Below are positions 1 through 64,000 of a stretch of DNA of 64,000 nt, one piece after another (within the stretch, counting starts at the first letter, position 1; each line of letters begins with the position of its first letter). Location of the stretch: positions 310,001-374,000 of the forward strand of contig NZ_SRHZ01000024.1 of the NCBI RefSeq assembly GCF_004684085.1, read 5' to 3'. Below the pieces are notes generated by a model, which was given only the letters and a program-made list of their open reading frames with translations, did not search any database and was not told the origin of the DNA. Position numbers and translations under genes: made by a program. This stretch comes from Stenotrophomonas maltophilia. Its GTDB lineage: Bacteria > Pseudomonadota > Gammaproteobacteria > Xanthomonadales > Xanthomonadaceae.

Positions 1-234
1 TCGCACAGCCGTGCGGACTACACCGTGACCGATCCGGATATGGAGGAGGGCACGCTGCCGGGCCTGCTGTTCACGGTCGCCCAGCCGCAGGATCATGCGC
101 CGTTGGCGCTGCACCGTTTCCTGCAGCAGGAGACCGCGAAATGGCTGTATCCGCATTGCTGGCTGCGATTGGCCGAAGCCTGTGACCAGGATCGCCAGCC
201 GCACCTGGATGTGATCGAGCGTTACGGGTTGTAA
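1..234 (+). CDS. C-terminal part of an unidentified protein
   Basis: An open frame runs in from the left edge (no stop before position 1) and ends with TAA at 232-234. A GTG at 25 could be read as a start, but the frame is open upstream of it and no ribosome binding site precedes it, so this is most likely the tail of a gene that begins outside the window. The visible 77 residues are acidic at first and then helical-looking, with a Trp/Tyr/His/Cys-rich stretch (KWLYPHCWLRLAEAC) and end in ERYGL. I recognise no family. A GTAG-type repeat lies directly downstream (255-277). Confidence 0.55.
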   Translation, partial: SHSRADYTVTDPDMEEGTLPGLLFTVAQPQDHAPLALHRFLQQETAKWLYPHCWLRLAEACDQDRQPHLDVIERYGL

Positions 235-254
235 GCTCTGCCGCGCTGCGCGCT

Positions 255-300
255 CGCCGGGCATGGCCCGGCGCTACCCATGCGTGTTGCCGGCACTACC
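255..300. repeat. GTAG-type REP (SMAG-like), inverted orientation plus fragment
   Basis: Positions 255-277 read CGCCGGGCATGGCCCGGCG followed by CTAC, the reverse complement of a GTAG-headed hairpin element. A partial second unit (TTGCCGGCACTAC) follows at about 288-300. It lies between the first partial gene and the next CDS. Confidence 0.7.
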
Positions 301-314
301 TCAAGGAGAACTAC

Positions 315-773
315 ATGCGAAAGACAGGGATGCTGATGATTGCCGGGCTGCTGCTGGCCCCCACCGTGCAGGCCGCGCCGGCCTGTCAGGCGCCTGCCGC
401 CGTGGCCCGCGCCTTCTACGAGGCAACAACGGGCAATGGCGATCTGCTGGAACCGCCGCCTGCGCTGGTCAGCCCGGCCTTCGGCAAGGCCCTGCGCGGC
501 GAGCGCGCCTGCCAGACGCGTGAGGAAGGCATCTGCACCATCGATTCGGATCCGTGGCTGGATGCGCAGGACGGCGACATCGACAGCCCGGTCGATTATC
601 GCTGGAAGGAAGCCACGGCTACGGCCGGCCAGGTCGAGATGCGCTATTCGGTATGGAAGAAGGCCTACGTGACCCGTTTGCCGATGGTGCGCCAGGGCCA
701 AGGTTGCTGGCAGGTCGATGACATTCTCACCAACAGCGGCCGTTCGGTGCGGAAGATCCTGGCCCAGCCTTGA
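315..773 (+). CDS. Secreted DUF3828-like hypothetical protein
   Basis: This is a 152-residue protein with a clear signal peptide (MRKTGMLMIAGLLLAPTVQA, cleavage near AQA/AP around residue 21). AGGAGA at 303-308 supports the ATG at 315. The C-terminal half alternates beta-strand-like segments and ends with GCWQVDDI followed by a short helix. That layout resembles small periplasmic DUF3828 proteins, which have the same WxIDDI-type ending. It has four Cys after the signal peptide (CQAP, ACQT, ICTI, GCWQ), which suggests disulfides. It is probably monocistronic, with a GTAG repeat immediately after its stop. The biological role is unknown; the DUF3828 assignment is from memory of the family pattern. 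Confidence 0.75.
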   Translation: MRKTGMLMIAGLLLAPTVQAAPACQAPAAVARAFYEATTGNGDLLEPPPALVSPAFGKALRGERACQTREEGICTIDSDPWLDAQDGDIDSPVDYRWKEATATAGQVEMRYSVWKKAYVTRLPMVRQGQGCWQVDDILTNSGRSVRKILAQP

Positions 774-775
774 CG

Positions 776-809
776 GTAGCGCCGGTGGGTGCCGACCGTT
801 GGTCGGCAC
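776..809. repeat. GTAG-type REP (SMAG-like)
   Basis: The element begins GTAGCGCCGG and contains a 9-bp perfect stem: GTGCCGACC (789-797), loop GTT, GGTCGGCAC (801-809). It sits between two convergent genes and may also act as a bidirectional terminator. Confidence 0.8.
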
Positions 810-814
810 ACCGC

Positions 815-1609
815 CTATCGCGAATGCCCGAACACCAGTTCGATCACGAACTGGCTGCCGAAGAAGGCCAGCAGCAGCAACAGCATCGCCGTCAGCGTCC
901 AGTGCACGGCCTTGACCCCGCGCCAGCCATAGCGGCGACGGCCGATCAGCAGCACGCCGAATACGATCCACGACAGCACACTCAGCACGGTCTTGTGCAC
1001 CAGCTTCTGCGCCAGCAGATCGTCGACGAACAGCACGCCGGTCACCAGCGTGAGGGTGAGCAGGGCGAAGCCCACGGCGATGACCCGGAACAGGAGTGCT
1101 TCCAGATCGGCCAGCGGCGGCAGCGCACGCAGCCACGGGCGGAACTCGCGGCGACGCAGGGCACGTTCCTGCAGCCACAGCATGATCGCCAGCAGCGCGG
1201 CGATGCTCAGCGTGGCGTAGGCCAGCAGTGCCAGCCAGGCGTGGCTGGCCAGGCGCCAGCCCAGCACCTTGCTCGGTTCGTGGCCGTAGCCGTGGTAGGC
1301 CAGCAGCAGTACTGCGGCCAGCGGGAACACGACCACGCCCAAAGCCGACATCCGCCCGCGCGCGCCGACCAGCGAGGTCAGCCAGGCCATGCCCAGGCCG
1401 ACCAGCGACAGCGCGGCGAAGAAGTGCATGTCCGGCCCGCCGTTGGTGCGCATCGCCACCATCACGTGGTAGCCGCCATGCAGCAGCATCGCCGGCAGGG
1501 CGGGCCACAGCCAGACGGGCGACCCGGGAGTTTCATCGCGGCCGAGCGCGCGCACCAGCAGGGCACTGGCTGCCAGGTAGAGCAGGACGGCGATGAGAAC
1601 GATTGTCAT
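815..1609 (-). CDS. Cytochrome c assembly family inner-membrane protein (YpjD/CcsA-like)
   Basis: This is a 264-residue polytopic membrane protein with about eight hydrophobic segments. It has conserved histidines at H44/H48 (LHGGYH), H123 (SHAWLALL), H205 (KLVHK) and H236 (VHW), the pattern of the CcsA/ResC haem-handling family (PF01578). In many gammaproteobacteria the YpjD member of this family lies beside ffh and is divergent from it, exactly as here (ATG at 1609, ffh ATG at 1732). The E. coli homologue is reported as a membrane partner linked to CorC-type magnesium transport rather than to cytochrome maturation, so a haem role should not be assumed. The start is the only ATG before the first membrane segment. 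Confidence 0.85.
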   Translation of the reverse strand: MTIVLIAVLLYLAASALLVRALGRDETPGSPVWLWPALPAMLLHGGYHVMVAMRTNGGPDMHFFAALSLVGLGMAWLTSLVGARGRMSALGVVVFPLAAVLLLAYHGYGHEPSKVLGWRLASHAWLALLAYATLSIAALLAIMLWLQERALRRREFRPWLRALPPLADLEALLFRVIAVGFALLTLTLVTGVLFVDDLLAQKLVHKTVLSVLSWIVFGVLLIGRRRYGWRGVKAVHWTLTAMLLLLLAFFGSQFVIELVFGHSR

Positions 1610-1731
1610 CGTTGCAGTTTCGCATACCCCTGCGGTGGTGGCGACGGCCCCGTGGTCGCAGTCCGGGGAGGGGGGCGGACCCGTTATACTGTCTGCCTTA
1701 TTGTCCCCCGCTTTCAGACAGGTTGCGCCGC

Positions 1732-3108
1732 ATGTTCGAGTCCCTGACCCAGCGCCTTTCCGGCACCATCGAGCGCCTGCGTGGCCGTGGCCGCCTGACC
1801 GAGGAGAACATCCGCGAGGCGACCCGTGAGGTCCGCATCGCGCTGCTCGAAGCCGACGTTGCGCTGCCGGTGGTGCAGGCCCTGATCGAACGCATCAAGG
1901 TGCGTGCGGTCGGCCAGGAAGTGCTGAAGTCGCTGACCCCGGGCCAGGCCCTGATCAAGGTCGTGCGCGACGAGCTGACCGCGGTGATGGGCGCCGAAGC
2001 CAGCGACCTGAACCTCAATGTGCCCGCGCCGGCCATCATCCTGATGGCCGGCCTGCAGGGCGCCGGCAAGACCACTACGGTGGGCAAGCTGGCCAAGCAC
2101 CTGAAGGAAAAGCGCAAGAAGAAGGTGATGGTGGTCTCGGCCGACGTTTACCGTCCGGCCGCGATCGAACAGCTGAAGACCCTGGCCGAGCAGGTTGGCG
2201 TGCTGTTCTTCCCGTCCAGCGCCGACCAGAAGCCGGAAGCCATCGTCCGCGCCGCCATCGACGATGCACGCAAGTCGTTCGTGGACGTGCTGATTGTCGA
2301 TACCGCCGGCCGCCTGGCCATCGACGAAGCGATGATGGCCGAGATCAAGGCCCTGCACGCGGCGGTGAACCCGGCCGAAACCCTGTTCGTGGTCGACGCC
2401 ATGACCGGCCAGGACGCGGCCAACACCGCCAAGGCCTTCGGCGACGCCCTGCCGCTGACCGGCGTGGTGCTGACCAAGACCGATGGTGACGCCCGTGGTG
2501 GTGCCGCGCTGAGCGTGCGCTACATCACCGGCAAACCGATCAAGTTCGTCGGTGTCAGCGAAAAGCCGGAAGGCCTGGACGTGTTCCACCCGGACCGTAT
2601 CGCCAGCCGCATCCTGGACATGGGCGACGTGCTGTCGCTGGTCGAGCAGGTCGAGCAGCAGGTCGACAAGGACAAGGCGGCCAAGCTGGCCGAGAAGGTT
2701 GCCAAGGGCAAGAAGTTCGATCTGAACGACATGCGCGACCAGCTGGAGCAGATGCAGAACATGGGTGGCATCGGTGGCCTGATGGACAAGCTGCCGGGCC
2801 TGGGTAACATCCCCGACCATCTGAAGCAGCAGGTCAGCCAGGGCAAGGAAGTGCCGCGCATGATCGCCATCATCAGCTCGATGACCAAGAAGGAACGGCG
2901 CAACCCGAACCTGCTCAATGGCTCGCGCCGCGCGCGCATCGCCAAGGGTTCGGGCGTGACTCCGGCCGACGTCAACAAGCTGATGAAGCAGTACATGCAG
3001 ATGGAAAAGATGATGAGCAAGATGGCTGGCGGCGGCATGAAGGGCATGATGCGCAGCATGAAGGGCATGATGGGCGCCATGGGCGGCCGCGGCATGCCGT
3101 TCCGCTGA
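1732..3108 (+). CDS. ffh: Signal recognition particle GTPase Ffh
   Basis: Ffh binds 4.5S RNA and hydrophobic signal sequences and delivers ribosomes to FtsY at the membrane. The 458-residue product has an N-terminal helical bundle (1-90) and a G domain with P-loop GLQGAGKTTT (107-116), DTAGR (190-194) and TKTD (248-251). The M domain from about residue 300 has the RNA-binding motif SRRARIAKGSG and a Met-rich tail (MxxMM repeats), as expected. An open frame extends upstream to 1603, but homology begins at MFESLTQRLSG, so ATG 1732 is chosen. A TATACT hexamer (1685-1690) is a plausible -10. A GC hairpin follows the gene at 3118-3146. Confidence 0.97.
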   Translation: MFESLTQRLSGTIERLRGRGRLTEENIREATREVRIALLEADVALPVVQALIERIKVRAVGQEVLKSLTPGQALIKVVRDELTAVMGAEASDLNLNVPAPAIILMAGLQGAGKTTTVGKLAKHLKEKRKKKVMVVSADVYRPAAIEQLKTLAEQVGVLFFPSSADQKPEAIVRAAIDDARKSFVDVLIVDTAGRLAIDEAMMAEIKALHAAVNPAETLFVVDAMTGQDAANTAKAFGDALPLTGVVLTKTDGDARGGAALSVRYITGKPIKFVGVSEKPEGLDVFHPDRIASRILDMGDVLSLVEQVEQQVDKDKAAKLAEKVAKGKKFDLNDMRDQLEQMQNMGGIGGLMDKLPGLGNIPDHLKQQVSQGKEVPRMIAIISSMTKKERRNPNLLNGSRRARIAKGSGVTPADVNKLMKQYMQMEKMMSKMAGGGMKGMMRSMKGMMGAMGGRGMPFR

Positions 3109-3117
3109 TGTGTTGAC

Positions 3118-3146
3118 GGGGCCGGCGCGCATCGCGATCCGGCCCC
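3118..3146 (+). terminator. GC hairpin after ffh
   Basis: GGGGCCGG (3118-3125) pairs with CCGGCCCC (3139-3146). No T-run follows, so this may be a weak terminator, or a 3'-end stabiliser if transcription continues into the next gene. Confidence 0.4.
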
Positions 3147-3199
3147 GGTCACAATGACTGGCGTATGCTGGGCGGCGACTTCTCCAACAGGTGTGTCGC

Positions 3200-4276
3200 G
3201 TGAACGCATCGCCGATCCTCGAACGCGCCGACATCTTCTGTCGGCGTTTTTCATTGCAGCTTCCGATCCTGCTGGCACCGATGGCCGGTGCCTGCCCGGT
3301 GCCGCTGTCGGCCGCGCTGGCCAATGCCGGCAGTATGGGCGCGATGGGCGCGGTGCTGTCGCCGGCCGCCGATATCGGCCGCTGGATGGAAGACTTCCGC
3401 GCCGCGTCCGCAGGCCCAGCACAGGTGAACCTGTGGCTGCCTGATCCGGCGCCCGTTCGCGATGTCACCGCCGAAGCCGCCAGCCGCGCCTTCCTCGCCC
3501 AGTGGGGGCCGGACGTGCCTGCCAGCGCCGCCGACGCTACCCCGGCAGATTTCGAAGAACAGTTCGCTGCGTTGCTGGCCGCGCGCCCGGCGGTGGCCTC
3601 GACCATCATGGGCGTGCTGCTGCCGCGCCACGTACAGCAGCTGAAGGATGCCGGCATCGCCTGGATCGCCTGCGCGACCACGCTGTCTGAAGCGCGTGCG
3701 GCACAGGACGCCGGCGCCGATGCGGTAGTGGCGCAGGGGGTGGAGGCCGGTGGTCATCGTGGCGCGTTCGATCCGGCGATGGCCGAGCGCCAGCTGGTGG
3801 GACTGTTCGCGCTGCTGCCGCGATTGGCCGACCACCTGCAGATTCCGGTGATTGCCGCCGGCGGTATCGCCGATGGTCGTGGCATCGCTGCCGCACTCAC
3901 CCTGGGCGCCAGTGCAGTGCAGATTGGTACTGCGTTCCTGCGCACGCCCGAAGCGGCGATCGCCTCGGCGTGGGCTGATGGACTGGCGGCCAGCGAGCCG
4001 GAAGACACCTGGCCGACCCGTGCTTTCAGTGGCCGCCTCGGTCGCGGCCTGGCCACGGCCTATGTGCGCGCCGCAGCTGCCGAAGGTGCACCGGTGCCGC
4101 GCCCGTACCCGGTGCAGCGTGGCCTAACCGCACCGATGCGCAAGCAGGCCGTGCAGGAAAACCGGCTGGCAGCGATGCAGGCCTGGGCCGGGCAGTCGGC
4201 CTGGATGGCGCCGGCACAGCCGGCTGCCGACGTGCTGCGCGGCATGTGGGATCAGGCGCAGGCGCTGCTGCGATGA
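3200..4276 (+). CDS. Nitronate monooxygenase family FMN enzyme (2-nitropropane dioxygenase-like)
   Basis: This is a TIM-barrel flavoenzyme of about 358 residues. The signature sequences are PILLAPMAG near the N terminus, [25 protein letters not shown] and [13 protein letters not shown], the FMN-phosphate-binding half-barrel of the NMO/2-NPD family. Such enzymes oxidise alkyl nitronates (including propionate-3-nitronate) and are usually cytosolic. Two in-frame GTG codons are possible starts, 3191 and 3200; the later one places ACAGG at a reasonable distance and begins close to the conserved region. Its stop overlaps the next ATG (ATGA at 4273-4276), so the two genes are translationally coupled. 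The physiological substrate is not deducible. Confidence 0.9.
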
Positions 4277-5085
4277 CCGTGACCTGCAACGGCCGGCCGG
4301 CGCAGGTCGAGGACCTGCTGCCGGCGCTGGTCAACTACGGCCACTTCACCTCGCTGCAGGTGCGTGGCCACGCCGTGCAGGGACTGGAGCTTCATCTGGC
4401 GCGGCTGTCGCAGGCGACGCGCGAACTGTTCGGCAGCGAGCTGGATACGGCGCAGGTGCAGGTCTGGATGGCGCAGGCACTGCGGCAGGCCGGGCAGGCG
4501 GATGCCTCGCTGCGGGTAACCGTGTACTCGCGCCACTTCGATTTCCGCAATCCGCTGGCAGCGATACCGGTGGACGTGTTGGTGGCGGTGTCCCAGCCGG
4601 TGATGCTGACCGCCTCCAAGCGTGTGCGCAGCGTGGCCTGGCAACGTGAACTGCCGCAGATCAAGCATGTCGGCACCTTCGGCCTGTTCGCCGAGCGCCG
4701 TGCCGCGATGGCGGAAGGATTTGACGATGTGCTGTTCGTGACCGCCGATGGCGAGGTGAGTGAAGGCAGCACCTGGAACCTGGCCCTGCACGATGGTGAG
4801 CGGCTGCTCTGGCCGCAGGCGCCGGCCCTGCGTGGTACGGCCGAGACGCTGTTGAAGCGGCATTGGCCGAGCGCGCAGGCCACTCAGCCACTGCGGCTGG
4901 CGGATTTGGCCGGTGTGAAGGCGGCTTTTGCCTGCAATGCCACTGGCCTGTGGGCGCTGGAGGCCATCGACGGGCAGGTACTGCCCGGCTCGCAGACGCT
5001 GGCTGAACAGGGCAGGGCGGTGCTGGCGGCGGTGCCCTGGCAGGGGGTAGGGTCAGATCCCTTTTGCGGCGCAAAAGGGATCTGA
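4273..5085 (+). CDS. pabC: Class IV aminotransferase, PabC-like (4-amino-4-deoxychorismate lyase family)
   Basis: The 270-residue product has the class IV PLP-enzyme layout: a likely PLP lysine in [11 protein letters not shown] (K131), then [21 protein letters not shown], the usual EGSxxN motif. PabC converts aminodeoxychorismate to p-aminobenzoate for folate. The lysine context departs from the K-T-x-N-Y/R-L pattern of classic PabC, so another class IV activity (D-amino acid or branched-chain type) is possible. Start ATG 4273 overlaps the upstream stop by 4 bases. The last 13 residues ([13 protein letters not shown]) are encoded by an inverted repeat and the TGA stop lies inside its right arm, so the native C terminus was probably altered by repeat insertion. 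Confidence 0.75.
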
Positions 5086-5088
5086 CCC
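5050..5088. repeat. Perfect 18-bp inverted repeat containing the pabC stop codon
   Basis: Arms 5050-5067 (GGGTCAGATCCCTTTTGC) and 5071-5088 are exact reverse complements with a 3-base loop. The GGTCAGATCCC head is a motif I associate with dispersed REP-like elements of Xanthomonadaceae, different from the GTAG family. The hairpin can also terminate transcription from the upstream pair. Confidence 0.9.
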
Positions 5089-5107
5089 CCGGCCAGCTCC
5101 CCCGGGG

Positions 5108-5136
5108 TTGGCTCGGCGGGGCAGTGCCGCTATAAT
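5108..5136 (+). promoter_or_regulatory. Sigma-70-type promoter of the rpsP operon
   Basis: TTGGCT (5108-5113), a 17-base spacer and a perfect TATAAT (5131-5136) lie about 50 bases upstream of the rpsP start. This gives the ribosomal operon a promoter independent of ffh. Confidence 0.7.
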
Positions 5137-5185
5137 CGCCGGCTTACCGCGCCATCCTGGCGACTGGGCAATAGGAAAAAAGACC

Positions 5186-5446
5186 ATGGTCAAGATTCGA
5201 CTGACCCGCGGCGGCGCCAAGAAGCGTCCGTTCTACCACATCATCGTGACCGACGTTCGCAGCGCCCGTGACGGCCGCAACATCGAGCGCGTCGGCTTCT
5301 ACAACCCGGTGGCACAGGGTGGCGAGAAGCGCATCGAGCTGGACCTGGCCCGTGTTGACCATTGGGTCAAAAACGGCGCCCAGCCGACTGAAAAGGTTCG
5401 CAACCTGATCAAGGAAGCGTCCAAGTCCCAGGCCGCTGCGGCCTGA
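5186..5446 (+). CDS. rpsP: 30S ribosomal protein S16
   Basis: The 86-residue product begins [19 protein letters not shown], the standard S16 start, and contains [17 protein letters not shown]16 binds 16S rRNA early in 30S assembly. An open frame extends upstream, but the ATG at 5186 is preceded by ATAGGAAAAA and matches the family start. It is the first gene of the conserved rpsP-rimM-trmD-rplS operon, with its own TATAAT promoter just upstream. The Ala-rich tail (SKSQAAAA) is typical for the group. Confidence 0.98.
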
Positions 5447-5453
5447 TCCTGAC

Positions 5454-5475
5454 GGGCCGCACCCTGGTGCGGCCC
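5454..5475 (+). other. Intercistronic hairpin between rpsP and rimM
   Basis: GGGCCGCACC (5454-5463), loop CT, GGTGCGGCCC (5466-5475) forms a 10-bp perfect stem in the 45-base gap. No T-run follows. It is placed to attenuate or to protect the rpsP message, lowering rimM/trmD relative to the ribosomal protein. Confidence 0.6.
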
Positions 5476-5491
5476 ATCTGATTGAACGCAG

Positions 5492-6004
5492 ATGAAAGAT
5501 AACGAGCGCCGCATCCTGCTGGGCAGGATTGTCGGCGCTTTTGGTGTGCGCGGCGAAATAAAGCTCGAGTCCTGGACCGAGCCGCGTTCCGCTATTTTCC
5601 GTTACCAGCCGTGGATCCTGCGCAGCCCCAACGGGCAGGAATCGACGCTTGAAGGCGCCCGTGGCCGCGACAGCGGCAAGCATCTGGTGGCCCGTTTCCC
5701 GGGCATCGAAGATCGCGATACGGTCGAGGCGATGCATGGCACCGAGGTCTACGTGGCCCGCAGTGCATTGCCGCCGCCGAGCGCCGATGAGTATTACTGG
5801 GTCGACCTGGAAGGCCTGGATGTGAAGACCGTCGAGGGCGTTGCCCTGGGCCAGGTCTCGCACCTGTTCAGCACTGGCGCCAACGATGTGGTCGTGGTGC
5901 GTGGTGATCGCGAGCGTATGATCCCGTTCGTGCTGCCGGAGTTCGTCAAGTCGGTCGACTTCGAGGCCAATCTGGTCGTGGTCGACTGGGATCCCGAGTT
6001 CTGA
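5492..6004 (+). CDS. rimM: 16S rRNA processing protein RimM
   Basis: The 170-residue product has the N-terminal RimM beta-barrel ([20 protein letters not shown]) and a C-terminal PRC-barrel ([20 protein letters not shown] ending VVDWDPEF). RimM helps mature the 30S head and binds S19. Length and order in the operon are standard. The start ATG at 5492 follows a weak AACGCAG leader. The stop lies 8 bases before trmD. Confidence 0.97.
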
Positions 6005-6012
6005 GTGTGAGC

Positions 6013-6771
6013 ATGCGTTTCGACGTCATCACCCTGTTCCCCGAGTTCCTCGCCCAGTCCGCCGGGCTGGGTGTGGTCGGGCGCGCACAGGAGAAGGGGC
6101 TGTTCAGCCTGCACGGCTGGAATCCCCGTGACTACGCCGAAGGCAACTACCGCCGGGTGGACGATCGTCCGTTCGGTGGTGGCCCCGGCATGGTGATGCT
6201 GATCGAGCCGCTGCAGGCCTGCCTGCAGGCCATTCGCGATGCTGATCCGACCCCGGCGCGGGTGATCTACCTCAGCCCTCAGGGGGCGCCATTGACCCAG
6301 GCCAAGGTGCGGGAACTGGCGGCGCTGCCGCGCATGGTCCTGCTCTGCGGCCGATATGAAGGCATCGACGAGCGCTTCCTGGAGGCCAATGTCGACGAGG
6401 AAATTTCCCTCGGCGACTACGTGCTGTCCGGGGGTGAGCTGGGTGCGGCGGTGATCATCGACGCCGTGGCCCGCCTGCAGGACGGTGCCCTGAACGACGC
6501 TGAATCTGCGGCGCAGGACAGCTTCGAGGGCGACCTCGGGCTGCTCGATTGCCCGCACTACAGCCAGCCGGCCCAGCACCCGCTGGGTGACGTACCGGAT
6601 GTCCTGCGCTCGGGCAACCATGCGGCCATCGCCGCCTGGCGCCGCCAGCAGTCACTGGTTCGCACCGCGCAGCGGCGCCCGGACCTGCTGGATGAACAGG
6701 CGCTGGGCAAGGCCGACCGCAAACTGCTTGACCAGGCCCGACAGGCCCGGAAACAGAAGGCCAGCCCCTAG
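6013..6771 (+). CDS. trmD: tRNA (guanine-N1)-methyltransferase TrmD
   Basis: TrmD methylates G37 of tRNAs using SAM and prevents +1 frameshifting. The sequence begins [12 protein letters not shown] and has FGGGPGMVM, the knot motifs [13 protein letters not shown] and [13 protein letters not shown], and a C-terminal Arg/Lys helix, so it is a SPOUT enzyme of the expected length (about 252 residues). A GTG at 6007 would add two residues; the ATG at 6013 fits family starts better. It lies in the rpsP operon, 8 bases after rimM. Confidence 0.97.
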
Positions 6772-6926
6772 CGCAGGGCCGGCTTTATCGGCTATCATGG
6801 CCAATTCCCGCCAGCCTTGTGCCGGCGCGCGCAGTACCCAGAACAAACGTGCAGCACAGTCCAGTGACTGCATGAGCCTATGTTGTCGAAACGACACACC
6901 CACCCGAACAAGAATCGGTGTAACCC

Positions 6927-7328
6927 ATGAGCAAGCTGAACAAGTCCATCGTCGCGGAATTCGAATCCGCCCAGATCACCCGCGAACTGCCGAAGTTCAG
7001 CCAGGGCGACACCGTTGTCGTCAACGTGAAGGTGAAGGAAGGTGCCCGCGAGCGCGTGCAGGCCTATGAAGGCGTTGTCATCGCGACCAAGAACGGTGGC
7101 CTGAACTCCTCGTTCACCGTCCGCAAGATCTCGCACGGCTACGGCGTCGAGCGCGTTTTCCAGACCCACAGCGCCATCATCGACTCGGTCGAAGTGAAGC
7201 GTCGTGGTAAGGTCCGCGCCGGTAAGCTGTACTACCTGCGTGGCCTGGAAGGCAAGGCTGCCCGCATCAAGGAAGACCTGGCTGCCGCTGCTGCCGCCAA
7301 GGCTGCCCGTCTGGCCGAAAAGGCCTGA
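6927..7328 (+). CDS. rplS: 50S ribosomal protein L19
   Basis: The 133-residue product has the L19 core: [27 protein letters not shown] and [20 protein letters not shown]. It lies at the 30S-50S interface. The 155-base gap after trmD is longer than elsewhere in the operon and could hold a leader or a secondary promoter. The Ala/Lys-rich C-terminal extension ([16 protein letters not shown]) is common in Xanthomonadaceae. Two hairpins follow directly. Confidence 0.98.
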
Positions 7329-7330
7329 TA

Positions 7331-7380
7331 AACAACTTCGGTTGTTGCCGCGACGGCCACCTTCGGGTGGCCGTTTGCGT
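7331..7380 (+). terminator. Tandem hairpins ending the rpsP operon
   Basis: AACAAC-TTCG-GTTGTT (7331-7346) is followed by CGGCCACC-TTCG-GGTGGCCG (7354-7373) and TTTGCGTTT. Both have the stable TTCG loop, and the second with its T-rich tail is a good intrinsic terminator. Confidence 0.8.
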
Positions 7381-7410
7381 TTCCGGCATCGCATCGGCCA
7401 CGATCGGGTG

Positions 7411-7791
7411 ATGAACGATATCAACTCGCGCTATCCCGCCGTGATCCAGTCGGCGCTGCGCTTCCTCGACGGCAAGGGGCTGGCACGCGTGCAATCAGCG
7501 CCGCTGCTGCATCGCCTGTTGTGGCGCATGGGCATCGCACTGCCGCCGCCGATCCTGGCCGGATTCGGTATCAATGCGCTGGTGCAGGGCCTGCTGTTCG
7601 GGCTGTTCTGGACCGCGCTGATGTGGCTGATGCTGTGGCAGGGCAGTGAGCGCCCGCTGGCCTTGCTGCTGCTGGCTGGACTGTTGGCAGGTGCCCTGTT
7701 CGGCGTCGTGATGGCGGCCTTGATGCGCTCGTTGCGCCGTCACCGCAGATTGCCGGACTGGCGGGCGTTCCGCGCGGGGCAGGCGGACTGA
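7411..7791 (+). CDS. DUF6404-like small membrane protein
   Basis: The 126-residue product begins MNDINSRYPAVIQSALRFLD. It then has LLHRLLWRMGIALPPP followed by two hydrophobic segments (about residues 50-75 and 80-103) and a basic Arg-rich tail (RSLRRHRRLPDWR). The LLW(K/R)xGxxxPPP signature before two membrane helices is what I recall for DUF6404. A longer open frame overlaps rplS, but the ATG at 7411 avoids that overlap. Function is unknown; it is probably an inner-membrane protein. Confidence 0.75.
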   Translation: MNDINSRYPAVIQSALRFLDGKGLARVQSAPLLHRLLWRMGIALPPPILAGFGINALVQGLLFGLFWTALMWLMLWQGSERPLALLLLAGLLAGALFGVVMAALMRSLRRHRRLPDWRAFRAGQAD

Positions 7792-7870
7792 ACCGATGGC
7801 GCACTGCGCCGTGACCGGCAGGTGCGAGCCGCGCTAGGCTGCGGCTTCATCCCGATGGACGTGCCGTGCG

Positions 7871-8305
7871 ATGCCTGCCAAGCGATCCGCACCCTCCGCC
7901 GCGCCCAAGCTGCTGTCCGGTGGCAACCCGCAGATCGCCAAGGGCGAGGGTGATGCCACAGTGCAGGCCTATATCGCCGCGATGCCGGACTGGAAGCGGC
8001 CGATCGGCGCGCAGCTGGATGTGCTGATCGAGCAGGCGGTTCCCGGCGTGCACAAGGCGGTGAAGTGGAATTCGCCGATGTATGCGATTGCCCCGGGCGA
8101 GGGCTGGTTCCTCAGCTTCCATTGCTTCACCCGCTACATCAAGGTCGCGTTCTTTCGTGGCGCTGCACTGAAGCCGGTACCGCCCGAGCCGTCCAGGAGC
8201 GCTGACACGCGCTACCTGCATATCCACGCGGACGCTGCGCTGGATGAAGCGCAGTTCCTGCAATGGGTGCGCCAGGCCGCGGCGCTGCCCGGCGAGCGCA
8301 TGTAA
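7871..8305 (+). CDS. DUF1801 domain protein (first of a tandem pair)
   Basis: The 144-residue product has the DUF1801/YdhG core: VQAYIAAMPDWKRPIGAQLDVLIEQAVPGVHKAVKWNSPMYAI, then FLSFHCFTRYIKVAFFRGAAL. These small cytosolic proteins share the fold of the iron-chaperone-like frataxin/YdhG group, with no settled biochemical role. The N terminus is basic and Ala/Pro-rich (MPAKRSAPSAAPKLLSGG). A second DUF1801 gene starts 34 bases downstream on the same strand. Confidence 0.85.
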   Translation: MPAKRSAPSAAPKLLSGGNPQIAKGEGDATVQAYIAAMPDWKRPIGAQLDVLIEQAVPGVHKAVKWNSPMYAIAPGEGWFLSFHCFTRYIKVAFFRGAALKPVPPEPSRSADTRYLHIHADAALDEAQFLQWVRQAAALPGERM

Positions 8306-8339
8306 CGCCGTTCCCGATCCCTTCCGATGAGAGCCCCTG

Positions 8340-8747
8340 ATGGCCACGCATGCACCGGACCCCGCCGATGCCGGAACACCGGCCGCCGAACTGATCGATG
8401 CACGCATCGCCGAGCTGGGCGACTGGCGCGGCCAAACGCTGGCGCGCGTGCGCGCGTTGATCCATGAAGCGCTGCCCGACGTGCAGGAAACCTGGAAGTG
8501 GCGCGGCACGCCGGTGTGGGAACACAACGGCATCCTGTGCACCGGCGAAACCTACAAGCAGGCGGTGAAGCTGACGTTTGCCCATGGCGCGGCGCTGGCC
8601 GATCCGAAAGGACTGTTCAATGCCAGCCTGGAAGGCAACACGCGGCGCGCGATCGACATCCATGAAGGCGCGATGCCGAATGCCGCTGCGTTGAAGGCGT
8701 TGCTGCGCGCGGCGGCGACGTTCAACGCGGTGAAGAAGAAGCGGTAG
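8340..8747 (+). CDS. DUF1801 domain protein (second of a tandem pair)
   Basis: The 135-residue product has the same core as its upstream neighbour (LARVRALIHEALPDVQETWKWRGTPVWEHNGILCTGETYKQAVKLTFAHGAAL). The W-K-W-x(2)-P-V-W segment aligns with VKWNSPMYAI of the first copy. The two are divergent paralogues, not a recent duplication. The C terminus is basic (FNAVKKKR) and its TAG stop (8745-8747) is part of the GTAG head of a REP element. Confidence 0.85.
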   Translation: MATHAPDPADAGTPAAELIDARIAELGDWRGQTLARVRALIHEALPDVQETWKWRGTPVWEHNGILCTGETYKQAVKLTFAHGAALADPKGLFNASLEGNTRRAIDIHEGAMPNAAALKALLRAAATFNAVKKKR

Positions 8748-8868
8748 AGCCGGCCGCTGGCCGGCTGTTGCACGATGCTTCCGGAGAGATATGAAGTTGC
8801 CGGCCAGCGGCCGGCACTACCGTGGCATTCACCGATCCATGATGTTGCCGGCCAGCGGCGGGCACTAA
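8744..8868. repeat. Cluster of three GTAG-type REP units
   Basis: Unit 1 at 8744-8766 (GTAGAGCCGGCCGCTGGCCG) is forward. Units 2 (8799-8820) and 3 (8847-8867) are inverted and end in CACTAC or CACTAA. The cluster fills the space between two convergent genes, and its outer ends supply the TAG stop codons of both the DUF1801 gene and the MATE gene. Confidence 0.85.
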
Positions 8869-10337
8869 CGCGGCGGCGCTGACTCCAATACCGCGTCCGG
8901 GTCGGCCACCGGCGAGGGCGGGCAGGCCGGAATCTCCGACGGCGTGGCCAGTTCTTCGGCGTGCGACGGCTTGCCGATCATCGTGGCCTTGCGCCAACCA
9001 CCCCAGCGGTAATACGCCAGCGACAGCAGCATCGACACCAGCGAACTGACCGGGAAGCTCCACCAGATCGCATCCACGCCCCAGTACGGCTGCAGCAGTT
9101 CGGCGAACGGTACGCGCACGCCCCACAGCGAACCGGCCAGGATCAGCAGTGGCGGAATCACCGCGCCGGTGGAGCGCACCACACCGGAGATCACGAAGCT
9201 GACGCCGAAGAACAGGAACGAGCCGATCACTACGTGGTTGAGGTGGCGGGCGATGTCCAGTGCCTGGCTGGCCGGCGGCAGGAACAGCGCCAGCAGCTGC
9301 CGATCGAACAGCACCAGCGGCAGGATCAGCGCGCCGGTCAGCAGGAAGTTGAACAGCACGCCCTGGCGCGCGGTGCCACGCACACGGTCCCAGCGCTGCG
9401 CGCCGACGTTCTGCGCGGCCATCGACGAACACGCCGCACCGATCGCCATCGCCGGCATCTGCAGGTAGTTCCACAACTGCAACGCAGCACCGTAACCCGC
9501 ACCGGTATCGGTGCCGTACTGGTTGACCATGGTCATCAGCAGGATCACCGACAGCGAGATCAGCACCATCTGCAGGCCCATCGGCACGCCCTTGATCACC
9601 AGGGCCTTGAGGATGGTCAGGTCGAGCTTGAACAGGCGCATGTCGGCACGGCCCAGCCACAGCGTGTGACGCTTGTGCCGCATGTACAGCAACAGGCCGG
9701 CCAGCGACAGCGTCTGCGCGACCAGTGTGGCCCAGGCAGAGCCGGCGATGCCCAGCGCGGGGAACGGCCCCATGCCGAAGATCAGCACCGGGTTCAGTAC
9801 GATGTCCAGCGCCACCGACACCAACAGGAAACGGAACGGTGTGCGCGAGTCGCCGGCACCGCGCAGCGCGGCGGTGAGAAAGGCGAATGCGTACAGCGTC
9901 GGCATCGCCAGGAAGATGATCTGCAGGTAGGCCTCGGCCAGCGGCAGCGAGGCGGCAGGCGTGCCCATCGCCGCCAGCAGCGGGTGCGCCGTGAACCAGC
10001 CGACGATGGCGATGATCACCGATAGACCGATGAAGAACGTCGCGCTGGTACCGACCACGCGCCGCGCCTGGACGATGTCGCGCCCGCCGATGGCCTGGCC
10101 GATCAGGATGGTCGAGGCCATGCCGAAGCCGAACACCGAGCCGATCAGGAAGAACATGATGTTGTTGGCGTTCGCGGTGGCGGTCAGTGCCGCCTCGCCG
10201 AGGAAGCGCCCCACCCAGACCGCATTCACCGAACCGTTCAGCGACTGCGCGATGTTGCCCGCCAGGATCGGTAGGGAAAACAACAGCAGATTGCGGCCGA
10301 TCGGGCCGGAGGTCAGGTCAAGCGGCGCTTTGGCCAT
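8865..10337 (-). CDS. MATE family multidrug/metabolite exporter
   Basis: The 490-residue polytopic protein has about twelve hydrophobic segments in two MATE repeats. It starts MAKAPLDLTSGPIGRNLLLFSLPILAGN and has LNGSVNAVWVGRFLGEAAL and ALRGAGDSRTPF, typical of NorM/DinF-like Na+- or H+-driven exporters. An open frame extends 103 codons further upstream, but the family start fits ATG 10337. Substrate cannot be deduced. The hydrophilic tail (about residues 455-490) is Pro/Ser/Ala-rich and the stop codon lies in a REP unit. Confidence 0.9.
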   Translation of the reverse strand: MAKAPLDLTSGPIGRNLLLFSLPILAGNIAQSLNGSVNAVWVGRFLGEAALTATANANNIMFFLIGSVFGFGMASTILIGQAIGGRDIVQARRVVGTSATFFIGLSVIIAIVGWFTAHPLLAAMGTPAASLPLAEAYLQIIFLAMPTLYAFAFLTAALRGAGDSRTPFRFLLVSVALDIVLNPVLIFGMGPFPALGIAGSAWATLVAQTLSLAGLLLYMRHKRHTLWLGRADMRLFKLDLTILKALVIKGVPMGLQMVLISLSVILLMTMVNQYGTDTGAGYGAALQLWNYLQMPAMAIGAACSSMAAQNVGAQRWDRVRGTARQGVLFNFLLTGALILPLVLFDRQLLALFLPPASQALDIARHLNHVVIGSFLFFGVSFVISGVVRSTGAVIPPLLILAGSLWGVRVPFAELLQPYWGVDAIWWSFPVSSLVSMLLSLAYYRWGGWRKATMIGKPSHAEELATPSEIPACPPSPVADPDAVLESAPPR

Positions 10338-10399
10338 GGAGTGGTGATCGAATCCCGGGAGGCGCACACTAGCACCAAGCCGGTTTGCAGGATGTGGCA

Positions 10400-10639
10400 A
10401 TGCATCAACGACTGCAGGTGAAATGGAGCCTTGCGCTGGCCTTGATCGGCGCCGCACTGGCCGCATGTTCGACAGGTGACCGGCTGGGCGATACCCAGGT
10501 GCGGCCGACCGACCGTCCGGAATGCCTGGTCGGCAGCCAGCGCCAGGACCTGTCCGCGGGTGTACCCATCTTGATCGGGGGCAGCGGCTGCCGCACCGAC
10601 CCCGACAACCCGCGTCCCCTGAACAAGCGAACGGAGTAG
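10400..10639 (+). CDS. Small lipoprotein of unknown function
   Basis: The 79-residue product has an N-terminal basic residue, a hydrophobic stretch and the lipobox LAAC (LIGAALAACSTGDRLG), so it should be lipid-modified at Cys near residue 25. The mature part is short, with two further Cys (ECLVG, GCRTD) and a Pro-rich end (DPDNPRPLNKRTE). It ends 9 bases before the HslR-like gene and may be co-transcribed with it. No family is recognised. Confidence 0.7.
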   Translation: MHQRLQVKWSLALALIGAALAACSTGDRLGDTQVRPTDRPECLVGSQRQDLSAGVPILIGGSGCRTDPDNPRPLNKRTE

Positions 10640-10648
10640 TACGCACCG

Positions 10649-11056
10649 ATGCCTGAGCTTTCCCCGCTGTCGCCCAGTGTCCGCTTGGACATCTGGCTAT
10701 GGGCGGCCCGTTTCTTCAAGACCCGCAGCCTGGCCAAGCAGGCCATCGAGACCGGCAAGGTCAGCGTTGCGGGACAGCGCCCGAAATCCTCGCGCGCGGT
10801 GCGCGTGGGTGAGCAGCTGCAGGTGGATCGTGGCGAAGAGCATTTCGAGATCCAGGTGCTGGGCCTGAGCGACCAGCGCGGGCCGGCGCCGACAGCGCAG
10901 CAGTTGTATGCCGAGAGCGAGGCCTCGAAGGCGCGCCGTGCCGAGCAGCGTGCGCTGCGCATCGCCGCACGGGATGGTTTCCAGCCGCCGGAGCACAAAC
11001 CGGACAAACGCGCACGGCGGTTGATCCGGGCGTTGGGTGACATCGACGCGCTCTAG
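10649..11056 (+). CDS. hslR: Heat-shock protein 15 (S4-domain RNA-binding protein HslR)
   Basis: The 135-residue product has an S4 domain (VRLDIWLWAARFFKTRSLAKQAIETGKVSV, then VRVGEQLQVDRG) and a basic C-terminal helix (EHKPDKRARRLIRALGD). Hsp15 binds stalled 50S subunits that carry peptidyl-tRNA and frees them for recycling. Length and layout match the family. The start ATG 10649 has GGAG at 10634-10637 upstream. Confidence 0.92.
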   Translation: MPELSPLSPSVRLDIWLWAARFFKTRSLAKQAIETGKVSVAGQRPKSSRAVRVGEQLQVDRGEEHFEIQVLGLSDQRGPAPTAQQLYAESEASKARRAEQRALRIAARDGFQPPEHKPDKRARRLIRALGDIDAL

Positions 11057-11169
11057 CGAAATCCTGATTCCAACGGATTGTTCCTATCGTCGTGCGGAAG
11101 AAGACACCGGTCACGGTGTGTTCGGATTGTGCTGGGCAGGCTGTTTCTTCACCTCTTGAAGGCCTGCCC

Positions 11170-12357
11170 ATGCGTTGTCTGCTGTTATGCCTGTCCCTGC
11201 TTGCTGCTGCGCCACTGCACGCTGCCGACATCACCTTCTGGGATGTTCCGCAGCGCGGCGGCAACAGCATGAACATGTCGCCTCCGGACCGGAAGTACTT
11301 CGAAGCGCTGCACGCGACCGGTGCGACCTGGGTGCGGCTGGTGCCGGACAAGTGGCAGGGGCAGGGCGGTCGCGACTTCCTGATCGGCAACGCCGACGAC
11401 TATCGCGGACTGGTTCCAGCCGATCTGGCTACGCTGCGGCGGGTGCTGGATGACGCCGATGCGGCGGGGCTGAAAGTGGTGCTGGCGCCGCTGTCACTGC
11501 CGTTGCTGCGCTGGAAGCAGCACAACGGCGGCGTGGTCGACCAGCGCCTGTGGCAGTCCTTCGACAACCAGGTGCCGGCACGACGTTTCTGGCACGATCT
11601 GGCCACGGCGCTGAAAGGTCATCCTGCCCTGGCCGCCTACAATCTCATCAATGAACCGGTGCCCGAGTACGGCGCGGGCCTGGCCGAGCACGCGTCCGCC
11701 GAAGCGATGCAGCAGTGGTATGCCGGCGTGCAGGACGGCCCACGCGATCTGCGCCGCTTCTATTCCGGCTTGATCAGCCGCATCCGCGAGGTCGACGCGG
11801 AGATGCCGCTGATGCTGGATGCGGGCTGGTACGCCGCCGCCGACGGTTTCAACTACTGGCCGGCGCCGCTGGCGGATCCGAAGCTGCTGTACAGCGTGCA
11901 TATGTACGAGCCGTATGCCGCAACCAGTGCGCCGAACCAGACGCGTGCGAAGCCGTACCGCTATCCGGCGCAGGTGCCGTTTGGTGGTCGCAGCGAGCGC
12001 TGGGATGCGGCGCGTGTACGCAGTTACCTGCAGCAGCCGATGACGTGGGCCGCCTCGCATGGTGTCGCTGCCAACCGCATGGTGGTCGGTGAGTTCGGTT
12101 GCATGCGGCGCTGGCCGGACTGCCGCCGCTACCTGCAGGACGTGCTGCAGGTGCTGGAGCAGGACAAGGTGCACTGGGCCTTCTACGCCTTCCGCGAGGA
12201 TGGCTGGGAGGGCATGGACTACGAACTGGGCGACAAGCCGTTGCCATGGTCGTACTGGCAGGCGCAGGAAAAGGGGCGCATCGTGGAGCCGCCGCGCTCG
12301 ATGCAGGCGCCGTTGTTCGCGCCGATCCTGCAGCGGTTGAAGGCTGGCAACCGCTAA
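11170..12357 (+). CDS. Secreted glycoside hydrolase family 5-type enzyme
   Basis: The 395-residue product has a signal peptide (MRCLLLCLSLLAAAPLHA). The GH5-like barrel has an acid/base Glu in YNLINEPVPEYG (E162) and a nucleophile Glu in MVVGEFGCMRRW (E308), plus HMYEPY before the nucleophile. Enzymes of this type cleave beta-1,4 glucans or mannans. The natural substrate is uncertain and no carbohydrate-binding module is visible. An upstream in-frame start at 11092 would put the signal peptide internal, so ATG 11170 is preferred. It is monocistronic, with REP units after the stop. Confidence 0.88.
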   Translation: MRCLLLCLSLLAAAPLHAADITFWDVPQRGGNSMNMSPPDRKYFEALHATGATWVRLVPDKWQGQGGRDFLIGNADDYRGLVPADLATLRRVLDDADAAGLKVVLAPLSLPLLRWKQHNGGVVDQRLWQSFDNQVPARRFWHDLATALKGHPALAAYNLINEPVPEYGAGLAEHASAEAMQQWYAGVQDGPRDLRRFYSGLISRIREVDAEMPLMLDAGWYAAADGFNYWPAPLADPKLLYSVHMYEPYAATSAPNQTRAKPYRYPAQVPFGGRSERWDAARVRSYLQQPMTWAASHGVAANRMVVGEFGCMRRWPDCRRYLQDVLQVLEQDKVHWAFYAFREDGWEGMDYELGDKPLPWSYWQAQEKGRIVEPPRSMQAPLFAPILQRLKAGNR

Positions 12358-12359
12358 GC

Positions 12360-12464
12360 CGCCGGGCATGGCCCGGCGCTATCCATGGAGATGCCGGTAG
12401 CGCCCGTCCATGCCCGGTGGATGCCGATCAATGCAGCACCCGGTAGCGCCGGGCCATACCCGGC
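12360..12464. repeat. Three GTAG-type REP units
   Basis: An inverted unit (12360-12382) ends GGCGCTATC. Two forward units begin GTAGCGCCCGTCC (12397) and GTAGCGCCGGGCC (12442). They fill the gap between two convergent genes. Confidence 0.8.
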
Positions 12465-12475
12465 GACGCTTTCCG

Positions 12476-13078
12476 TCAGCGCTTGCCGCCGAGCAGATTG
12501 CCGCCCAGCTTGAGCAGATCGCCCACACCGAGCTGTCCATCACCATCCTGGTCCAGCAGGCTGCCGAGAAGGCCACCGGCAAGCCCCCCCTGCTGCTGTA
12601 CCTGCTGCTTCTCCTGGCCCAGGGCCTGGCTGAGCGAGCCGGCATCGGCCTGGCCACCACCCAGCCGTTGGGCGAGGAAAGCCATCACGATCGGGGCAAG
12701 GATCTGCAGCAGCTGGCCGGTGCGGCCGCTGTCGAGCTGGGTGGCCTGGGCCAGGCCGGTTTCCACCTTCTGCTGGCTGCCGCCGAAGATGTGGCCGAGG
12801 ATGCCGGCGCCATCGCTGGCCGCGCCATTGCCTCCGCCGCCCAGCACCGAGCCGAGCACGCTGCCCAGGTCCAGGCCGCTGTGGTTGTTCTGCAATGCGC
12901 CGAGCAGTGCCTGTGCACCCTGTGGCTGCGAGGCGTTGTTGCCCAGCGCGCCCATCAGCACCGGCAGCGCGGCACTGATCGCGCCGGAGGCCTGGGTATC
13001 GCTGATGCCAAGCTGCTGCGACACCTGCTGCAGCGGGGCGCCCTGCAATTTGGCGAGAAGTTCGTCGGTCAGGCTCAT
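12476..13078 (-). CDS. DUF937 (YidB-like) protein
   Basis: The 200-residue protein opens MSLTDELLAKLQGAPLQQVSQQLGIS and has repeated Gly/Leu-rich helices (LVxLMGALGNNA, GLDLGSVLGSVLGGG, ILGHIFGG), the DUF937 pattern. Near the C terminus DQDGDGQLGVGDLLK (about 177-191) has the spacing of an EF-hand-like Asp loop, so Ca2+ binding is possible. There is no signal peptide. The gene follows katA on the same strand after a likely terminator, so it is probably expressed on its own. Function is unknown. Confidence 0.85.
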   Translation of the reverse strand: MSLTDELLAKLQGAPLQQVSQQLGISDTQASGAISAALPVLMGALGNNASQPQGAQALLGALQNNHSGLDLGSVLGSVLGGGGNGAASDGAGILGHIFGGSQQKVETGLAQATQLDSGRTGQLLQILAPIVMAFLAQRLGGGQADAGSLSQALGQEKQQVQQQGGLAGGLLGSLLDQDGDGQLGVGDLLKLGGNLLGGKR

Positions 13079-13132
13079 CTGCGGAATCCTTGTTTGGGGT
13101 TGGGCGTGCAGAAGGTACGACGCGGACCGTTA

Positions 13133-13164
13133 AAACGGCGACGCCGCCTCACGGGGAGGCGGCG
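13133..13164 (-). terminator. Terminator downstream of catalase
   Basis: On the minus strand CGCCGCCTC and GAGGCGGCG (stems 13156-13164 and 13142-13150) form a 9-bp stem with a 5-base loop. It is followed after a short spacer by TTTT. Confidence 0.55.
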
Positions 13165-13186
13165 CACCGTACGTCGGGGAGGCGGA

Positions 13187-14830
13187 TCAGAGCTCGATGT
13201 CTTCCGCACCCGGGGTCGCGCTGGGGAAATCCGCTTCCGGTTGGGCCGGCTTGAACGGGTCGGACGGTTGGTCGGCCAGCGCCTTCAGGGCTGCGGCGAT
13301 GCCGGCACCGTAGGCCGGATCGGCTTTGTTGCAGTTGTCGATGTGGCGCTGCTTGATGAAGTCCGGCGCATCGCCGAGGGCGCGGGCGGTATTGGCGAAC
13401 AGGCGCTCCTTCTGTGCCTGGTTGTAGCTGCGGAACAGGGCACCGGGCTGGCTGAAGTAATCGGCGTCGTCCTCACGGAAATTCCAGAAATCGGCGTCGC
13501 CCCGGATCTTCATCGGCGGTTCGCGGTACTGCGGCTGTTCCTGCCACTGGCCGTAGCTGTTCGGCTCGTAGTGCGGCAGGCCGCCGTAGTTGCCGTCCAC
13601 GCGCATCGCGCCGTCGCGGTGGTTGCTGTGCACAGGGCAGCGCGCTGCGTTCACCGGAATCTGGTGGTGGTTCACGCCCAGGCGGTAGCGCTGCGCATCG
13701 GAGTAGGCGAACAGGCGCGCCTGCAGCATCTTGTCCGGCGACGGACCGATGCCCGGCACCAGGTTGCTCGGTGCGAACGCCGACTGCTCCACGTCCTGGT
13801 ACCAGTTGACCGGGTTGCGGTTCAGTTCGAACTGGCCCACTTCGATCAGCGGATAGTCGCTCTTCGGCCACACCTTGGTCAGGTCGAACGGATGCACGCG
13901 GTAGGTTTCGGCATCCAACTCCGGCATGACCTGGATGAACAGCTTCCACTTCGGGAAGTCGCCTTTCTCGATCGCGGCGAACAGGTCGCGGCCGTGGCTT
14001 TCGCGGTCATGGCCGACCAGAATCTGCGCCTGCGCGTCGGTCAGCGATTCGATGCCCTGCTGGCTGACGAAGTGGAACTTCACCCAGAAGCGTTCGCTGT
14101 CGGCGTTGGTGAAGCTGTAGGTGTGCGAGCCGAAACCGTGCATGTGGCGGAAGCTGCGCGGAATGCCGCGGTCGCTCATCACCACGGTCACCTGCATCAG
14201 GGCTTCGGGCAGCAGCGTCCAGAAATCCCAGTTGTTGCGCGCGCTGCGCAGGTTGGTGTGCGGGTCGCGCTTGACCGCCTTGTTGAGGTCGCCGAACTTG
14301 CGCGGGTCGCGCAGGAAGAACACCGGCGTGTTGTTGCCGACCAGGTCCCAGTTGCCTTCCTCGGTGTAGAACTTCAGTGCGAAGCCGCGGATGTCACGCT
14401 CGGCGTCGGCGGCGCCACGCTCGCCGGCCACCGTGGTGAAGCGGGCGAACATCTCGGTCTGCTTACCGACCTTCTCGAACAGCTTGGCGCGGGTGTACTT
14501 GCTGATGTCGTGGGTGACGGTGAACGTGCCGTAGGCGCCGGATCCCTTGGCGTGCATGCGGCGTTCGGGAATGATTTCGCGATTGAAATTGGCCAGCTTC
14601 TCCAGCAGCCATACGTCTTCCATCAGCAGCGGGCCACGCGGGCCGGCGGTCCTGCTGTTCTGGTTGTCCACCACCGGCGCGCCGAAGGCCGTGGTCATCG
14701 GGGTGACCGGATCATCGCCATGCTTCTGCTTCGGCGTGGTGCTCAGCTCGCGCTGCTGCTGGGCGCCTTCTTCAGGCGTCGGGGCGCTGTGATACGGGCA
14801 CTTGGCGTTGTTGTTGTCGGACTGGCTCAT
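13187..14830 (-). CDS. katA: Monofunctional haem catalase (KatA type)
   Basis: This catalase disproportionates hydrogen peroxide. The 547-residue product has the catalytic His in [12 protein letters not shown] (H93), Asn in [10 protein letters not shown] (N166) and proximal haem Tyr in [14 protein letters not shown] (Y376), with the typical [14 protein letters not shown] segment. It has the small-subunit (clade 3-like) layout with slightly long termini. There is no signal peptide, so it is cytosolic despite the Cys/His-containing N terminus ([10 protein letters not shown]). The AT-rich upstream region has two short palindromes that are candidate OxyR-type sites. Which of the several S. maltophilia catalases this is cannot be told from here. 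Confidence 0.95.
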
Positions 14831-14911
14831 CGGCTGGCTCCTGGTGGCGGTGAAGACGTGGGAGAAACATCTTCACTCGACTTTAGCTATGGCCAGATGA
14901 AATGAATAATC

Positions 14912-14944
14912 GAATGATTCATTCAGCTTGATAGATTTTATCAA
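14912..14944 (-). promoter_or_regulatory. Paired palindromes upstream of catalase
   Basis: GAATGA-T-TCATTC (14912-14924) and TTGATA-GATTT-TATCAA (14928-14944) lie in an AT-rich patch about 80-115 bases before the katA start. The GATA/TATC half-sites resemble an OxyR site (ATAG/CTAT spacing is imperfect). Confidence 0.4.
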
Positions 14945-14981
14945 TTGGAATGCAGAATCAAATTTACGGAGCCTTTCGAAC

Positions 14982-15007
14982 GGCCTCCCGCAACTGCGCG
15001 GGAGGCC
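14982..15007 (-). terminator. Hairpin after mutS
   Basis: GGCCTCCCGC (14982-14991) pairs with GCGGGAGGCC (14998-15007) around a 6-base loop, 18 bases beyond the mutS stop. There is no strong T-run. Confidence 0.55.
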
Positions 15008-15024
15008 ATGGGCGTGCGCTGCGA

Positions 15025-17640
15025 TTACAACAGCGCCTTCAGCCGGTACAGCGCTTCCAGCGCCTGCTTCGGGGTCAGCTCGTCCGGATCGATTGCTGCC
15101 AGCGCTTCCTGTGCCTTGTTCGACGGTGCAGCAAACAGCCCGAACTGCTGCGGGGCATCCAGAGCCTGCGGCGCCAGTTCAGCAGCGTGGCTGTCTCCGC
15201 CGCGCTGTTCCAGCTCGGCCAGGCGCCTGCGGGCCTGGGCCACGGTCGCGCGCGGCAGGCCGGCCAGTGCCGCTACCTGCAGGCCGAAGCTGCGGTTGGC
15301 CGGGCCATCCTTCACCGCGTGCATGAACACCAGCGCCTCGCCGTGCTCGACCGCGTCCAGGTGCACGTTGGCGATGCCGCTGCGGCCGCCCTCGTGCTGC
15401 TCGTCGGCCAGCGCGGTCAGCTCGAAGTAGTGGGTGGCGAACAGCGTGTAGCAGCGGTTCTGGTAGGCGAGGTGACGCGCTACGGCGTCGGCCAGCGCCA
15501 GGCCGTCGTAGGTTGATGTGCCACGGCCGATCTCATCCATCAGTACCAGCGAATGGGCGCTGGCGTGATGCAGGATGTAGCTGGTCTCGGCCATCTCGAC
15601 CATGAAGGTGGACTGCCCGCGTGCCAGATCATCGCCGGCGCCGATGCGGGTCAGGATGCGGTCGATCGGGCCGATCAGCGCACGGCGGGCCGGCACGAAG
15701 CTGCCGATGTGGGCCAGCAGCACGATCAGCGCGTTCTGCCGCATATAGGTCGATTTACCACCCATGTTCGGGCCGGTGATGACCAGCATGCGGCGGTCCG
15801 GATGCAGGTCCAGGTCGTTCGGTTCGAACGGCTGCTCGCGCACTGCCTCGACCACCGGATGACGGCCGCGCTCGATCTTCAGGCAGGGCTCGGCCTGCAG
15901 TTCCGGGCGCGCCCAGTCCAGCGCCTGTGCGCGTTCGGCGAAGGCCGCCAGCACGTCCAGTTCACTCAGCGCCGCAGCGCACTGCTTCAGCGGCTCCAGC
16001 TGCCCGCCGAGGGTATCCAGCAGCTGCTCGTACAGGTACTTCTCGCGCGACAGCGAGCGGTCGCGCGCGGACAGCACCTTGTCCTCGAAGGCCTTCAGCT
16101 CTTCGGTGATGTAACGCTCGGCATTGGTCAGCGTCTGGCGGCGGGTGTAGTGCACCGGTGCGCGGTCGGACTGGCCCTTGCTGATTTCGATGTAGTAGCC
16201 GTGCACACGGTTGTAGCCCACCTTCAGGGTGGCAATGCCGCTGCTCTCGCGCTCGCGCTGCTCCAGGTCGACCAGGAACTGGTCGGCATGGGTGGACAGG
16301 CGGCGCAGCTCGTCCAGCTCTTCATCGAAGCCATCGGCCAGCACGCCGCCGTCGCTCAGCTTCAGCGGCGGCATTTCGGCGATGGCGCTGGCCAGCAGCT
16401 GCGCGCACTCGTCGTGTTCGCCCAGCGCGGCATGCAGCGCCTGCAGGCGCGGCGAATCCAGCGGCGCCAGCACCTCGCGCACCGCCGGCAGCAGGCCAAG
16501 ACCGTCACGCAGGGTGGAGAAATCGCGCGGACGCGCCGAGCGCAGCGCCACCCGGGTGAGGATGCGCTCGAGGTCGCCGAGTCGGCGGAACTGTTCGCGG
16601 ATATCTGCATCGCTGCCACGGTCGATCAGCGTTTCCACCGCGTGGTGGCGCTGCACCAGCACCTCGCGCAGGCGCAGCGGGCGATGCAGCCAGCGCCGCA
16701 GCAGGCGGCCGCCCATCGGCGTCACCGTGCTGTCGAGCACACCCAGCAGGGTATTGCGGGTGTCGCCGTCCACGCGCGTGTCCAGTTCCAGATGGCGGCG
16801 GGTGGCGGCGTTCATCGCGATTGCTTCGCCGGCGGTTTCCATCGAGATGGAGGTCAGGTGCGGCAGGCGCTGCTTCTGGGTTTCCTCGACATAGCCGAGC
16901 AGGGCGCCGGCCGCGCCCGTGGCGCGTGGCTTGTCGTCGATGCCGAAGCCACTCAGGTCATGCAGTTTGAAGAAGGCCAGCAGCTGTCGGCGGCCACTGT
17001 CGGCATCGAACAGCCACGGCGCGCGGCGGCGTACGCCGGTGCGCTGGCGCAGGAACTCCGGCCAGTTCTCCTCGTCGGGCACCAGCAGCTCGGCCGGTTC
17101 CAGGCGGGCCAGCTCGGCTTCCAGGGCGTCGTCGGTTTCCACTTCGTTGACCAGGAAGCGGCCGCCGGCCAGGTCGGCCCAGGCCAGGCCGTAGCCCTGC
17201 TTGCTGCGCGACAGGGCCATCAGCAGGGTGTCGCGGCGTTCATCCAGCAGCGCCTCGTCGGTGACCGTGCCGGGGGTGACGATACGCACCACCTTGCGTT
17301 CGACCAGGCCCTTGGCCAGCGCCGGGTCGCCGATCTGTTCGCAGATCGCCACCGATTCGCCCAGCGCCACCAGCCGTGCCAGGTAGCCTTCATAGGCATG
17401 CACCGGTACGCCGGCCATCGGGATGGGGGCGCCACCGGAGCTGCCGCGCTGGGTCAGGGTGATGTCGAGCAGGCGTGCGGCTTTGCGCGCGTCGTCATAG
17501 AACAGTTCGTAGAAGTCGCCCATGCGGAAGAACAGCAGCAGGTCCGGATAGTCGGACTTGGCCGCGAAGAACTGCTTCATCAGCGGGGTGTGTTCCTTGG
17601 ACGCCTTGGCGTTGCTGGTGTTGTCTTTTGTATCAGTCAC
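15025..17640 (-). CDS. mutS: DNA mismatch repair ATPase MutS
   Basis: MutS recognises mismatches and recruits MutL. The 871-residue product has the mismatch-probing Phe-x-Glu in [11 protein letters not shown] (F43, E45). It also has connector, core and clamp domains and the ATPase domain with GPNMGGKST (near residue 623) and [14 protein letters not shown]. No ATG lies between the conserved N terminus and a GTG at 17638-17640, so the start is probably this GTG, giving [22 protein letters not shown] start at the internal Met of MKQFF would remove only 20 poorly conserved residues. The frame stays open to 17880, which is ordinary in this GC-rich DNA. The long antisense frame across this gene is a codon-bias artefact. 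Confidence 0.96.
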
Positions 17641-17930
17641 TTGGGGCGTTTCGCGTCTTGGCAGGGCGTCGGGGCGTGGCCATGCAGGCATGGCCGGGAG
17701 GACCGTTAGTGTAGCGACCTGGGCCGGTCGATGACCCGCAGCGTCCGAGCTCCGGGCAGGGCCGCCGGGCGGGGCTGTCTGCACGCCAACTCCAACGGCC
17801 CAGGCACCTGTGGTTTGGTTGATTTCCGTAGGCCCCCACGGTAGTGTCAGCCCCGGCGATTTCCGCCAAACGGCCTCCATGGAAACCGGGGCGGCTCATC
17901 CCCGGGCGGGCGTTGATGGAAAGAACAAGC

Positions 17931-19208
17931 ATGACTGCAGCCTGCACGGCCGCCGAACCTCGTTACACCTGGCGTACCGTCCTGCTCAGCATCCTGGTCG
18001 CCATTGTTCCGCTGGCTGGATCCGCACCGTTCACCCTGCTGAAGGCGGTGCTGCTGCTTGTCCTGCTGGTCACCGGCGTGGTCCTGATCCGCCGCCAGCC
18101 GGATGTCCGCCTGCGCTACCGCATCGCGCGGTTCATCGTGATCGTCTGCTTGCTGCGCCTGGCCTACGCCTTCTACAGCATCGGCTGGCATGGCCTGCGC
18201 TGGAACGAACTGGACCTTCCCGCGCAGACCCTGATCTACCTGGGCACGGCCGCAGTGTTCGCCACCGCCCTGGACTGGCGCCTGATCTGGAAGGTCTTCG
18301 CGTTGTCCACCTTGGTCTTCGGTGGTTCCTGCATCGTGCAGCACCACGTGATGGGCATGGAACGCGCACATGGCTTCAGCGGTGGTGAGTGGACGGCCAT
18401 CGAGTTCGCCATGGTCACGCTGTGCATGGCGCTGTTCTCGGTCATCCGGCTGATCCAGCCGAACGTCCATCCGGCCGAGCGCTGGCTGCATGGCATCGCC
18501 ATCGCGGTCGGGGTCTACGGTTCGATCCTGGCGCAGAGCCGCGGGCCGATCCTGGCCTTCATTCCCGCCATGCTGATGGTGATTGCCGTGCACGTCCGGC
18601 GCACGCGGCGCTGGCGCGGGGCGCTGGCCTTCGTCGGTGCCCTGGTCATCGGCGTGGCCGGTGCCACCTCGATGTTGAACCACGAGGTGATCCAACGCTT
18701 CGGTGAGGTCAGCGGCGAGATCTCCGGTTTCAACCAGGAAAACGAGGTCGGCTCGGTCCGCGAGCGCATCGCCATGTGGGGCGTGGCGGTCGACGCCTTC
18801 GCCGAGCATCCCGTGGCGGGGGTGGGCCTGAACCAGTTCGGTACCTATGCACGTGAGGGCATCGCCCGCGGCGAGGTGTCCGATTCGATCTACCGCTACA
18901 ACCACCCGCACAATGAATACCTGGAAGCGGCGGTGACCGGTGGTGTGCCGTTGTTGGTGATCATGCTGCTGGTCTTCATCCTGCCAGGCATCCACTTCGT
19001 ACGACGTCTCGGCCATGCCGATGAGATGACCGCGATGATCGCTACCGCAGGACTTGCCGTGGTCATCGTCTATGCGCTTTCGGCGTTCACGGACAACGTG
19101 TTCTACCGGGCGATGCCGCATTCGTTCTATTTCTACCTGGTGCTGGGCTTCATGCTGGCGACCGCCTTGCCTGCGCGCGACCTGCGCCGGGAAGGGAGCG
19201 CCTCCTGA
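17931..19208 (+). CDS. O-antigen ligase / Wzy_C family membrane protein
   Basis: The 425-residue polytopic protein has about ten to twelve membrane segments. A large periplasmic loop follows ILAQSRGPILAF, contains RERIAMWGVAVDAFAEHPVAGVGLNQF and ends in YNHPHNEYLEAAVTGG. The R-G-P motif and the H-N-x-x-L/Y motif are signatures of WaaL/Wzy_C enzymes, which join polysaccharide to lipid A core or polymerise it. ATG 17931 is preceded by GGAAAGA; a start at 17916 would add five residues. Its TGA overlaps the ATG of the following glycosyltransferase (one base), so the two are coupled. Confidence 0.85.
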   Translation: MTAACTAAEPRYTWRTVLLSILVAIVPLAGSAPFTLLKAVLLLVLLVTGVVLIRRQPDVRLRYRIARFIVIVCLLRLAYAFYSIGWHGLRWNELDLPAQTLIYLGTAAVFATALDWRLIWKVFALSTLVFGGSCIVQHHVMGMERAHGFSGGEWTAIEFAMVTLCMALFSVIRLIQPNVHPAERWLHGIAIAVGVYGSILAQSRGPILAFIPAMLMVIAVHVRRTRRWRGALAFVGALVIGVAGATSMLNHEVIQRFGEVSGEISGFNQENEVGSVRERIAMWGVAVDAFAEHPVAGVGLNQFGTYAREGIARGEVSDSIYRYNHPHNEYLEAAVTGGVPLLVIMLLVFILPGIHFVRRLGHADEMTAMIATAGLAVVIVYALSAFTDNVFYRAMPHSFYFYLVLGFMLATALPARDLRREGSAS

Positions 19209-20200
19209 TGGCGCATATCCATCTGTTGGCCGCCGACAACCAGCGTGGCCTGTCCCATGACATCCAGGTGATCGAGCGCTCGTTGCAGCAGCTCGGGCAC
19301 AAGGTGACGGTCAGCCGCCTGGACGCGGTGCGCAACGGTGGTGCCTGGAAACTCCGCCGGATGCGCCTGCGTAGGCTGCTGGCCTCGTGGCTGAGCCTGG
19401 GGCGCACGCCGTCCCGGTTCGACATCAACATCTCGCTGGAACATGTCCGGCCGGCAAGCTTCGGACTGGCCAAAGTCAATCTGTTGATCCCGAATCCGGA
19501 ATGGGTGTCCGCACGCAGCCTGCGCATCCTGCCGCGGTTCGATGCGTTGCTGACCAAGACCGAAGAGGCCACGCGCATCTTCACGGCACTTGGGCTGCGT
19601 GCGCTGGAAGTCGGTTTCTGCAGCCGTGACCGTTATGACCCTTCAGTACCGCGCAAGCCCCGCAGCTTCCTGCATGCGGCCGGTACCAGTGGCATGAAAG
19701 GCACGGCAACGCTGGTCGAGGTCTGGAAGCGCCATCCGGAATGGCCCTTGCTGACCATCCTGCGCGGCGGCCCTTCGGACGAAGACGAGGGCGGTGCCAC
19801 GAACCTGCGAATCGTCCGAGAGCGCCTGCCCGACCAGGAAGTGCAACGCCTGCAGAACGAGCACGCGTTCCACCTGTGCCTGTCGCAGACTGAAGGCTGG
19901 GGCCATTATCTGGTGGAGGCGATGAGCTGTGCGGCGGTGGTGATCACCTGCGACGGCGCGCCGATGAACCAGATGATCGACGACACGCGTGGCATTCCCG
20001 TTGCGGCCCATGAGGGCCAGCCCTGCCACCTGTCCAGGACCTGGCACGTGGACGAAGCGGCGCTGGAACAGGCGATCGAGCGTGCCTTGGCCATGGATGA
20101 GCTGGAATGGAGCCGGTTGGGCGCCAATGCGCGCGCGTGGCACCTGGCCAGCGAGGCCGCGTTCCCGCAGCGGCTGGGCGAGGCCCTGGCGAAGCTCTGA
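19208..20200 (+). CDS. GT-B glycosyltransferase (GT4-like)
   Basis: The 330-residue cytosolic protein has an N-terminal Rossmann-like half (MAHIHLLAADNQRGLSHD) and a C-terminal half. The C-terminal half has FLHAAGTSGMKGTATLVEVW and LCLSQTEGWGHYLVEAMSC, the GT4-type donor-binding E-x7-E region (E in TEGWG and in VEAMS). It is coupled to the O-antigen-ligase-like gene, so it probably adds a sugar to the same surface glycan (LPS core or O-chain). The donor sugar is unknown. Confidence 0.85.
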   Translation: MAHIHLLAADNQRGLSHDIQVIERSLQQLGHKVTVSRLDAVRNGGAWKLRRMRLRRLLASWLSLGRTPSRFDINISLEHVRPASFGLAKVNLLIPNPEWVSARSLRILPRFDALLTKTEEATRIFTALGLRALEVGFCSRDRYDPSVPRKPRSFLHAAGTSGMKGTATLVEVWKRHPEWPLLTILRGGPSDEDEGGATNLRIVRERLPDQEVQRLQNEHAFHLCLSQTEGWGHYLVEAMSCAAVVITCDGAPMNQMIDDTRGIPVAAHEGQPCHLSRTWHVDEAALEQAIERALAMDELEWSRLGANARAWHLASEAAFPQRLGEALAKL

Positions 20201-20228
20201 AGCGAAACGCGTTGTCGTCGCCGCACGC

Positions 20229-20621
20229 TCAAGCGAGGACCAGAGTCACCTGCGGGTGGCCGTTGAAGATTTCCATCACGATCTCGAAGTAGGTCTGTCC
20301 CTGGCCCCGTTCCAGCGCCGCCAGCTGGTCCGTGACCGTCGGGGTGTTGAAACTGCCGGCCGGATCGAGTTTAGACCGCAGCCACGCCCGTGTGGTCTCG
20401 CGACCCAGTGCGTGGCGGCTGTGTTCGATGTCACGCCAGACCACCGTGGCGGAGGCATGACCGGCGAGTGCACCGTAGTCACCCCATAGCAGGTCATCCA
20501 ATGCGTCCAGGCTTGGCCCCAGTTGCCAATCTTCGCCAGCCATGAATACCCGGTTGATTTCCACGTAGAAGCTGGTGATGTCGCTGATGGCTGCGCCGTC
20601 GATCTGCAGGATAAGGGTCAT
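20229..20621 (-). CDS. Barstar-like ribonuclease inhibitor family protein
   Basis: The 130-residue product begins MTLILQIDGAAISDITSFYVEINRVF. It then has WQLGPSLDALDDLLWGDYG, which fits the barstar pattern (helix, then GxxLDALxDxLxG), followed by a strand VVWRDIEHSRHALG. Barstar folds bind and block secreted or effector RNases. ATG 20621 is preferred because it begins at the conserved strand; the frame extends 14 codons upstream. No barnase-like gene is adjacent, so the partner is unknown. Confidence 0.75.
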   Translation of the reverse strand: MTLILQIDGAAISDITSFYVEINRVFMAGEDWQLGPSLDALDDLLWGDYGALAGHASATVVWRDIEHSRHALGRETTRAWLRSKLDPAGSFNTPTVTDQLAALERGQGQTYFEIVMEIFNGHPQVTLVLA

Positions 20622-20834
20622 GCGACGACTGTATCGGCTTCCGCGCCATCGGTACGATTCCACGGGATTCTGGACGGTTCTGTCCGGTGCGAATGACCGG
20701 TGATGATCAAGGGCGGAGTTTGGGTGGGATTATCTTGTGAGTATGTCGTGACATTCTTGGGGTGCAGCGTTGTTGCTTTTCACGCCGGTCTGCACAGTTC
20801 CAGAGTTTTGGATCGATATAATAATCGAGGCCCA

Positions 20835-20861
20835 TAAAGTTTCCCTTGGCCGAGCCGCCAT
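20835..20861 (+). promoter_or_regulatory. Sigma-28 (FliA)-type promoter for the chemoreceptor
   Basis: TAAAGTTT (20835-20842) matches the sigma-28 -35 consensus exactly. It is followed by an 11-base spacer and GCCGCCAT (20854-20861), against consensus GCCGATAA. It lies about 30 bases before the chemoreceptor start. Confidence 0.6.
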
Positions 20862-20892
20862 CGATCGTACGGCCATGATCAAGGGAATTGAG

Positions 20893-23115
20893 ATGCTCGC
20901 CTTACGCAACCTTCGTGTGGGTTTCCGGCTGGGTGCCGGTTTCGGTCTACTGCTGCTGTTCATCATGGCCATCATCGGCCTCGTGCTTTATGGAAACCAG
21001 CTGAAATCCGCCCAGTTCGAGAAAGTGGTGGACGTCAATATGGTGAAGATGCGGCTGTTGAACGACATGCTCGATACCAACAATGCGGTGCTGATGCATC
21101 GCCGGTTGATGGTGATCAAGCGCGGCGAGGATTTTGATAAGGATTATCAGCGCGCACAGGAACTGTCGAAGACCTACGACGGCATCTGGGCCCGATATAT
21201 CAAGATTCCGCGCGATGCCACCGGCGATGCACTGGTGACCCGTATCGACGCAGCGCGAAAGGCCACCGATACATCGACCCAACATCTGCATGAACGCATG
21301 AAGGCCGGTGATTTCGACGGCGCGGCCAAGGAGCTGCTGGCCGAGCATGGTCTGGCCACCGCCTGGAATGAATCGATCTCGGCCCTGCTTCGGCATCAGG
21401 AAATGCTCACCGAACGCAGCCGTGAGGAATACCGCTCGACTGAAGCCTGGACCGGTACCTTGTCGATCGTGTTCGGGGCACTGAGCCTGTTGCTGGGCAC
21501 GTTGGCGGCCTGGGCGATCACCCGCAGCCTGACCCGGCCGCTGGAGGGTGCGGTGAAGCTGGCCGACGGCATCGCCGGTGGCCGACTGGACAGCAGCATC
21601 GACGCCTCCGGCAACGATGAGGTGACCCAGCTGCTGAGATCGATGCAGCGCATGCAGGCGCAGTTGCAGGCAGTGATGGCCGCCCAGGGCGAACTTGCCC
21701 GCCAGCACGATGCCGGCAGCCTCAGCTACCGCATGGACGAGAGTGCCTTCCCCGGCGACTACGGACGCATGGTGCACGAGACCAACGCGCTGGTCGGCTC
21801 GCACGTGCAGGTGCAGAACCGCTTGATCGAGGTGATGAAGCATTACGCACGCGGTGATCTGTCGGTGGACATGGATCCGCTGCCTGGCGAGAAGGCGGCG
21901 ATCACCCAGGCGATGGATGAGACCAAGAGCAGCCTGTCAGCGATCAACAGTGAGATCCGCCGGCTGGCAACCGCGGCCGCAGCCGGCGACTTCAGCCTGC
22001 GCGGCGACGAGGATCGTTTCTCCTACGATTTCCGCGACATGGTGGCTGGGCTCAACCGGCTGATGCAGACCACCGACGAGAACCTGGTGCAGGTGTCCAC
22101 CCTGCTGCAGGCCATCTCACGCGGCAATCTGACCGTGCGCATGGAGGGCGATTTCCACGGGGTGTTCGCGCGCATGCGTGATGACTGCAATGCCACGGTC
22201 GATCAGCTCAAGCAGATCGTCGGCCGCATCCAGGCCAGTGCGTCCAGCATCAATCTGGCGGCGGGCGAGATCGCTTCGGGCAACACCGACCTGTCGCGGC
22301 GTACCGAACAGCAGGCGGCGAACCTGGAAGAAACAGCGGCGTCGATGGAGGAACTGACCTCTACCGTGAAGCAGAATGCCGAGCACGCACGCCAGGCCAA
22401 CCAGCTCGCCATCGGTGCGCATGGCGTGGCCTCGCAGGGCGGCGAGGTCGTCGGCCAGGTCGTGACGACGATGTCGGCCATCGAGGCGTCGTCGAAGAAG
22501 ATCGCCGAGATCATCTCGGTCATCGACGGCATCGCGTTCCAGACCAACATCCTGGCCTTGAACGCAGCGGTGGAAGCCGCGCGCGCCGGTGAGCAGGGCA
22601 GGGGCTTTGCGGTGGTCGCCAGCGAGGTGCGCACGCTGGCGCAGCGTTCGGCCGGTGCCGCCAAGGAGATCAAGGGCCTGATCGAGGATTCGGTCGGCAA
22701 GGTTGCCGATGGATCAGCGCTGGTGCGCCAGGCCGGCACCACGATGGGTGAGATCGTTGCCTCCGTGCAGCGGGTGACCGACATCATGGCCGACATCTCC
22801 GCCGCTTCGCAGGAACAGAGCTCGGGCATCGAGCAGGTCAATCAAGCGGTGGTGCAGATGGACGAGACAACCCAGCAGAACGCCGCGCTGGTGGAAGAGG
22901 CCAGTGCTGCGGCACGCTCGATGGAGGAACAGTCCAACCTGTTGGCCGAGGCGGTATCGGTGTTCCGTACCGGTGCAGTCACGGCAGCAGCAGCGGTACG
23001 CCCGGCCCTGGCGGCGGTGGCTGCGACGGTCACGCCGGTTCGGCGGCCAGCGTCGCTCTCACCGCGCATCGAGCCGACGCTGGCGGCCAATGCGGGCGGC
23101 TGGGAAGAGTTCTAG
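20893..23115 (+). CDS. Methyl-accepting chemotaxis protein
   Basis: The 740-residue receptor has TM1 at about 16-34, a four-helix-bundle-like periplasmic domain and TM2 at about 188-208. It then has a HAMP domain and a long linker with further HAMP-like helices. The signalling hairpin has [27 protein letters not shown] broken into its classic heptads, so it binds CheA/CheW. The protein ends GGWEEF, a C-terminal W-x-x-F pentapeptide that tethers CheR/CheB in high-abundance receptors. ATG 20893 fits the family start ([14 protein letters not shown]). Ligand is unknown. A sigma-28-like promoter upstream indicates co-regulation with motility. Confidence 0.95.
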
Positions 23116-23142
23116 CAGGACTGGAACGCCGGCAGGGAGACG

Positions 23143-23185
23143 GCGCCCATCGCGATGGCTGATCGCGATGGGCGCGGATTTTCTT
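23143..23185 (+). terminator. Intrinsic terminator of the chemoreceptor gene
   Basis: GCGCCCATCGCGAT (23143-23156) and ATCGCGATGGGCGC (23162-23175) form a 14-bp perfect stem with a 5-base loop, followed by GGATTTTCTT. Confidence 0.85.
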
Positions 23186-23288
23186 CCTGAACGGGCGATG
23201 GCCGATGAAGTGGCGGACACACGCATTTCACTTCCGGTTGCCAACGGCGGGAGGACACTCGTGCCATACCAGACCTCAGGAGATGGCC

Positions 23289-23651
23289 ATGAAGACTTCG
23301 ACCCGACTGCTTGTGCTGGGCACGCTGCTGGCGGCGTCGTCCGTTGCGGGCGCGCAGACCTACGGACCGCGCGATGAAGGACGCAAGTTCAATGATGGCA
23401 GCCGTGTGGTCTGCAAGAACGTGGAAGTGCAGCGCAATTCGCGCGACCCCAACCGTATTGCCGGTACCGCCACCGGCGCGGTGATCGGTGGCCTGCTGGG
23501 CAACCAGGTGGGTGGTGGCAACGGCAAGAAGCTCGCCACCGTGGCCGGCGCCGTAGCCGGTGGTGCTGCCGGCCGCCAGATCCAGGGCAACAGCCAGCAG
23601 AAGAACGGTGATCGCGTGGTCGAACGCCGTTGCGAGCGCGTCTACCGTTGA
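23289..23651 (+). CDS. Glycine-zipper 2TM domain envelope protein
   Basis: The 120-residue product has a signal peptide (MKTSTRLLVLGTLLAASSVAGAQ). Its glycine-zipper hairpin reads GTATGAVIGGLLGNQVGG and VAGAVAGGAAGRQIQG, and it has a C-terminal Cys-containing tail (ERRCERVYR). It belongs with YcfJ/SlyB-like outer-membrane-associated zipper proteins. AGGAG at 23278-23282 fits the ATG at 23289 better than the one at 23283. It is monocistronic with a terminator at 23690. Confidence 0.88.
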   Translation: MKTSTRLLVLGTLLAASSVAGAQTYGPRDEGRKFNDGSRVVCKNVEVQRNSRDPNRIAGTATGAVIGGLLGNQVGGGNGKKLATVAGAVAGGAAGRQIQGNSQQKNGDRVVERRCERVYR

Positions 23652-23689
23652 TTGCGCGAACCGCTCAGCCCTTCCACACCGCAGTACTC

Positions 23690-23720
23690 GAACGCCGGCC
23701 CTGTGCCGGCGTTCCTCGTT
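23690..23720 (+). terminator. Terminator after the glycine-zipper gene
   Basis: GAACGCCGGC (23690-23699), 5-base loop, GCCGGCGTTC (23705-23714), then CTCGTTGT. Confidence 0.7.
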
Positions 23721-23725
23721 GTGGA

Positions 23726-23800
23726 AAAAGGGGACGGAGGGGATTAAGTCGTAATTCCCCGGAACGGCCGCTTACGACTTAATCCCCTCCGTCCCCTTTT
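23726..23800. repeat. Perfect 29-bp inverted repeat overlapping the end of an ABC permease gene
   Basis: Arms 23726-23754 and 23772-23800 are exact reverse complements around a 17-base loop. The arm starts AAAAGGGGACGGAGGGG and continues ATTAAGTCGTAA. The stop codon of the minus-strand permease (23772-23774) is the first three bases of the right arm. It differs in sequence from the GTAG family and from the 5050-5088 palindrome. Confidence 0.95.
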
Positions 23801-24899
23801 CTGCGAGGAGGCGCCAGGTGGCGAGGCTGCCGTAGAGCAGCAGCAGGACGGTGAGGGTGATCAGTTCGTGGCTGACTTCGGCCAGGCTGGCGTCCATCTG
23901 GTTCAGGCGCACCATCAGGTTGATGCCCGAGGTGGTTGGCAACAGCTGCGCCAGCCAGACCAGCGGTTGCGGCGTCATCACCGAAGGCCAGGACAGGTTG
24001 GCCAGGAAGAACAGCGGGATGGAGGTGGCGATGATGTACTGGAAGGCGCGCTCGCGGGTGCGGAAGAAGCTGCCGACGAACAAGCCGAACGCCACTGTGG
24101 CGGCGATGAACAAGGTGCCGCCCAGCAGCTGGCCCAGCGGGTTGCCGCCACGCGGATAGTCCTGCACCCAGGCGGTGAAACCCGCGTAGTAGAACAGGCC
24201 GAACAGGCCGATCAGGCCGAAGCCCAGCGCCATGCCGGCCAGCGTTGGCAGGTCGAAGCGCAGGCGGCGGCCAAGTATGAGGCGGCGGCCGCCGAGCAGC
24301 ACGCCGATGCCCATCAACAGTGTCTGGTGCACGATCAGCTCGGCCACGCCGGGCACGATGGCGCTGCCATAGCCTTCCTGGGTGTTGTAAAGCGGGCGCT
24401 GCACCAAGGTGACCGGCGGTGCCTGCGGGGCGCCCATGAAGGCAGCCTGGCCGACCACAGCGTCACGCCCGAACGCACCCAGTGCATCGGCCACACTGCC
24501 CAGCACCCAGCTGGCACGGCCCAGGTAGGCGCCGTTGCCGAGCAGCACCAGCTTGGCCGGGTGGCCGCGCAGGATGTCGCGTTCCAGGTTGGCCGGGATC
24601 AGCACGATGCCTTCGGCGTGGCCGGCTTCCAGCTGCTGGCGCGCGCTGTCGATGTCGGCCGGTTGCCCGACCACGCGTGCAACCCGTAGTGCATCGAGCT
24701 TGCGCAGCAGTTCGCGGCTGGTCGCGCTGTGGTCCTGGTCCACCACCAGCACCGGCAGGTTGCCGGCCACCTGGTGGCGGTATGCGGCCGGGTAGAAGAA
24801 CGAGTACAGGATCACCGCGCCGACCATCACCACGATCGCATAGCGATCGCACAGCACCGCCATCAGGGTCTGCCGCAGGCTGCGCCAGAGTGCGCTCAT
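23772..24899 (-). CDS. ABC-2 type transporter permease (second of pair)
   Basis: The 375-residue membrane protein has TM1 near residues 20-38 and a long periplasmic domain (LPVLVVDQDHSATSRELLRKL, then EAGHAEGIVLIPANLERDIL). Five C-terminal membrane helices follow, the ABC2_membrane_3 layout of YhhJ/YbhS/YbhR. Start ATG 24899 overlaps the stop of the upstream permease (ATGA), so translation is coupled. The last residues (EKGTEGIKS) come from the inverted repeat. It is the last gene of a TolC-HlyD-permease-permease operon that lacks an ATPase gene. Confidence 0.88.
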   Translation of the reverse strand: MSALWRSLRQTLMAVLCDRYAIVVMVGAVILYSFFYPAAYRHQVAGNLPVLVVDQDHSATSRELLRKLDALRVARVVGQPADIDSARQQLEAGHAEGIVLIPANLERDILRGHPAKLVLLGNGAYLGRASWVLGSVADALGAFGRDAVVGQAAFMGAPQAPPVTLVQRPLYNTQEGYGSAIVPGVAELIVHQTLLMGIGVLLGGRRLILGRRLRFDLPTLAGMALGFGLIGLFGLFYYAGFTAWVQDYPRGGNPLGQLLGGTLFIAATVAFGLFVGSFFRTRERAFQYIIATSIPLFFLANLSWPSVMTPQPLVWLAQLLPTTSGINLMVRLNQMDASLAEVSHELITLTVLLLLYGSLATWRLLAEKGTEGIKS

Positions 24900-26083
24900 G
24901 CGTCGGCCCCCGCCGGTTGCGCGGCCTCGGGCGTGCGCGCGAAGGCGATAAGGCGCAGGCCGCCGATGCCACCCGCCACGACCGCCATCAACAACAGCGT
25001 GGCCAGCGGCCATACCGAAACCTGCAGCGGCGAACCGATGAACTGCTGCTGGGTCTGCAGCTTGATGTAGGCGCTGAGTGGCAGCAGCTGATGCCAGATG
25101 CGGGTGAACAAGGGGCCATCCAGCACCGGGAAGGTGGCGCTGGAGAACGCCAGTGCAGTGCCGATGCTGAGGCCGACTGCGGACAGCGCAGTGCCCATGT
25201 CACGGGTGACGCCGACGAAGAACAACGCGTAGGCGGCGGTGGCCAGATAGAACAAAGGTTGTGCGAGCAGCAGCAGGAGCACGCTTCCCGCCACACCGTC
25301 GCCGCGCAGCCAGGCCAGGTAACCGATGCCGAGCGCGCCATACAACGAGAACAGCAGGATGTACGGCGCAACCTTGCCGGCAATCGCAGCCCATGGCGTG
25401 TGCCCCAACCAGGCGGGCAGGGTGCCGTCGCGGATCTCGCGGCCGAGGCTGCCGGCCACGGCAAGCGCCAGAACCAGCGACAACACTGCCGGGAAGATCA
25501 GTGGCAGCAGGAACAGCTCGTAGCTCCGCGCCGGGTTGTAGAGGATGTCCGACTGCACCGCGATCGGTGCCGCACGCAGCTTGCCCGGGCCGACCTGCAG
25601 GCCGATGCGCTCGCGCAGCAGGCGTGCGTTCCAGGCCGAGAGCGCATCACCGATATCGCGCGCGGCGGACTGGCCGGTGGTCATGTAGGTGGCGTTGTAA
25701 TAGGCGAACACCGTGCCCTGGCGCCCACGCAACGCCTGCCGGGTGACATCACGCGGCACCAGTACGATGGCGAACACGTCCAGGCTGCGCAGCTGCGAAC
25801 GCGCGTCTTCCATGTCCACGGGCTGGCTGGCGATACGCACTCCCGGGCTGGCATCGAGCATGCGCAGCAGCAGGCGGCTGTCGCTGCTGTGGTCGAGGTC
25901 GACCACGGCGATCGGGATGTCGCGCATCACCGAGGGCGTGAACATCCACGCCATCACCACCAGCATCAGCAGCGGCAGCGCGGTGACCAGCATCAGATCG
26001 GCGCGGTTGCCGCGCAGCGAACGAAGCTCGCGCCGCCAGCAGGCGGCGACGCCGCCGTGGTCGGGGTTCAGTGCTGGGGCCAT
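24896..26083 (-). CDS. ABC-2 type transporter permease (first of pair)
   Basis: The 395-residue protein has the same architecture as its partner: a cytosolic N terminus, TM1 (LMLVTALPLLMLVVMAW) and a periplasmic domain with IPIAVVDLDHSSDSRLLLRML. Five helices follow. The start overlaps the HlyD gene by 16 bases and the end overlaps the next permease by four, so all are one transcript. Exported substrates of such systems include drugs, bile-salt-like compounds and peptides; none can be inferred here. An ATP-binding partner must come from elsewhere if this is a true ABC exporter. Confidence 0.88.
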   Translation of the reverse strand: MAPALNPDHGGVAACWRRELRSLRGNRADLMLVTALPLLMLVVMAWMFTPSVMRDIPIAVVDLDHSSDSRLLLRMLDASPGVRIASQPVDMEDARSQLRSLDVFAIVLVPRDVTRQALRGRQGTVFAYYNATYMTTGQSAARDIGDALSAWNARLLRERIGLQVGPGKLRAAPIAVQSDILYNPARSYELFLLPLIFPAVLSLVLALAVAGSLGREIRDGTLPAWLGHTPWAAIAGKVAPYILLFSLYGALGIGYLAWLRGDGVAGSVLLLLLAQPLFYLATAAYALFFVGVTRDMGTALSAVGLSIGTALAFSSATFPVLDGPLFTRIWHQLLPLSAYIKLQTQQQFIGSPLQVSVWPLATLLLMAVVAGGIGGLRLIAFARTPEAAQPAGADA

Positions 26084-27081
26084 GCGAACAGCACGCTCAT
26101 GCCGGGGCGGAAGCCCTCGATGCGGCGTACCGGGCGCACCCGCACCTCGAAGCTGCGGACGTCGTAGCCGGACGACTGGCGGGTAGTACGCCAGGTTGCA
26201 TAGTCACCGGCCGGGTTGATGAAGTAGACCTCGAACTCGCCGTCCACGCCGAGCGCCGGCACGCTGCCCTGCAGCTTGCTACCAACCTTCAGGCCCTGCA
26301 TCTGCGATTCGCGCAGGTTCATCGCCACCCACATGCGGTCGATGTCGACCAGGGTGAACACTGGATAGCCGGCGGGTACCAGTTCACCCGGGTCAGCCAT
26401 GCGCTTGTTGATTTCGCCGGCCATCGGCGCGCGCCCTTCCACTTCGGCACGCGCGGCGTTGACTTCGGCCACCGCACCCTGCGCCTGCTGCACCTGGCCT
26501 TGTGCGGCGCGCTTGTCCTGCTCGCGGGCGCCGGCCAACGCCATGTCGTACTGCGCGCGGGCGGCGCGGGCCAGTTCGCGCGAACTGGTGGCCTGGGCAT
26601 GCGCTTCGTCGCGCTTCTGCCGGGTCATCACCCCTTCGTTGAACAGGTTCTGCACGCGCTGGTAGGTGGCTTCAGCCAGCGTCGCACCGGCTTCGGCCCG
26701 CTTCCAGTTCGCTTCGGCGGCGCGGATGTCTTCGCTGCGTGCGCCTTCGTCGGCCTTGTCCGCCACCGCCTGAGCGGCTGCAAGCGCGCCGTGCGCCTGC
26801 TGTTCCTTGGCGGCCACTTCGGGGCTGTCGAGCAGGAACAGCACCTGCCCGGGTTGCACGCGGTCGCCCTCGCGCACCTTCAGTTCGGCCACGCGCGCGG
26901 TGATCTTGGCGGCCACGTTGATGGTGTCCGCATCGGCCATGCCCTGGATCTGGTCGGCCGGGCTGCGCCAGGCCAGCCACAGACCCAGCACCACCACGAT
27001 CAGCAGAACCACCACCAGGATCGGTCCCAGCCGGCGCTTGCCGGGGGGCGTCGTTGCTTCGTCGTGCAGCACATCACTCAT
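26068..27081 (-). CDS. HlyD-family periplasmic adaptor (membrane fusion protein)
   Basis: The 337-residue product has one N-terminal membrane anchor (LGPILVVVLLIVVVLGLWLA). It then has a lipoyl half (VAAKITARVAELKVREGDRVQPGQVLFLLDS), a coiled-coil hairpin rich in Ala/Glu/Arg (about 90-210), the second lipoyl half (APMAGEINKRMADPGELVPAG) and a beta-barrel. It bridges the permeases to the TolC-like protein. It overlaps TolC by 8 bases and the permease by 16. This is YhiI/YbhG-like rather than RND-type. Confidence 0.92.
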   Translation of the reverse strand: MSDVLHDEATTPPGKRRLGPILVVVLLIVVVLGLWLAWRSPADQIQGMADADTINVAAKITARVAELKVREGDRVQPGQVLFLLDSPEVAAKEQQAHGALAAAQAVADKADEGARSEDIRAAEANWKRAEAGATLAEATYQRVQNLFNEGVMTRQKRDEAHAQATSSRELARAARAQYDMALAGAREQDKRAAQGQVQQAQGAVAEVNAARAEVEGRAPMAGEINKRMADPGELVPAGYPVFTLVDIDRMWVAMNLRESQMQGLKVGSKLQGSVPALGVDGEFEVYFINPAGDYATWRTTRQSSGYDVRSFEVRVRPVRRIEGFRPGMSVLFAWPQH

Positions 27082-28480
27082 GGTCGATCACCTCGTCCGC
27101 ACGCCGCCGGAATTCCTCGAAACGGTCCATCTGTCCACTGATCTCCAGCAACTGTGCCAGCGCAATATCGTATTGGTAGGCGGCCTGCGCGCGCTCGACA
27201 CGGGCGCCGCCAAGGCCGAGCCGCGCGTCGATCACATCCAGCGAGGTGGCCTGGCCTTCGCGGAACGCCAGCGCCTGCAGGCGCAGGTTCTCCTGTGCCT
27301 GGGCGATGCTGCTGTCGAGCAGCACGTACTGCTGGCGCGCGGTTTCCAGTTCGTTCCAGGCCTTGCGTACGCCCAGTGCAACCTGGTTCTCGGCTTCGCG
27401 CAGGCCGGCTTCGGCCTGGTCCTGCTGTGCGCGCGCCGCGCTGATCTGCGCCGGCCGCGAGTTCGGCGACAGGAAGGTGTACTTCAGGCCGATGCCGAAC
27501 GCCCAGTCCGGATCGGTCAGCATCTCGTCGCGGCGGCGGAAGTCGTACTGGCCGAAGGCAAAGATCTGCGGTTTCAGCTTGGCCTGCTGCACGCGTACGC
27601 CCTGTTCGGCCTGCGCCACCATCGCACGCAGCCGCGCGATCTGCGGTTGGCGCGCCTGCGCGGTGCGCTCGAAGCTGGCCACCGGTTCCAGCGGCACGCG
27701 CTGCACGAACAGCGGCGATACCGGCTGCACTTCGCCACCACTGCGCAGCAGCGTGGCCAGCGCGGCCTTCAGCGTGGCCAGGTCGTTCAGCGTCTTCTGG
27801 TATTCGCGTTCGGCCTTGTCGCGGGCCACGGTGGCCTGCAGGCGCTGCGCACGGGTGGCGAAGCCCTCACGCTCCAGCTTTTCCGCATCCGACAGGTGGC
27901 GGTTGAGGCCATCACGCACATCGCGGCGCACGTCCACCGCCTGCTCGGCCAGACGCTGGCCGAAATAGGCCTGGGCCAGCTGCACGGTCAGCGACTGGCG
28001 CTGTGCTTCGCGCTCGGCGCTGGCCTGTTCGTGCGCGGCGCTGGCGGCACGTTGTGCAGCCGGAATCACGCCGCCGGTGTACAGCGGCAGCACCGCGGTG
28101 ACCACCGGGCGGGTGCGCCAGTCGCGTTCGGTGAACGACAGCGGCGAGTCGATGCCAAAGGCCTCGGCCACCGGTGCCAGTGAACCCAGTGGCAGGGTGA
28201 GGGTCTTCTGGAACTGCAGGCGGCGCACTTCGCCGGTGATCTCCGGCAGGCGCAGCAGGCGGGTGGCTTCCTGCAGGTCCTGCTTGTTGCGCACCGCTGC
28301 ATCGGCGGCGGCCAGTGCATCGGAGACCTGCTCCAGGCGTTGCCGTGCCTGTTCCCAGTCCAGTGCTGGAGTGTCGGAGGCGGACTGAGCGAGGGCTGCG
28401 GGGGGCACGCCAACCAGCAGGGCCAAGCCCAATCCGACCGCTGCGCGGTGCATCCTTGTTCGTCGGCCGATCACGCCCAT
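27074..28480 (-). CDS. TolC-family outer-membrane efflux protein
   Basis: The 468-residue product has a signal peptide (from MHRAAVGLGLALLVGVPPAALAQ, the second Met, nine residues into the frame). It has two repeats of long alpha-helical barrel segments typical of OEP/TolC (PF02321), such as VTVQLAQAYFGQRLAEQAVDV and LRLQALAFREGQATSLDVIDA. It should form the outer-membrane channel for the downstream HlyD and permeases and is the first gene of that operon. Both Met1 (28480) and Met10 (28453) are possible starts. Confidence 0.9.
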   Translation of the reverse strand: MGVIGRRTRMHRAAVGLGLALLVGVPPAALAQSASDTPALDWEQARQRLEQVSDALAAADAAVRNKQDLQEATRLLRLPEITGEVRRLQFQKTLTLPLGSLAPVAEAFGIDSPLSFTERDWRTRPVVTAVLPLYTGGVIPAAQRAASAAHEQASAEREAQRQSLTVQLAQAYFGQRLAEQAVDVRRDVRDGLNRHLSDAEKLEREGFATRAQRLQATVARDKAEREYQKTLNDLATLKAALATLLRSGGEVQPVSPLFVQRVPLEPVASFERTAQARQPQIARLRAMVAQAEQGVRVQQAKLKPQIFAFGQYDFRRRDEMLTDPDWAFGIGLKYTFLSPNSRPAQISAARAQQDQAEAGLREAENQVALGVRKAWNELETARQQYVLLDSSIAQAQENLRLQALAFREGQATSLDVIDARLGLGGARVERAQAAYQYDIALAQLLEISGQMDRFEEFRRRADEVIDHE

Positions 28481-28558
28481 GCCGTCCCATTGGTGAAGAA
28501 GTGCGCAAACGGTAGTGCGCGCGGCGTGAAGCCTGGGTCTGCGGTCATCGGATTGTCC

Positions 28559-29452
28559 TCAGCGAAGGGTGCCGCTGGCTGCAGTGCGCAGCGCCTGGGT
28601 GATGTGCTGCAGCGTGCTTGAGCGCACGGCGGCATGCTGCCAGTACAACGGCACATCGAGCCAGCGGTGGGGTTCCAGTACCACCACGCGGCCGGCGCGG
28701 ACGGCGGGCGCGACAAGCGTTTCGGGGGCCATGCCCCAGCCGAGTCCGCACGCGGCAGCTTCGACGAAACCGGTGGAGGAGGGCAGGTAGTGTAACGGCG
28801 GCTGCAGCCGCGCGCGGGTGAGGCGCCGCACGAAACGCCATTGCAGTTCATCCTTGCGGTTGAACACCAGCATCGGGGCGTGCGCCAATGCTGCGGCCTG
28901 CATGCCGTCGCCGAAGTACTGGCGGGCGAAGCCGGGCGAGGCGATAGCGTGGTAGCGCATGGCGCCGAGCGGATGCACGTTGCAGCCTTTCACCGGCCGG
29001 CTTTCGGCGGTGACCGCACCGAGCACGCTGCCATCGCGTAGCAGTTGCAGGGTGTGGTCCTGATCGTCCATGCGCAGATCGAACAGGTAGCCGTGGCGTT
29101 GGTGCAGGTCGGCGATGGCCGGCACGAACCAGGTATCGAGCGAGTCGTCGTTGACCGCCAGCGGGATCGGCGTGCGTGCGGCGTCGCTGCCGCGTTCGGG
29201 CAGCAGTTCGGCCAATGCCTCGGCTTCCAGCGCCTGCATCGGCCGCACACGGCGCAGCAGCGCTTCACCGGCCGTGGTGGGGCGGCAAGGTGCCTGGCGT
29301 ACCACCAGCACCTGGCCAAGCCGATCCTCCAGGGCTTTGATCCGTTGTGACAGCGCCGACGGGCTGATCGACAGGCGGCGTGCGGCGGCCTCGAAGCTGC
29401 CTTCCTCCAGCACCGCGGTAAACGCGGTCAGTTGCGGATGTACCAGGTCCAC
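28559..29452 (-). CDS. LysR-family regulator, ArgP/LysG type
   Basis: The 297-residue product begins with a winged-helix DNA-binding domain (LTAFTAVLEEGSFEAAARRLSISPSALSQRIKALE, residues about 8-45) and has a LysR substrate-binding domain after it. ArgP/LysG proteins sense lysine/arginine and activate a divergent LysE/ArgO exporter, and exactly such a gene lies on the other strand 106 bases away. GTG 29452 is the likely start. The intergenic region should contain its operator. Confidence 0.9.
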   Translation of the reverse strand: MDLVHPQLTAFTAVLEEGSFEAAARRLSISPSALSQRIKALEDRLGQVLVVRQAPCRPTTAGEALLRRVRPMQALEAEALAELLPERGSDAARTPIPLAVNDDSLDTWFVPAIADLHQRHGYLFDLRMDDQDHTLQLLRDGSVLGAVTAESRPVKGCNVHPLGAMRYHAIASPGFARQYFGDGMQAAALAHAPMLVFNRKDELQWRFVRRLTRARLQPPLHYLPSSTGFVEAAACGLGWGMAPETLVAPAVRAGRVVVLEPHRWLDVPLYWQHAAVRSSTLQHITQALRTAASGTLR

Positions 29453-29558
29453 GTGGAAGCCTCTTCAGTTCTTCTGCACAGGATAAAGAAAAAACAGATT
29501 GTCTTAACCGGACCCTTGGCCGCACCCTGCGCGTCCCCTCACTGCCTGGCTTGTCCTG

Positions 29559-30179
29559 ATGTGGATTGCTGCTACCGCTGCCGGCCTGTTCGCAGGTGCC
29601 GGCCTGATCATCGCCATCGGCGCACAGAACGCCTTCGTGTTGCGCCAGGGCCTGCAGCAGCGCCACGTGGGTACGGTGGTGGCGGCCTGCGCCGGTGCGG
29701 ACATCGTGCTGATCCTGGCCGGCGTCGGCGGCATGGGCGCGCTGGTGCTGCAGTGGCCATTGCTGTTGCAGGTGCTGCGCTTCGGTGGTGCTGCCTTCCT
29801 GCTCTGGTACGGCCTGCAGGCCGGGCTGCGGGCCTGGCGAGGGGGCAGTGCATTGGCCGCCGCCGAATCGCAGGGTGGCAGCGGACGTCAGGTACTGCTG
29901 ACCTGCCTGGCCTTCACCCTGCTCAATCCGCATGTCTATCTGGACACGGTGGTGCTGCTCGGCAGCCTGTCCACGCGCTACCCGGGCGATCTGCGCTGGG
30001 CCTTCGCCGCCGGTGCCTGCGTCGCCAGCGTGGCCTGGTTCTGCATGTTGGGCTACGGCGCGCGCCTGTTGCAGCCGGTGTTCCGCAGGCCGAGCGCCTG
30101 GCGTGTGCTGGACGCAGGTGTTGCGGTCTTCATGCTCTGCCTCGCCACGCTGCTGCTGTTGCGCCCGCTATCGCCATGA
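29559..30179 (+). CDS. LysE/ArgO-family amino acid exporter
   Basis: The 206-residue membrane protein has about six hydrophobic segments. It has GAGLIIAIGAQNAFVLRQGLQQRHV at the N terminus and TLLNPHVYLDTVVLLG in the middle, the two signature regions of the LysE family (G-x-Q-N-x-F, N-P-x-x-x-L-D). It should export lysine and/or arginine and be activated by the divergent LysR-type gene. It is followed closely by a convergent TonB receptor gene. Confidence 0.92.
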   Translation: MWIAATAAGLFAGAGLIIAIGAQNAFVLRQGLQQRHVGTVVAACAGADIVLILAGVGGMGALVLQWPLLLQVLRFGGAAFLLWYGLQAGLRAWRGGSALAAAESQGGSGRQVLLTCLAFTLLNPHVYLDTVVLLGSLSTRYPGDLRWAFAAGACVASVAWFCMLGYGARLLQPVFRRPSAWRVLDAGVAVFMLCLATLLLLRPLSP

Positions 30180-30229
30180 GCGCGCGGCCGGGTACAGCGC
30201 GCTTGAGTGGTACTTCGTGCATGGGCCGA

Positions 30230-32428
30230 TCACAGCGGAAGCTCCCATTGCAGGCGAAGACTTGGCACGGAACGCCGGGTGTTGCGAAGTACCTGTGATC
30301 CGCCTTCGTCGAAACGCCACTGGCCGGTCTCGATGTCCTGCGCCAGCAGGTTCGAGGCGGTCAAGCGCAGCTTGCCGTGCCGCTCGGTTGCGTACTGTGC
30401 CCAGGCCTCCAGCTCGCGTCGATAGGCCGTGATGTCCAGCTCGCTCAGGCTGTAGCGTATTCTGCCTCCACTGCGGTGGGTGTACGCCAGGCCGCTGCTC
30501 CAGCGCGATGAAATGCGGTAATCGAGCGATGCGCTGGCGGTGAATGGCACTTGGTCTTCAATCCGATTGTCAGGCCCGGGAACATCCCTGACCCGGGAGT
30601 GGTTCCAGGTGGCGTTGCCGCGCAGCTCGATATCCGGCCCTCCACGGTACAGGCGTGCCAGCGGCATCCTGCCATCCATCTCGATTCCCCAGGCCATGGC
30701 GCGGGTACCGTTGACCGGCGTTGATACCCAGCGCCCGTCACGTAGCACCGTTTCATTGCGGATCGGTGCGTCGATGCGGCGCAGGTAGCCGCCGATGCTT
30801 CCTTGCGTTCCTTCACTGCCGTGCATTTCCCAGGCCGCATCCAGACCCCACGCCAGTTCCGGACGCAGCGATGGATTGCCGATCTCGTCGGGGTTCAGGG
30901 GGCGGTTGTTGGTAGAGGTGTACGGACGTGGGACCAGCGAGCGCAGTGCTGGTGCGCGGAAGCTGCGGCTCAATGAGACCCGTAGCTGGTCCTTGCCCTT
31001 TGCACGCTTCCACAGGCCCTGCAGGACCGGCGTGAACACGCTGGCACGGTGACGCGTCGTGGCAAAATTCCGACCTTCGCTGCGGGTCTGCAGTTGTTCC
31101 CAGCGGCCACCGACGTAGAAGGCACTGCGCGCGCCCCAGGGAAACTCATCCTGCGCGTACAGCGCCATGCGATGCAGCCGCGCATCGAAGAAGAGGTCGC
31201 TGACCGTTGACGGTTCGCTGGGAGAAGAATGCACTTGCTGCACTCGGGATTCACGCCGCGAGTCCATGCTGCTTTCGGCACCGACCTGCAGTGTATGGCG
31301 GCCCCACGCCGGCAGGGTCCACTTCACGCGGGTGGTGCCGCCCAGCACGTGCAGCTTCGCATCGGTGCGATCGAAAAGATTATCCTGCTGTGCCTCATCC
31401 TGTCCTTGTTCGCGAAAGCGGTAGTCCTCCCGGTTTCCGTCCATTGCCAGGCGCAGGTTCAGGCTGCCTCCATCCGACAGTTTTTTCTCCCACTCTGCGC
31501 TGACCTGGCCCTGGTCAAGACGCAGGTGCGTGCGCTGCCGGTAATGGGGAGTGCGTAGCGGCGGACCCCGCAGTGTGTCCCAATCAATGGACATGTCGCG
31601 ACGGAAGTCGGACGCGTCCAGCAGGGCCTGCAGCGAAAGGGTGGTGTCATCGCTGGTTCTGAACGTCAGTGAGGGCGAGAGCGAAACGCTGTCGCGTTGG
31701 CCGGTGGCACGCAGGCGCGATTGTCGATGCAGCAACGGCGCACCAACACCGTCCCAAGCGTCTTCTCTGCTGCGTTCCTCCACCAGGAATGCGCGGGCGG
31801 TTGCCGTGGCGGTCAGTGAAACATCACGATCAAGGTTGGAGCGGGCCTGACGCCAGCTTGCTGATGGGGTCATGCGCCCTTGGGTATCCGTCCAGGAAAC
31901 CGTCAGTCGTTGACTGTCTTTTGCAACCGGTGCACGGGTGACGATGTTGAGTGTGCCGGCGATGGCACCCATGCCCTGATCAGCGGAGGGCGCGCGCAGG
32001 ATTTCGACGCGCTCGATCAGATCGGTGGCCAGTGAGTCCAGGCTGAAACCGGCGGGTGTGCGTTGGCCGTTCAACAGGATCTGCGTGTAGCCCGCGCCCA
32101 GGCCGCGTAGTGACACGGTGCCCGGGCGGCCTGGTGCGCCGCTGGAAACGCTGACGCCTGGTAGGCGCTTGAGTGCCTCCAGCAGGTCGGTATCGCCGTG
32201 TCGCTGCAACGTATCGTGGTCCACAACAATGCGGCTGGCGGTGTCGTCACGGCGGGCATCGTAGCGTCCGGCCTGGACCTGCACTGTGTCCAGGTCGGTC
32301 GTGATCGGAGGCGCCGGTGTCGTTGGCGGAGCCGCCGCTGCGGTCGTTGATCCCGTCAGACAGCCGATGGTGAGCCATACCCTGGCGCGCGAACGCACCG
32401 TTGTCGAGGAGGACGAAGATCGTTGCAT
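30230..32428 (-). CDS. TonB-dependent outer-membrane receptor
   Basis: The 732-residue protein has a signal peptide (ending near TTAAAAPP). It has a TonB-box-like DLDTVQVQAG, a plug domain (LLEALKRLPGVSVSSG, TQILLNGQRTP, IERVEILRAPSADQGMG) and a C-terminal beta-barrel that ends in an aromatic-free LRLQWELPL. The ligand is unknown. It lies 109 bases downstream of the M56-M23 gene on the same strand, separated by a GC hairpin (32461-32489), so it may be in the same regulon or transcript. Families like this import ferric siderophores, haem or sugars. Confidence 0.9.
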   Translation of the reverse strand: MQRSSSSSTTVRSRARVWLTIGCLTGSTTAAAAPPTTPAPPITTDLDTVQVQAGRYDARRDDTASRIVVDHDTLQRHGDTDLLEALKRLPGVSVSSGAPGRPGTVSLRGLGAGYTQILLNGQRTPAGFSLDSLATDLIERVEILRAPSADQGMGAIAGTLNIVTRAPVAKDSQRLTVSWTDTQGRMTPSASWRQARSNLDRDVSLTATATARAFLVEERSREDAWDGVGAPLLHRQSRLRATGQRDSVSLSPSLTFRTSDDTTLSLQALLDASDFRRDMSIDWDTLRGPPLRTPHYRQRTHLRLDQGQVSAEWEKKLSDGGSLNLRLAMDGNREDYRFREQGQDEAQQDNLFDRTDAKLHVLGGTTRVKWTLPAWGRHTLQVGAESSMDSRRESRVQQVHSSPSEPSTVSDLFFDARLHRMALYAQDEFPWGARSAFYVGGRWEQLQTRSEGRNFATTRHRASVFTPVLQGLWKRAKGKDQLRVSLSRSFRAPALRSLVPRPYTSTNNRPLNPDEIGNPSLRPELAWGLDAAWEMHGSEGTQGSIGGYLRRIDAPIRNETVLRDGRWVSTPVNGTRAMAWGIEMDGRMPLARLYRGGPDIELRGNATWNHSRVRDVPGPDNRIEDQVPFTASASLDYRISSRWSSGLAYTHRSGGRIRYSLSELDITAYRRELEAWAQYATERHGKLRLTASNLLAQDIETGQWRFDEGGSQVLRNTRRSVPSLRLQWELPL

Positions 32429-32460
32429 TGGTGTGCAGTTCCTTTGTCATGGCGTGATAG

Positions 32461-32489
32461 CCGGCCGCAGCAGGTCCTCCCGCGGCCGG
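32461..32489 (-). terminator. GC hairpin between the M56-M23 gene and the TonB receptor
   Basis: CCGGCCGC (32461-32468) pairs with GCGGCCGG (32482-32489) around a 13-base loop. No T-run is visible; it could attenuate rather than end transcription. Confidence 0.4.
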
Positions 32490-32537
32490 GAATCGAAACG
32501 ATGCGTAGAGGTGAGCGGCGGCGCGCCGGTCAGCGCA

Positions 32538-34007
32538 TTACTGCAGCCAGTGCTGCGGGTCCACTCGTGTTCCGTTGCGCAGCAGTTCCATGTGCAGGTG
32601 TGGGCCGGTGGTGCGCCCGGTGTTGCCGCTGCGGGCGATGGGATCGCCCCTGCGCACCTGCTGGCCTGGCTGTACTGCGAAGTCCTGCAGGTGTGCAAAC
32701 AGCGACTGCCAGCCACCGCCGTGATCAATCACGACAACCGTGCCGTAGTTCGCACCATCGGGATAGGCGTGCGTGGCGGCGATCACGGTGCCGTCGGCGG
32801 GGGCGAGCACGGCGGTGCCACGGCGCGCGGCGAAGTCGGTACCGTGATGGGCGCTCTGGCGGAAGTCGGCGACGTGCCCGAACACGCTGGTGACCCGCGC
32901 ATTGGACAGTGGCATGAAGAATGACGGAGGTGGCAGCGTGGCTTCCACCAGTGTTACCGACGCGGTGGGGAGTGGCAGCGTCGCGGGCGTCGGTGCTGCC
33001 ACCACGGTTGCCTGTACGGTGGCCACGCCGACTGTGCAGGCAGAGCCCAGTGCGAGCAGCAGCAGGATGCTGGTAATGCCTGGGCGGCGACCGTCATCAC
33101 CCTTCAGCATGTGCTGCAGGCGCACCTGGTGGCCGCCGAGGTCGCGATGGGTGAGGGCGCTGGCCGGTTGCACTGCCGTCGCGTAGCGAAGTGTCTGGAC
33201 ATAGGCGTGGGCCAGCAGACGGCCGTCGTTGGCGGCGCCACCCTCGGCCAGTGCTCGCGCATCGCATTGCAGTTCGGCGGCCAGTTGCATGCGCGCGGCA
33301 ATGCGTCGAACGAAGGGATTGAACCAGTACAGCGCACCAACAAACCGCATCAGCGCAGCGCGCTGGGGGTCGCGGCGCAGCAGGTGGGCTGCCTCGTGGC
33401 CGATGACCAGGCGAAGCGTACGATCCGGCAGGGCCAGGCATGCCGTGGGCAGGATGATCTGCGGCTGCGGCCTGCACAGGGCGAACGGCGTGCCGCTGCC
33501 TTCTACAATGCGCAACGCGACGCCTTCCTGCTGCAGCCCCTGCACAGCGTGGCGCGATTGCGGGCCAGGCAACTGCGCAGTCTGCAGCGGGTGGCTGCGG
33601 CGTAGCAGGGCTCGCAGACGGCGGCTGGCCAACGCCCAACGAACGAGAGCCAGCATGACCCCTGCGATATAGACAGTCAGCAGCAGGGGCGTCAGCCAGG
33701 CCATCAATGGCTCGGTCGCCGCGAGTGCAGGCAGTTGTTGCACAGGCCGCAGTACGCCGGTACCGCTGTCCAGCGCAACAGGCAATGCGCTGGCCAGTTC
33801 ATGCAACGGTGCCGCCTGCACCGGCAGCAACAGCGCAAGCAAGGGGGGCAGCACAGCACACAACCACGCCCCCAGCCAGAAGCGTGCCGACGCATGTGAA
33901 AGGCTGAGCAGCCGCTGCAGCAATTGCGCGCCGTACCAGACCAGACCAGCCCCCAGCAGACTCGCAGCGAGGCTGATCATCCACGGCGCGGTTGATGACA
34001 GGCTCAT
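32538..34007 (-). CDS. Fusion of BlaR1-type M56 metallopeptidase and LytM/M23 peptidase
   Basis: The 489-residue protein begins with membrane helices (about 10-30, 42-62, 102-124). A cytosolic M56 domain follows with zinc motif HEAAH (204-208) and downstream acidic residues in AELQCDA (E245, D249). A further helix comes at 312-335. The periplasmic C-terminal domain has M23 motifs: HHGTDFAA (H387/D391) and HLHME (H470, H472). Classical BlaR1 carries a penicillin-binding sensor at this place; here a peptidoglycan endopeptidase-like domain substitutes for it. The gene overlaps blaI by four bases (ATGA). A likely role is to sense or cut peptidoglycan outside and inactivate the BlaI-type repressor inside. 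Confidence 0.92.
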   Translation of the reverse strand: MSLSSTAPWMISLAASLLGAGLVWYGAQLLQRLLSLSHASARFWLGAWLCAVLPPLLALLLPVQAAPLHELASALPVALDSGTGVLRPVQQLPALAATEPLMAWLTPLLLTVYIAGVMLALVRWALASRRLRALLRRSHPLQTAQLPGPQSRHAVQGLQQEGVALRIVEGSGTPFALCRPQPQIILPTACLALPDRTLRLVIGHEAAHLLRRDPQRAALMRFVGALYWFNPFVRRIAARMQLAAELQCDARALAEGGAANDGRLLAHAYVQTLRYATAVQPASALTHRDLGGHQVRLQHMLKGDDGRRPGITSILLLLALGSACTVGVATVQATVVAAPTPATLPLPTASVTLVEATLPPPSFFMPLSNARVTSVFGHVADFRQSAHHGTDFAARRGTAVLAPADGTVIAATHAYPDGANYGTVVVIDHGGGWQSLFAHLQDFAVQPGQQVRRGDPIARSGNTGRTTGPHLHMELLRNGTRVDPQHWLQ

Positions 34008-34387
34008 GGCTGGTCCTCGTCATCCTGGAGCAGCAGCGCCTGCAGTTGCTCGATTTCCTTGTCGCTCAGCAGGCGGCTTTCGGCGAATGCCTGGGTCGGC
34101 AGCGGCCCGTCGATCTCCAGCACGCGACGGGCGAAGTCGGCACTGAGTGCGGCCAGTGTGGCTACCTTGCCGACCTTGGCACTGTAGACATTCAGGCCAT
34201 GCTGGCTGCCCTCTTTCACCAGCCCCTTGTCGACCATCCGTTCCAGCGTCTTGCGCGTGGACGAGTACGACCAGTCCAGTGCGGCAGCTGCCGCATTGTG
34301 CAGTTCACGCGCGCTGCAGGCGCCGTCGCGCCACAGGCACTTCAACAACTCCAGTTCGGCGTTCGAAGGTGTTGGGACGCGGGGCAT
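34004..34387 (-). CDS. BlaI/MecI/CopY-family repressor
   Basis: The 127-residue product starts MPRVPTPSNAELELLKCLWRDGACSARELHNA. It has the winged-helix DNA-binding domain with DWSYSSTRKTLERMVDKGLV and a C-terminal dimerisation helix pair. Members are cleaved or inactivated by the M56 partner when cell-wall stress is sensed. Translation is coupled to the M56-M23 gene. ATG 34387 is preferred over an upstream frame start at 34444, because an 18-bp palindrome lies between them. Confidence 0.93.
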   Translation of the reverse strand: MPRVPTPSNAELELLKCLWRDGACSARELHNAAAAALDWSYSSTRKTLERMVDKGLVKEGSQHGLNVYSAKVGKVATLAALSADFARRVLEIDGPLPTQAFAESRLLSDKEIEQLQALLLQDDEDQP

Positions 34388-34421
34388 GGTCAGACCTGGG
34401 CGTGTGATTGATGTCGTGAGT

Positions 34422-34439
34422 GTGCGACAGATGTCGCAC
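34422..34439 (-). promoter_or_regulatory. Candidate BlaI operator
   Basis: GTGCGACA-GA-TGTCGCAC is a perfect 8-bp inverted repeat, about 35 bases upstream of the blaI start. The centre GACA-nn-TGTC resembles the TACAnnTGTA core of known BlaI/MecI sites. Autoregulation is likely. Confidence 0.7.
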
Positions 34440-34478
34440 GTCATGCAAGAGGGACATCAAGGCGCGGAGGTGCTGAGG

Positions 34479-35276
34479 TCAGCCGGTCGCCATCCGGTCG
34501 ATGGCGCACAACGGCGTCTCGCCAGGGCGCAGGGTCAGCACGCGCACGCCGCTGCGAGTGACCGCCACGGTGTGCTCGAACTGCGCCGACAGCTTGCCGT
34601 CGCGTGTGTACACCGGCCATTCGTCCGGCTGCTGGCGGATGGCCGGCTTGCCCTGGTTGAGCATCGGCTCGATGGTGAACACCATGCCTTCTTCCAGCAC
34701 CCTGCCGGTGTTGGGATGGCCGTAGTGCAGGATCTGTGGCTCCTCGTGCATCTCCTGGCCGATGCCGTGGCCGCAGTATTCCTTCACCACGCTGTAGCCG
34801 TGGCTGCGCGCATGACGGGCGATGGCATGGCCGATATCGCCCAGGCGCGCGCCGGGGCGCACCGCGGCGATGCCTTTCCACATCGCCTGGTAGGTGGTCT
34901 GCACCAGCCTGCGCGCGGCGTAGTCCACGTCGCCGACAAGATAGGTGGTGCTGGAGTCGGCGATGTAGCCGTTCTTCTCCAGGGTGATGTCGAGGTTGAC
35001 GATCTGACCGTCGTGCAGCACGTCGGTGGTGCTGGGCACGCCGTGGCAGATGACGCTGTCGATCGAGGTATTGAGCACGTACGGGAAACCGTACTGGCCC
35101 TTGCTGGCCGGCCGCGCCTGCAGTTCATCGACAATCATGCGCTCGACGAAGTCGTTGATCTCCATCGTGCTGCGGCCCTGCAGCGGCAGTCGGTCGAGTG
35201 CGGCGAACACCTGCGCCAGCAGGCGACCCGACTCGGCCATCAGCGCGATCTCATCCGGGCGCTTGATGATCGCCAT
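34479..35276 (-). CDS. map: Type I methionine aminopeptidase, coupled to a ParD-like gene
   Basis: MetAP removes the N-terminal Met from nascent proteins. The 265-residue sequence has all five metal ligands in their motifs: NLDITLEKNGYIADSST (two Asp), GHGIGQEMHEEP (His), FTIEPML (Glu) and FEHTVAVT (Glu). It should be active. It begins 4 bases after a ParD-like antitoxin gene and is not next to rpsB/tsf, where a housekeeping map often lies. It may be the cell's only map or a second copy; that needs the rest of the genome. Confidence 0.93.
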   Translation of the reverse strand: MAIIKRPDEIALMAESGRLLAQVFAALDRLPLQGRSTMEINDFVERMIVDELQARPASKGQYGFPYVLNTSIDSVICHGVPSTTDVLHDGQIVNLDITLEKNGYIADSSTTYLVGDVDYAARRLVQTTYQAMWKGIAAVRPGARLGDIGHAIARHARSHGYSVVKEYCGHGIGQEMHEEPQILHYGHPNTGRVLEEGMVFTIEPMLNQGKPAIRQQPDEWPVYTRDGKLSAQFEHTVAVTRSGVRVLTLRPGETPLCAIDRMATG

Positions 35277-35280
35277 CGAC

Positions 35281-35493
35281 TCAGACCTGACCCGGCGGCA
35301 GCAGCGGCGGCTGCACGCCGGCCGCGCGCAGTTCGCTGGCGACGATGTCCTGGAAGCTCAGCGTGGGGTTCAGCTCGCACAGCATGCCGACCCGGATCCA
35401 GAAGTTGGCCTGGGCGTTGATCGAGCGGCTGGAGACGGTGCAGGCACGGCGCAGCTGGTCGTGCAGGGTGTCATCGATGTTGACGATGCCCAT
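35281..35493 (-). CDS. ParD-like antitoxin-family protein
   Basis: The 70-residue product (MGIVNIDDTLHDQLRRACTV, then SINAQANFWIRVGMLCELNP) fits the ParD-like family (PF11903), a ribbon-helix-helix-like DNA binder. No ParE toxin is adjacent. Instead the stop is 4 bases from the start of a methionine aminopeptidase. A palindromic AT-rich site lies 21-48 bases upstream, as expected for autoregulation. Confidence 0.8.
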   Translation of the reverse strand: MGIVNIDDTLHDQLRRACTVSSRSINAQANFWIRVGMLCELNPTLSFQDIVASELRAAGVQPPLLPPGQV

Positions 35494-35513
35494 GGGTGGT
35501 CCTGGATGAGCTT

Positions 35514-35541
35514 ATATACGAATCGTATATGTTTCGTATAT
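35514..35541 (-). promoter_or_regulatory. Operator-like repeats upstream of the ParD-like gene
   Basis: ATATACG-AAT-CGTATAT (35514-35530) is a perfect 7-bp inverted repeat, and a third half-site CGTATAT follows at 35535-35541 (direct repeat of TCGTATAT with an 11-base period). The patch is AT-rich within GC-rich DNA, so it probably contains promoter and operator together. Confidence 0.65.
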
Positions 35542-35561
35542 TCCACTCAAGGCCGCGTGGT

Positions 35562-35921
35562 TCAGCTGGCGTCGGTGGCGAAGCGCAGGCGGTTGCCGTC
35601 CGGGTCGCGCAGCAGCATTTCGCGGCTGCCCCATTCGGTGTCATGCGGGGGCTGCTCGATCGGCACGTTGGCCGCGCTGAAGGCGCGGTGCAGGCTGTCA
35701 ACATCGTCGACGATGAAGTACACCGCGCCGCCCACCTCGCAGTCGCCGCTGTGTTCGGTGAGAAAGATCGTCTGGCCGTCGCGGGTGAGCTGGACGAACA
35801 GCGGGAAGCCGGGTTCGAAGCGGTGTTCCCAGTCGACCACGAAACCCAGCCCCTGCACGTAGAACGGCAGCGTGGTGTCGGCGTGGCGCATGCGCAGTTG
35901 CGGGATGACGGTCTGGGCCAT
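35562..35921 (-). CDS. VOC-superfamily protein (glyoxalase / bleomycin-resistance-like)
   Basis: The 119-residue product has two beta-alpha-beta-beta-beta motifs: VIPQLRMRHADTTLPFYVQGLGFVVDW and VYFIVDDVDSLHRAFSAANV. It ends with MLLRDPDGNRLRFATD. The family uses a metal centre or binds small drugs. Enzymatic ligands are not conserved enough to assign a reaction. ATG 35921 is preceded by a good spacing and avoids the upstream REP unit. Confidence 0.85.
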   Translation of the reverse strand: MAQTVIPQLRMRHADTTLPFYVQGLGFVVDWEHRFEPGFPLFVQLTRDGQTIFLTEHSGDCEVGGAVYFIVDDVDSLHRAFSAANVPIEQPPHDTEWGSREMLLRDPDGNRLRFATDAS

Positions 35922-35950
35922 GGCGAGGGCTCCTGGGGTAGGAGCCCAGT

Positions 35951-36023
35951 GTAGTGCCGGCCGCTGGCCGGCATCCTCGTGAGCCTGGGAACGATGAGGT
36001 TGCCGGCCAGCGGCCGGCACTAC
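35951..36023. repeat. Inverted pair of GTAG-type REP units
   Basis: GTAGTGCCGGCCGCTGGCCGG (35951-35971) and its inverted copy ending CGGCCGGCACTAC (36001-36023) form a REP doublet, separated by about 30 bases. Confidence 0.9.
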
Positions 36024-36031
36024 CGAGGTGG

Positions 36032-36916
36032 TCAGCAGGCCGTTGGCACCGCGGCCATCGCGGCCAGCAGTTCGCGGTTCACCTGCTGGTGCCGCGCCTG
36101 CCAGACCGGCAGATCCTCGGCGCTGACGTCAGGCTGGCCATCCAGCGACGACAGCCAGCGCTTGAAACGGCTCTGGTAGTGGGCCAGCGACACTTCGCCG
36201 GTGATGTCACTGCCAACCAGGCCGCCGGCGCGCAGTGCTTCGATCACCACCAGCGCGTCTTCCAGCTGGAAATGGCCCTGGTCCCAGTTGCTGCGGGCGA
36301 CGTCTTCGGCGAACACATCCTTGTCGATCGACAGATAGGTCGGCTGCGGCGACTTGGCCTGCTCGGCGGCGAACGCGGCGACCAGTGCCTCCGGGTGCTC
36401 GAACCGCCGGAACGCACGGCCCATGCCGAGGCGATGGCCCCAGCCCACGTCCACATCCATGCACCAGTAGGTCAGGCGCCCGCCCATCAGCGGCCGCCAG
36501 TGGTTTTCCCAGGCATGGCCGAGGCCGATGTCGCTGGAGGTGATGCCGAGCACGTGGATGTGCGAGACCTGCGGCAGCTTGCTGGCGGCGTTCACCCACG
36601 AACCGCAATGCATGCCGAACGGGAAACGCATGTTGTCCGGATGGTTGTCCAGCACCACCAGCTGGAACGGGGCCTGGCCACGCATGCGCTGCAGCAGCGG
36701 CAGGCTGAGATGATGGAAGTCGCCACTGCCCAGCATGACCGTACCGAGCTGGGTGGGCAGTGGTGCCAGCACTTCAGCCGCGAAACGGTTCAGGGTGGCA
36801 TTGCTGCAGGCGAAGCGCAGTGGATCGTGCCACTGCGGCAGGGCCAGGGTCTGCGCCTGTGGCAGCGGCAGCACGCCACCGTCCAGGTCCAGGATCAGCG
36901 GGGAACGCAACGGCAT
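36032..36916 (-). CDS. Arginase/agmatinase-fold protein (last gene of eight-gene cluster)
   Basis: The 294-residue protein has GSGDFHHLSL, VVLDNHPDNM and YLSIDKDVF (S-x-D-x-D), which sit where the manganese ligands of ureohydrolases occur (GGDH, DAHxD, SxDxDxxDP). The motifs are divergent (FHH, DNHPD), so it may be a different hydrolase on the same fold. It begins 3 bases after the stop of the acyltransferase gene, so it is co-transcribed. Family-level confidence is good; substrate unknown. Confidence 0.8.
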   Translation of the reverse strand: MPLRSPLILDLDGGVLPLPQAQTLALPQWHDPLRFACSNATLNRFAAEVLAPLPTQLGTVMLGSGDFHHLSLPLLQRMRGQAPFQLVVLDNHPDNMRFPFGMHCGSWVNAASKLPQVSHIHVLGITSSDIGLGHAWENHWRPLMGGRLTYWCMDVDVGWGHRLGMGRAFRRFEHPEALVAAFAAEQAKSPQPTYLSIDKDVFAEDVARSNWDQGHFQLEDALVVIEALRAGGLVGSDITGEVSLAHYQSRFKRWLSSLDGQPDVSAEDLPVWQARHQQVNRELLAAMAAVPTAC

Positions 36917-36919
36917 CGT

Positions 36920-37984
36920 TCAACCGCCTCCATCAGGTTCGCCCTGCAGGTACGGCGCCAGCCTGCGCAGGGCGGCGCGCAGCAGCGGGGAGCGGGCGTG
37001 GATCGCATGCCGGGTGGAGGTGAAGCGGGCGCCCAGCTCGGCCTTGATCCGCGAATCGGTCCAGCCGGCCACGTAGTGGCTGAGGCCGTGCTGCAGCGCG
37101 TATTCGAGGTTGTGCATCCAGCTCACCGCGTACAGGTTGTGCTCGCGTGATTGCGGATAGGCCAGGCCGATGTATTTGTCCACCAGCTTTCCGGCGTGGA
37201 TGTAGCACAGGTTCCAGCCGATCAGCTGGCCCTGGTGGCGGTACAGGAACATCCGTCCCTGGCCCTGGCTGTCGGCCAGAAGATGCTGGAAGTAGGGCAG
37301 GTCGAGCTGGTCGAAATGCACTGCGCTCTGCGCGTACACGCCCAGGTACAGCGCGTACAGTTCGGCCTGCAGCTGCGGATCAGCCAGGGCCGGATCACCG
37401 GTGGCGATGCAGTCGATCTGCAGCTCATCACGCGAGCGCAGCTTGCGCCGGATGTTCTTGCGGCGCGAGGACGACAGGCGGCCGAGATAGCCATCGAGCG
37501 AATCGAAATCGATCGCCACCCAGGCCAGTGGCATGCCTTCCAGTTCGATGAAACCGCGTGCCAGCAGCGCCTGCAGGAAGGCGTTGCTGTGCGCATTGGC
37601 CGCGTCGTCCAACAGCGGTGAATCGATCGCCAGGTCCTTGACCACCAGCAGCCGGGTATCGCCGATCGCGTGACGCGTCACGTCCTCGGCCAGCGCCTCT
37701 GGCGCGACGTGTGCCGGCAGCGGGGCGTACTCGGTGCTGGTGGCACCGACGAAGCGGGTCTGCCAGGTGACCCACGGCCGCCACAGGCGCGACAGCGGCA
37801 GGCCGAGCAGCTTGCCGCGCAGTTCGTCGTCCATCGTGGTGGTCAGGTCCAGCGGTGCACGGAAGGTCGGCAGGCCGCTGGGAAGCCGGCCTGCCTCGAA
37901 TCCGAGCGGCGGGTGGGCCAGGAAGCCCTCCAGCAGCGCGGCCGGTTCCAGCGAAGTGCTGGATGCGCGTGACGTCATTTCCAT
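36920..37984 (-). CDS. GNAT-fold acyltransferase of the BioF2/FemAB-like group
   Basis: The 354-residue product has a FemAB/BioF2-like double GNAT layout: YLGRLSSSRRKNIRRKLRS, then FYRHQGQLIGWNLCYIHAGKLVDKYIGL (in the sequence MFLYRHQGQ...) and a final YVAGWTDSRIKAELG. Enzymes of this group transfer acyl or aminoacyl groups onto lipids, peptidoglycan or polysaccharide. A GTG two codons upstream (37990) is an alternative start. It lies between the aminotransferase and the arginase-like gene, 28 and 3 bases away. Confidence 0.8.
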   Translation of the reverse strand: MEMTSRASSTSLEPAALLEGFLAHPPLGFEAGRLPSGLPTFRAPLDLTTTMDDELRGKLLGLPLSRLWRPWVTWQTRFVGATSTEYAPLPAHVAPEALAEDVTRHAIGDTRLLVVKDLAIDSPLLDDAANAHSNAFLQALLARGFIELEGMPLAWVAIDFDSLDGYLGRLSSSRRKNIRRKLRSRDELQIDCIATGDPALADPQLQAELYALYLGVYAQSAVHFDQLDLPYFQHLLADSQGQGRMFLYRHQGQLIGWNLCYIHAGKLVDKYIGLAYPQSREHNLYAVSWMHNLEYALQHGLSHYVAGWTDSRIKAELGARFTSTRHAIHARSPLLRAALRRLAPYLQGEPDGGG

Positions 37985-38012
37985 CGGCACGGGAACCGGC
38001 AGCGCATCGACG

Positions 38013-39413
38013 TCAGCCCTTGGCCTTGGTCAGCGCCTGGTCGAGCAGGATGATCGCCAGGTCGATCTCTTCGTAGCTGATGTCCAGCGACGGGGCGAAG
38101 GTGATCACGTTCTTGTACCAGCCACCCACGTCCAGCACGAGGCCCATGCGCTTGCCGTCGTGCAGCAGGTCACCGGCCAGGCCGATGTCGACCATGCGGT
38201 CCAGCAGTTCCTTGTTCGGGGTGTAGCCGTCGGTCTGGCAGATTTCCGCGCGCAGGGCCAGGCCCAGGCCGTCGACGTCGCCGATTTCCGGATGGCGCTT
38301 CTGCAGGCCACGCAGGCCGTCGAGGAAGTACGCGCCCTTTTCCGGCACGGTGCGCTCGTAATCCATTTCCTTGCCCAGCTTCAGCACTTCCAGGCCCAGG
38401 CGGGTGCCCAGCGGGTTGGAGTTGAAGGTGGAATGGGTGGAGCCCGGCGGGAACACGGTCGGGTTGATCAGTTCTTCGCGCGCCCACAGGCCCGACAGCG
38501 GGTTCAGGCCGTTGGTCAGCGCCTTGCCGAACACCAGCACGTCCGGGGTCACGCCGAAGTGCTCGATGGCCCACAGCTTGCCGGTGCGCCAGAAGCCCAT
38601 CTGGATTTCATCGACGACCATCAGGATGCCGTACTTGTCCAGCACGCGCTTGAGGCCGGTGAAGAAGTTGCGCGGCGGGATGACGTAGCCACCGGTGCCC
38701 TGGATCGGCTCGACGTAGAACGCGGCGTACTCGGCCTGGCCGACCTTGGGATCCCACACGCCGTTGTATTCGCTTTCGAACAGGCGCTCGAACTGCCACA
38801 CGCAGTGGTCGGAATACTCTTCCGGGGTCATGCCCTTCGGACGACGGAACGGGTACGGGAACGGAATGAACATCGCACGCTCGCCGAAGTGACCGTAGCG
38901 GCGGCGGTAGCGGTAGCTGGAGGTGATCGACGACGCGCCCAGGGTGCGGCCGTGGTAGCCGCCCTCGAAGGCGAACATCAGGCTCTTGCCGCCGCGCGCG
39001 TTGCGCACGATCTTCAGCGAGTCTTCAATGGCCTGCGCACCGCCAACGTTGAAGTGCACGCGGCCGTCGAGGCCGAACTTCTCGTGCATGTCCACCGCAA
39101 TGGTCTTGGCCAGCTGCACGCGGGTCGGGTGCAGGTACTGGCTGGCGACCTGCGGCAGCGTGTCGATCTGGTCCTTCAGTGCGTCGTTCAGGCGCTTGTT
39201 GCTGTAGCCGAAGTTGCAGGCCGAGTACCACATCTGCAGGTCGAGGTAGGGCACGCCCGCACCGTCGAACATGTAGCTGCCTTCGCCGCGCTGGAAGATC
39301 TTCGGCGGGTCGACGTAGTGGACGGTGTCGCCGAAGGAGCTGTAGCGGGCTTCGTCGGCCAGCAGCTGCGCATCGGAGGCAGCGGCGTCGGCGTTCTTGT
39401 CAAATATGTTCAT
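38013..39413 (-). CDS. Class III PLP aminotransferase
   Basis: The 466-residue product has HFNVGGAQAIEDSLKIVRNARG (substrate/PLP-binding), EGGYHGRTLGASSIT, VVDEIQMGF (PLP Asp) and LVFGKALTNGLNPLSG (Schiff-base Lys). Class III enzymes act on omega-amino groups (ornithine, diaminobutyrate, beta-alanine, taurine). The amino donor here is not deducible. It lies 62 bases downstream of the HAD phosphatase gene and 28 bases from the acyltransferase gene, both on the same strand. Confidence 0.92.
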   Translation of the reverse strand: MNIFDKNADAAASDAQLLADEARYSSFGDTVHYVDPPKIFQRGEGSYMFDGAGVPYLDLQMWYSACNFGYSNKRLNDALKDQIDTLPQVASQYLHPTRVQLAKTIAVDMHEKFGLDGRVHFNVGGAQAIEDSLKIVRNARGGKSLMFAFEGGYHGRTLGASSITSSYRYRRRYGHFGERAMFIPFPYPFRRPKGMTPEEYSDHCVWQFERLFESEYNGVWDPKVGQAEYAAFYVEPIQGTGGYVIPPRNFFTGLKRVLDKYGILMVVDEIQMGFWRTGKLWAIEHFGVTPDVLVFGKALTNGLNPLSGLWAREELINPTVFPPGSTHSTFNSNPLGTRLGLEVLKLGKEMDYERTVPEKGAYFLDGLRGLQKRHPEIGDVDGLGLALRAEICQTDGYTPNKELLDRMVDIGLAGDLLHDGKRMGLVLDVGGWYKNVITFAPSLDISYEEIDLAIILLDQALTKAKG

Positions 39414-39475
39414 GCAGTTCGGTTCCGTGAAGGACGTTCGAAAGGGGCAACAGGGGCGTGCCTGGAAGGGAGTGC

Positions 39476-40192
39476 TCAGGCGGTGGCCAGCAGCAGGGGC
39501 AGTACGGCGGGCTGCGGGCTGGCGTCGAAATGACGTGGATGCAGCAGGCTGCCATCGAGCAAGCGCGGCAGCAGTGCGATTGCATCGTGGAAGGTACCGA
39601 TGGCGGCATGCTCGATGCCGGCATGGGTGCAGTGGGTGATCAGGCGGCGCTTGGCGAACACGAAGTCGGCGTCTTCAGAGACGCAGAAGTCCGAGCTGCC
39701 ATCGCCGATCATCAGCACGCGCGGTGCTTCGTTGGCGCGCGCCTGCGCGGCGCAGGTGCACTTGCAGGTGCCACTGCGGCAACCTTCGGCCTGGTAGGGC
39801 GATTCCAGTTCCCAGTGGTCATCGCACCAGCGCAGGTGGTTGGCCACCACCGGCAGTCGCGACAGGCCGTGGTTGGCGAGGATGCGGTGGATCGCATAGT
39901 CCAGGCCATCACTGACGATGCGCAGCGGCACGCCCAGTTGTTCGGCGCGGCTGACAAAGGCGGCGAAGCCCGGATCGATCTGTACCTGGTCCAGGTGCGC
40001 GTCGAGCGTGGCCGGGTCCAGCTTCAGCAGCCTGACCTGGCCCTGCATGCATTCACGCGAGCCGATCCGGCCGGCTTTCCACTGATCTTCCAGGTCTTGC
40101 CATCCCGGCTGGCCGTACTTCTCCAGCAGCGAGTCGATGACATCTTCGAGGCTGATGGTGCCGTCGAAGTCACACAGGATGCTCCAGTGCAT
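39476..40192 (-). CDS. HAD-superfamily phosphatase (MtnX/PSP-like)
   Basis: The 238-residue product has motif I DFDGTIS, motif II VSDG and motif III/IV VLMIGDGSSDFCVSEDAD, so it is a phosphomonoesterase of the HAD-IB/MtnX group. A Cys-rich insertion (CRSGTCKCTC) may bind zinc. It is separated from the upstream DegT gene by 174 bases, where a second promoter could lie. Within the cluster it could dephosphorylate an amino-alcohol or sugar intermediate. Confidence 0.88.
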   Translation of the reverse strand: MHWSILCDFDGTISLEDVIDSLLEKYGQPGWQDLEDQWKAGRIGSRECMQGQVRLLKLDPATLDAHLDQVQIDPGFAAFVSRAEQLGVPLRIVSDGLDYAIHRILANHGLSRLPVVANHLRWCDDHWELESPYQAEGCRSGTCKCTCAAQARANEAPRVLMIGDGSSDFCVSEDADFVFAKRRLITHCTHAGIEHAAIGTFHDAIALLPRLLDGSLLHPRHFDASPQPAVLPLLLATA

Positions 40193-40366
40193 GGGCAGGT
40201 CCGTCGATGAAAGAAACGTCCGGCACGATGCCGGGGCAGGCTCAATGTAGGCAGGCAGCCTTTCTCGTTCCTTTCCTGTTGAAAGCCTTCACGCCACGGC
40301 GGGGAAAGCGTTCAGAAAAGTGCAGGAATGAATGCCGGAAACGCACTCGGTCCCTGCGTTTCCAGG

Positions 40367-41569
40367 TCAGGCCCGGGCCAGCACCTGCAGGATTTCGGCG
40401 GTATCTTCGCGGGTCTGCCAGGCGCTGTTGCCAAGGGTCAGCATGCGTGCAGCGAAGTCTCGTGCGTTGGGCATGTCGTCCTGCGGCACGATGCCACGCA
40501 GGTAGGCATAGTCGGGCAGGGCATGGATGAACATGCGGCTGACCCCGAGCCCGCGCGGCCACAGATGTTCCAGCGCGGCGTCGCGTGCCTGCTGGCTGGG
40601 AAGCAGCAGCATCAGCATCGGCCAGGTGCCGCCGCTACCGGCAAGGCCGTCCACCACGTCCACCGCCGGCAGCTGCGCCAGCTGTACCCGTAGTTGCAGG
40701 GCGCGCAGTCGACCGGCCTGCAGGAACGCAGGCAGGCGTCGCGCGGCGTGGGCGCCGATGTTCTGCCGCCACTGGCTGACACGGTGCTGCGGGATGTCCA
40801 GCGGGAAAATGTCACCGACCGCCTCTTCCAGATCGCCGCGTTGCAGTGCGCTGCGCAGCGGATTGCCGTATACCAGCGACAGCAGCGAAGGGCGATAGCA
40901 GGCGGCGAGGCCGAGCAGTTGCACACTGCGCAGCAGCTCCCAGCGCAGGCTGGAACGCGTCTGTTCGGCGGCATGCTCGGCCAGCGCCGCACGCAGCTCT
41001 TCGTCACGGCTGACCAGCAGCCCACCTTCATGCAGGCTCAGCCCTTTACCGGCGGCGAGACTGAAGAAACCAATGTCGCCACGCAGGCCGACACTGCTGT
41101 TGCCGACCCGCGCACCCAGCGCCTGTGCGGCATCCTCGATCACCCAGGCGCCAGCGCCGCGTGCCACTTCGTTGACCTGTTCCACTTCGGCAATGCGCCC
41201 GCCAAGGTGGGTCGGCAGGATCGCAAGCGTGCGCGCATCGGTGAGCCGCTTGAGCTGGCCGGGGTCGAAGTCGAAATGACCGCGCCGGGTGTCGCACAGC
41301 TGCACGCGCAGGCCCAGACTGTGCACCGCGATCGGTACCAGCGGGCAGGTATAGGCCGGCATGATCACGGTATCGCGCCGGGGCGCGCGTCTGCGCAGCG
41401 TGCGCAGCGCGATCAGCAGCGCGTGGGTGCCGGAACAGGTCAGCTGCAGCGGTGGTGTGCCGAGCTGGTTGGCCAGGATTTCGCGCAGGTCGCCACCACC
41501 GGGCAGGAAGTCGCTGGCCTGCATCGGCAGGCCAGCGGTAGGCGGCAGTTCGCGCGCGAACAGGCTCAT
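40367..41569 (-). CDS. DegT/DnrJ/EryC1/StrS-family PLP enzyme
   Basis: The 400-residue product has SGTHALLIALRTL, VIMPAYTCPLVPIA, VIEDAAQALGA (PLP Asp) and FFSLAAGKGLSLHEGG, where K of the AGKG segment is the likely PLP lysine. This family usually transaminates nucleotide sugars but can also be a dehydratase. The ATG at 41569 starts near MSLFARELPPTAGLPMQ, 10 bases after the transporter stop; an upstream in-frame Met (41614) would overlap that gene. It is a second aminotransferase-type enzyme in the cluster. Confidence 0.88.
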   Translation of the reverse strand: MSLFARELPPTAGLPMQASDFLPGGGDLREILANQLGTPPLQLTCSGTHALLIALRTLRRRAPRRDTVIMPAYTCPLVPIAVHSLGLRVQLCDTRRGHFDFDPGQLKRLTDARTLAILPTHLGGRIAEVEQVNEVARGAGAWVIEDAAQALGARVGNSSVGLRGDIGFFSLAAGKGLSLHEGGLLVSRDEELRAALAEHAAEQTRSSLRWELLRSVQLLGLAACYRPSLLSLVYGNPLRSALQRGDLEEAVGDIFPLDIPQHRVSQWRQNIGAHAARRLPAFLQAGRLRALQLRVQLAQLPAVDVVDGLAGSGGTWPMLMLLLPSQQARDAALEHLWPRGLGVSRMFIHALPDYAYLRGIVPQDDMPNARDFAARMLTLGNSAWQTREDTAEILQVLARA

Positions 41570-41579
41570 CGCAATGCGC

Positions 41580-41978
41580 TCACGTCGTGGCTTCGGTGGG
41601 GCTGTGCGGGTCATCCGCTTCGGCACGGCCGAGACAGACGATGCCGGCCACGATCAGTACTGCACCGAGCAGATGATGCAGGGTCAAAGGTTCATTCAAC
41701 AACCACGCCGACAGCAGCAGCACGCTGATCACTTCCAGGTGCGATGCAGCGAAGGCGGGGCCGATCGGCGCGTGGCGCAGCAGGCTCATCCAGGTGAAGA
41801 ACGCTCCCACGTAGCCGAGGATCGCGCCATACACCCAGGGCTGTGACAGCACGCGGAGCAGCCAGGCGGTATTGGCTTCGACCGGCAGCGCGGCATCACC
41901 AGCGTATTTGAAGCACAGCTGGGCAAGCGTGTCGAAGGCCATCAGCAGCGGGAAACCGATCACATACAGGCGCCTCAT
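41580..41978 (-). CDS. Small EamA/ArnF-like transporter subunit
   Basis: The 132-residue product has four membrane helices (LYVIGFPLLMAFDTLAQLCFK, PWVYGAILGYVGAFFTWMSLL, SHLEVISVLLLSAWLL, LHHLLGAVLIVAGIVCL), half the size of a DMT transporter. It resembles the ArnE/ArnF pair that flips undecaprenyl-phosphate-aminoarabinose. ATG 41978 overlaps the TGA of its upstream partner (ATGA at 41975-41978). It probably forms a heterodimer with that neighbour. Confidence 0.85.
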   Translation of the reverse strand: MRRLYVIGFPLLMAFDTLAQLCFKYAGDAALPVEANTAWLLRVLSQPWVYGAILGYVGAFFTWMSLLRHAPIGPAFAASHLEVISVLLLSAWLLNEPLTLHHLLGAVLIVAGIVCLGRAEADDPHSPTEATT

Positions 41979-42334
41979 GAGCCGGCCCCCACCACCGCCA
42001 CGCCCGCGGTGACCAGCAGCATGCCGGTCACCCGCAGCGGCGTGAGCTTCTCGCGGAACAGGAAACGACCGGCGATCATCAGCGCGACGATGTTGATCGA
42101 GCCGAGCAGCACGCCCTTGGACAGCGGCACCAGTGACAGGAACGCGATCCATGCAACGAATTCGAGCACATAGCAGGCGATTCCCAACCACAGCCAGGGC
42201 CGGCTGAGCATGTGCTTCCAGCGCTGCAGTCCCTCTGCTTCATTGGGGTCGCTGGCGGCAGCCTTGAACGCAAGTTGGCCGCCGGTGTCGAGCACTACGT
42301 TGACCAGCCACAGCAGCGTGGCAAGTGACCCCAT
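41975..42334 (-). CDS. Small EamA/ArnE-like transporter subunit
   Basis: The 119-residue product (MGSLATLLWLVNVVLDTGGQLAFKAAA) has four membrane segments and the PLSKGVLLGSINIVALMIAGRFLFREKLTP region typical of SMR/ArnE-like halves. ATG 42334 lies 1 base after the stop of the esterase gene and its stop overlaps the next ATG. Together with the following gene it would make one flippase-like transporter. Confidence 0.82.
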   Translation of the reverse strand: MGSLATLLWLVNVVLDTGGQLAFKAAASDPNEAEGLQRWKHMLSRPWLWLGIACYVLEFVAWIAFLSLVPLSKGVLLGSINIVALMIAGRFLFREKLTPLRVTGMLLVTAGVAVVGAGS

Positions 42335-42335
42335 T

Positions 42336-43172
42336 TCAGGCCACCGCCTTGAGGATGCCGCTGCGTTCACCGATCTCGCTGAAGAAGCGCGCGCTGCGAC
42401 GGATCACATCGCGGCGTTCGCGATCAATGGTGATCATGTGGTAGCTGTCTTCCAGCACCACCAGTTCCTTCGGGCCGCTGACCCGCGACATCACCAGTTC
42501 GGCGTTGCCCATGCTGGCCACGTCGTCCTCGCGGGCGTGCATCACCAGGCAGGGGGCGGTGACCTGGTGCAGGTGGCGGCGGGTCCAGTTGCTCAGGGCG
42601 CGCATCTCGGCCAGGGCGTGCCAGGGGTTGCCCGGCAGGCCGGCCGCTGCGCTGTCACCCGACAACATGGCAGCGCTGACCTGCGCACGCAGGCGCTCGT
42701 CGCGCAGGCCATAAGGCGGCTCTTCCATGAACATGCGGTCGCGGCCGATGTTGAAGCGCTTGAACCACGGCAACAGGAACGAAAAGCGGGCCACGGCCGG
42801 AATGTTCCAGCCGTCGTAGCGGAACGTGGCGCCGTACACGCCCACGCCGGAAATCCATTCCGGCCGGCGCGCCGCCAATGCCAGCGACAGCACCGCGCCC
42901 ATCGACAGGCCACCGACGAACAGCTGGTCGACCTTGCCGCGCAGGGTTGCAGCTGCATCTTCCACGCCCTGGTACCACTGTTCCCAGGTGGTCGCGAGCA
43001 GGTCGTCGACGCTGCCGCAATGGCCGGGCAGCTGCACCCCGTGCACGGTGAAACCGGCATTGTTCAGGCCCTTGCCCAGCATGCGCATTTCCGCTGGCGT
43101 GCCGGTCAGGCCGTGAACCAGCAGCACGCCTTGCGGGCCACCGGGAAGGAAGAAGTCGTGCGTTTCGGTCAC
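42336..43172 (-). CDS. Alpha/beta hydrolase (carboxylesterase/Est30-like)
   Basis: The 278-residue product has oxyanion-region LLVHGLTGTPAEM, nucleophile GGLSMGAVLSL (Ser), acid ARED and catalytic His DSYHMITID. This resembles carboxylesterases/monoacylglycerol lipases that cleave small acyl esters. It is the first gene of the eight-gene minus-strand cluster, and the 80-base gap before the histidine kinase gene may hold the promoter. Confidence 0.9.
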   Translation of the reverse strand: MTETHDFFLPGGPQGVLLVHGLTGTPAEMRMLGKGLNNAGFTVHGVQLPGHCGSVDDLLATTWEQWYQGVEDAAATLRGKVDQLFVGGLSMGAVLSLALAARRPEWISGVGVYGATFRYDGWNIPAVARFSFLLPWFKRFNIGRDRMFMEEPPYGLRDERLRAQVSAAMLSGDSAAAGLPGNPWHALAEMRALSNWTRRHLHQVTAPCLVMHAREDDVASMGNAELVMSRVSGPKELVVLEDSYHMITIDRERRDVIRRSARFFSEIGERSGILKAVA

Positions 43173-43252
43173 CTGGCGGCTCCGGGGCGGCAGTGGGGAT
43201 GGTCAGGATCGCAAGCGCGATTTTCACCAGCCTTTCAGCGCCCCGGACCGGG

Positions 43253-44632
43253 TCAGGGGGCCTTCAGCAGCGGCAGCGTGATGGTGACCTTCAGCCCGCC
43301 ACCGGCTCGGTTCAGGAAGCCCAAGCGCCCCCCGAAGTGCTCCACCGCCTCGTGGGCAATGGCCAGGCCGAGGCCGGTGCCACTGGCCGTGGTGCCCGGG
43401 GCACGGAAGAAACGCTCGCCCAGCCGTGGCATCACATCCTCGGGCACGCCCGGGCCGTTGTCTTCCACGTAAAGCTCAACATCGTTGTCGTCCAGCGCCT
43501 GCACGCCGACCGTGACGGTGGCGCCGCGACCGCCATAGCGCAGGGCATTGTCGATCAGGTTGTCCAGCGCCTCCTGCAGCAGGGCGCCATTGCCGAGCAC
43601 GCGCAGCGGTTGGCTGCTGCCACGGTAGCCGAGGTCGGTGCCATCGCGGATCGCTTCCGGTACACGCATGCCGACCCACTGCGGCACCAGCTCGCACAGG
43701 TTCAATGCTTCCACGGTATCGGGCACGGTCTGCGCCCGGCTCAGTGCCAGCAGCTGGGTGCTGACCCGTGCGGTGCGCTGGTTGAGACGGCGGATGTGCT
43801 GCAGCGCCTCACGCACGGTGTCCGGATCACCATGTGCCAGCGCCTGGTCCACGTGCAGGGCCATGCCCGCCAGTGGCGAGCGCAGCTGGTGCGCGGCATC
43901 GGCGATGAAGCGGTTCTGCAGGGTGATCATTTCCGCTTGGCGGGCGAACAGATCGTCGATGGTGCTGATCAGCGGCTGGATTTCTTCCGGCACGTCGGCA
44001 TCGGAGATCGGTGCCAGTTCGCCACGGCGCTGCGCCAGGCGTGTCCTCAGCGGGGTCAGGATGCGCAGGCCGTAGGTCACGCCGAACCAGACCAGTGCCG
44101 CGGTACCCAGCGCCAGCATGGTCATCAGCGGAATGATGATCATCAGGATCTCACGTGCGCGCTGGCGGCGGTCGGCCATGCTCTCGGCCACGGTCACCGC
44201 CAGCTGGTCCTGCGGGTCGTTCATCGCCTGCGTGCAGACGGTGGCCATGCGGACCTGCTGGCCGTTGAGGTTGCCGTCATACAGCGCCGGATGCACGCCG
44301 GTGCAGTCCTGCGAGGGGGCATAGGGGCTGAAGTCGGCGTTGCCGCTGAGGGTGCCCTTGCGGCTGCTGTCGACGTTGAAATAGCGATGGCCGTCCGGGT
44401 CGTACTCGATCAGGAAGCGCGCCTGTGGCGACAGGTCGCTGGTCACCGGCATGGTGCTCAGCATCTGGGCGAACGAATGCGTGTCGTCGATCAGGTTGCG
44501 GTCGTGGATGCGGTTGGAATAGTCCAGCGCAACGTAGTAGGCCAGGAGCGTGTTGAAGATGAGCAGGCCCAGCATCGGCAGCGCGAGGAAGGCGAGCAGG
44601 CGCCGGCGCAGGCTGGGTGGTCCACTGATCAC
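43253..44632 (-). CDS. Sensor histidine kinase (QseC/TctE-like)
   Basis: The 459-residue kinase has TM1 (LLAFLALPMLGLLIFNTLLAYYV, near residues 12-34), a periplasmic domain of about 130 residues with a Cys pair (SQDCTGVHP, VCTQAMND), TM2 (MIIIPLMTMLALGTAALVW) and HAMP. The H-box is FIADAAHQLRSPLAGM (His near 247), with N, G1 and G2 boxes (ALDNLIDNALRYGG, VEDNGPGVPED, GTGLGLAI). It starts with a GTG that overlaps the regulator stop (GTGA at 44629-44632). The signal is unknown. Confidence 0.95.
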   Translation of the reverse strand: MISGPPSLRRRLLAFLALPMLGLLIFNTLLAYYVALDYSNRIHDRNLIDDTHSFAQMLSTMPVTSDLSPQARFLIEYDPDGHRYFNVDSSRKGTLSGNADFSPYAPSQDCTGVHPALYDGNLNGQQVRMATVCTQAMNDPQDQLAVTVAESMADRRQRAREILMIIIPLMTMLALGTAALVWFGVTYGLRILTPLRTRLAQRRGELAPISDADVPEEIQPLISTIDDLFARQAEMITLQNRFIADAAHQLRSPLAGMALHVDQALAHGDPDTVREALQHIRRLNQRTARVSTQLLALSRAQTVPDTVEALNLCELVPQWVGMRVPEAIRDGTDLGYRGSSQPLRVLGNGALLQEALDNLIDNALRYGGRGATVTVGVQALDDNDVELYVEDNGPGVPEDVMPRLGERFFRAPGTTASGTGLGLAIAHEAVEHFGGRLGFLNRAGGGLKVTITLPLLKAP

Positions 44633-45312
44633 GAGGCGCTGTCGTCCTGTGCGTCTTCCAGCATGTAGCCCAGCCCGCGCACGGTGCGGATGCCGATGCC
44701 GCCAGGCTGCAGCTTGCGGCGCAGGCGATGCAGGGCGATGTCCAGGCCGTTGTCGGTCAGGTCCTGTCCCCAGTCGCACAGCGCCTCGACCAGTTGTGCG
44801 CGCGAGACGATACGTTCGGCACGCACCGCCAGCGCCGACAGCAGGCCGAATTCGCGTGCGGTCAGCTCCAGCGACTGCTCGTCGATCCAGACCCGGTGCC
44901 CGGCCAGGTCCAGGCGCAGGCGGCCGATGCGCAGGTCGGGGTTGCCATTGCTGGTGACGCGGCGCAGCTGCGCACGCACGCGCGCCTCGAACTCATCCAG
45001 CGCGAACGGCTTGACCAGGTAGTCATCGGCGCCAAGGTCGAGCACGCGCACGCGTTCTGCCAGACCGTCACGGGCGGTCACCACCAGCACCGCCAGCCCA
45101 TCGCCGCGCTGGCGCAGGCGTTGCAGCACGTCGCGGCCATCCAGTTGCGGCAGCCCCAGGTCCAGCACCAGCAATGCGTACTGGGTCGAGCCCAGTGCAG
45201 CATCGGCGTGCGCACCGTTGTCGACGTGGTCAACCACGTGCCCCTGCCGGCGCAGCGAGGCGCACAGGCCGGAGGCGATGTCCGGGTCGTCTTCAGCAAT
45301 CAGAACGCGCAT
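44629..45312 (-). CDS. OmpR-family response regulator
   Basis: The 227-residue product has a receiver domain (D8-D9 acid pair, phosphoacceptor D51 in LLVLDLGLPQLDG, K in DDYLVKPFALDE) and an OmpR-type winged-helix domain (VWIDEQSLELTAREFGLLSAL, RLRRKL). It is coupled to the sensor kinase by a 4-base overlap and belongs with PhoP/QseB/TctD types. Targets are unknown. Confidence 0.96.
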   Translation of the reverse strand: MRVLIAEDDPDIASGLCASLRRQGHVVDHVDNGAHADAALGSTQYALLVLDLGLPQLDGRDVLQRLRQRGDGLAVLVVTARDGLAERVRVLDLGADDYLVKPFALDEFEARVRAQLRRVTSNGNPDLRIGRLRLDLAGHRVWIDEQSLELTAREFGLLSALAVRAERIVSRAQLVEALCDWGQDLTDNGLDIALHRLRRKLQPGGIGIRTVRGLGYMLEDAQDDSAS

Positions 45313-45443
45313 GCGCGGGGCTCCTGTAGCGGTCAGGCCGGCCGGATGAACGCGGTGGGCCTCTCGGCTGCCGAGGGTAGCCGCAAACCGGGTGAAGGGG
45401 GAGCGCGCTGGCGCTGGCAGGCGCCGCCGCGCTGTCCTTCCAT

Positions 45444-46580
45444 TCAGTCCTGCAGGCCGGGCTCGCCCTGGGCCAGCGGCACCCGCGAGCCATCCAGCAG
45501 GCCCCGGCTGAGCGTGCCGTTCTCGATGAACAGCAGCTCGCCGTTTTCACCGTTCTTGATGCTGCTGTCGATGGCGATTACGCGGTCGCCATGGAAACTG
45601 CTGACGTGCGGCATCGAGGTGTGCCCGACCACGATGCGCTTGAGCTGCAAGCGGTCCAGCACCGTTTGTACGCCCGGCGTGTCGAGGCGCCCATCGAAGT
45701 AGCCGCGGTACCAGATCGGGCTGGTCTTTCCGTCATACAGCGGTGCGGTGGCGGGGTCGGCCTTCACTTCGGCCTTGGGCAGGCCCAGCGAGGCCTGGTA
45801 GGCCGCGTTGGTCCGCGCCGGGTCCAGCGCCAGCTCCACCGCCTCGGGCGAGATGCCACCGTGCAGGAACAGGGTGTCGCCGATCTTCAGCAGCACCGGG
45901 CGGGTGCGCAGCCACTGCCCGATCACCGAGTCGGCGCCATACAGCTGCGGGTAGCTGCGGCCCAGCAGCTGGGCGCTGCGCAGGTACTTCGGGTTGACGT
46001 AGCGCAGGTCGTCGTACAGCACCATGGTCTCGTGGTTGCCGAGCACGAAGTGCACCGCGCCGCCGGCGGCGGCTGCCTGCTGCTGCAGGCCGTACAGCAA
46101 CCAGAACGCCTCGGTCACCTGCGGGCCGCGGTCGAACACATCGCCGGCGATGACCAGGGTGTCCTTGCCCAGTGCCCAGCGGTCCTGTGCGTCGATGACC
46201 TGGTGGGCGCGCAGCAGCCGCACCAGCAGTCCGTACTGGCCGTGGATGTCGGACAGCGCGATGATGCGCGGCACGGCCGGCAGCACCGAGACCGAAGGTG
46301 CATTCGGGGCAGCCACATGCACCGTGTGCTCGTAGCCGCAGCGCGGGGCGATATCCGTGCCTGCGGCCTGCGTAGCAAGCGTGTGCGACTCGACCTTGTC
46401 GTCGCAGATCCATTTGGCCTGCAGCTGGTCGCCCTGGCGGAACACATAGGGGCCATCGGCCTGCACGTGGTCGGCGGGCGCGGCAACCTCACGGGCCTGT
46501 GTGACGCCAGCGACGCAGGCCAGCAGCGGCAACAGCAGGGCGGTCAGCAGGGAAGGGCGGTAGCGCGACATCGGCGGCAT
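45444..46580 (-). CDS. Secreted calcineurin-like metallophosphoesterase
   Basis: The 378-residue protein has a signal peptide (SLLTALLLPLLACVAGVTQA) and a metallophosphoesterase domain with ALSDIHGQYG, VIAGDVFDRG, FVLGNHETM and VVGHTSM motifs, which supply the two-metal site. It has an extra N-terminal domain (about 30-105) with two Cys (ICDDK, RCGYE). Start is Met1 (46580) or Met4 (46571). It may hydrolyse nucleotides or phosphoproteins in the periplasm. Confidence 0.9.
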   Translation of the reverse strand: MPPMSRYRPSLLTALLLPLLACVAGVTQAREVAAPADHVQADGPYVFRQGDQLQAKWICDDKVESHTLATQAAGTDIAPRCGYEHTVHVAAPNAPSVSVLPAVPRIIALSDIHGQYGLLVRLLRAHQVIDAQDRWALGKDTLVIAGDVFDRGPQVTEAFWLLYGLQQQAAAAGGAVHFVLGNHETMVLYDDLRYVNPKYLRSAQLLGRSYPQLYGADSVIGQWLRTRPVLLKIGDTLFLHGGISPEAVELALDPARTNAAYQASLGLPKAEVKADPATAPLYDGKTSPIWYRGYFDGRLDTPGVQTVLDRLQLKRIVVGHTSMPHVSSFHGDRVIAIDSSIKNGENGELLFIENGTLSRGLLDGSRVPLAQGEPGLQD

Positions 46581-46644
46581 CCAGCGGCGGAAAGACCCGA
46601 TGCTAACCGGCGCGGGCGTTCGTCGGTGTGCGCGAATGGGCGGG

Positions 46645-47094
46645 TCAGGTGTCGCGCCCGTCGTCCTTGAGCTTGCGCACGCGGGTGGCGGTGGGCTGAA
46701 GCGGCTGGCCGTCGCGCCCGCGCGGCTGCATGTAGAGCAGCGGCCGCCGCGTCGCCGATTCGATCAGCTGTGAATGGGCTTCGCCTGCACCGAAGCGATG
46801 GCGCTCTCCCCATTGGCGCAGCGCGACCAGCAGCGGGAACAGTTCCTGGCCGGCGGTGGTCAGCACGTACTCCTGGTAGGCCGATCCATCGGAGGCCGGC
46901 TGCAGCTGCAGAATGCCGGCCTCGACCAGCCTGCGCAGGCGGTCGCTGAGGATGTTGCGTGCCGCGCCGAGGCTGCGCTGGAAATCACCGAAGCGGGTGA
47001 CGCCGTCGAACGCGTCGCGGATCACCAGCAATGCCCAGCGGTCACCGAGCAGGTCGGCACTGCGGGCTACGGGGCAGGGGCTGTCGGGGGGCAT
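46645..47094 (-). CDS. HxlR-family transcription regulator
   Basis: The 149-residue product has the HxlR winged helix: CPVARSADLLGDRWALLVIRD, then FGDFQRSLGAARNILSDRLRRLVEAGIL and a YVLTTAG wing. The Cys in PCPVA may sense redox or electrophiles. ATG 47094 keeps the coding region clear of a pair of 18-bp operator-like repeats; the frame starts at 47148 otherwise. It is divergent from an MFS exporter, which it probably represses. Confidence 0.9.
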   Translation of the reverse strand: MPPDSPCPVARSADLLGDRWALLVIRDAFDGVTRFGDFQRSLGAARNILSDRLRRLVEAGILQLQPASDGSAYQEYVLTTAGQELFPLLVALRQWGERHRFGAGEAHSQLIESATRRPLLYMQPRGRDGQPLQPTATRVRKLKDDGRDT

Positions 47095-47113
47095 GCTGGC
47101 TATCTCCGAATGT

Positions 47114-47167
47114 GGTTGCAGTTTAAAACCAATGGCGATAGCCTGCATCTGGTTTCAAATTGCAACC
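47114..47167. promoter_or_regulatory. Paired HxlR operators in the divergent region
   Basis: An 18-bp site GGTTGCAGTTTAAAACCA (47114-47131) recurs inverted at 47150-47167, where the reverse complement differs at two positions. Each is a partly palindromic AT-centred element, and the second ends 5 bases before the MFS start. They are strong operator candidates for the adjacent HxlR regulator. Confidence 0.75.
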
Positions 47168-47172
47168 ACATC

Positions 47173-48387
47173 ATGTCTGTAACGCCCGTTCCACGCCCCT
47201 TGCTGGTCCTGCTTGCGATTGCTGCGGGTGCCAGCGTGGCCAACGTCTATTACGCGCAGCCGCTGCTGGACCTGCTTGCGCGCGCCTTTGCGCTGGATCG
47301 GGCCGTGGCCGGCGCGGTGCTGGCTGCCACCCAGGCCGGCAGCGTGCTGGCGTTGCTTGGCTTGCTGCCGTTGGCGGACCGCGGTGACCGGCGGCGCCTG
47401 CTGCGCATGCAGTTGATGGCACTGGTGGTTGCATTGCTGTGGTTGGCGACCGCGCGAACGGCCATGTGGCTGTTGTCGGGCATGCTGCTGGCCGGGCTGC
47501 TGGGCACCGCGCTGACCCAGGGACTGATCGCCTATACCGCATCGCTGGTACCGGCCGAGCAGCGCGGGCGCGTGGTCGGCGTGGTGCAGGGAGGGGTGTT
47601 CATTGGCCTGCTGTTGGCACGTGTCGTGTCCGGTGTGGTGGCGGCGGCCTTTGGCTGGCAGGCAGTCTACCTGCTGTCAGCGGTGGTGATGGCGGCGTTG
47701 GCGATGCTGCTGTGGCGACGCCTGCCCACAGTACCGGTGCCAACGGTGCCGCCACGCTGGCGCGAGCTGCTGGGCTCGATGCTGGGCATGCTGCGTCGCG
47801 ATCGAACGCTGCGCGAGCGCGGGCCGCTGGCATTGCTGCTGTTTGCAGGCCTCAACGTGTTCTGGGCGGCGGCACCCTTGCCGCTGTCGGCACCGCCGCT
47901 GCACTGGTCAACGGCGGCGATCGGTGCGCTTGGCCTGGCCGGTGTTGTGGGTGCGCTGATGGCGGCGCGGGTCGGGCACTGGATGGACTGCGGTTTCGCG
48001 CATCGGGTCAGCCTCGGCGCGCTGCTGCTGATGCTGGTCGCGTGGTGGCCGCTGCTGGGCCTGCCGCAATCGCTGTCATTGCTGTTGCTGGGCGTGGTCG
48101 TGCTCGATCTTGGCGGTCAGGCACTGCACGTTTCGAACCAGGCGTTGCTGCTGCGTGCACCAGCAGAACAGCATGGGCGCCTGGTGGCGTTGTACATGCT
48201 GTTCTATGCGGTGGGCAGTGGTGCCGGGGCGGCGGCCGGAGCGTGGATGCAGGCGCGGCATGGTTGGCCTGCAGTGTGCCTGCTGGGGGCGGGCATCGCG
48301 CTGCTGGTGCTGCTGTGGTGGGCAGCATGGCGGATGGTCGCGGTGAAAGCAGCGGCTGGCGCCGGTTTCGGTAGAGCCGGCTGTTGA
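47173..48387 (+). CDS. MFS exporter (YdhP/AraJ-type drug efflux)
   Basis: The 404-residue product has twelve hydrophobic segments. The N-terminal motif ANVYYAQPLLDLLARAF is typical of the small-drug MFS group, and motif-A-like LADRGDRRRLLRMQ follows. It is divergent from and probably regulated by HxlR. An upstream frame extends to 46774, but ATG 47173 lies at the family start. The final residues (GFGRAGC) are encoded by a REP unit. Confidence 0.93.
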   Translation: MSVTPVPRPLLVLLAIAAGASVANVYYAQPLLDLLARAFALDRAVAGAVLAATQAGSVLALLGLLPLADRGDRRRLLRMQLMALVVALLWLATARTAMWLLSGMLLAGLLGTALTQGLIAYTASLVPAEQRGRVVGVVQGGVFIGLLLARVVSGVVAAAFGWQAVYLLSAVVMAALAMLLWRRLPTVPVPTVPPRWRELLGSMLGMLRRDRTLRERGPLALLLFAGLNVFWAAAPLPLSAPPLHWSTAAIGALGLAGVVGALMAARVGHWMDCGFAHRVSLGALLLMLVAWWPLLGLPQSLSLLLLGVVVLDLGGQALHVSNQALLLRAPAEQHGRLVALYMLFYAVGSGAGAAAGAWMQARHGWPAVCLLGAGIALLVLLWWAAWRMVAVKAAAGAGFGRAGC

Positions 48388-48474
48388 TAGAGTCGACCGT
48401 TGGTCGACTGCACTTCCTGCGGATCGCGAAACGCCCGCGCCGCGCGCGATGGTCGACTGGCAGTCGACTCTACC
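48371..48474. repeat. GTAG-type REP doublet at the MFS gene 3' end
   Basis: GTAGAGCCGGCTG (48371) overlaps the last codons and TGA of the MFS gene. A second forward unit ATAGAGTCGACCGTTGGTCG starts near 48387, and an inverted unit (CAGTCGACTCTAC) ends at 48474. Confidence 0.8.
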
Positions 48475-48497
48475 CCTCGGTTGCCCCCCGCGCTGGG

Positions 48498-49943
48498 TTA
48501 CCGCTGCAACGCACGTCGCCCGGGCGGTTCCTGCAGTGCATCGCTGGCCACCACCACGCGGTTGCGGCCGCTGCGTTTGGCCTCGTACATGGCGGCGTCG
48601 GCACGTGCCATCAGCCGTTCGTAGTCCGGGTGGCCATCGTGGCCGGCGACGCCGATGCTGGCCGTCAGGCTCAGCGCCTGGCCGTTGGCAAGCGGCACCG
48701 GCGATTGTGCGATCTGCCGGCGCAGGCTCTCGGCAATCACTGCCGCCTGTGATTCGCTGGCGGCGACCAGCACCACCACGAATTCCTCGCCGCCGTAGCG
48801 GAACAGATAGTCGCTGCCACGGGTGAGCTGGCCGAGAACCCCGGCCACGTGCTGCAGTGCGCGGTCACCCGCATCGTGGCCGTGGCCGTCGTTGATCGCC
48901 TTGAAGTGGTCCAGATCGAGCAGCAACAGCGAGAACGGCGTGCGGTTGCGCGTGGCCAGCTCGATTTCCCGGCGCAGCACGGTCGGCAGGAATCGTCGGT
49001 TGAGCAGGTTGGTCAATGCGTCGCTGCCGGCATCGAGTTCGCCGATGCGCTCGAACAGCAGGGTCATCAAGGTGCGGATGGCGGCCAGGTCTTCGCGGAT
49101 CGCCGGCAGCACTGCAAGCCGCTGCCCGGGATCATCGGCGGCCGCCCGCTGCAGGCAGCCGTCGATGCGTGCCATCAACTGGTCGACCTGCTGTGTCTCG
49201 CTGCTTTCGCCGAAGCTGGGAATGCCCTTGTGGGTGAACCACAGGCCAAACTCGGAGGTGGCCAGGCTGGCGCCGTCGCTGCCCTGCACATGGCCGGCCA
49301 AGGCGTAGAGCAGCGCGTTCTCCCAGTCCAGCAGCAGCGCGCGTTGGCGCTCGCGCTCGGTGCTGACGTTCTGCACCAGCGAGAACAACCGGTAAGCCGC
49401 ATCGGCGCGCGTGGAGCGTTCGCGGGCATGGGTGTAGGCCAGGGTCATGCCTTCCATGGCGATATCCATGATTGCACTGAGGCAGTCGATGGCGGCGAAT
49501 GCGGTGTCGGCGTCCGGCGCATCGTCGCGAAGGCGCACGAACAGTTCGTGCTTGAGCACGCGGGCGCCACGGGTGACCAGATCGACCGGAATGCCGACCC
49601 GGGCGTGTACATCGCCGATCACCCGTTGCGAGGCCACCGTATTGGCGATGCCGCTGGCATCGGTGGTCAACAGTTGCGCCAGCCAGCGCTGCATGGCTGG
49701 CTGCAGGCGCTGCTTGACCTGGTCGTGGGACAGGAAACGACGGGCACGGGTGTCCTGCAGCAGCACTTCGTAGAAGCGCTGGGCCAGGGCGGGTGGGGCG
49801 TCGGCGGCAGCGGCGTGCAGCAGCGCGGTGGCGGCTGGGCCGGCCTGCAGCAGGCACTGCTGCCAGGCCTCGGCCAGCGGTTGGCTGGCATCGTCCAATT
49901 GGGGTGGTTCCACGTCGATCTCTGACTGCGTACGGCAAACCAC
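48498..49943 (-). CDS. Globin-coupled sensor diguanylate cyclase (DosC-like)
   Basis: The 481-residue cytosolic protein has an N-terminal protoglobin-like domain with a likely haem His in IGDVHARVGIP (H113). A middle helical domain follows (about 190-300). The C-terminal GGDEF domain has the catalytic GGEEF (384-388) and an inhibitory RxxD site RGSD (375-378). It should make c-di-GMP in response to oxygen or a similar diatomic gas. The likely start is GTG 49943. It is divergent from a ferric-siderophore receptor gene. Confidence 0.88.
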   Translation of the reverse strand: MVCRTQSEIDVEPPQLDDASQPLAEAWQQCLLQAGPAATALLHAAAADAPPALAQRFYEVLLQDTRARRFLSHDQVKQRLQPAMQRWLAQLLTTDASGIANTVASQRVIGDVHARVGIPVDLVTRGARVLKHELFVRLRDDAPDADTAFAAIDCLSAIMDIAMEGMTLAYTHARERSTRADAAYRLFSLVQNVSTERERQRALLLDWENALLYALAGHVQGSDGASLATSEFGLWFTHKGIPSFGESSETQQVDQLMARIDGCLQRAAADDPGQRLAVLPAIREDLAAIRTLMTLLFERIGELDAGSDALTNLLNRRFLPTVLRREIELATRNRTPFSLLLLDLDHFKAINDGHGHDAGDRALQHVAGVLGQLTRGSDYLFRYGGEEFVVVLVAASESQAAVIAESLRRQIAQSPVPLANGQALSLTASIGVAGHDGHPDYERLMARADAAMYEAKRSGRNRVVVASDALQEPPGRRALQR

Positions 49944-50062
49944 GGGTATCGGCCGCGGCGGCGTACGGTTGATGGCGGGCTAGCCGACCAGTTTAAGCGC
50001 GATGCAGGCTTGCACGGTGCGCAAAGCACATCGGCATGGCTGCGGCAATGAGTGAACGCATT

Positions 50063-50077
50063 TGAGAATCACTCGCA
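50063..50077 (+). promoter_or_regulatory. Possible Fur box upstream of fepA
   Basis: TGAGAAT-C-ACTCGCA matches the 7-1-7 Fur consensus well in its left half (six of seven) and modestly in its right half. It lies about 120 bases before the receptor start, in the divergent region with the cyclase. Confidence 0.45.
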
Positions 50078-50198
50078 TTGGTGGGAGAATACGTGCACGG
50101 ATCGGGCTGTAGGCACCTGCAGCGGCGCTCCGCCTCCCCTCGTCGCTGCCTCAAGCCCTTTGCCAGAGGCCCCGTTGCCCTGCCAGAAGGTCCAGATC

Positions 50199-52448
50199 AT
50201 GTCCCGAGCCGTTGTCCTTTCGCCACGCCCGCTGGCGCTTGCCGTTGCCGCCTTGTTGGCGGGCAGCGCCCTGACCGCCCACGCTGAAACCGACGCCACC
50301 GATATCGACACGGTGCACGTCACCGCCTCGCAGATCGCGCGCCAGGCATTGGGCACCTCGACCATCACCGCCGAGGACATCGCCAAGCGGCCGCCGGCCA
50401 ACGACATCGCCGAACTGCTGCGGACCATGCCCGGCGTCAACCTGACCGGCAACAGCGCCTCCGGCCAGTACGGCAACAACCGCCAGATCGATCTGCGCGG
50501 CATGGGCCCGGAAAATACTCTGATCCTGGTCGATGGCAAGCGCATCGGTGCACGCGATGCGGTGCGCATGGGCCGCAGTGGCGAGCGCAATACCCGCGGT
50601 GACACCAACTGGGTGCCAGCGGAAATGATCGAACGCATCGAAGTGCTGCGCGGCCCGGCGGCGGCGCGTTACGGCTCCGGTGCCTCCGGCGGCGTGGTCA
50701 ACATCATCACCAAGCGCCCGACCGGCGACCTGACCGGTGCGGTCGACCTGTATGGCCTGGTGCCCGAGCACAGCGCCGAAGGCGGCAGCGAGCGCGTCGG
50801 CCTGCAGTTGAGCGGGCCGATGACCGACACCCTGTCGTTCCGCCTGTACGGCAACCTCAACAAGACCGACGCCGACTCGCTGGAGCTCAACCGTGACTTC
50901 GCGACGAATCCGAACGCGGTGCCGCCAGCCGGCCGCGAGGGCGTCAAGAACCGCGATGTCAACGCGCTGCTGCGCTGGGACGTGACCGCCAACCAGGTGG
51001 TCGAGTTCGAAGCCGGCACCAGCCGTCAGGGCAACATCTACGCTGGCGACCGCGCGGTCAGCACCACCGGTACCTCGACACCGATCGATCTGGGGGCCTT
51101 GGCCGAGCAGCAGGCCGAAACCAACCGTATGTACCGCAACACCGGCGCGATCACCCATCGTGGACGTTGGGGCGATGTCACCTCGCGGGTGACGGCTGCA
51201 GTGGAAGCGGTGAACAACTCGCGCATCAACGAAGGCCTGGCCGGTGGCCCGGAAGGCAGCTTCAACGGCACCGACTGGTCGACCTCGCGCCTGCGCAACT
51301 ACCAGCTGGATGGCGAAGTGAGCTTCCCGACCACGCTGGGCGGTGCCGAGAACATCTGGACGCTGGGCTTCGAGTACCTCGACAGCCGCCTGACCGATCC
51401 GTATTCGATGAGCCAGTCCAGCAGCAGCGGCGGCGGCTTCCCGGGATTGTCGGCCGATCGCGCGCGCGGCAAGTCCGACGCGCAGACCACCGCCGTGTTC
51501 GTCGAAGACAACATCTACCTGGGCGAGCGCTGGATCGTCACGCCGGGCCTGCGTTTCGACCACCACAGCCAGTTCGGCAACAACACCAGCCCAAGCCTCA
51601 ACGCGCAGTTCCGGCTCAACAGCGACTGGGTGGTGAAGGGCGGTATCGCCCGCGCATTCAAGGCGCCGAACCTGTACCAGTCGAATCCGGATTATCTGTA
51701 CTACACCCGTGGCAATGGCTGCCCGAATGCACTGCCGAGCCTGGGCGCCGGCTGCTACATGCGCGGCAATGCGGATCTGAAGGCGGAAACCAGCCTGAAC
51801 AAGGAACTGGGCATCGAGTGGGCACCGCAGAGCGGCTGGCAGGCGTCGTTGACTTACTTCCACAACGACTACAAGGACAAGATCCAGGCCGGCTACAACC
51901 AGATCGGGCTGACTGCCGATACCAAGGGCCGCATCTTCCGCTGGGAGAATGCACCCAAGGCGATCGTGCAGGGGCTTGAGGGCAACCTGGTGATTCCGCT
52001 GCTGGGCGAGCAGGGCAGCCGCCTGAAGTGGAGCAACAACTTCACCTACATGGTGGAGAACGAGAACAAGAGCACCGGCCAGCCGCTGTCGGTGATCCCG
52101 AAGTACACCGTCAACACGATGCTGGACTGGCAGGCCACCGACAAGCTGTCGCTGCTGCTGACCGGCACCTTCTATGGCAAGCAGAAGCCGGCCACCGCCA
52201 ACATCAACAACGATCCGCGCTGCACCGGCACCTGCGACCCATCGATCGCGCTGCAGGATCGCGGTGCCTACAACATCTGGGGCGTGAGCGCGCGCTACAA
52301 GGTGACCGAGACGGTCAGCTTCGGTTTCGGCGTGAACAATCTGGCTGACAAGCGTCTGTTCCGCGAGGCCAACAGCAGCGATGCCGGCGCGGCGACCTAC
52401 AACGAGCCGGGCCGCGCGTACTGGGCCAGCCTGCGCTTCGGCTTCTGA
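50199..52448 (+). CDS. fepA: TonB-dependent ferric catecholate receptor (FepA-type)
   Basis: The 749-residue outer-membrane receptor has a signal peptide (ALAVAALLAGSALTAHA) and TonB box-like DIDTVHVTAS. Its plug contains RQIDLRGMGPENTLILVDG and ERIEVLRGPAAARYGSG. The beta-barrel ends in an aromatic residue (RAYWASLRFGF). The plug and the Gly/Arg-rich MGRSGERNTRGDTNW insertion match the FepA/PfeA/BfeA group for enterobactin-like siderophores. A strong AGAAGG (50185-50190) selects ATG 50199. A possible Fur box at 50063-50077 suggests iron repression. Confidence 0.9.
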   Translation: MSRAVVLSPRPLALAVAALLAGSALTAHAETDATDIDTVHVTASQIARQALGTSTITAEDIAKRPPANDIAELLRTMPGVNLTGNSASGQYGNNRQIDLRGMGPENTLILVDGKRIGARDAVRMGRSGERNTRGDTNWVPAEMIERIEVLRGPAAARYGSGASGGVVNIITKRPTGDLTGAVDLYGLVPEHSAEGGSERVGLQLSGPMTDTLSFRLYGNLNKTDADSLELNRDFATNPNAVPPAGREGVKNRDVNALLRWDVTANQVVEFEAGTSRQGNIYAGDRAVSTTGTSTPIDLGALAEQQAETNRMYRNTGAITHRGRWGDVTSRVTAAVEAVNNSRINEGLAGGPEGSFNGTDWSTSRLRNYQLDGEVSFPTTLGGAENIWTLGFEYLDSRLTDPYSMSQSSSSGGGFPGLSADRARGKSDAQTTAVFVEDNIYLGERWIVTPGLRFDHHSQFGNNTSPSLNAQFRLNSDWVVKGGIARAFKAPNLYQSNPDYLYYTRGNGCPNALPSLGAGCYMRGNADLKAETSLNKELGIEWAPQSGWQASLTYFHNDYKDKIQAGYNQIGLTADTKGRIFRWENAPKAIVQGLEGNLVIPLLGEQGSRLKWSNNFTYMVENENKSTGQPLSVIPKYTVNTMLDWQATDKLSLLLTGTFYGKQKPATANINNDPRCTGTCDPSIALQDRGAYNIWGVSARYKVTETVSFGFGVNNLADKRLFREANSSDAGAATYNEPGRAYWASLRFGF

Positions 52449-52493
52449 TCCGTGAACGCTGCGCCGGGACGGTCCCCGGCGCAGCCTGCGGGC

Positions 52494-53420
52494 CTACTTC
52501 ACCTGCCTGCAATCGCGCAGGTGGACGCCACCGGTATCCATCTTGTCGACCACGCCTTCCAGTTTCACCCAATCGTTCTCGCGCAGGGTGGCGCCCAGCG
52601 CCATCTGATCCGGGGCCAGCGCACAGTGCACAGTGAAGTTGGCATTGTTGTCGTCGTTCGACTGGCGCCCGCCGATGCCACCGATGCCCTTCATCTTGGT
52701 GACCAGATAGCCCACTTCGAAAGTCTTGGCAAAGCGGTTGGGCTGGGCGGTGTAGACCTGCCCGTCGATGACGAAGCGACGGCCGAAATACTTGACGAGC
52801 AACGGCTGGTACATCGCATCGGTATCCGGCGGAGTGCTGGTACCAGAGAACAGCGACCTCAGCGGTGCGGTGTTGATCTCGCGCTGCAGGCGTTTGGAGT
52901 CTTTGCCCATTTCGGTGGACATGCCAACTGCAGTGGCCTGGATCGGCTTGTCGAATCCGCTGGAGATGCGCACCGCTTCTGCGATCGCCTCGCCTTCCGG
53001 GCCGGGCTTGAGCTTGTCAAGCCAGCCACACAGCGCACTGCGTGCGTCCTCTTCCGTGGCGGTCTGCCCGCGCGACAGCTTGGTGCCGACCACCACATTG
53101 CCGCCGTTGGAGGCGGTGATGATGCTGACCAGTGGCATCTTCGTGTCGGTCTGCAGAACGTACATTTGGCCTTCGGTTTCGGTAATGACATCACCACTGA
53201 CGAAATTGTTGCCTTCATCGAGCGCGGCCTTCCGCAGCTGGCCCAGCGCACTGCGGGGCTTCAGCCCGGGAATGCTGACCTCGGAGGTGAAGAACAGACC
53301 ATTGCGGGGGTCGCCTACCGAGCGGAAATTCTGCTGGCAGGTCTTGGCCGAGGCGCTTGCGGCCATGCCCAGCGCGCAGGCCACGGCGACGGCGACCCAG
53401 GGGGTCTTGGTAGTCCACAT
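52494..53420 (-). CDS. Secreted hypothetical protein
   Basis: The 308-residue protein has a signal peptide (AVAVACALGMAASASAK). It has conserved-looking Cys at CQQNF, LCGWL, HCALA and DCRQVK, which could form two disulfides. The sequence has several strand-like segments, and a C-terminal part (TLRENDWVKLEGVVDKM) resembles an OB-fold-like or nucleotide-binding strand. No family is recognised. It is monocistronic between the convergent receptor and the divergent cation exporter. Confidence 0.78.
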   Translation of the reverse strand: MWTTKTPWVAVAVACALGMAASASAKTCQQNFRSVGDPRNGLFFTSEVSIPGLKPRSALGQLRKAALDEGNNFVSGDVITETEGQMYVLQTDTKMPLVSIITASNGGNVVVGTKLSRGQTATEEDARSALCGWLDKLKPGPEGEAIAEAVRISSGFDKPIQATAVGMSTEMGKDSKRLQREINTAPLRSLFSGTSTPPDTDAMYQPLLVKYFGRRFVIDGQVYTAQPNRFAKTFEVGYLVTKMKGIGGIGGRQSNDDNNANFTVHCALAPDQMALGATLRENDWVKLEGVVDKMDTGGVHLRDCRQVK

Positions 53421-53542
53421 GTTCCGGATTCCTTGTGCTTGGGTGTCCATTGCGGGCAGCAACGCCGAGGCGATCCGGCTGCCCGTTCCCCATCCAGAGG
53501 GGACGCGGCCATCATAATGTGGCCCGGCACCGGCGCAAGCTG

Positions 53543-53560
53543 CCGCGACCCAAGTCGCGG
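53543..53560. other. Small GC hairpin in the divergent region before the CDF gene
   Basis: CCGCGAC-CCAA-GTCGCGG (53543-53560) lies about 80 bases upstream of the cation exporter, followed by an AT-rich stretch (TGTTATAAACACCGTGATAG). It may be a metal-responsive regulatory site or a leader structure. Confidence 0.35.
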
Positions 53561-53642
53561 CTCCTGCAATGTTATAAACACCGTGATAGTTTCCCAACGC
53601 GCGCCGGCGTAGCCTGCCTCCCATCGCAAAGGAGCTGTTGCC

Positions 53643-54629
53643 ATGGGCCACGACCACGATCACCTGCCATCCGAGATCCGCCACGAGAAACCCTTGTGGT
53701 GGGCGCTGGGCCTGACCTCCACCTTCCTCGTCGTCGAAGTGGTGGGTGCGTTCTGGACCAACAGCCTGGCGCTGCTGTCCGACGCCGCGCACATGGCCAC
53801 CGACGCGCTGGCGTTGATGATCGCGCTGGTGGCGGTGCGGCTGAGCCGGCGTCCGCCGGATGCACGTCGCACCTACGGCTACGCGCGTCTGGAAGCGCTG
53901 GGCGCGATGATCAACGGTGCGATGCTGTTCGTGGTCGCCGGCTACATTCTGTGGGAGGCGATCGGACGCTTCCGAGAGCCGCAGGAGATCGCCTCCTCCG
54001 GCATGCTGGTGATTGCCGCAGCGGGCCTGGTCATCAACCTGATCTCGATGCGCCTGCTGCAGGCGGGCAGCGGCGAGAGCCTCAACGTGAAGGGCGCCTA
54101 CCTGGAAGTATGGGCCGACATGCTCGGCTCGGTGGCGGTGATCGCGGGTGCGTTGCTGATCCAGTTTACCGGCTGGAAGCCGATCGATCCGATCCTGGCG
54201 GTACTGATCGGCCTGTGGGTGCTGCCGCGCACCTATGTGCTGATGCGTGAGGCGATCAACGTGCTGCTGGAAGGCGTGCCCAAGGGCATGGACGTGGCCA
54301 AGGTGCGCGACAGCCTGTCCGGCCATGCGGCAGTGCTGGATGTGCATGACCTGCATGTGTGGGCGCTGGCCTCCAGCACCCCGGCGTTGACCGCGCACAT
54401 CGTGATGCGTGAAGGCACCGACGCTGATTCACTGCGTCGGGAGCTGGGTGGGCGCCTGCACGATGACTTCGGCATCGAGCACGTCACGTTGCAGATCGAG
54501 GCGGACCACTGCGGTGAAGCCTGTGGTGAGCCGGAGCCGGCGCCGGCCAAGGGCGGCGGGCAGGAGGGCCATGAAGGCCACGACCACGGCGAGGACGCGC
54601 AGGGCCATCGCGGTCACGTGCATCGTTGA
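53643..54629 (+). CDS. CDF-family cation efflux transporter (CzcD/ZitB-like)
   Basis: The 328-residue product has six membrane segments. The zinc-site motifs are SDAAHMATD (TM2) and EVWADMLGS (TM5, ExxxD as in CzcD-type members). The N terminus is His-rich (MGHDHDH), and the C-terminal tail is His/Glu-rich (GHEGHDHGEDAQGHRGHVHR). It exports Zn2+ (also Cd2+/Co2+) in exchange for protons. It is monocistronic. The His-rich ends probably tune metal affinity. Confidence 0.93.
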   Translation: MGHDHDHLPSEIRHEKPLWWALGLTSTFLVVEVVGAFWTNSLALLSDAAHMATDALALMIALVAVRLSRRPPDARRTYGYARLEALGAMINGAMLFVVAGYILWEAIGRFREPQEIASSGMLVIAAAGLVINLISMRLLQAGSGESLNVKGAYLEVWADMLGSVAVIAGALLIQFTGWKPIDPILAVLIGLWVLPRTYVLMREAINVLLEGVPKGMDVAKVRDSLSGHAAVLDVHDLHVWALASSTPALTAHIVMREGTDADSLRRELGGRLHDDFGIEHVTLQIEADHCGEACGEPEPAPAKGGGQEGHEGHDHGEDAQGHRGHVHR

Positions 54630-54667
54630 ATGAAAATGAAGGCCGCACCGGGGAATGCCCGGCGCGG

Positions 54668-55342
54668 TCATTCGTCCCGTCGCGAGGCCAGCCGATCCGC
54701 CAGCCGCGTCGGCTCCGGCAGCCGGTAGCCGCGCAGTGTGCGCTGCACCCAGCCCAGTGCGGTATCCGCACTGACCCGATGGCCGCCGGCCACGAACAGC
54801 GGCTTGCAGCGCACCTTGCTGCGCAGCACCCAGCCGAGCTGCTCGTCACCGTCCATCAATGGCGTATGCGCGCCTGCTTCGGCATCCGGTTCGACGAAAC
54901 GTCCGACCAGTCTTGATTTGGCCACGCCGATGCTCGGCAGGTCGGTGACCACGCCCAGATGCGCAGCGATGCCCAGCCGCCGTGGATGGCTGATACCGTG
55001 GCCATCGACGAACACCAGGTCCGGCGCGCGCGGCAGCAACGCCAATGCGGCCAGCAGTGCCGGCAGCTCACGGAAGCTGAGCAGGCCGGGGATGTAGGGC
55101 ATCACGGTGGGAATCCGCGCGATCTCCTGCGCCACGGGCTGCAGCGTCTCCGTGTCCAGCAGCACCGCCGCGGCACGGGTGATGGCGCCGTCGTCTTCGA
55201 AGCCGACATCCAGCCCGGCCAGCCAGCGCACGGTGGCGGGCAGGCGGTCCTGGCGCTGCACGCGGGTGGCCAGCTGCTTCTGCTGCTCGCGGGCAGCGGC
55301 GACGCTGCCTTCCCAGCGTCCGGGATCGATCACCGTGTTCAT
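54668..55342 (-). CDS. nfi: Endonuclease V
   Basis: Endonuclease V nicks DNA near hypoxanthine. The 224-residue product has the catalytic Asp in LAGLDVGF (D44), [12 protein letters not shown] (wedge), [14 protein letters not shown] (Asp) and [11 protein letters not shown] (Lys), the full Endo V signature. It lies convergent with the CDF gene and divergent from gpmA. Confidence 0.95.
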
Positions 55343-55436
55343 GGGTCACAGCATCGCATGCGTGGTGCCACGGCCCGGTGAGTGGCGCCCGGGGCTACAA
55401 TGGTGGCCTGCCTTTCCTCGCGTTGGAGACCCTGCA

Positions 55437-56186
55437 GTGACCCGTAAACTCGTACTGTTGCGCCATGGCCAGAGCCAGTGGAACCTGGACAACCGCTTCA
55501 CCGGCTGGGTCGATGTCGACCTGACCGAGCAGGGGCGCCGGGAAGCGGCTACCGCCGGTCGTCTGATGCGCGAGGAAGGCCTGCAGTTCGACGTCGCCCA
55601 TACCTCCGTGCTGAAGCGCGCCATCCACACTCTGCAGGGGGCGCTGGCCGAGCTGGAGCAGGACTGGCTGCCGGTGAACAAGTCCTGGCGCCTCAACGAG
55701 CGCCACTACGGCGGCCTGCAGGGCCTGGACAAGGCCGAGACCGCCGCCAAGCACGGCGAGGACCAGGTCAAGGTGTGGCGTCGTTCGTACGACATCCCGC
55801 CGCCGGCCATGGACCTGGAAGATCCGGGCCACCCGATCCATGACCGCCGCTACGCAGGCCTGGACCGCAACGCGCTGCCGGGCACCGAATCGCTGGCGAC
55901 CACGCTGGATCGCGTGCTGCCGTACTGGCACGACGCCATCGCGCCGCAGCTGAAGGACGGCAAGACCGTGCTGGTCACCGCCCACGGCAACTCGTTGCGC
56001 GCGCTGTACAAGTACCTCAACAACGTCTCGCGCGAGGAAATCCTCGAGCTGAACATCCCGACCGGCATCCCGTTGCTGTTCGAGTTGAACGACGACCTGA
56101 CGGTGAAGTCGTTCCGTTACCTGGGCGACCCGGAAGCGGCGCGCAAGGCCGCTGAAGCCGTGGCCAACCAGGGCAAGGCGAAATAA
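55437..56186 (+). CDS. gpmA: 2,3-bisphosphoglycerate-dependent phosphoglycerate mutase
   Basis: GpmA interconverts 3- and 2-phosphoglycerate in glycolysis. The 249-residue product has the phosphohistidine motif [24 protein letters not shown] and [15 protein letters not shown] with the second His. GTG 55437 is the start (GGAGA at 55425-55429), and the product length matches the family. It is followed by a strong terminator. Confidence 0.97.
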
Positions 56187-56192
56187 GAAGCA

Positions 56193-56223
56193 GAAGGCCG
56201 GCGCAAGCCGGCCTTCGCTTTTT
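56193..56223 (+). terminator. Intrinsic terminator of gpmA
   Basis: GAAGGCCGGC (56193-56202), loop GCAA, GCCGGCCTTC (56207-56216), then GCTTTTT. Confidence 0.9.
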
Positions 56224-56287
56224 GTAGAGTCGAGCCCACGCTCGGCTGGCGCTGTCGCAACCCAGTAGAGCCACCCCATGGGTGGCT
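56224..56287. repeat. Two GTAG-type REP units
   Basis: GTAGAGTCGAGCCCACGCTC (56224) and GTAGAGCCACCCCATGGGTGG (56265) stand in the same orientation, immediately after the gpmA terminator. Confidence 0.8.
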
Positions 56288-56298
56288 GCATCTGCCGG

Positions 56299-56766
56299 CT
56301 ACGAAGGACCCAGCAGGCGCACCTTCGGCGGCTGCAACGCAGCAATGTCGATGACGTGGTCCTGGCATATCACCTGGTAATGCGTGAATGGGCCCGGGTA
56401 ACGGGTATCAGCGAAGGTGGCACGGTCCAGATAATCAAGGAACTTCGAACGGCTGTAGCGGCGGAACAGGTTGCCGCTCCAGGCTTCGGACTCATCCCAG
56501 CTCTGGTAGGACTCGTTGTGCACGGCGTAGCTGATGTAATGGTCCCAGATCAGTTCAAACAGCTGCGAGTGGGGCACCACCTCTATCGCACGCACACCAT
56601 CGATTGAACGTCCATGACCGAGCTCCACACGGGAGGGCTTTCCGACCACCTGGCCTTCCTCGACGACCAGGCGCAGACGATTCGCTTCCGGCTCGCCAAT
56701 CTCCGTCAGGAACAGAAACTCACAGGTGTCGAGGGCCAACAGCAGCGCAGGTTCGTCCATGGTCAT
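56299..56766 (-). CDS. Uncharacterised acidic, aromatic-rich small protein
   Basis: The 155-residue protein (MTMDEPALLLALDTCEFLFL) has a beta-rich N-terminal half and a C-terminal part with many Tyr/His/Trp: HYISYAVHNESYQSWDESEAWSG, then RRYSRSKFLDYLDRATF and PGPFTHYQVICQDHVIDI. I recognise no catalytic motif. Stand-alone proteins of this size and acidity sometimes act as immunity or adaptor proteins, but no toxin gene is next to it. Start at 56766 or 56760 is uncertain. Confidence 0.65.
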   Translation of the reverse strand: MTMDEPALLLALDTCEFLFLTEIGEPEANRLRLVVEEGQVVGKPSRVELGHGRSIDGVRAIEVVPHSQLFELIWDHYISYAVHNESYQSWDESEAWSGNLFRRYSRSKFLDYLDRATFADTRYPGPFTHYQVICQDHVIDIAALQPPKVRLLGPS

Positions 56767-56897
56767 GAAGTCCAGTGATCGCAGAGGCCAGAGCATACCG
56801 GTGCGCGGCGGGAGCTGCGCCGTGGGCTCGTGACCTTTGGCCGGTCCCCAACCTCGCTCCCCCGGCTACCCTGTGAAATTACCCGCAGGAGAGCCTC

Positions 56898-58991
56898 ATG
56901 AACTTCCGCAACCTGGCCCCGTGGGGCCTGACCATCGCCATCGCTGCCTCGCTGGCCGCTTGTGGCAAGAATGAAACCGCGCCGGCCGCCAGCGCCGATG
57001 CCAAGCCGGCCTTCGACCAGTCGCAGATCAAGACCGCGCTGATCAGCCTCAACGGCGCCGACCTCGATCCGGCCATTTCGGCCTGTACCGACCTCAATGG
57101 CTTCGTCAACAGCAAGTGGCTGAAGGCCAACCCGGTGCCGGGCGACCAGACTACCTGGGGCAGCTTCGAGATCCTGCGCGAGCGCTCTCTGGAAGTGCAG
57201 CACGCGCTGGTGCAGCAGGCCGCCGCCAGCCAGGCCAAGGCCGGCTCGGTGGAAGCCAAGATCGGTGACATCTGGAAGACCGGCAACGATGAAGCGAAGA
57301 TCGAAGCCGCCGGCCTCGCGCCGCTGCAGCCGCAGCTGGACAAGATCACCGCGCTGAACGACACCGCCGCCATCACCCAGTACCTGCGCGACAGCCAGGC
57401 AGAGGGCAAGGGCGTGCTGTTCTCGCTGTTCGCCAATGCCGACTACAAGGATTCGGCCAACGTCATCGCCTACGTCGGCCAGGGTGGCCTCGGCCTGCCG
57501 GAGAAGGGCTACTACTTCGACGACGCGCAGGCCAAGATCCGCGACGCCTACGTGACCTACATCGCGCAGGTGTTGACCCTGTCCGGCGTGGATGCCGCGC
57601 AGGCTGCGGAGCAGGCCAAGGCCGTGATGGCTTTCGAAACCCGTCTGGCCAAGGCCTCGATGTCGCGCATCGAAATGCGTGACCCGGCCAAGCGCTACAA
57701 CCCGCTCAGCGCCGCCGACGCCGACAAGCTGACCCCGAACTTCAGCTGGACCGCGCTGTTCGACACCCTGAAGGTGCCGGCCGCACAGAAGTTCTCGCTG
57801 GCCCAGCCGGGCTTCTTCGGTGAAATGGACAAGATGCTGGCCGATGTGCCGGCCAGCACCTGGCAGGCCTACCTGCGCTTCCATACCATCGACGACGCCT
57901 CGCCGTACCTGAGCAGCCAGTTCGAGAAGGCCAACTTCGAGTTCTTCGGCAAGACCCTGCGCGGCCAGCAAGAGATGCAGCCGCGTTGGAAGCGCGTGCT
58001 GGAGTCGGTCAATGGCGGCATGGGTGAAGCCCTGGGCCAGCTGTACGTGGATGCCGTGTTCCCGGCCGAATCCAAGGTGGCCATGCAGCACCTGGTGCAG
58101 AACCTCTCGGTGGCGCTGAAGGCACGCCTGGAACAGTTGCCGTGGATGGGCGAAGAAACCAAGAAGAAGGCGCTGGAGAAGTGGGCCAGCTTCACCCCGA
58201 AGATCGGTTACCCGGACAAGTGGCGTGAGTGGACGGGCCTGCAGACCAACGGTGACAGCTACCTGGGCAACATGCAGGCGGCACGTGCGTTCAACTACCG
58301 CTACATGCTGGACAAGATCGGCAAGCCGGTGGACAAGACCGAGTGGGGCATGACCCCGCAGACCGTAAACGCGTACTACAACGCCACCAAGAACGAGATC
58401 GTGTTCCCGGCAGCGATCCTGCAGGCGCCGTTCTTCGACGCCAAGGCCGATCCGGCGCTGAACTACGGTGGCATCGGCGCGGTCATCGGTCACGAGATGA
58501 TGCACGGCTACGACGACTCGGGCAGCCAGTTCGCTGCCAACGGCAACTTCGACAACTGGTGGACCGACGCCGACCGCAAGGCCTTCACCGAACGTACCGA
58601 CCAGCTGGTCGCGCAGTTCGATGGCTACGAGTCGGTGCCGGGCGTGTTCGTGAAGGGCAAGCTGACTCTGGGCGAGAACATCGGTGACCTGGGCGGCCTG
58701 ACCGTGGCCTACGACGCGCTGCAGATGGCGCTGAAGGAAGACCCGAAGGCGAACGTGGCGGTCGATGGCCACAGCCAGGATCAGCGCTTCTTCATGAACT
58801 GGGCCACCGTGTGGCGCCGCAACTTCACCGACGGTGAACTGCGCGTGCGCCTGAACACCGACCCGCATGCACCGGCCAACTTCCGTGCCAACGGCGCGCC
58901 GTCGAACATGCCGTCCTACGCCGCTGCATTCCAGTGCAAGGCGGGCGATGCGATGGTGCGTGCCGACGACAAGCGCGTGGTGATCTGGTAA
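56898..58991 (+). CDS. M13 (neprilysin/PepO-like) zinc metallopeptidase, lipoprotein
   Basis: The 697-residue protein has a lipobox (IAIAASLAACGKNE), so it is a periplasmic lipoprotein. The M13 catalytic motifs are VIGHEMMHGYDDSG (H532, E533, H536) and ENIGDLGGL (E593, D597). These enzymes cleave peptides on the amino side of hydrophobic residues. AGGAGAG at 56887-56893 supports ATG 56898. It is followed by a strong terminator and is monocistronic. Confidence 0.95.
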   Translation: MNFRNLAPWGLTIAIAASLAACGKNETAPAASADAKPAFDQSQIKTALISLNGADLDPAISACTDLNGFVNSKWLKANPVPGDQTTWGSFEILRERSLEVQHALVQQAAASQAKAGSVEAKIGDIWKTGNDEAKIEAAGLAPLQPQLDKITALNDTAAITQYLRDSQAEGKGVLFSLFANADYKDSANVIAYVGQGGLGLPEKGYYFDDAQAKIRDAYVTYIAQVLTLSGVDAAQAAEQAKAVMAFETRLAKASMSRIEMRDPAKRYNPLSAADADKLTPNFSWTALFDTLKVPAAQKFSLAQPGFFGEMDKMLADVPASTWQAYLRFHTIDDASPYLSSQFEKANFEFFGKTLRGQQEMQPRWKRVLESVNGGMGEALGQLYVDAVFPAESKVAMQHLVQNLSVALKARLEQLPWMGEETKKKALEKWASFTPKIGYPDKWREWTGLQTNGDSYLGNMQAARAFNYRYMLDKIGKPVDKTEWGMTPQTVNAYYNATKNEIVFPAAILQAPFFDAKADPALNYGGIGAVIGHEMMHGYDDSGSQFAANGNFDNWWTDADRKAFTERTDQLVAQFDGYESVPGVFVKGKLTLGENIGDLGGLTVAYDALQMALKEDPKANVAVDGHSQDQRFFMNWATVWRRNFTDGELRVRLNTDPHAPANFRANGAPSNMPSYAAAFQCKAGDAMVRADDKRVVIW

Positions 58992-59014
58992 TCGATCGCA
59001 CGTAACGCGTGATG

Positions 59015-59050
59015 CAGAAGGCCCGGCGAATGCCGGGCCTTCTGCTTTGC
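59015..59050 (+). terminator. Intrinsic terminator of the M13 peptidase gene
   Basis: CAGAAGGCCCGGC (59015-59027), loop GAAT, GCCGGGCCTTCTG (59032-59044), then CTTTGC. Confidence 0.85.
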
Positions 59051-59057
59051 GCGGCCG

Positions 59058-59080
59058 GTAGCGCCGGGCCATGCCCGGCG
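59058..59080. repeat. GTAG-type REP unit
   Basis: GTAGCGCCGGGCCATGCCCG and the following GCG lie just before the HD-GYP stop codon (gene on the minus strand). Confidence 0.8.
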
Positions 59081-59084
59081 GATC

Positions 59085-59702
59085 TCAGGCCAACGCAGGC
59101 TCCTGCGCCAGCAGGCGGTGGAAACGTTGCAGCACGTAGGGATCGATCAGGCCGCCGGATTGATCGTCGATGATCCGCAGCGCCTTCCCGTGCTCCATTG
59201 CGGCGCGGTAGGGGCGCACGCTGGTCATGGCGTCGTAGGCATCGGCAATGGTGACGATGCGTGCACCGAGTGGGATATCTTCGCCACGCAGGCCATCTGG
59301 ATAACCACTGCCATCGAACGCCTCGTGGTGGGTACGGATCAGGCGGGCCACGGGCGCGGCATCGCTGCGACCGGTAGCCATGAAAATATGTTCGCCACGC
59401 ACCGGATGCTCGCGCATGATCGCGCGTTCCTCGTCGGTATGCCGGCGGGGAGTGAGCAGCACATCGTCGGGGATGCCGATCTTGCCGATGTCGTGGAAGC
59501 GCGCGGCCAGGCTTATCTGCGCGCAGGCGTCGTTGTCGAGATCGCAGTGTGAGGCCAGGCGCTGCGCAAGCAGGCCGACGCGGTCGCAATGGTGGCGGGT
59601 GTAGGCGTCGCGCATCTGCAGCGACATCGAGAGGGCATCGATCAGGCAGGCCTGCGCGTGCAGCAGGTCGGGGGCGGGTACGGCGTCAGGGAACATGGTC
59701 AT
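59085..59702 (-). CDS. HD-GYP domain protein (c-di-GMP phosphodiesterase type)
   Basis: The 205-residue product is almost only an HD-GYP domain: HD in ARFHDIGKIG (70-71), then HHEAFDGSGYPDGLRGEDIP with GYP at 133-135 and the conserved IPLGARIV. There is no obvious sensor domain, so it may be a stand-alone hydrolase or work with a partner. The start is Met1 (59702) or Met3 (59696). It is convergent with the M13 gene and lies downstream of mfd. Confidence 0.93.
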   Translation of the reverse strand: MTMFPDAVPAPDLLHAQACLIDALSMSLQMRDAYTRHHCDRVGLLAQRLASHCDLDNDACAQISLAARFHDIGKIGIPDDVLLTPRRHTDEERAIMREHPVRGEHIFMATGRSDAAPVARLIRTHHEAFDGSGYPDGLRGEDIPLGARIVTIADAYDAMTSVRPYRAAMEHGKALRIIDDQSGGLIDPYVLQRFHRLLAQEPALA

Positions 59703-59747
59703 CCGCCCGCACCGGGTGGGGACCGGTGCGGGGTGTTCGGGGGGCGA

Positions 59748-62700
59748 TCAACCCGGGGCGAGGGTGGTCAGAAGGGCGCGGGCCGCATTGAAGCGGTCTT
59801 CCGGCAACGGCAGCGGGTGCTTGACGCGCAGCTTGTCCGGCCCTTCCATGGCGTAGAGATTGGGTTGTTTCTGGATCAGCTGGATTACCGCCATCGGGTC
59901 GATGTTCGGCTTGGACTCGAACACGATGCGGCCACCGTTCTCGCCCAGGTCCAGCTTGCGGATACCCAGCGTGTTGGCTTTCAGCTTCAGCTCGGCGATG
60001 GCGAACAGATGCTTGGCTGCATCCGGCAGCAGGCCGAAGCGGTCGATCATCTCCACCTGCAGTTCGCGCAGTGCATCACTGTCGCGCGCGCTGGAAATGC
60101 GCTTGTACAGGGTCAGGCGGGTGTGCACGTCCGGCAGGTAATCTTCCGGAATCAGCGCCGGCACATGCAGCTCGACTTCGGCACCGCGCACTTCCTCGCC
60201 GGCATCCAGGTCGGGCAGCTTGCCCTGCTTGATGCTGCGCACCGCGCGTTCCAGCAGCTCGGTGTACAGGCTGAAGCCGACCTCGGCCATCTGACCGCTC
60301 TGGTCCTCGCCGAGCAGTTCACCGGCACCGCGGATCTCCAGATCGTGCGTGGCCAGGGTGAAGCCGGCGCCGAGTTCGTCCATCGAGGCGATCGCTTCCA
60401 GGCGCTTTTCCGCATCCGGGGTGATCGAGCGGCGGTCGGGCGCGACCAGGTAGGCGTAGGCGCGGTGGTGCGAACGACCGACGCGGCCACGCAGCTGGTG
60501 CAGCTGGGCCAGGCCGAAGCGGTCGGCGCGGTTGATGATGATGGTGTTGGCGTTGGGGATGTCGATGCCCGACTCGATGATCGTGGTCGACAGCAGCACG
60601 TTGAAGCGCTGCTTCTGGAAGTCCAGCATCACCTTTTCAAGTTCGCGCTCGGGCATCTGGCCGTGGGCGATGCCGATGCGCGCTTCCGGCACCAGCTCGG
60701 ACAGCTCGCGCTGCATGCGGCCGATGCTCTCCACGTCGTTGTGCAGGAAGTACAGCTGGCCACCGCGCGCCAGCTCGCGCTGGAAGGCCTCGCGCAGCAG
60801 CGCGTTGTCCCACTGGGTGATGAAAGTCTGCACCGCCAGCCGGTTCGGCGGCGGCGTGGCGATGATCGACAGGTCGCGCAGGCCAGCCATGGCCATGTTC
60901 AGCGTGCGCGGGATCGGCGTGGCGGTCAGGGTCAGTAGATGCACGTTGGCGCGCAGCGCCTTCAGTGCTTCCTTCTGGCGCACGCCGAAACGCTGCTCCT
61001 CGTCGACGATGACTATGCCCAGGTCCTTGAACTTCACGTCCGGCTGCAGCAGGCGATGGGTACCGACGATGACATCGATGGTGCCGGCCGCGACCTTCTC
61101 CAGCTCGGCTTTGATTTCCTTGGTGCTCTTGAAGCGCGACAGCACTTCCACCTTCATCGGGTAATCGGCGAAGCGGTCGCGGAAATTGCGGTAGTGCTGC
61201 TCGGCCAGCAGCGTGGTCGGCACCAGCACGGCCACCTGCTTGCCTGCACTGGCGGCGGCGAACGCCGCGCGCACCGCCACCTCGGTCTTGCCGAAGCCGA
61301 CGTCGCCGCAGACCACACGGTCCATCGGCTGGCTGCTGGCCAGATCGCGCAGGGTGGCATCGATCGCGGCCAGCTGGTCCGGTGTTTCCTCGAACGGGAA
61401 ACCGGCGGCGAACGGCTCGTACATCGCGCGGTCCACCTGCAGTGCGAGGCCGGCACGTGCCTGGCGGCGGGCCTGGATCTCCAGCAGCTCGGCAGCGACG
61501 TCGCGTACTTTCTCGGCCGCCTTGCGCTTGGCCTTGCTCCACTGCTCGCCGCCCAGCGAATGCAGCGGCGCGGTTTCCGCCGAAGCGCCGGAGTAGCGGC
61601 TGATCAGGTGCAGCTGGGCGACCGGCACATACAGGCGGTCCCCCTTGGCATATTCAATTTCGAGGAACTCGCCGGGCATGCCGCCCACGTCCATCGCGAT
61701 CAGGCCACGGTAGCGGCCGACGCCATGGTCTTCGTGCACGATCGGCGCGCCCTCGGTCAGTTCGCCGAGGTCGCGGATGATCGCTTCCGGCTCGCGGCCG
61801 GCACGGCGCGTGCGGCGGGTACTGCCGGCGCGCTCGGGGAACAGCTGGCGCTCGGTCAGTACCGCGATGCGCGGGTCATCCAGCGCGAAGCCATCTTCCA
61901 GCGGCGCTACCGTGATCGCAAAGCGCGCATCGTCGGCGAGGAAGCTGGGCAGGTCGGCCACCACCGGTGGCTTCAGCTCGGCAGCCTGCAGCACTTCCAG
62001 CAGGGCTTCGCGGCGGCCGGGTGAATCTGCGGCGATCAGCACCCGGCCCGGGTAGTGGCCGAGGAAGGATTTCAGCGCGTCGCCAGCGGGGGCTTCGCGT
62101 GCGGCCACCGGCAGTGGTGGCAGCGGTTGGTCACCCAGCGCATGGGCATCGGCAATGCGTGCGTGGTCAGCCGACCACACCTCGATGCGCGGAGCGTCGT
62201 TCAGACGCTCGCGCAGCAGCTCCGGCGACAGGTACAGCGCCGACGGGGGCAGCAGCGGCCGCTCGACGTCGTGGCGGCGCTGTTCGTAGCGCTCACCGGT
62301 CTGCGCCCAGAATGCCTCGGCGGCTTCGCCGGCACCGGCGCAGACCACCGGCAGGCTGCCGTCTGGCAGGTAGTCGAACAGGGTCGCGGTGCGTTCGAAG
62401 AACAGCGGCAGGTAGTACTCGATGCCGGCCGGGGCCAGCCCGGACTTCAGGTCCTGGTACAGCGAACTGCGCCGGGTATCCACGTCGAAGCGTTCGCGCA
62501 GCGTTGCCAGCACGCGGGCGATGCTGGCCTCGTCCATCGGCACTTCGCGGCCCGGCAGCATGTGCACGGCCTCGACCTTGTCCAGCGAGCGCTGGCTTTC
62601 CGGATCAAAGGCGCGGATCGAATCGATGTCTTCGTCCAGCAGCTCCACGCGCAGTGGCTCGTCGGCACCCATCGGGAACACGTCGAGCAGGCCGCCGCGC

Positions 62701-63212
62701 ACGGCGAAATCACCCGGGTCCATCACCTGCGGCACGTTGCGGTAACCCGCGCTCTCCAGGCGGCGCTTCTCGGCCTCCAGGTCCAGGCGCTGGCCGACCT
62801 TCAGGTCAAAGCTGCCGCCGATCACGTAGCTGCGCGGGGCCAGCTGCTGCAGCAGGGTCTGCACCGGCACGATCACCAGGCCGCGTTTCAGCGTGGGCAG
62901 GCGGTGCAGGGCGGACAGGCGCTGCGAGATGATGTCCGGATGCGGACTGAAGCGGTCGTAAGGCAGGGTTTCCCAGTCCGGGAAAGCGACCACCGGCAGG
63001 GCCGGGTCACCGCCGAGCAGGGTGTGCAGGTCGGCTTCGAGCTGGTTGGCGCCGTGGTTGTCACGGGCGATCACCAGCGATGGCGCGTCGTGCGCACGCG
63101 TGGCCTGGGCCAGGTACCAGGCCAGGGCGGTCGGCGATGCGGGGGCGCGCCACCAGGCGCGGAGCTGGCCGGCGCGCGGCAGCGGCGGGGCGGGGTATGA
63201 GGTACGCGACAT
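59748..63212 (-). CDS. mfd: Transcription-repair coupling factor Mfd
   Basis: Mfd displaces stalled RNA polymerase and recruits UvrA. The 1154-residue product has a UvrB-homology N terminus, an RNA-polymerase-interacting domain (IVHEDHGVGRYRGL) and the RecG-like helicase with GDVGFGKTEVA (Walker A, near 634) and VDEEQRFG (near 737). The translocation region is followed by the C-terminal autoinhibitory domain. Length matches the family. It lies upstream of the HD-GYP gene, 46 bases away on the same strand, so the two may be co-transcribed. Confidence 0.97.
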   Translation of the reverse strand: MSRTSYPAPPLPRAGQLRAWWRAPASPTALAWYLAQATRAHDAPSLVIARDNHGANQLEADLHTLLGGDPALPVVAFPDWETLPYDRFSPHPDIISQRLSALHRLPTLKRGLVIVPVQTLLQQLAPRSYVIGGSFDLKVGQRLDLEAEKRRLESAGYRNVPQVMDPGDFAVRGGLLDVFPMGADEPLRVELLDEDIDSIRAFDPESQRSLDKVEAVHMLPGREVPMDEASIARVLATLRERFDVDTRRSSLYQDLKSGLAPAGIEYYLPLFFERTATLFDYLPDGSLPVVCAGAGEAAEAFWAQTGERYEQRRHDVERPLLPPSALYLSPELLRERLNDAPRIEVWSADHARIADAHALGDQPLPPLPVAAREAPAGDALKSFLGHYPGRVLIAADSPGRREALLEVLQAAELKPPVVADLPSFLADDARFAITVAPLEDGFALDDPRIAVLTERQLFPERAGSTRRTRRAGREPEAIIRDLGELTEGAPIVHEDHGVGRYRGLIAMDVGGMPGEFLEIEYAKGDRLYVPVAQLHLISRYSGASAETAPLHSLGGEQWSKAKRKAAEKVRDVAAELLEIQARRQARAGLALQVDRAMYEPFAAGFPFEETPDQLAAIDATLRDLASSQPMDRVVCGDVGFGKTEVAVRAAFAAASAGKQVAVLVPTTLLAEQHYRNFRDRFADYPMKVEVLSRFKSTKEIKAELEKVAAGTIDVIVGTHRLLQPDVKFKDLGIVIVDEEQRFGVRQKEALKALRANVHLLTLTATPIPRTLNMAMAGLRDLSIIATPPPNRLAVQTFITQWDNALLREAFQRELARGGQLYFLHNDVESIGRMQRELSELVPEARIGIAHGQMPERELEKVMLDFQKQRFNVLLSTTIIESGIDIPNANTIIINRADRFGLAQLHQLRGRVGRSHHRAYAYLVAPDRRSITPDAEKRLEAIASMDELGAGFTLATHDLEIRGAGELLGEDQSGQMAEVGFSLYTELLERAVRSIKQGKLPDLDAGEEVRGAEVELHVPALIPEDYLPDVHTRLTLYKRISSARDSDALRELQVEMIDRFGLLPDAAKHLFAIAELKLKANTLGIRKLDLGENGGRIVFESKPNIDPMAVIQLIQKQPNLYAMEGPDKLRVKHPLPLPEDRFNAARALLTTLAPG

Positions 63213-63253
63213 GGACCCCGGATTTTAGCAGAAGCCCGATCAAACCCTGTCGG

Positions 63254-63345
63254 GTAGTGCCGGCCGCCGGCCGGCCGCCTCATCTACCGTTGGGGTATCG
63301 GAATGCCGGCCAGCGGCCGGCACTACCGGGAGGCGTGGCCGGGCA
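63254..63345. repeat. GTAG-type REP pair and a third degenerate unit
   Basis: GTAGTGCCGGCCGCCGGCCGG (63254) and an inverted unit ending CGGCCGGCACTAC (63304-63326) lie between the mfd start and the GNAT gene. A degenerate copy (GGCCGGGCAGGGCCCGGC) follows near 63336. Confidence 0.85.
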
Positions 63346-63361
63346 GGGCCCGGCGCATCCG

Positions 63362-63907
63362 TCAGTTGTCCAGTTCCAGCACCATCCGCACCAGGCCCTC
63401 GGCGCCGGTCGGGTGGGGGACCGGCTTGAAGCCCAGAGAGGCGGCCAGCTGCTTCATCGGCTCGTTCTCGGCGGCAACGTCGCCGTACAGGCGGTCCAGG
63501 TACTTGCCGCGGCCCCACTTCACCAGCTTGCGCATCAGCTGCCGGCCCAGGCCCTGGCCGATGAGGAAGCGGCTGATCAGGATCGCGTACTCGGCTTCAC
63601 GGGTACCGGGGATGATCGAGGCCCGGGCGACCGCGCCGACCACCGCCTCACCAGCGGGCAGGGATTCGGCAGCGACCAGGGTGATCTCGGTCTTCGGATT
63701 CGGGTGGGTCAGGCGCTGGGTGGTTTCCGGCGAAAGCTCGGTCACCGCCTGCAGGAAACGATCACGGATTTCTTCCGGCCCGAACAGGCTGAACGCCGCT
63801 TGCAGCGGCGCGCCATCTTCCGGGCGGATGGGGCGGATCAGCAGCTCGTGGCCGCTGGGAGCCTTGAAGATCTCATGCCAGGGCGGCATGCGGTTGCGAG
63901 TGGCCAT
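63362..63907 (-). CDS. GNAT-family N-acetyltransferase
   Basis: The 181-residue product has LLIRPIRPEDGAPLQAAFSLFGPEEIRDRF and an acetyl-CoA-binding motif A (FLIGQGLGRQLMRKLVKWG). The DRLYGDVAAENEPMKQLAASLGF segment completes it. The layout resembles the C-terminal GNAT domain of Pat/YfiQ-type protein acetyltransferases but stands alone here. The target is unknown. ATG 63907 is the family-like start. Confidence 0.9.
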   Translation of the reverse strand: MATRNRMPPWHEIFKAPSGHELLIRPIRPEDGAPLQAAFSLFGPEEIRDRFLQAVTELSPETTQRLTHPNPKTEITLVAAESLPAGEAVVGAVARASIIPGTREAEYAILISRFLIGQGLGRQLMRKLVKWGRGKYLDRLYGDVAAENEPMKQLAASLGFKPVPHPTGAEGLVRMVLELDN

Positions 63908-64000
63908 ACCGGGTGATTCCTTGGTGGTCCATCGATTGTGGCATCACCGGGGCTGCATTCCGTGAACGAAAGGCTCACGGCGGTACAGCCTCGTGAAGGC

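Follow-up and report, generated by a model that had tools for sequence, protein, structure and literature searches.

The window, a 64,000-nucleotide stretch of a Stenotrophomonas maltophilia genome of 4.63 Mb, contains a unit in which a repressor gene, a gene for a fused M56-M23 sensor and a TonB-dependent receptor (TBDR) gene follow one another on one strand behind one palindrome. The repressor and sensor genes overlap by 4 bp, and a gap of 109 bp separates the sensor gene from the TBDR gene. Neither the TBDR gene nor the palindrome figured in the preliminary description of this locus. The features, in window coordinates, are as follows.

34443 to 34448, minus strand: TTGCAT, a putative -35-like element immediately ahead of the operator, its spacing constant in the alignment
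34422 to 34439, no strand: candidate operator, a perfect palindrome, GTGCGACA-GA-TGTCGCAC, 34 nt ahead of the repressor start codon
34412 to 34416, minus strand: third half-site, CGACA, at fixed spacing, with GACA kept in 26/26 upstream regions
34004 to 34387, minus strand: BlaI/MecI-family repressor gene, 127 aa (Pfam Penicillinase_R, MecI alignment, 26-row alignment)
32538 to 34007, minus strand: M56-M23 membrane protein gene, open across 489 aa (Pfam, alignment of 26 loci, hydropathy, AF2 model)
30230 to 32428, minus strand: TBDR gene, 732 aa, the presumed output (Pfam, AF2 model, relatives)

Two peptidase domains were recognised by Pfam in the sensor: Peptidase_M56 at residues 41-255 (E 3e-22, 79.6 bits against a cut-off of 31) and Peptidase_M23 at residues 386-484 (E 4.2e-32, 110.7 bits against 28.7). 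The HEAAH motif spans H204-H208, HHGTD holds H387 and D391, and HLHME holds H470 and H472. Among named relatives, the whole protein is closest (85-97% identity) to those of three strains of S. maltophilia and of one uncultured Stenotrophomonas. For comparison, 26 loci were examined, the window and 25 further ones, spread over six genera of one family, which we take to be the Lysobacteraceae of NCBI, the family of Stenotrophomonas also called Xanthomonadaceae. The zinc and catalytic residues checked in both domains are invariant in all 26 loci, and in each the sensor gene lies next to a BlaI-family repressor gene with the same 4-bp overlap (in the window, a Penicillinase_R reading frame upstream). 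The preliminary description, which had one membrane protein with intact M56 and M23 domains coupled to a BlaI repressor and proposed counting this architecture in other genomes, is upheld. Because both domains, the repressor and the overlap are kept in every locus, window included, the fusion is not a product of chance or of a misread frame.

The N-terminal part of the sensor resembles that of BlaR1. Hydropathy marks four hydrophobic stretches, at residues 9-27, 41-69, 99-128 and 308-338; by analogy, the M56 domain between the third and fourth would be cytoplasmic, and the M23 (LytM) domain at about 360-489 would be periplasmic. An AF2 model of the sensor (pLDDT 77.9, pTM 0.57) aligns over residues 9-291 with the BlaR1 cryo-EM chain 8ext_A (Z 16.3, rmsd 4.0 Å, 241 residues aligned), and a profile built on the N-terminal parts of 15 of these 26 proteins found Staphylococcus aureus BlaR1 (1.9e-10), the HEXXH and ExxxD motifs falling in register. 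The corresponding residues of the M56 site (H204, E205, H208, D213, E245 and D249; HEXXH...ExxxD) are invariant in 26/26 proteins. For BlaR1 itself, the available part of PMC9834060 gives H201EXXH, E242XXXD and an N-out/C-out topology. The predicted layout is therefore that of BlaR1 and MecR1, with four helices, the protease inside and the C-terminal domain outside, the sidedness being taken by analogy. The profile alignment ends at Y269, which lies opposite residue 265 of the BlaR1 chain, one helical turn off Tyr261; it stops before R296, which was considered as the counterpart of BlaR1 Arg294. Alanine occupies position 284 in 25 of the 26 proteins and leucine or phenylalanine position 285 in all of them, and from position and residue type our guess is that the M56 domain might cut its own chain at A284-L285.

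The repressor scores well within its family, with Penicillinase_R at E 3.9e-19 (69.5 bits against a gathering cut-off of 22.6), and falls short of the strict BlaI models of NCBIfam (BlaI_of_BCL 35.3 bits against 180, MecI_of_mecA 21.7 against 250). Its gap-free alignment with MecI places Ala100-Phe101 opposite residues 101-102. BlaR1 cuts BlaI directly, at Asn101/Phe102, according to the part of PMC9834060 available, and the residues at the counterpart of this BlaI/MecI cut site (Q99, A100 and F101) are invariant in 26/26 repressors. An alternative, longer start lies at 34444; the ATG at 34387 is preferred since a start at 34444 would cross the palindrome. The starts of the 25 relatives were picked near that of the window, so their agreement is not independent evidence. 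With the cryo-EM match, the invariant M56 active site, the adjacent BlaI gene and the invariant cut-site phenylalanine, the layout of the BlaR1/BlaI type proposed earlier is borne out, and BlaR1-like signalling is well supported by inference.

Upstream of the repressor, the palindrome is conserved. The sequence TGCGACANNTGTCGCA is exact in 25 of the 26 upstream regions, with locus L120 one base off, and GACA-NN-TGTC is present in all 26; TTGC-like letters precede it at constant spacing in the same regions. A promoter scan reported no consensus promoter at the palindrome, the TTGCAT element included. BlaI, MecI and CopY sites take the form TACANNTGTA, with the core ACANNTGT, that is, ACA-NN-TGT; the ten bases of TACANNTGTA alone do not predict repressor binding, as stated in the portion of PMC7253601 available. 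The window palindrome shares the ACA-NN-TGT core and is a candidate binding site.

The operator is also rare. In its own genome the exact operator occurs at a single site, and the 16-base form of the palindrome is unique. Across 91 Stenotrophomonas genomes, it occurs once in each of the 19 with a full-length fusion and in 2 of the 72 without; a reversed-pattern control was present in 1/91. One of these two genomes, G257, carries the operator, a repressor (78% identity) and a sensor-like start at a contig end, and probably holds a unit truncated there; the M23 part of its sensor-like protein is not visible because the contig ends. In the other, G234 (L194:4958-4973), a lone exact operator-like palindrome lies within or beside unrelated reading frames, with no repressor in the 3 kb searched. 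When up to 2 mismatches were allowed, the own genome held 19 operator sites, whereas the reversed control gave 27, and there is thus no sign of a wider regulon. A wide BlaI regulon was rejected at the stringency used, given one exact operator per full-length-fusion genome and no excess at 2 mismatches. Our reading of these sequence counts is that the repressor would control only its own operon. Since the unit, its operator and the TBDR are conserved, and the operator occurs once per genome, the pattern argues for a self-contained circuit with the TBDR as its sole visible output.

We propose that such a circuit would work as follows. A BlaI dimer would sit on the palindrome near the promoter and hold the whole unit low. 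The sensor would lie in the inner membrane like BlaR1, both termini outside, with its M56 site in the cytoplasm and its M23 domain in the periplasm, touching the wall. A change in the occupancy of the M23 cleft, by cross-linked stem peptides or by their absence or cleavage, would move the helices and free the M56 site, which would then cut BlaI at Ala100-Phe101. Sensor and TBDR would rise, and uptake of the TBDR ligand would be tied to the wall signal. Signalling by repressor proteolysis is, judged from the sequences, likely. Peptidoglycan sensing, guessed from the kind of domain, is plausible, and the unit may be a sensor of cell-wall state; that peptidoglycan is the signal and the TBDR the output, both together, has about an even chance of being right. 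As a whole, a BlaR1-like, one-target circuit whose outside part is a peptidoglycan-hydrolase domain is in our view about as likely to be true as false.

The outside domain is the part that sets this sensor apart, and here too the preliminary description, which placed a LytM peptidase where a beta-lactam sensor would be, agrees with the evidence: Pfam places M23 at the C-terminus and detects no penicillin-binding (class D-like), transpeptidase or beta-lactamase domain there. Over residues 358-489 the model resembles LytM domains, with Z reaching 21.3 (4bh5_A, rmsd 1.8, 126 aligned). NCBIfam equivalogs score far under their cut-offs for the sensor (MepM, for example, 90 against 341). H387, D391, H439, H470 and H472 are invariant in 26/26 proteins. 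From work on LytM, we take these to be the zinc ligands (HxxxD and the second His of HxH) and the catalytic histidines. A degenerate, EnvC-like activator is ruled out for the 26-protein set by the invariance of the five zinc and catalytic residues, and their conservation suggests a domain that is likely zinc-loaded and probably active.

Such conservation exceeds what a mere binding domain would need, and it speaks for another reading in which M23 is the working end. The protein would then be a membrane-tethered wall endopeptidase, opening the wall locally for TonB and the receptor to function, for instance, and M56 would only tune its amount via BlaI and self-cutting. This reading also fits an output protein that lies in the outer membrane and depends on TonB. 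However, the outside part of BlaR1 is a sensor (PMC9834060, in the part available), and a dedicated repressor and operator in 26/26 loci suggest that a signal is received; we consider an effector role for the M23 domain unlikely. The sensing circuit remains our preferred reading of the M23 domain.

The third gene of the window encodes a TBDR with both a plug (Pfam Plug, 8.2e-21) and a beta-barrel (TonB_dep_Rec_b-barrel, 2.1e-28). Its AF2 model (pLDDT 77.1, pTM 0.75) was aligned by Foldseek with PhuR, FecA, OprC and Cir. A related TBDR (46-96% identity to that of the window) follows the sensor in 23 of the 26 loci, at a spacing of 22-117 bp in 22 relatives. No terminator-like match was found between the sensor and TBDR genes of the window, and from this and the spacing we assume that the two would be co-transcribed; the TBDR gene may also have its own promoter. 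Within the gap, at 32456-32494, lies a GC-rich 19-nt inverted repeat (79% complementary) that could affect read-through.

The prevalence of the TBDR is one ground for a reading in which the unit senses a metal or nutrient. Since the M56 and M23 domains both depend on zinc, the signal would here be the loss of zinc from the exposed M23 domain, or else the docking of the ligand of the TBDR, and the TBDR would import that metal or its chelator. By sequence the receptor matches colicin I and catecholate siderophore receptors, and its fold matches, among the best 50 of 842, are receptors for heme, ferric citrate, copper, siderophores, PQQ, cobalamin and colicin I; these lie at 13-18% identity, however, and do not fix the ligand. 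The own genome also has a BlaI-M56 pair whose M56 protein bears a TonB C-terminal domain, and one member of this repressor family, CopY, is copper-responsive (PMC7253601, in the portion available). Against this reading stand three distant loci in which the third gene encodes a wall-type enzyme, and we regard metal or nutrient sensing as improbable.

These three loci favour a wall signal for the preferred circuit. In L233 (3721-6338) and L234 (3685-6372), both from the order of the Aquimarina genome, genes for BlaI, an M56-M23 fusion and an M23-LysM protein stand in a row, with about 30-75 bp from sensor to third gene. One enzyme domain is thus common to sensor and presumed output in these two loci. 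In G848 (L229:5287-8080), which belongs to the same class as Stenotrophomonas and to another family, BlaI, M56-M23 and a polysaccharide deacetylase (PF01522) are encoded in a row on one strand. Set against a reading of peptidoglycan is the fact that the third gene within the family of Stenotrophomonas is usually a TBDR (23/26). A circuit with TBDR output has its own exceptions, 3/26 loci without a related TBDR and two of them without a recognisable third gene. At L116 (6342-10668) a PF00756 esterase and an M1 peptidase take the place of the TBDR; a related 445-aa protein is encoded after the TBDR of L119. In L121 and L122, from one genus, no third gene was recognised among reading frames of 200 aa or more; the next same-strand frames have no Pfam match and resemble shadow frames. 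Genes beyond the unit vary between species groups. The Aquimarina genome has a convergent TBDR beyond the sensor, and the Bacteroidota loci L039 and L235 show no same-strand wall enzyme beside the fusion. The partner of the fusion is often an envelope protein, and this is the main, if indirect, ground for a wall signal.

The M56-M23 fusion is a sporadic, accessory feature. In the family, 9 of 198 genomes gave matches across both domains; within the genus the count was 19 of 91 genomes (one per species), leaving 72 without a full-length match. A survey of the order found 6 of 299, all six within the family. In a class-wide set of 369, the matches listed showed both domains together in G848 alone, apart from two members of the family, in a survey that scored at most four candidates per genome, so that fusions may be missed. 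The order of the Aquimarina genome contributed 4 of 246, Aquimarina included. No plasmid record covered 80% of the query. In the window, the unit (30180-34478) sits between two genes that we take, from their sequences, to encode a methionine aminopeptidase and a LysE-type exporter. This site was compared in eight Stenotrophomonas genomes, six without the fusion and two (G205 and G256) that carry it elsewhere. In the fusion-free G098 and G163, the matches to the flanking genes end 38 bases apart; in G071, G179 and G256 they lie 852-890 bases apart, with the unit absent between them; in the remaining 3/8 the exporter fell outside the stretch retrieved. The genes of the unit thus seem to come and go together.

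This patchiness also bears on a beta-lactam response, in which M23 would report wall damage by beta-lactams as part of the drug response of Stenotrophomonas: the BlaI and M56 families, the S. maltophilia background and the release of BlaI/MecI from DNA by a peptidoglycan dipeptide in Bacillus licheniformis (PMC3305447, in the part available) speak for it, but the unit has no beta-lactamase or PBP gene, its exact operator has no second copy in the genome and 72/91 Stenotrophomonas genomes have no full-length match, which makes it very unlikely.

The fusion itself probably arose two times or more. The tree, of 31 M56 domains, comprised 16 of the 26 proteins, G848, four Bacteroidota fusions and 10 other M56 proteins. 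The fused proteins of the family of Stenotrophomonas form one group with G848 (branch 95/77, not starred), and the Bacteroidota fusions share a starred group with four M56 proteins from Aquimarina. No M23 domain was found at E 0.001 in the 8 comparison proteins from other genomes, of which L228 is incomplete at the end of its stretch, and none in the two other M56 proteins of the own genome. The placement of the Bacteroidota fusions with M23-less Bacteroidota M56 proteins thus suggests at least two origins. A single origin was rejected by an AU test that forced all fusions together (p-AU 8.6e-5), in a data set where several rows have long branches or odd composition. L235 (4224-6020, Bacteroidota) may represent yet another origin. 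Its M56-M23 protein has an extra, coiled-coil-like C-terminal tail and, by eye, reads YSQL where other fused proteins show YAHL or similar; one catalytic histidine may be lost, and loss of M23 catalytic residues could thus happen in Bacteroidota.

Other M56 proteins occur in these genomes. The own genome encodes a second BlaI-M56 pair (L124:3774-5331, contig 68), with a TonB C-terminal domain at the end of its M56 protein, and a third M56 protein of 658 aa (L123:4774-6750, contig 12), whose long proline-rich and coiled-coil-like C-terminal part has no Pfam match. Two M56 proteins of Aquimarina have C-terminal parts with weak matches, one to a TBDR plug (L225:883-2418; 21.2 bits against a cut-off of 23.9) and one to TonB_C (L226:964-2379; 22.8 against 24.6). 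The L124 protein is another case of a non-penicillin outside part on this chassis, and those of L225 and L226 would be further outside parts tied to TonB transport.

Taken at its broadest, the preferred reading would describe a hitherto undescribed class of wall-surveillance circuits, in which an endopeptidase domain recruited independently at least twice onto a BlaR1-type protease reads Gram-negative peptidoglycan via repressor proteolysis, while the output gene is swapped between lineages (outer-membrane receptor, wall hydrolase or polysaccharide deacetylase). We offer this generalisation tentatively, and judge it somewhat less probable than its negation. An accessory BlaR1-type version with a wall hydrolase as its outside domain would, if true, show that the chassis is modular. 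It would also provide a genetically simple system for the reading of peptidoglycan in Gram-negative bacteria, with one repressor, one operator and a visible output. A further question is why Stenotrophomonas, which includes drug-tolerant opportunists, should place an outer-membrane receptor under this kind of control.

Staphylococci detect penicillin with a BlaR1-type switch, and most of what is known about proteases of this type concerns penicillin sensing in Gram-positive bacteria. The window unit shares with BlaR1-BlaI and MecR1-MecI a BlaI-family repressor, an M56 domain with HEXXH and ExxxD, the predicted four-helix layout, a C-terminal outside domain, the ACANNTGT operator core and the phenylalanine at the repressor cut site. 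It differs in that its sensor has M23 and lacks the penicillin-binding domain (NCBIfam blaR1_generic, 32 bits against a cut-off of 400), and in that its output is a TBDR instead of a beta-lactamase or PBP2a, with no second exact operator in the genome. The staphylococcal and bacillar systems form a divergon, whereas the window unit has three genes in one direction. By anatomy the sensor would work like BlaR1; strictly speaking it is no BlaR1, since the unit has neither a penicillin sensor nor a beta-lactamase output. The BlaI and M56-TonB_C pair of the own genome has the same repressor and protease families, a Gram-negative host and a link to TonB-dependent transport, but its outside part is a TonB C-terminus and its M56 domain falls outside the M56-M23 group, on a long branch. 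ShyA, MepM, Pgp3 and LytM share the M23 fold (Z up to 21.3) and the five zinc and catalytic residues, whereas the M23 domain of the window forms one protein with a signalling protease like BlaR1. The pairing of M23 with M56 in one protein is named in a review of M23 enzymes, among combinations under 1% of hits, which in the part available gives no operon, operator or relatives (PMC9662197); in the accessible portion of the open-licence PMC literature, neither the unit nor its operator or receptor was found described. The domain pairing is thus already in print, and what may be new is the conserved unit with its operator and TBDR.
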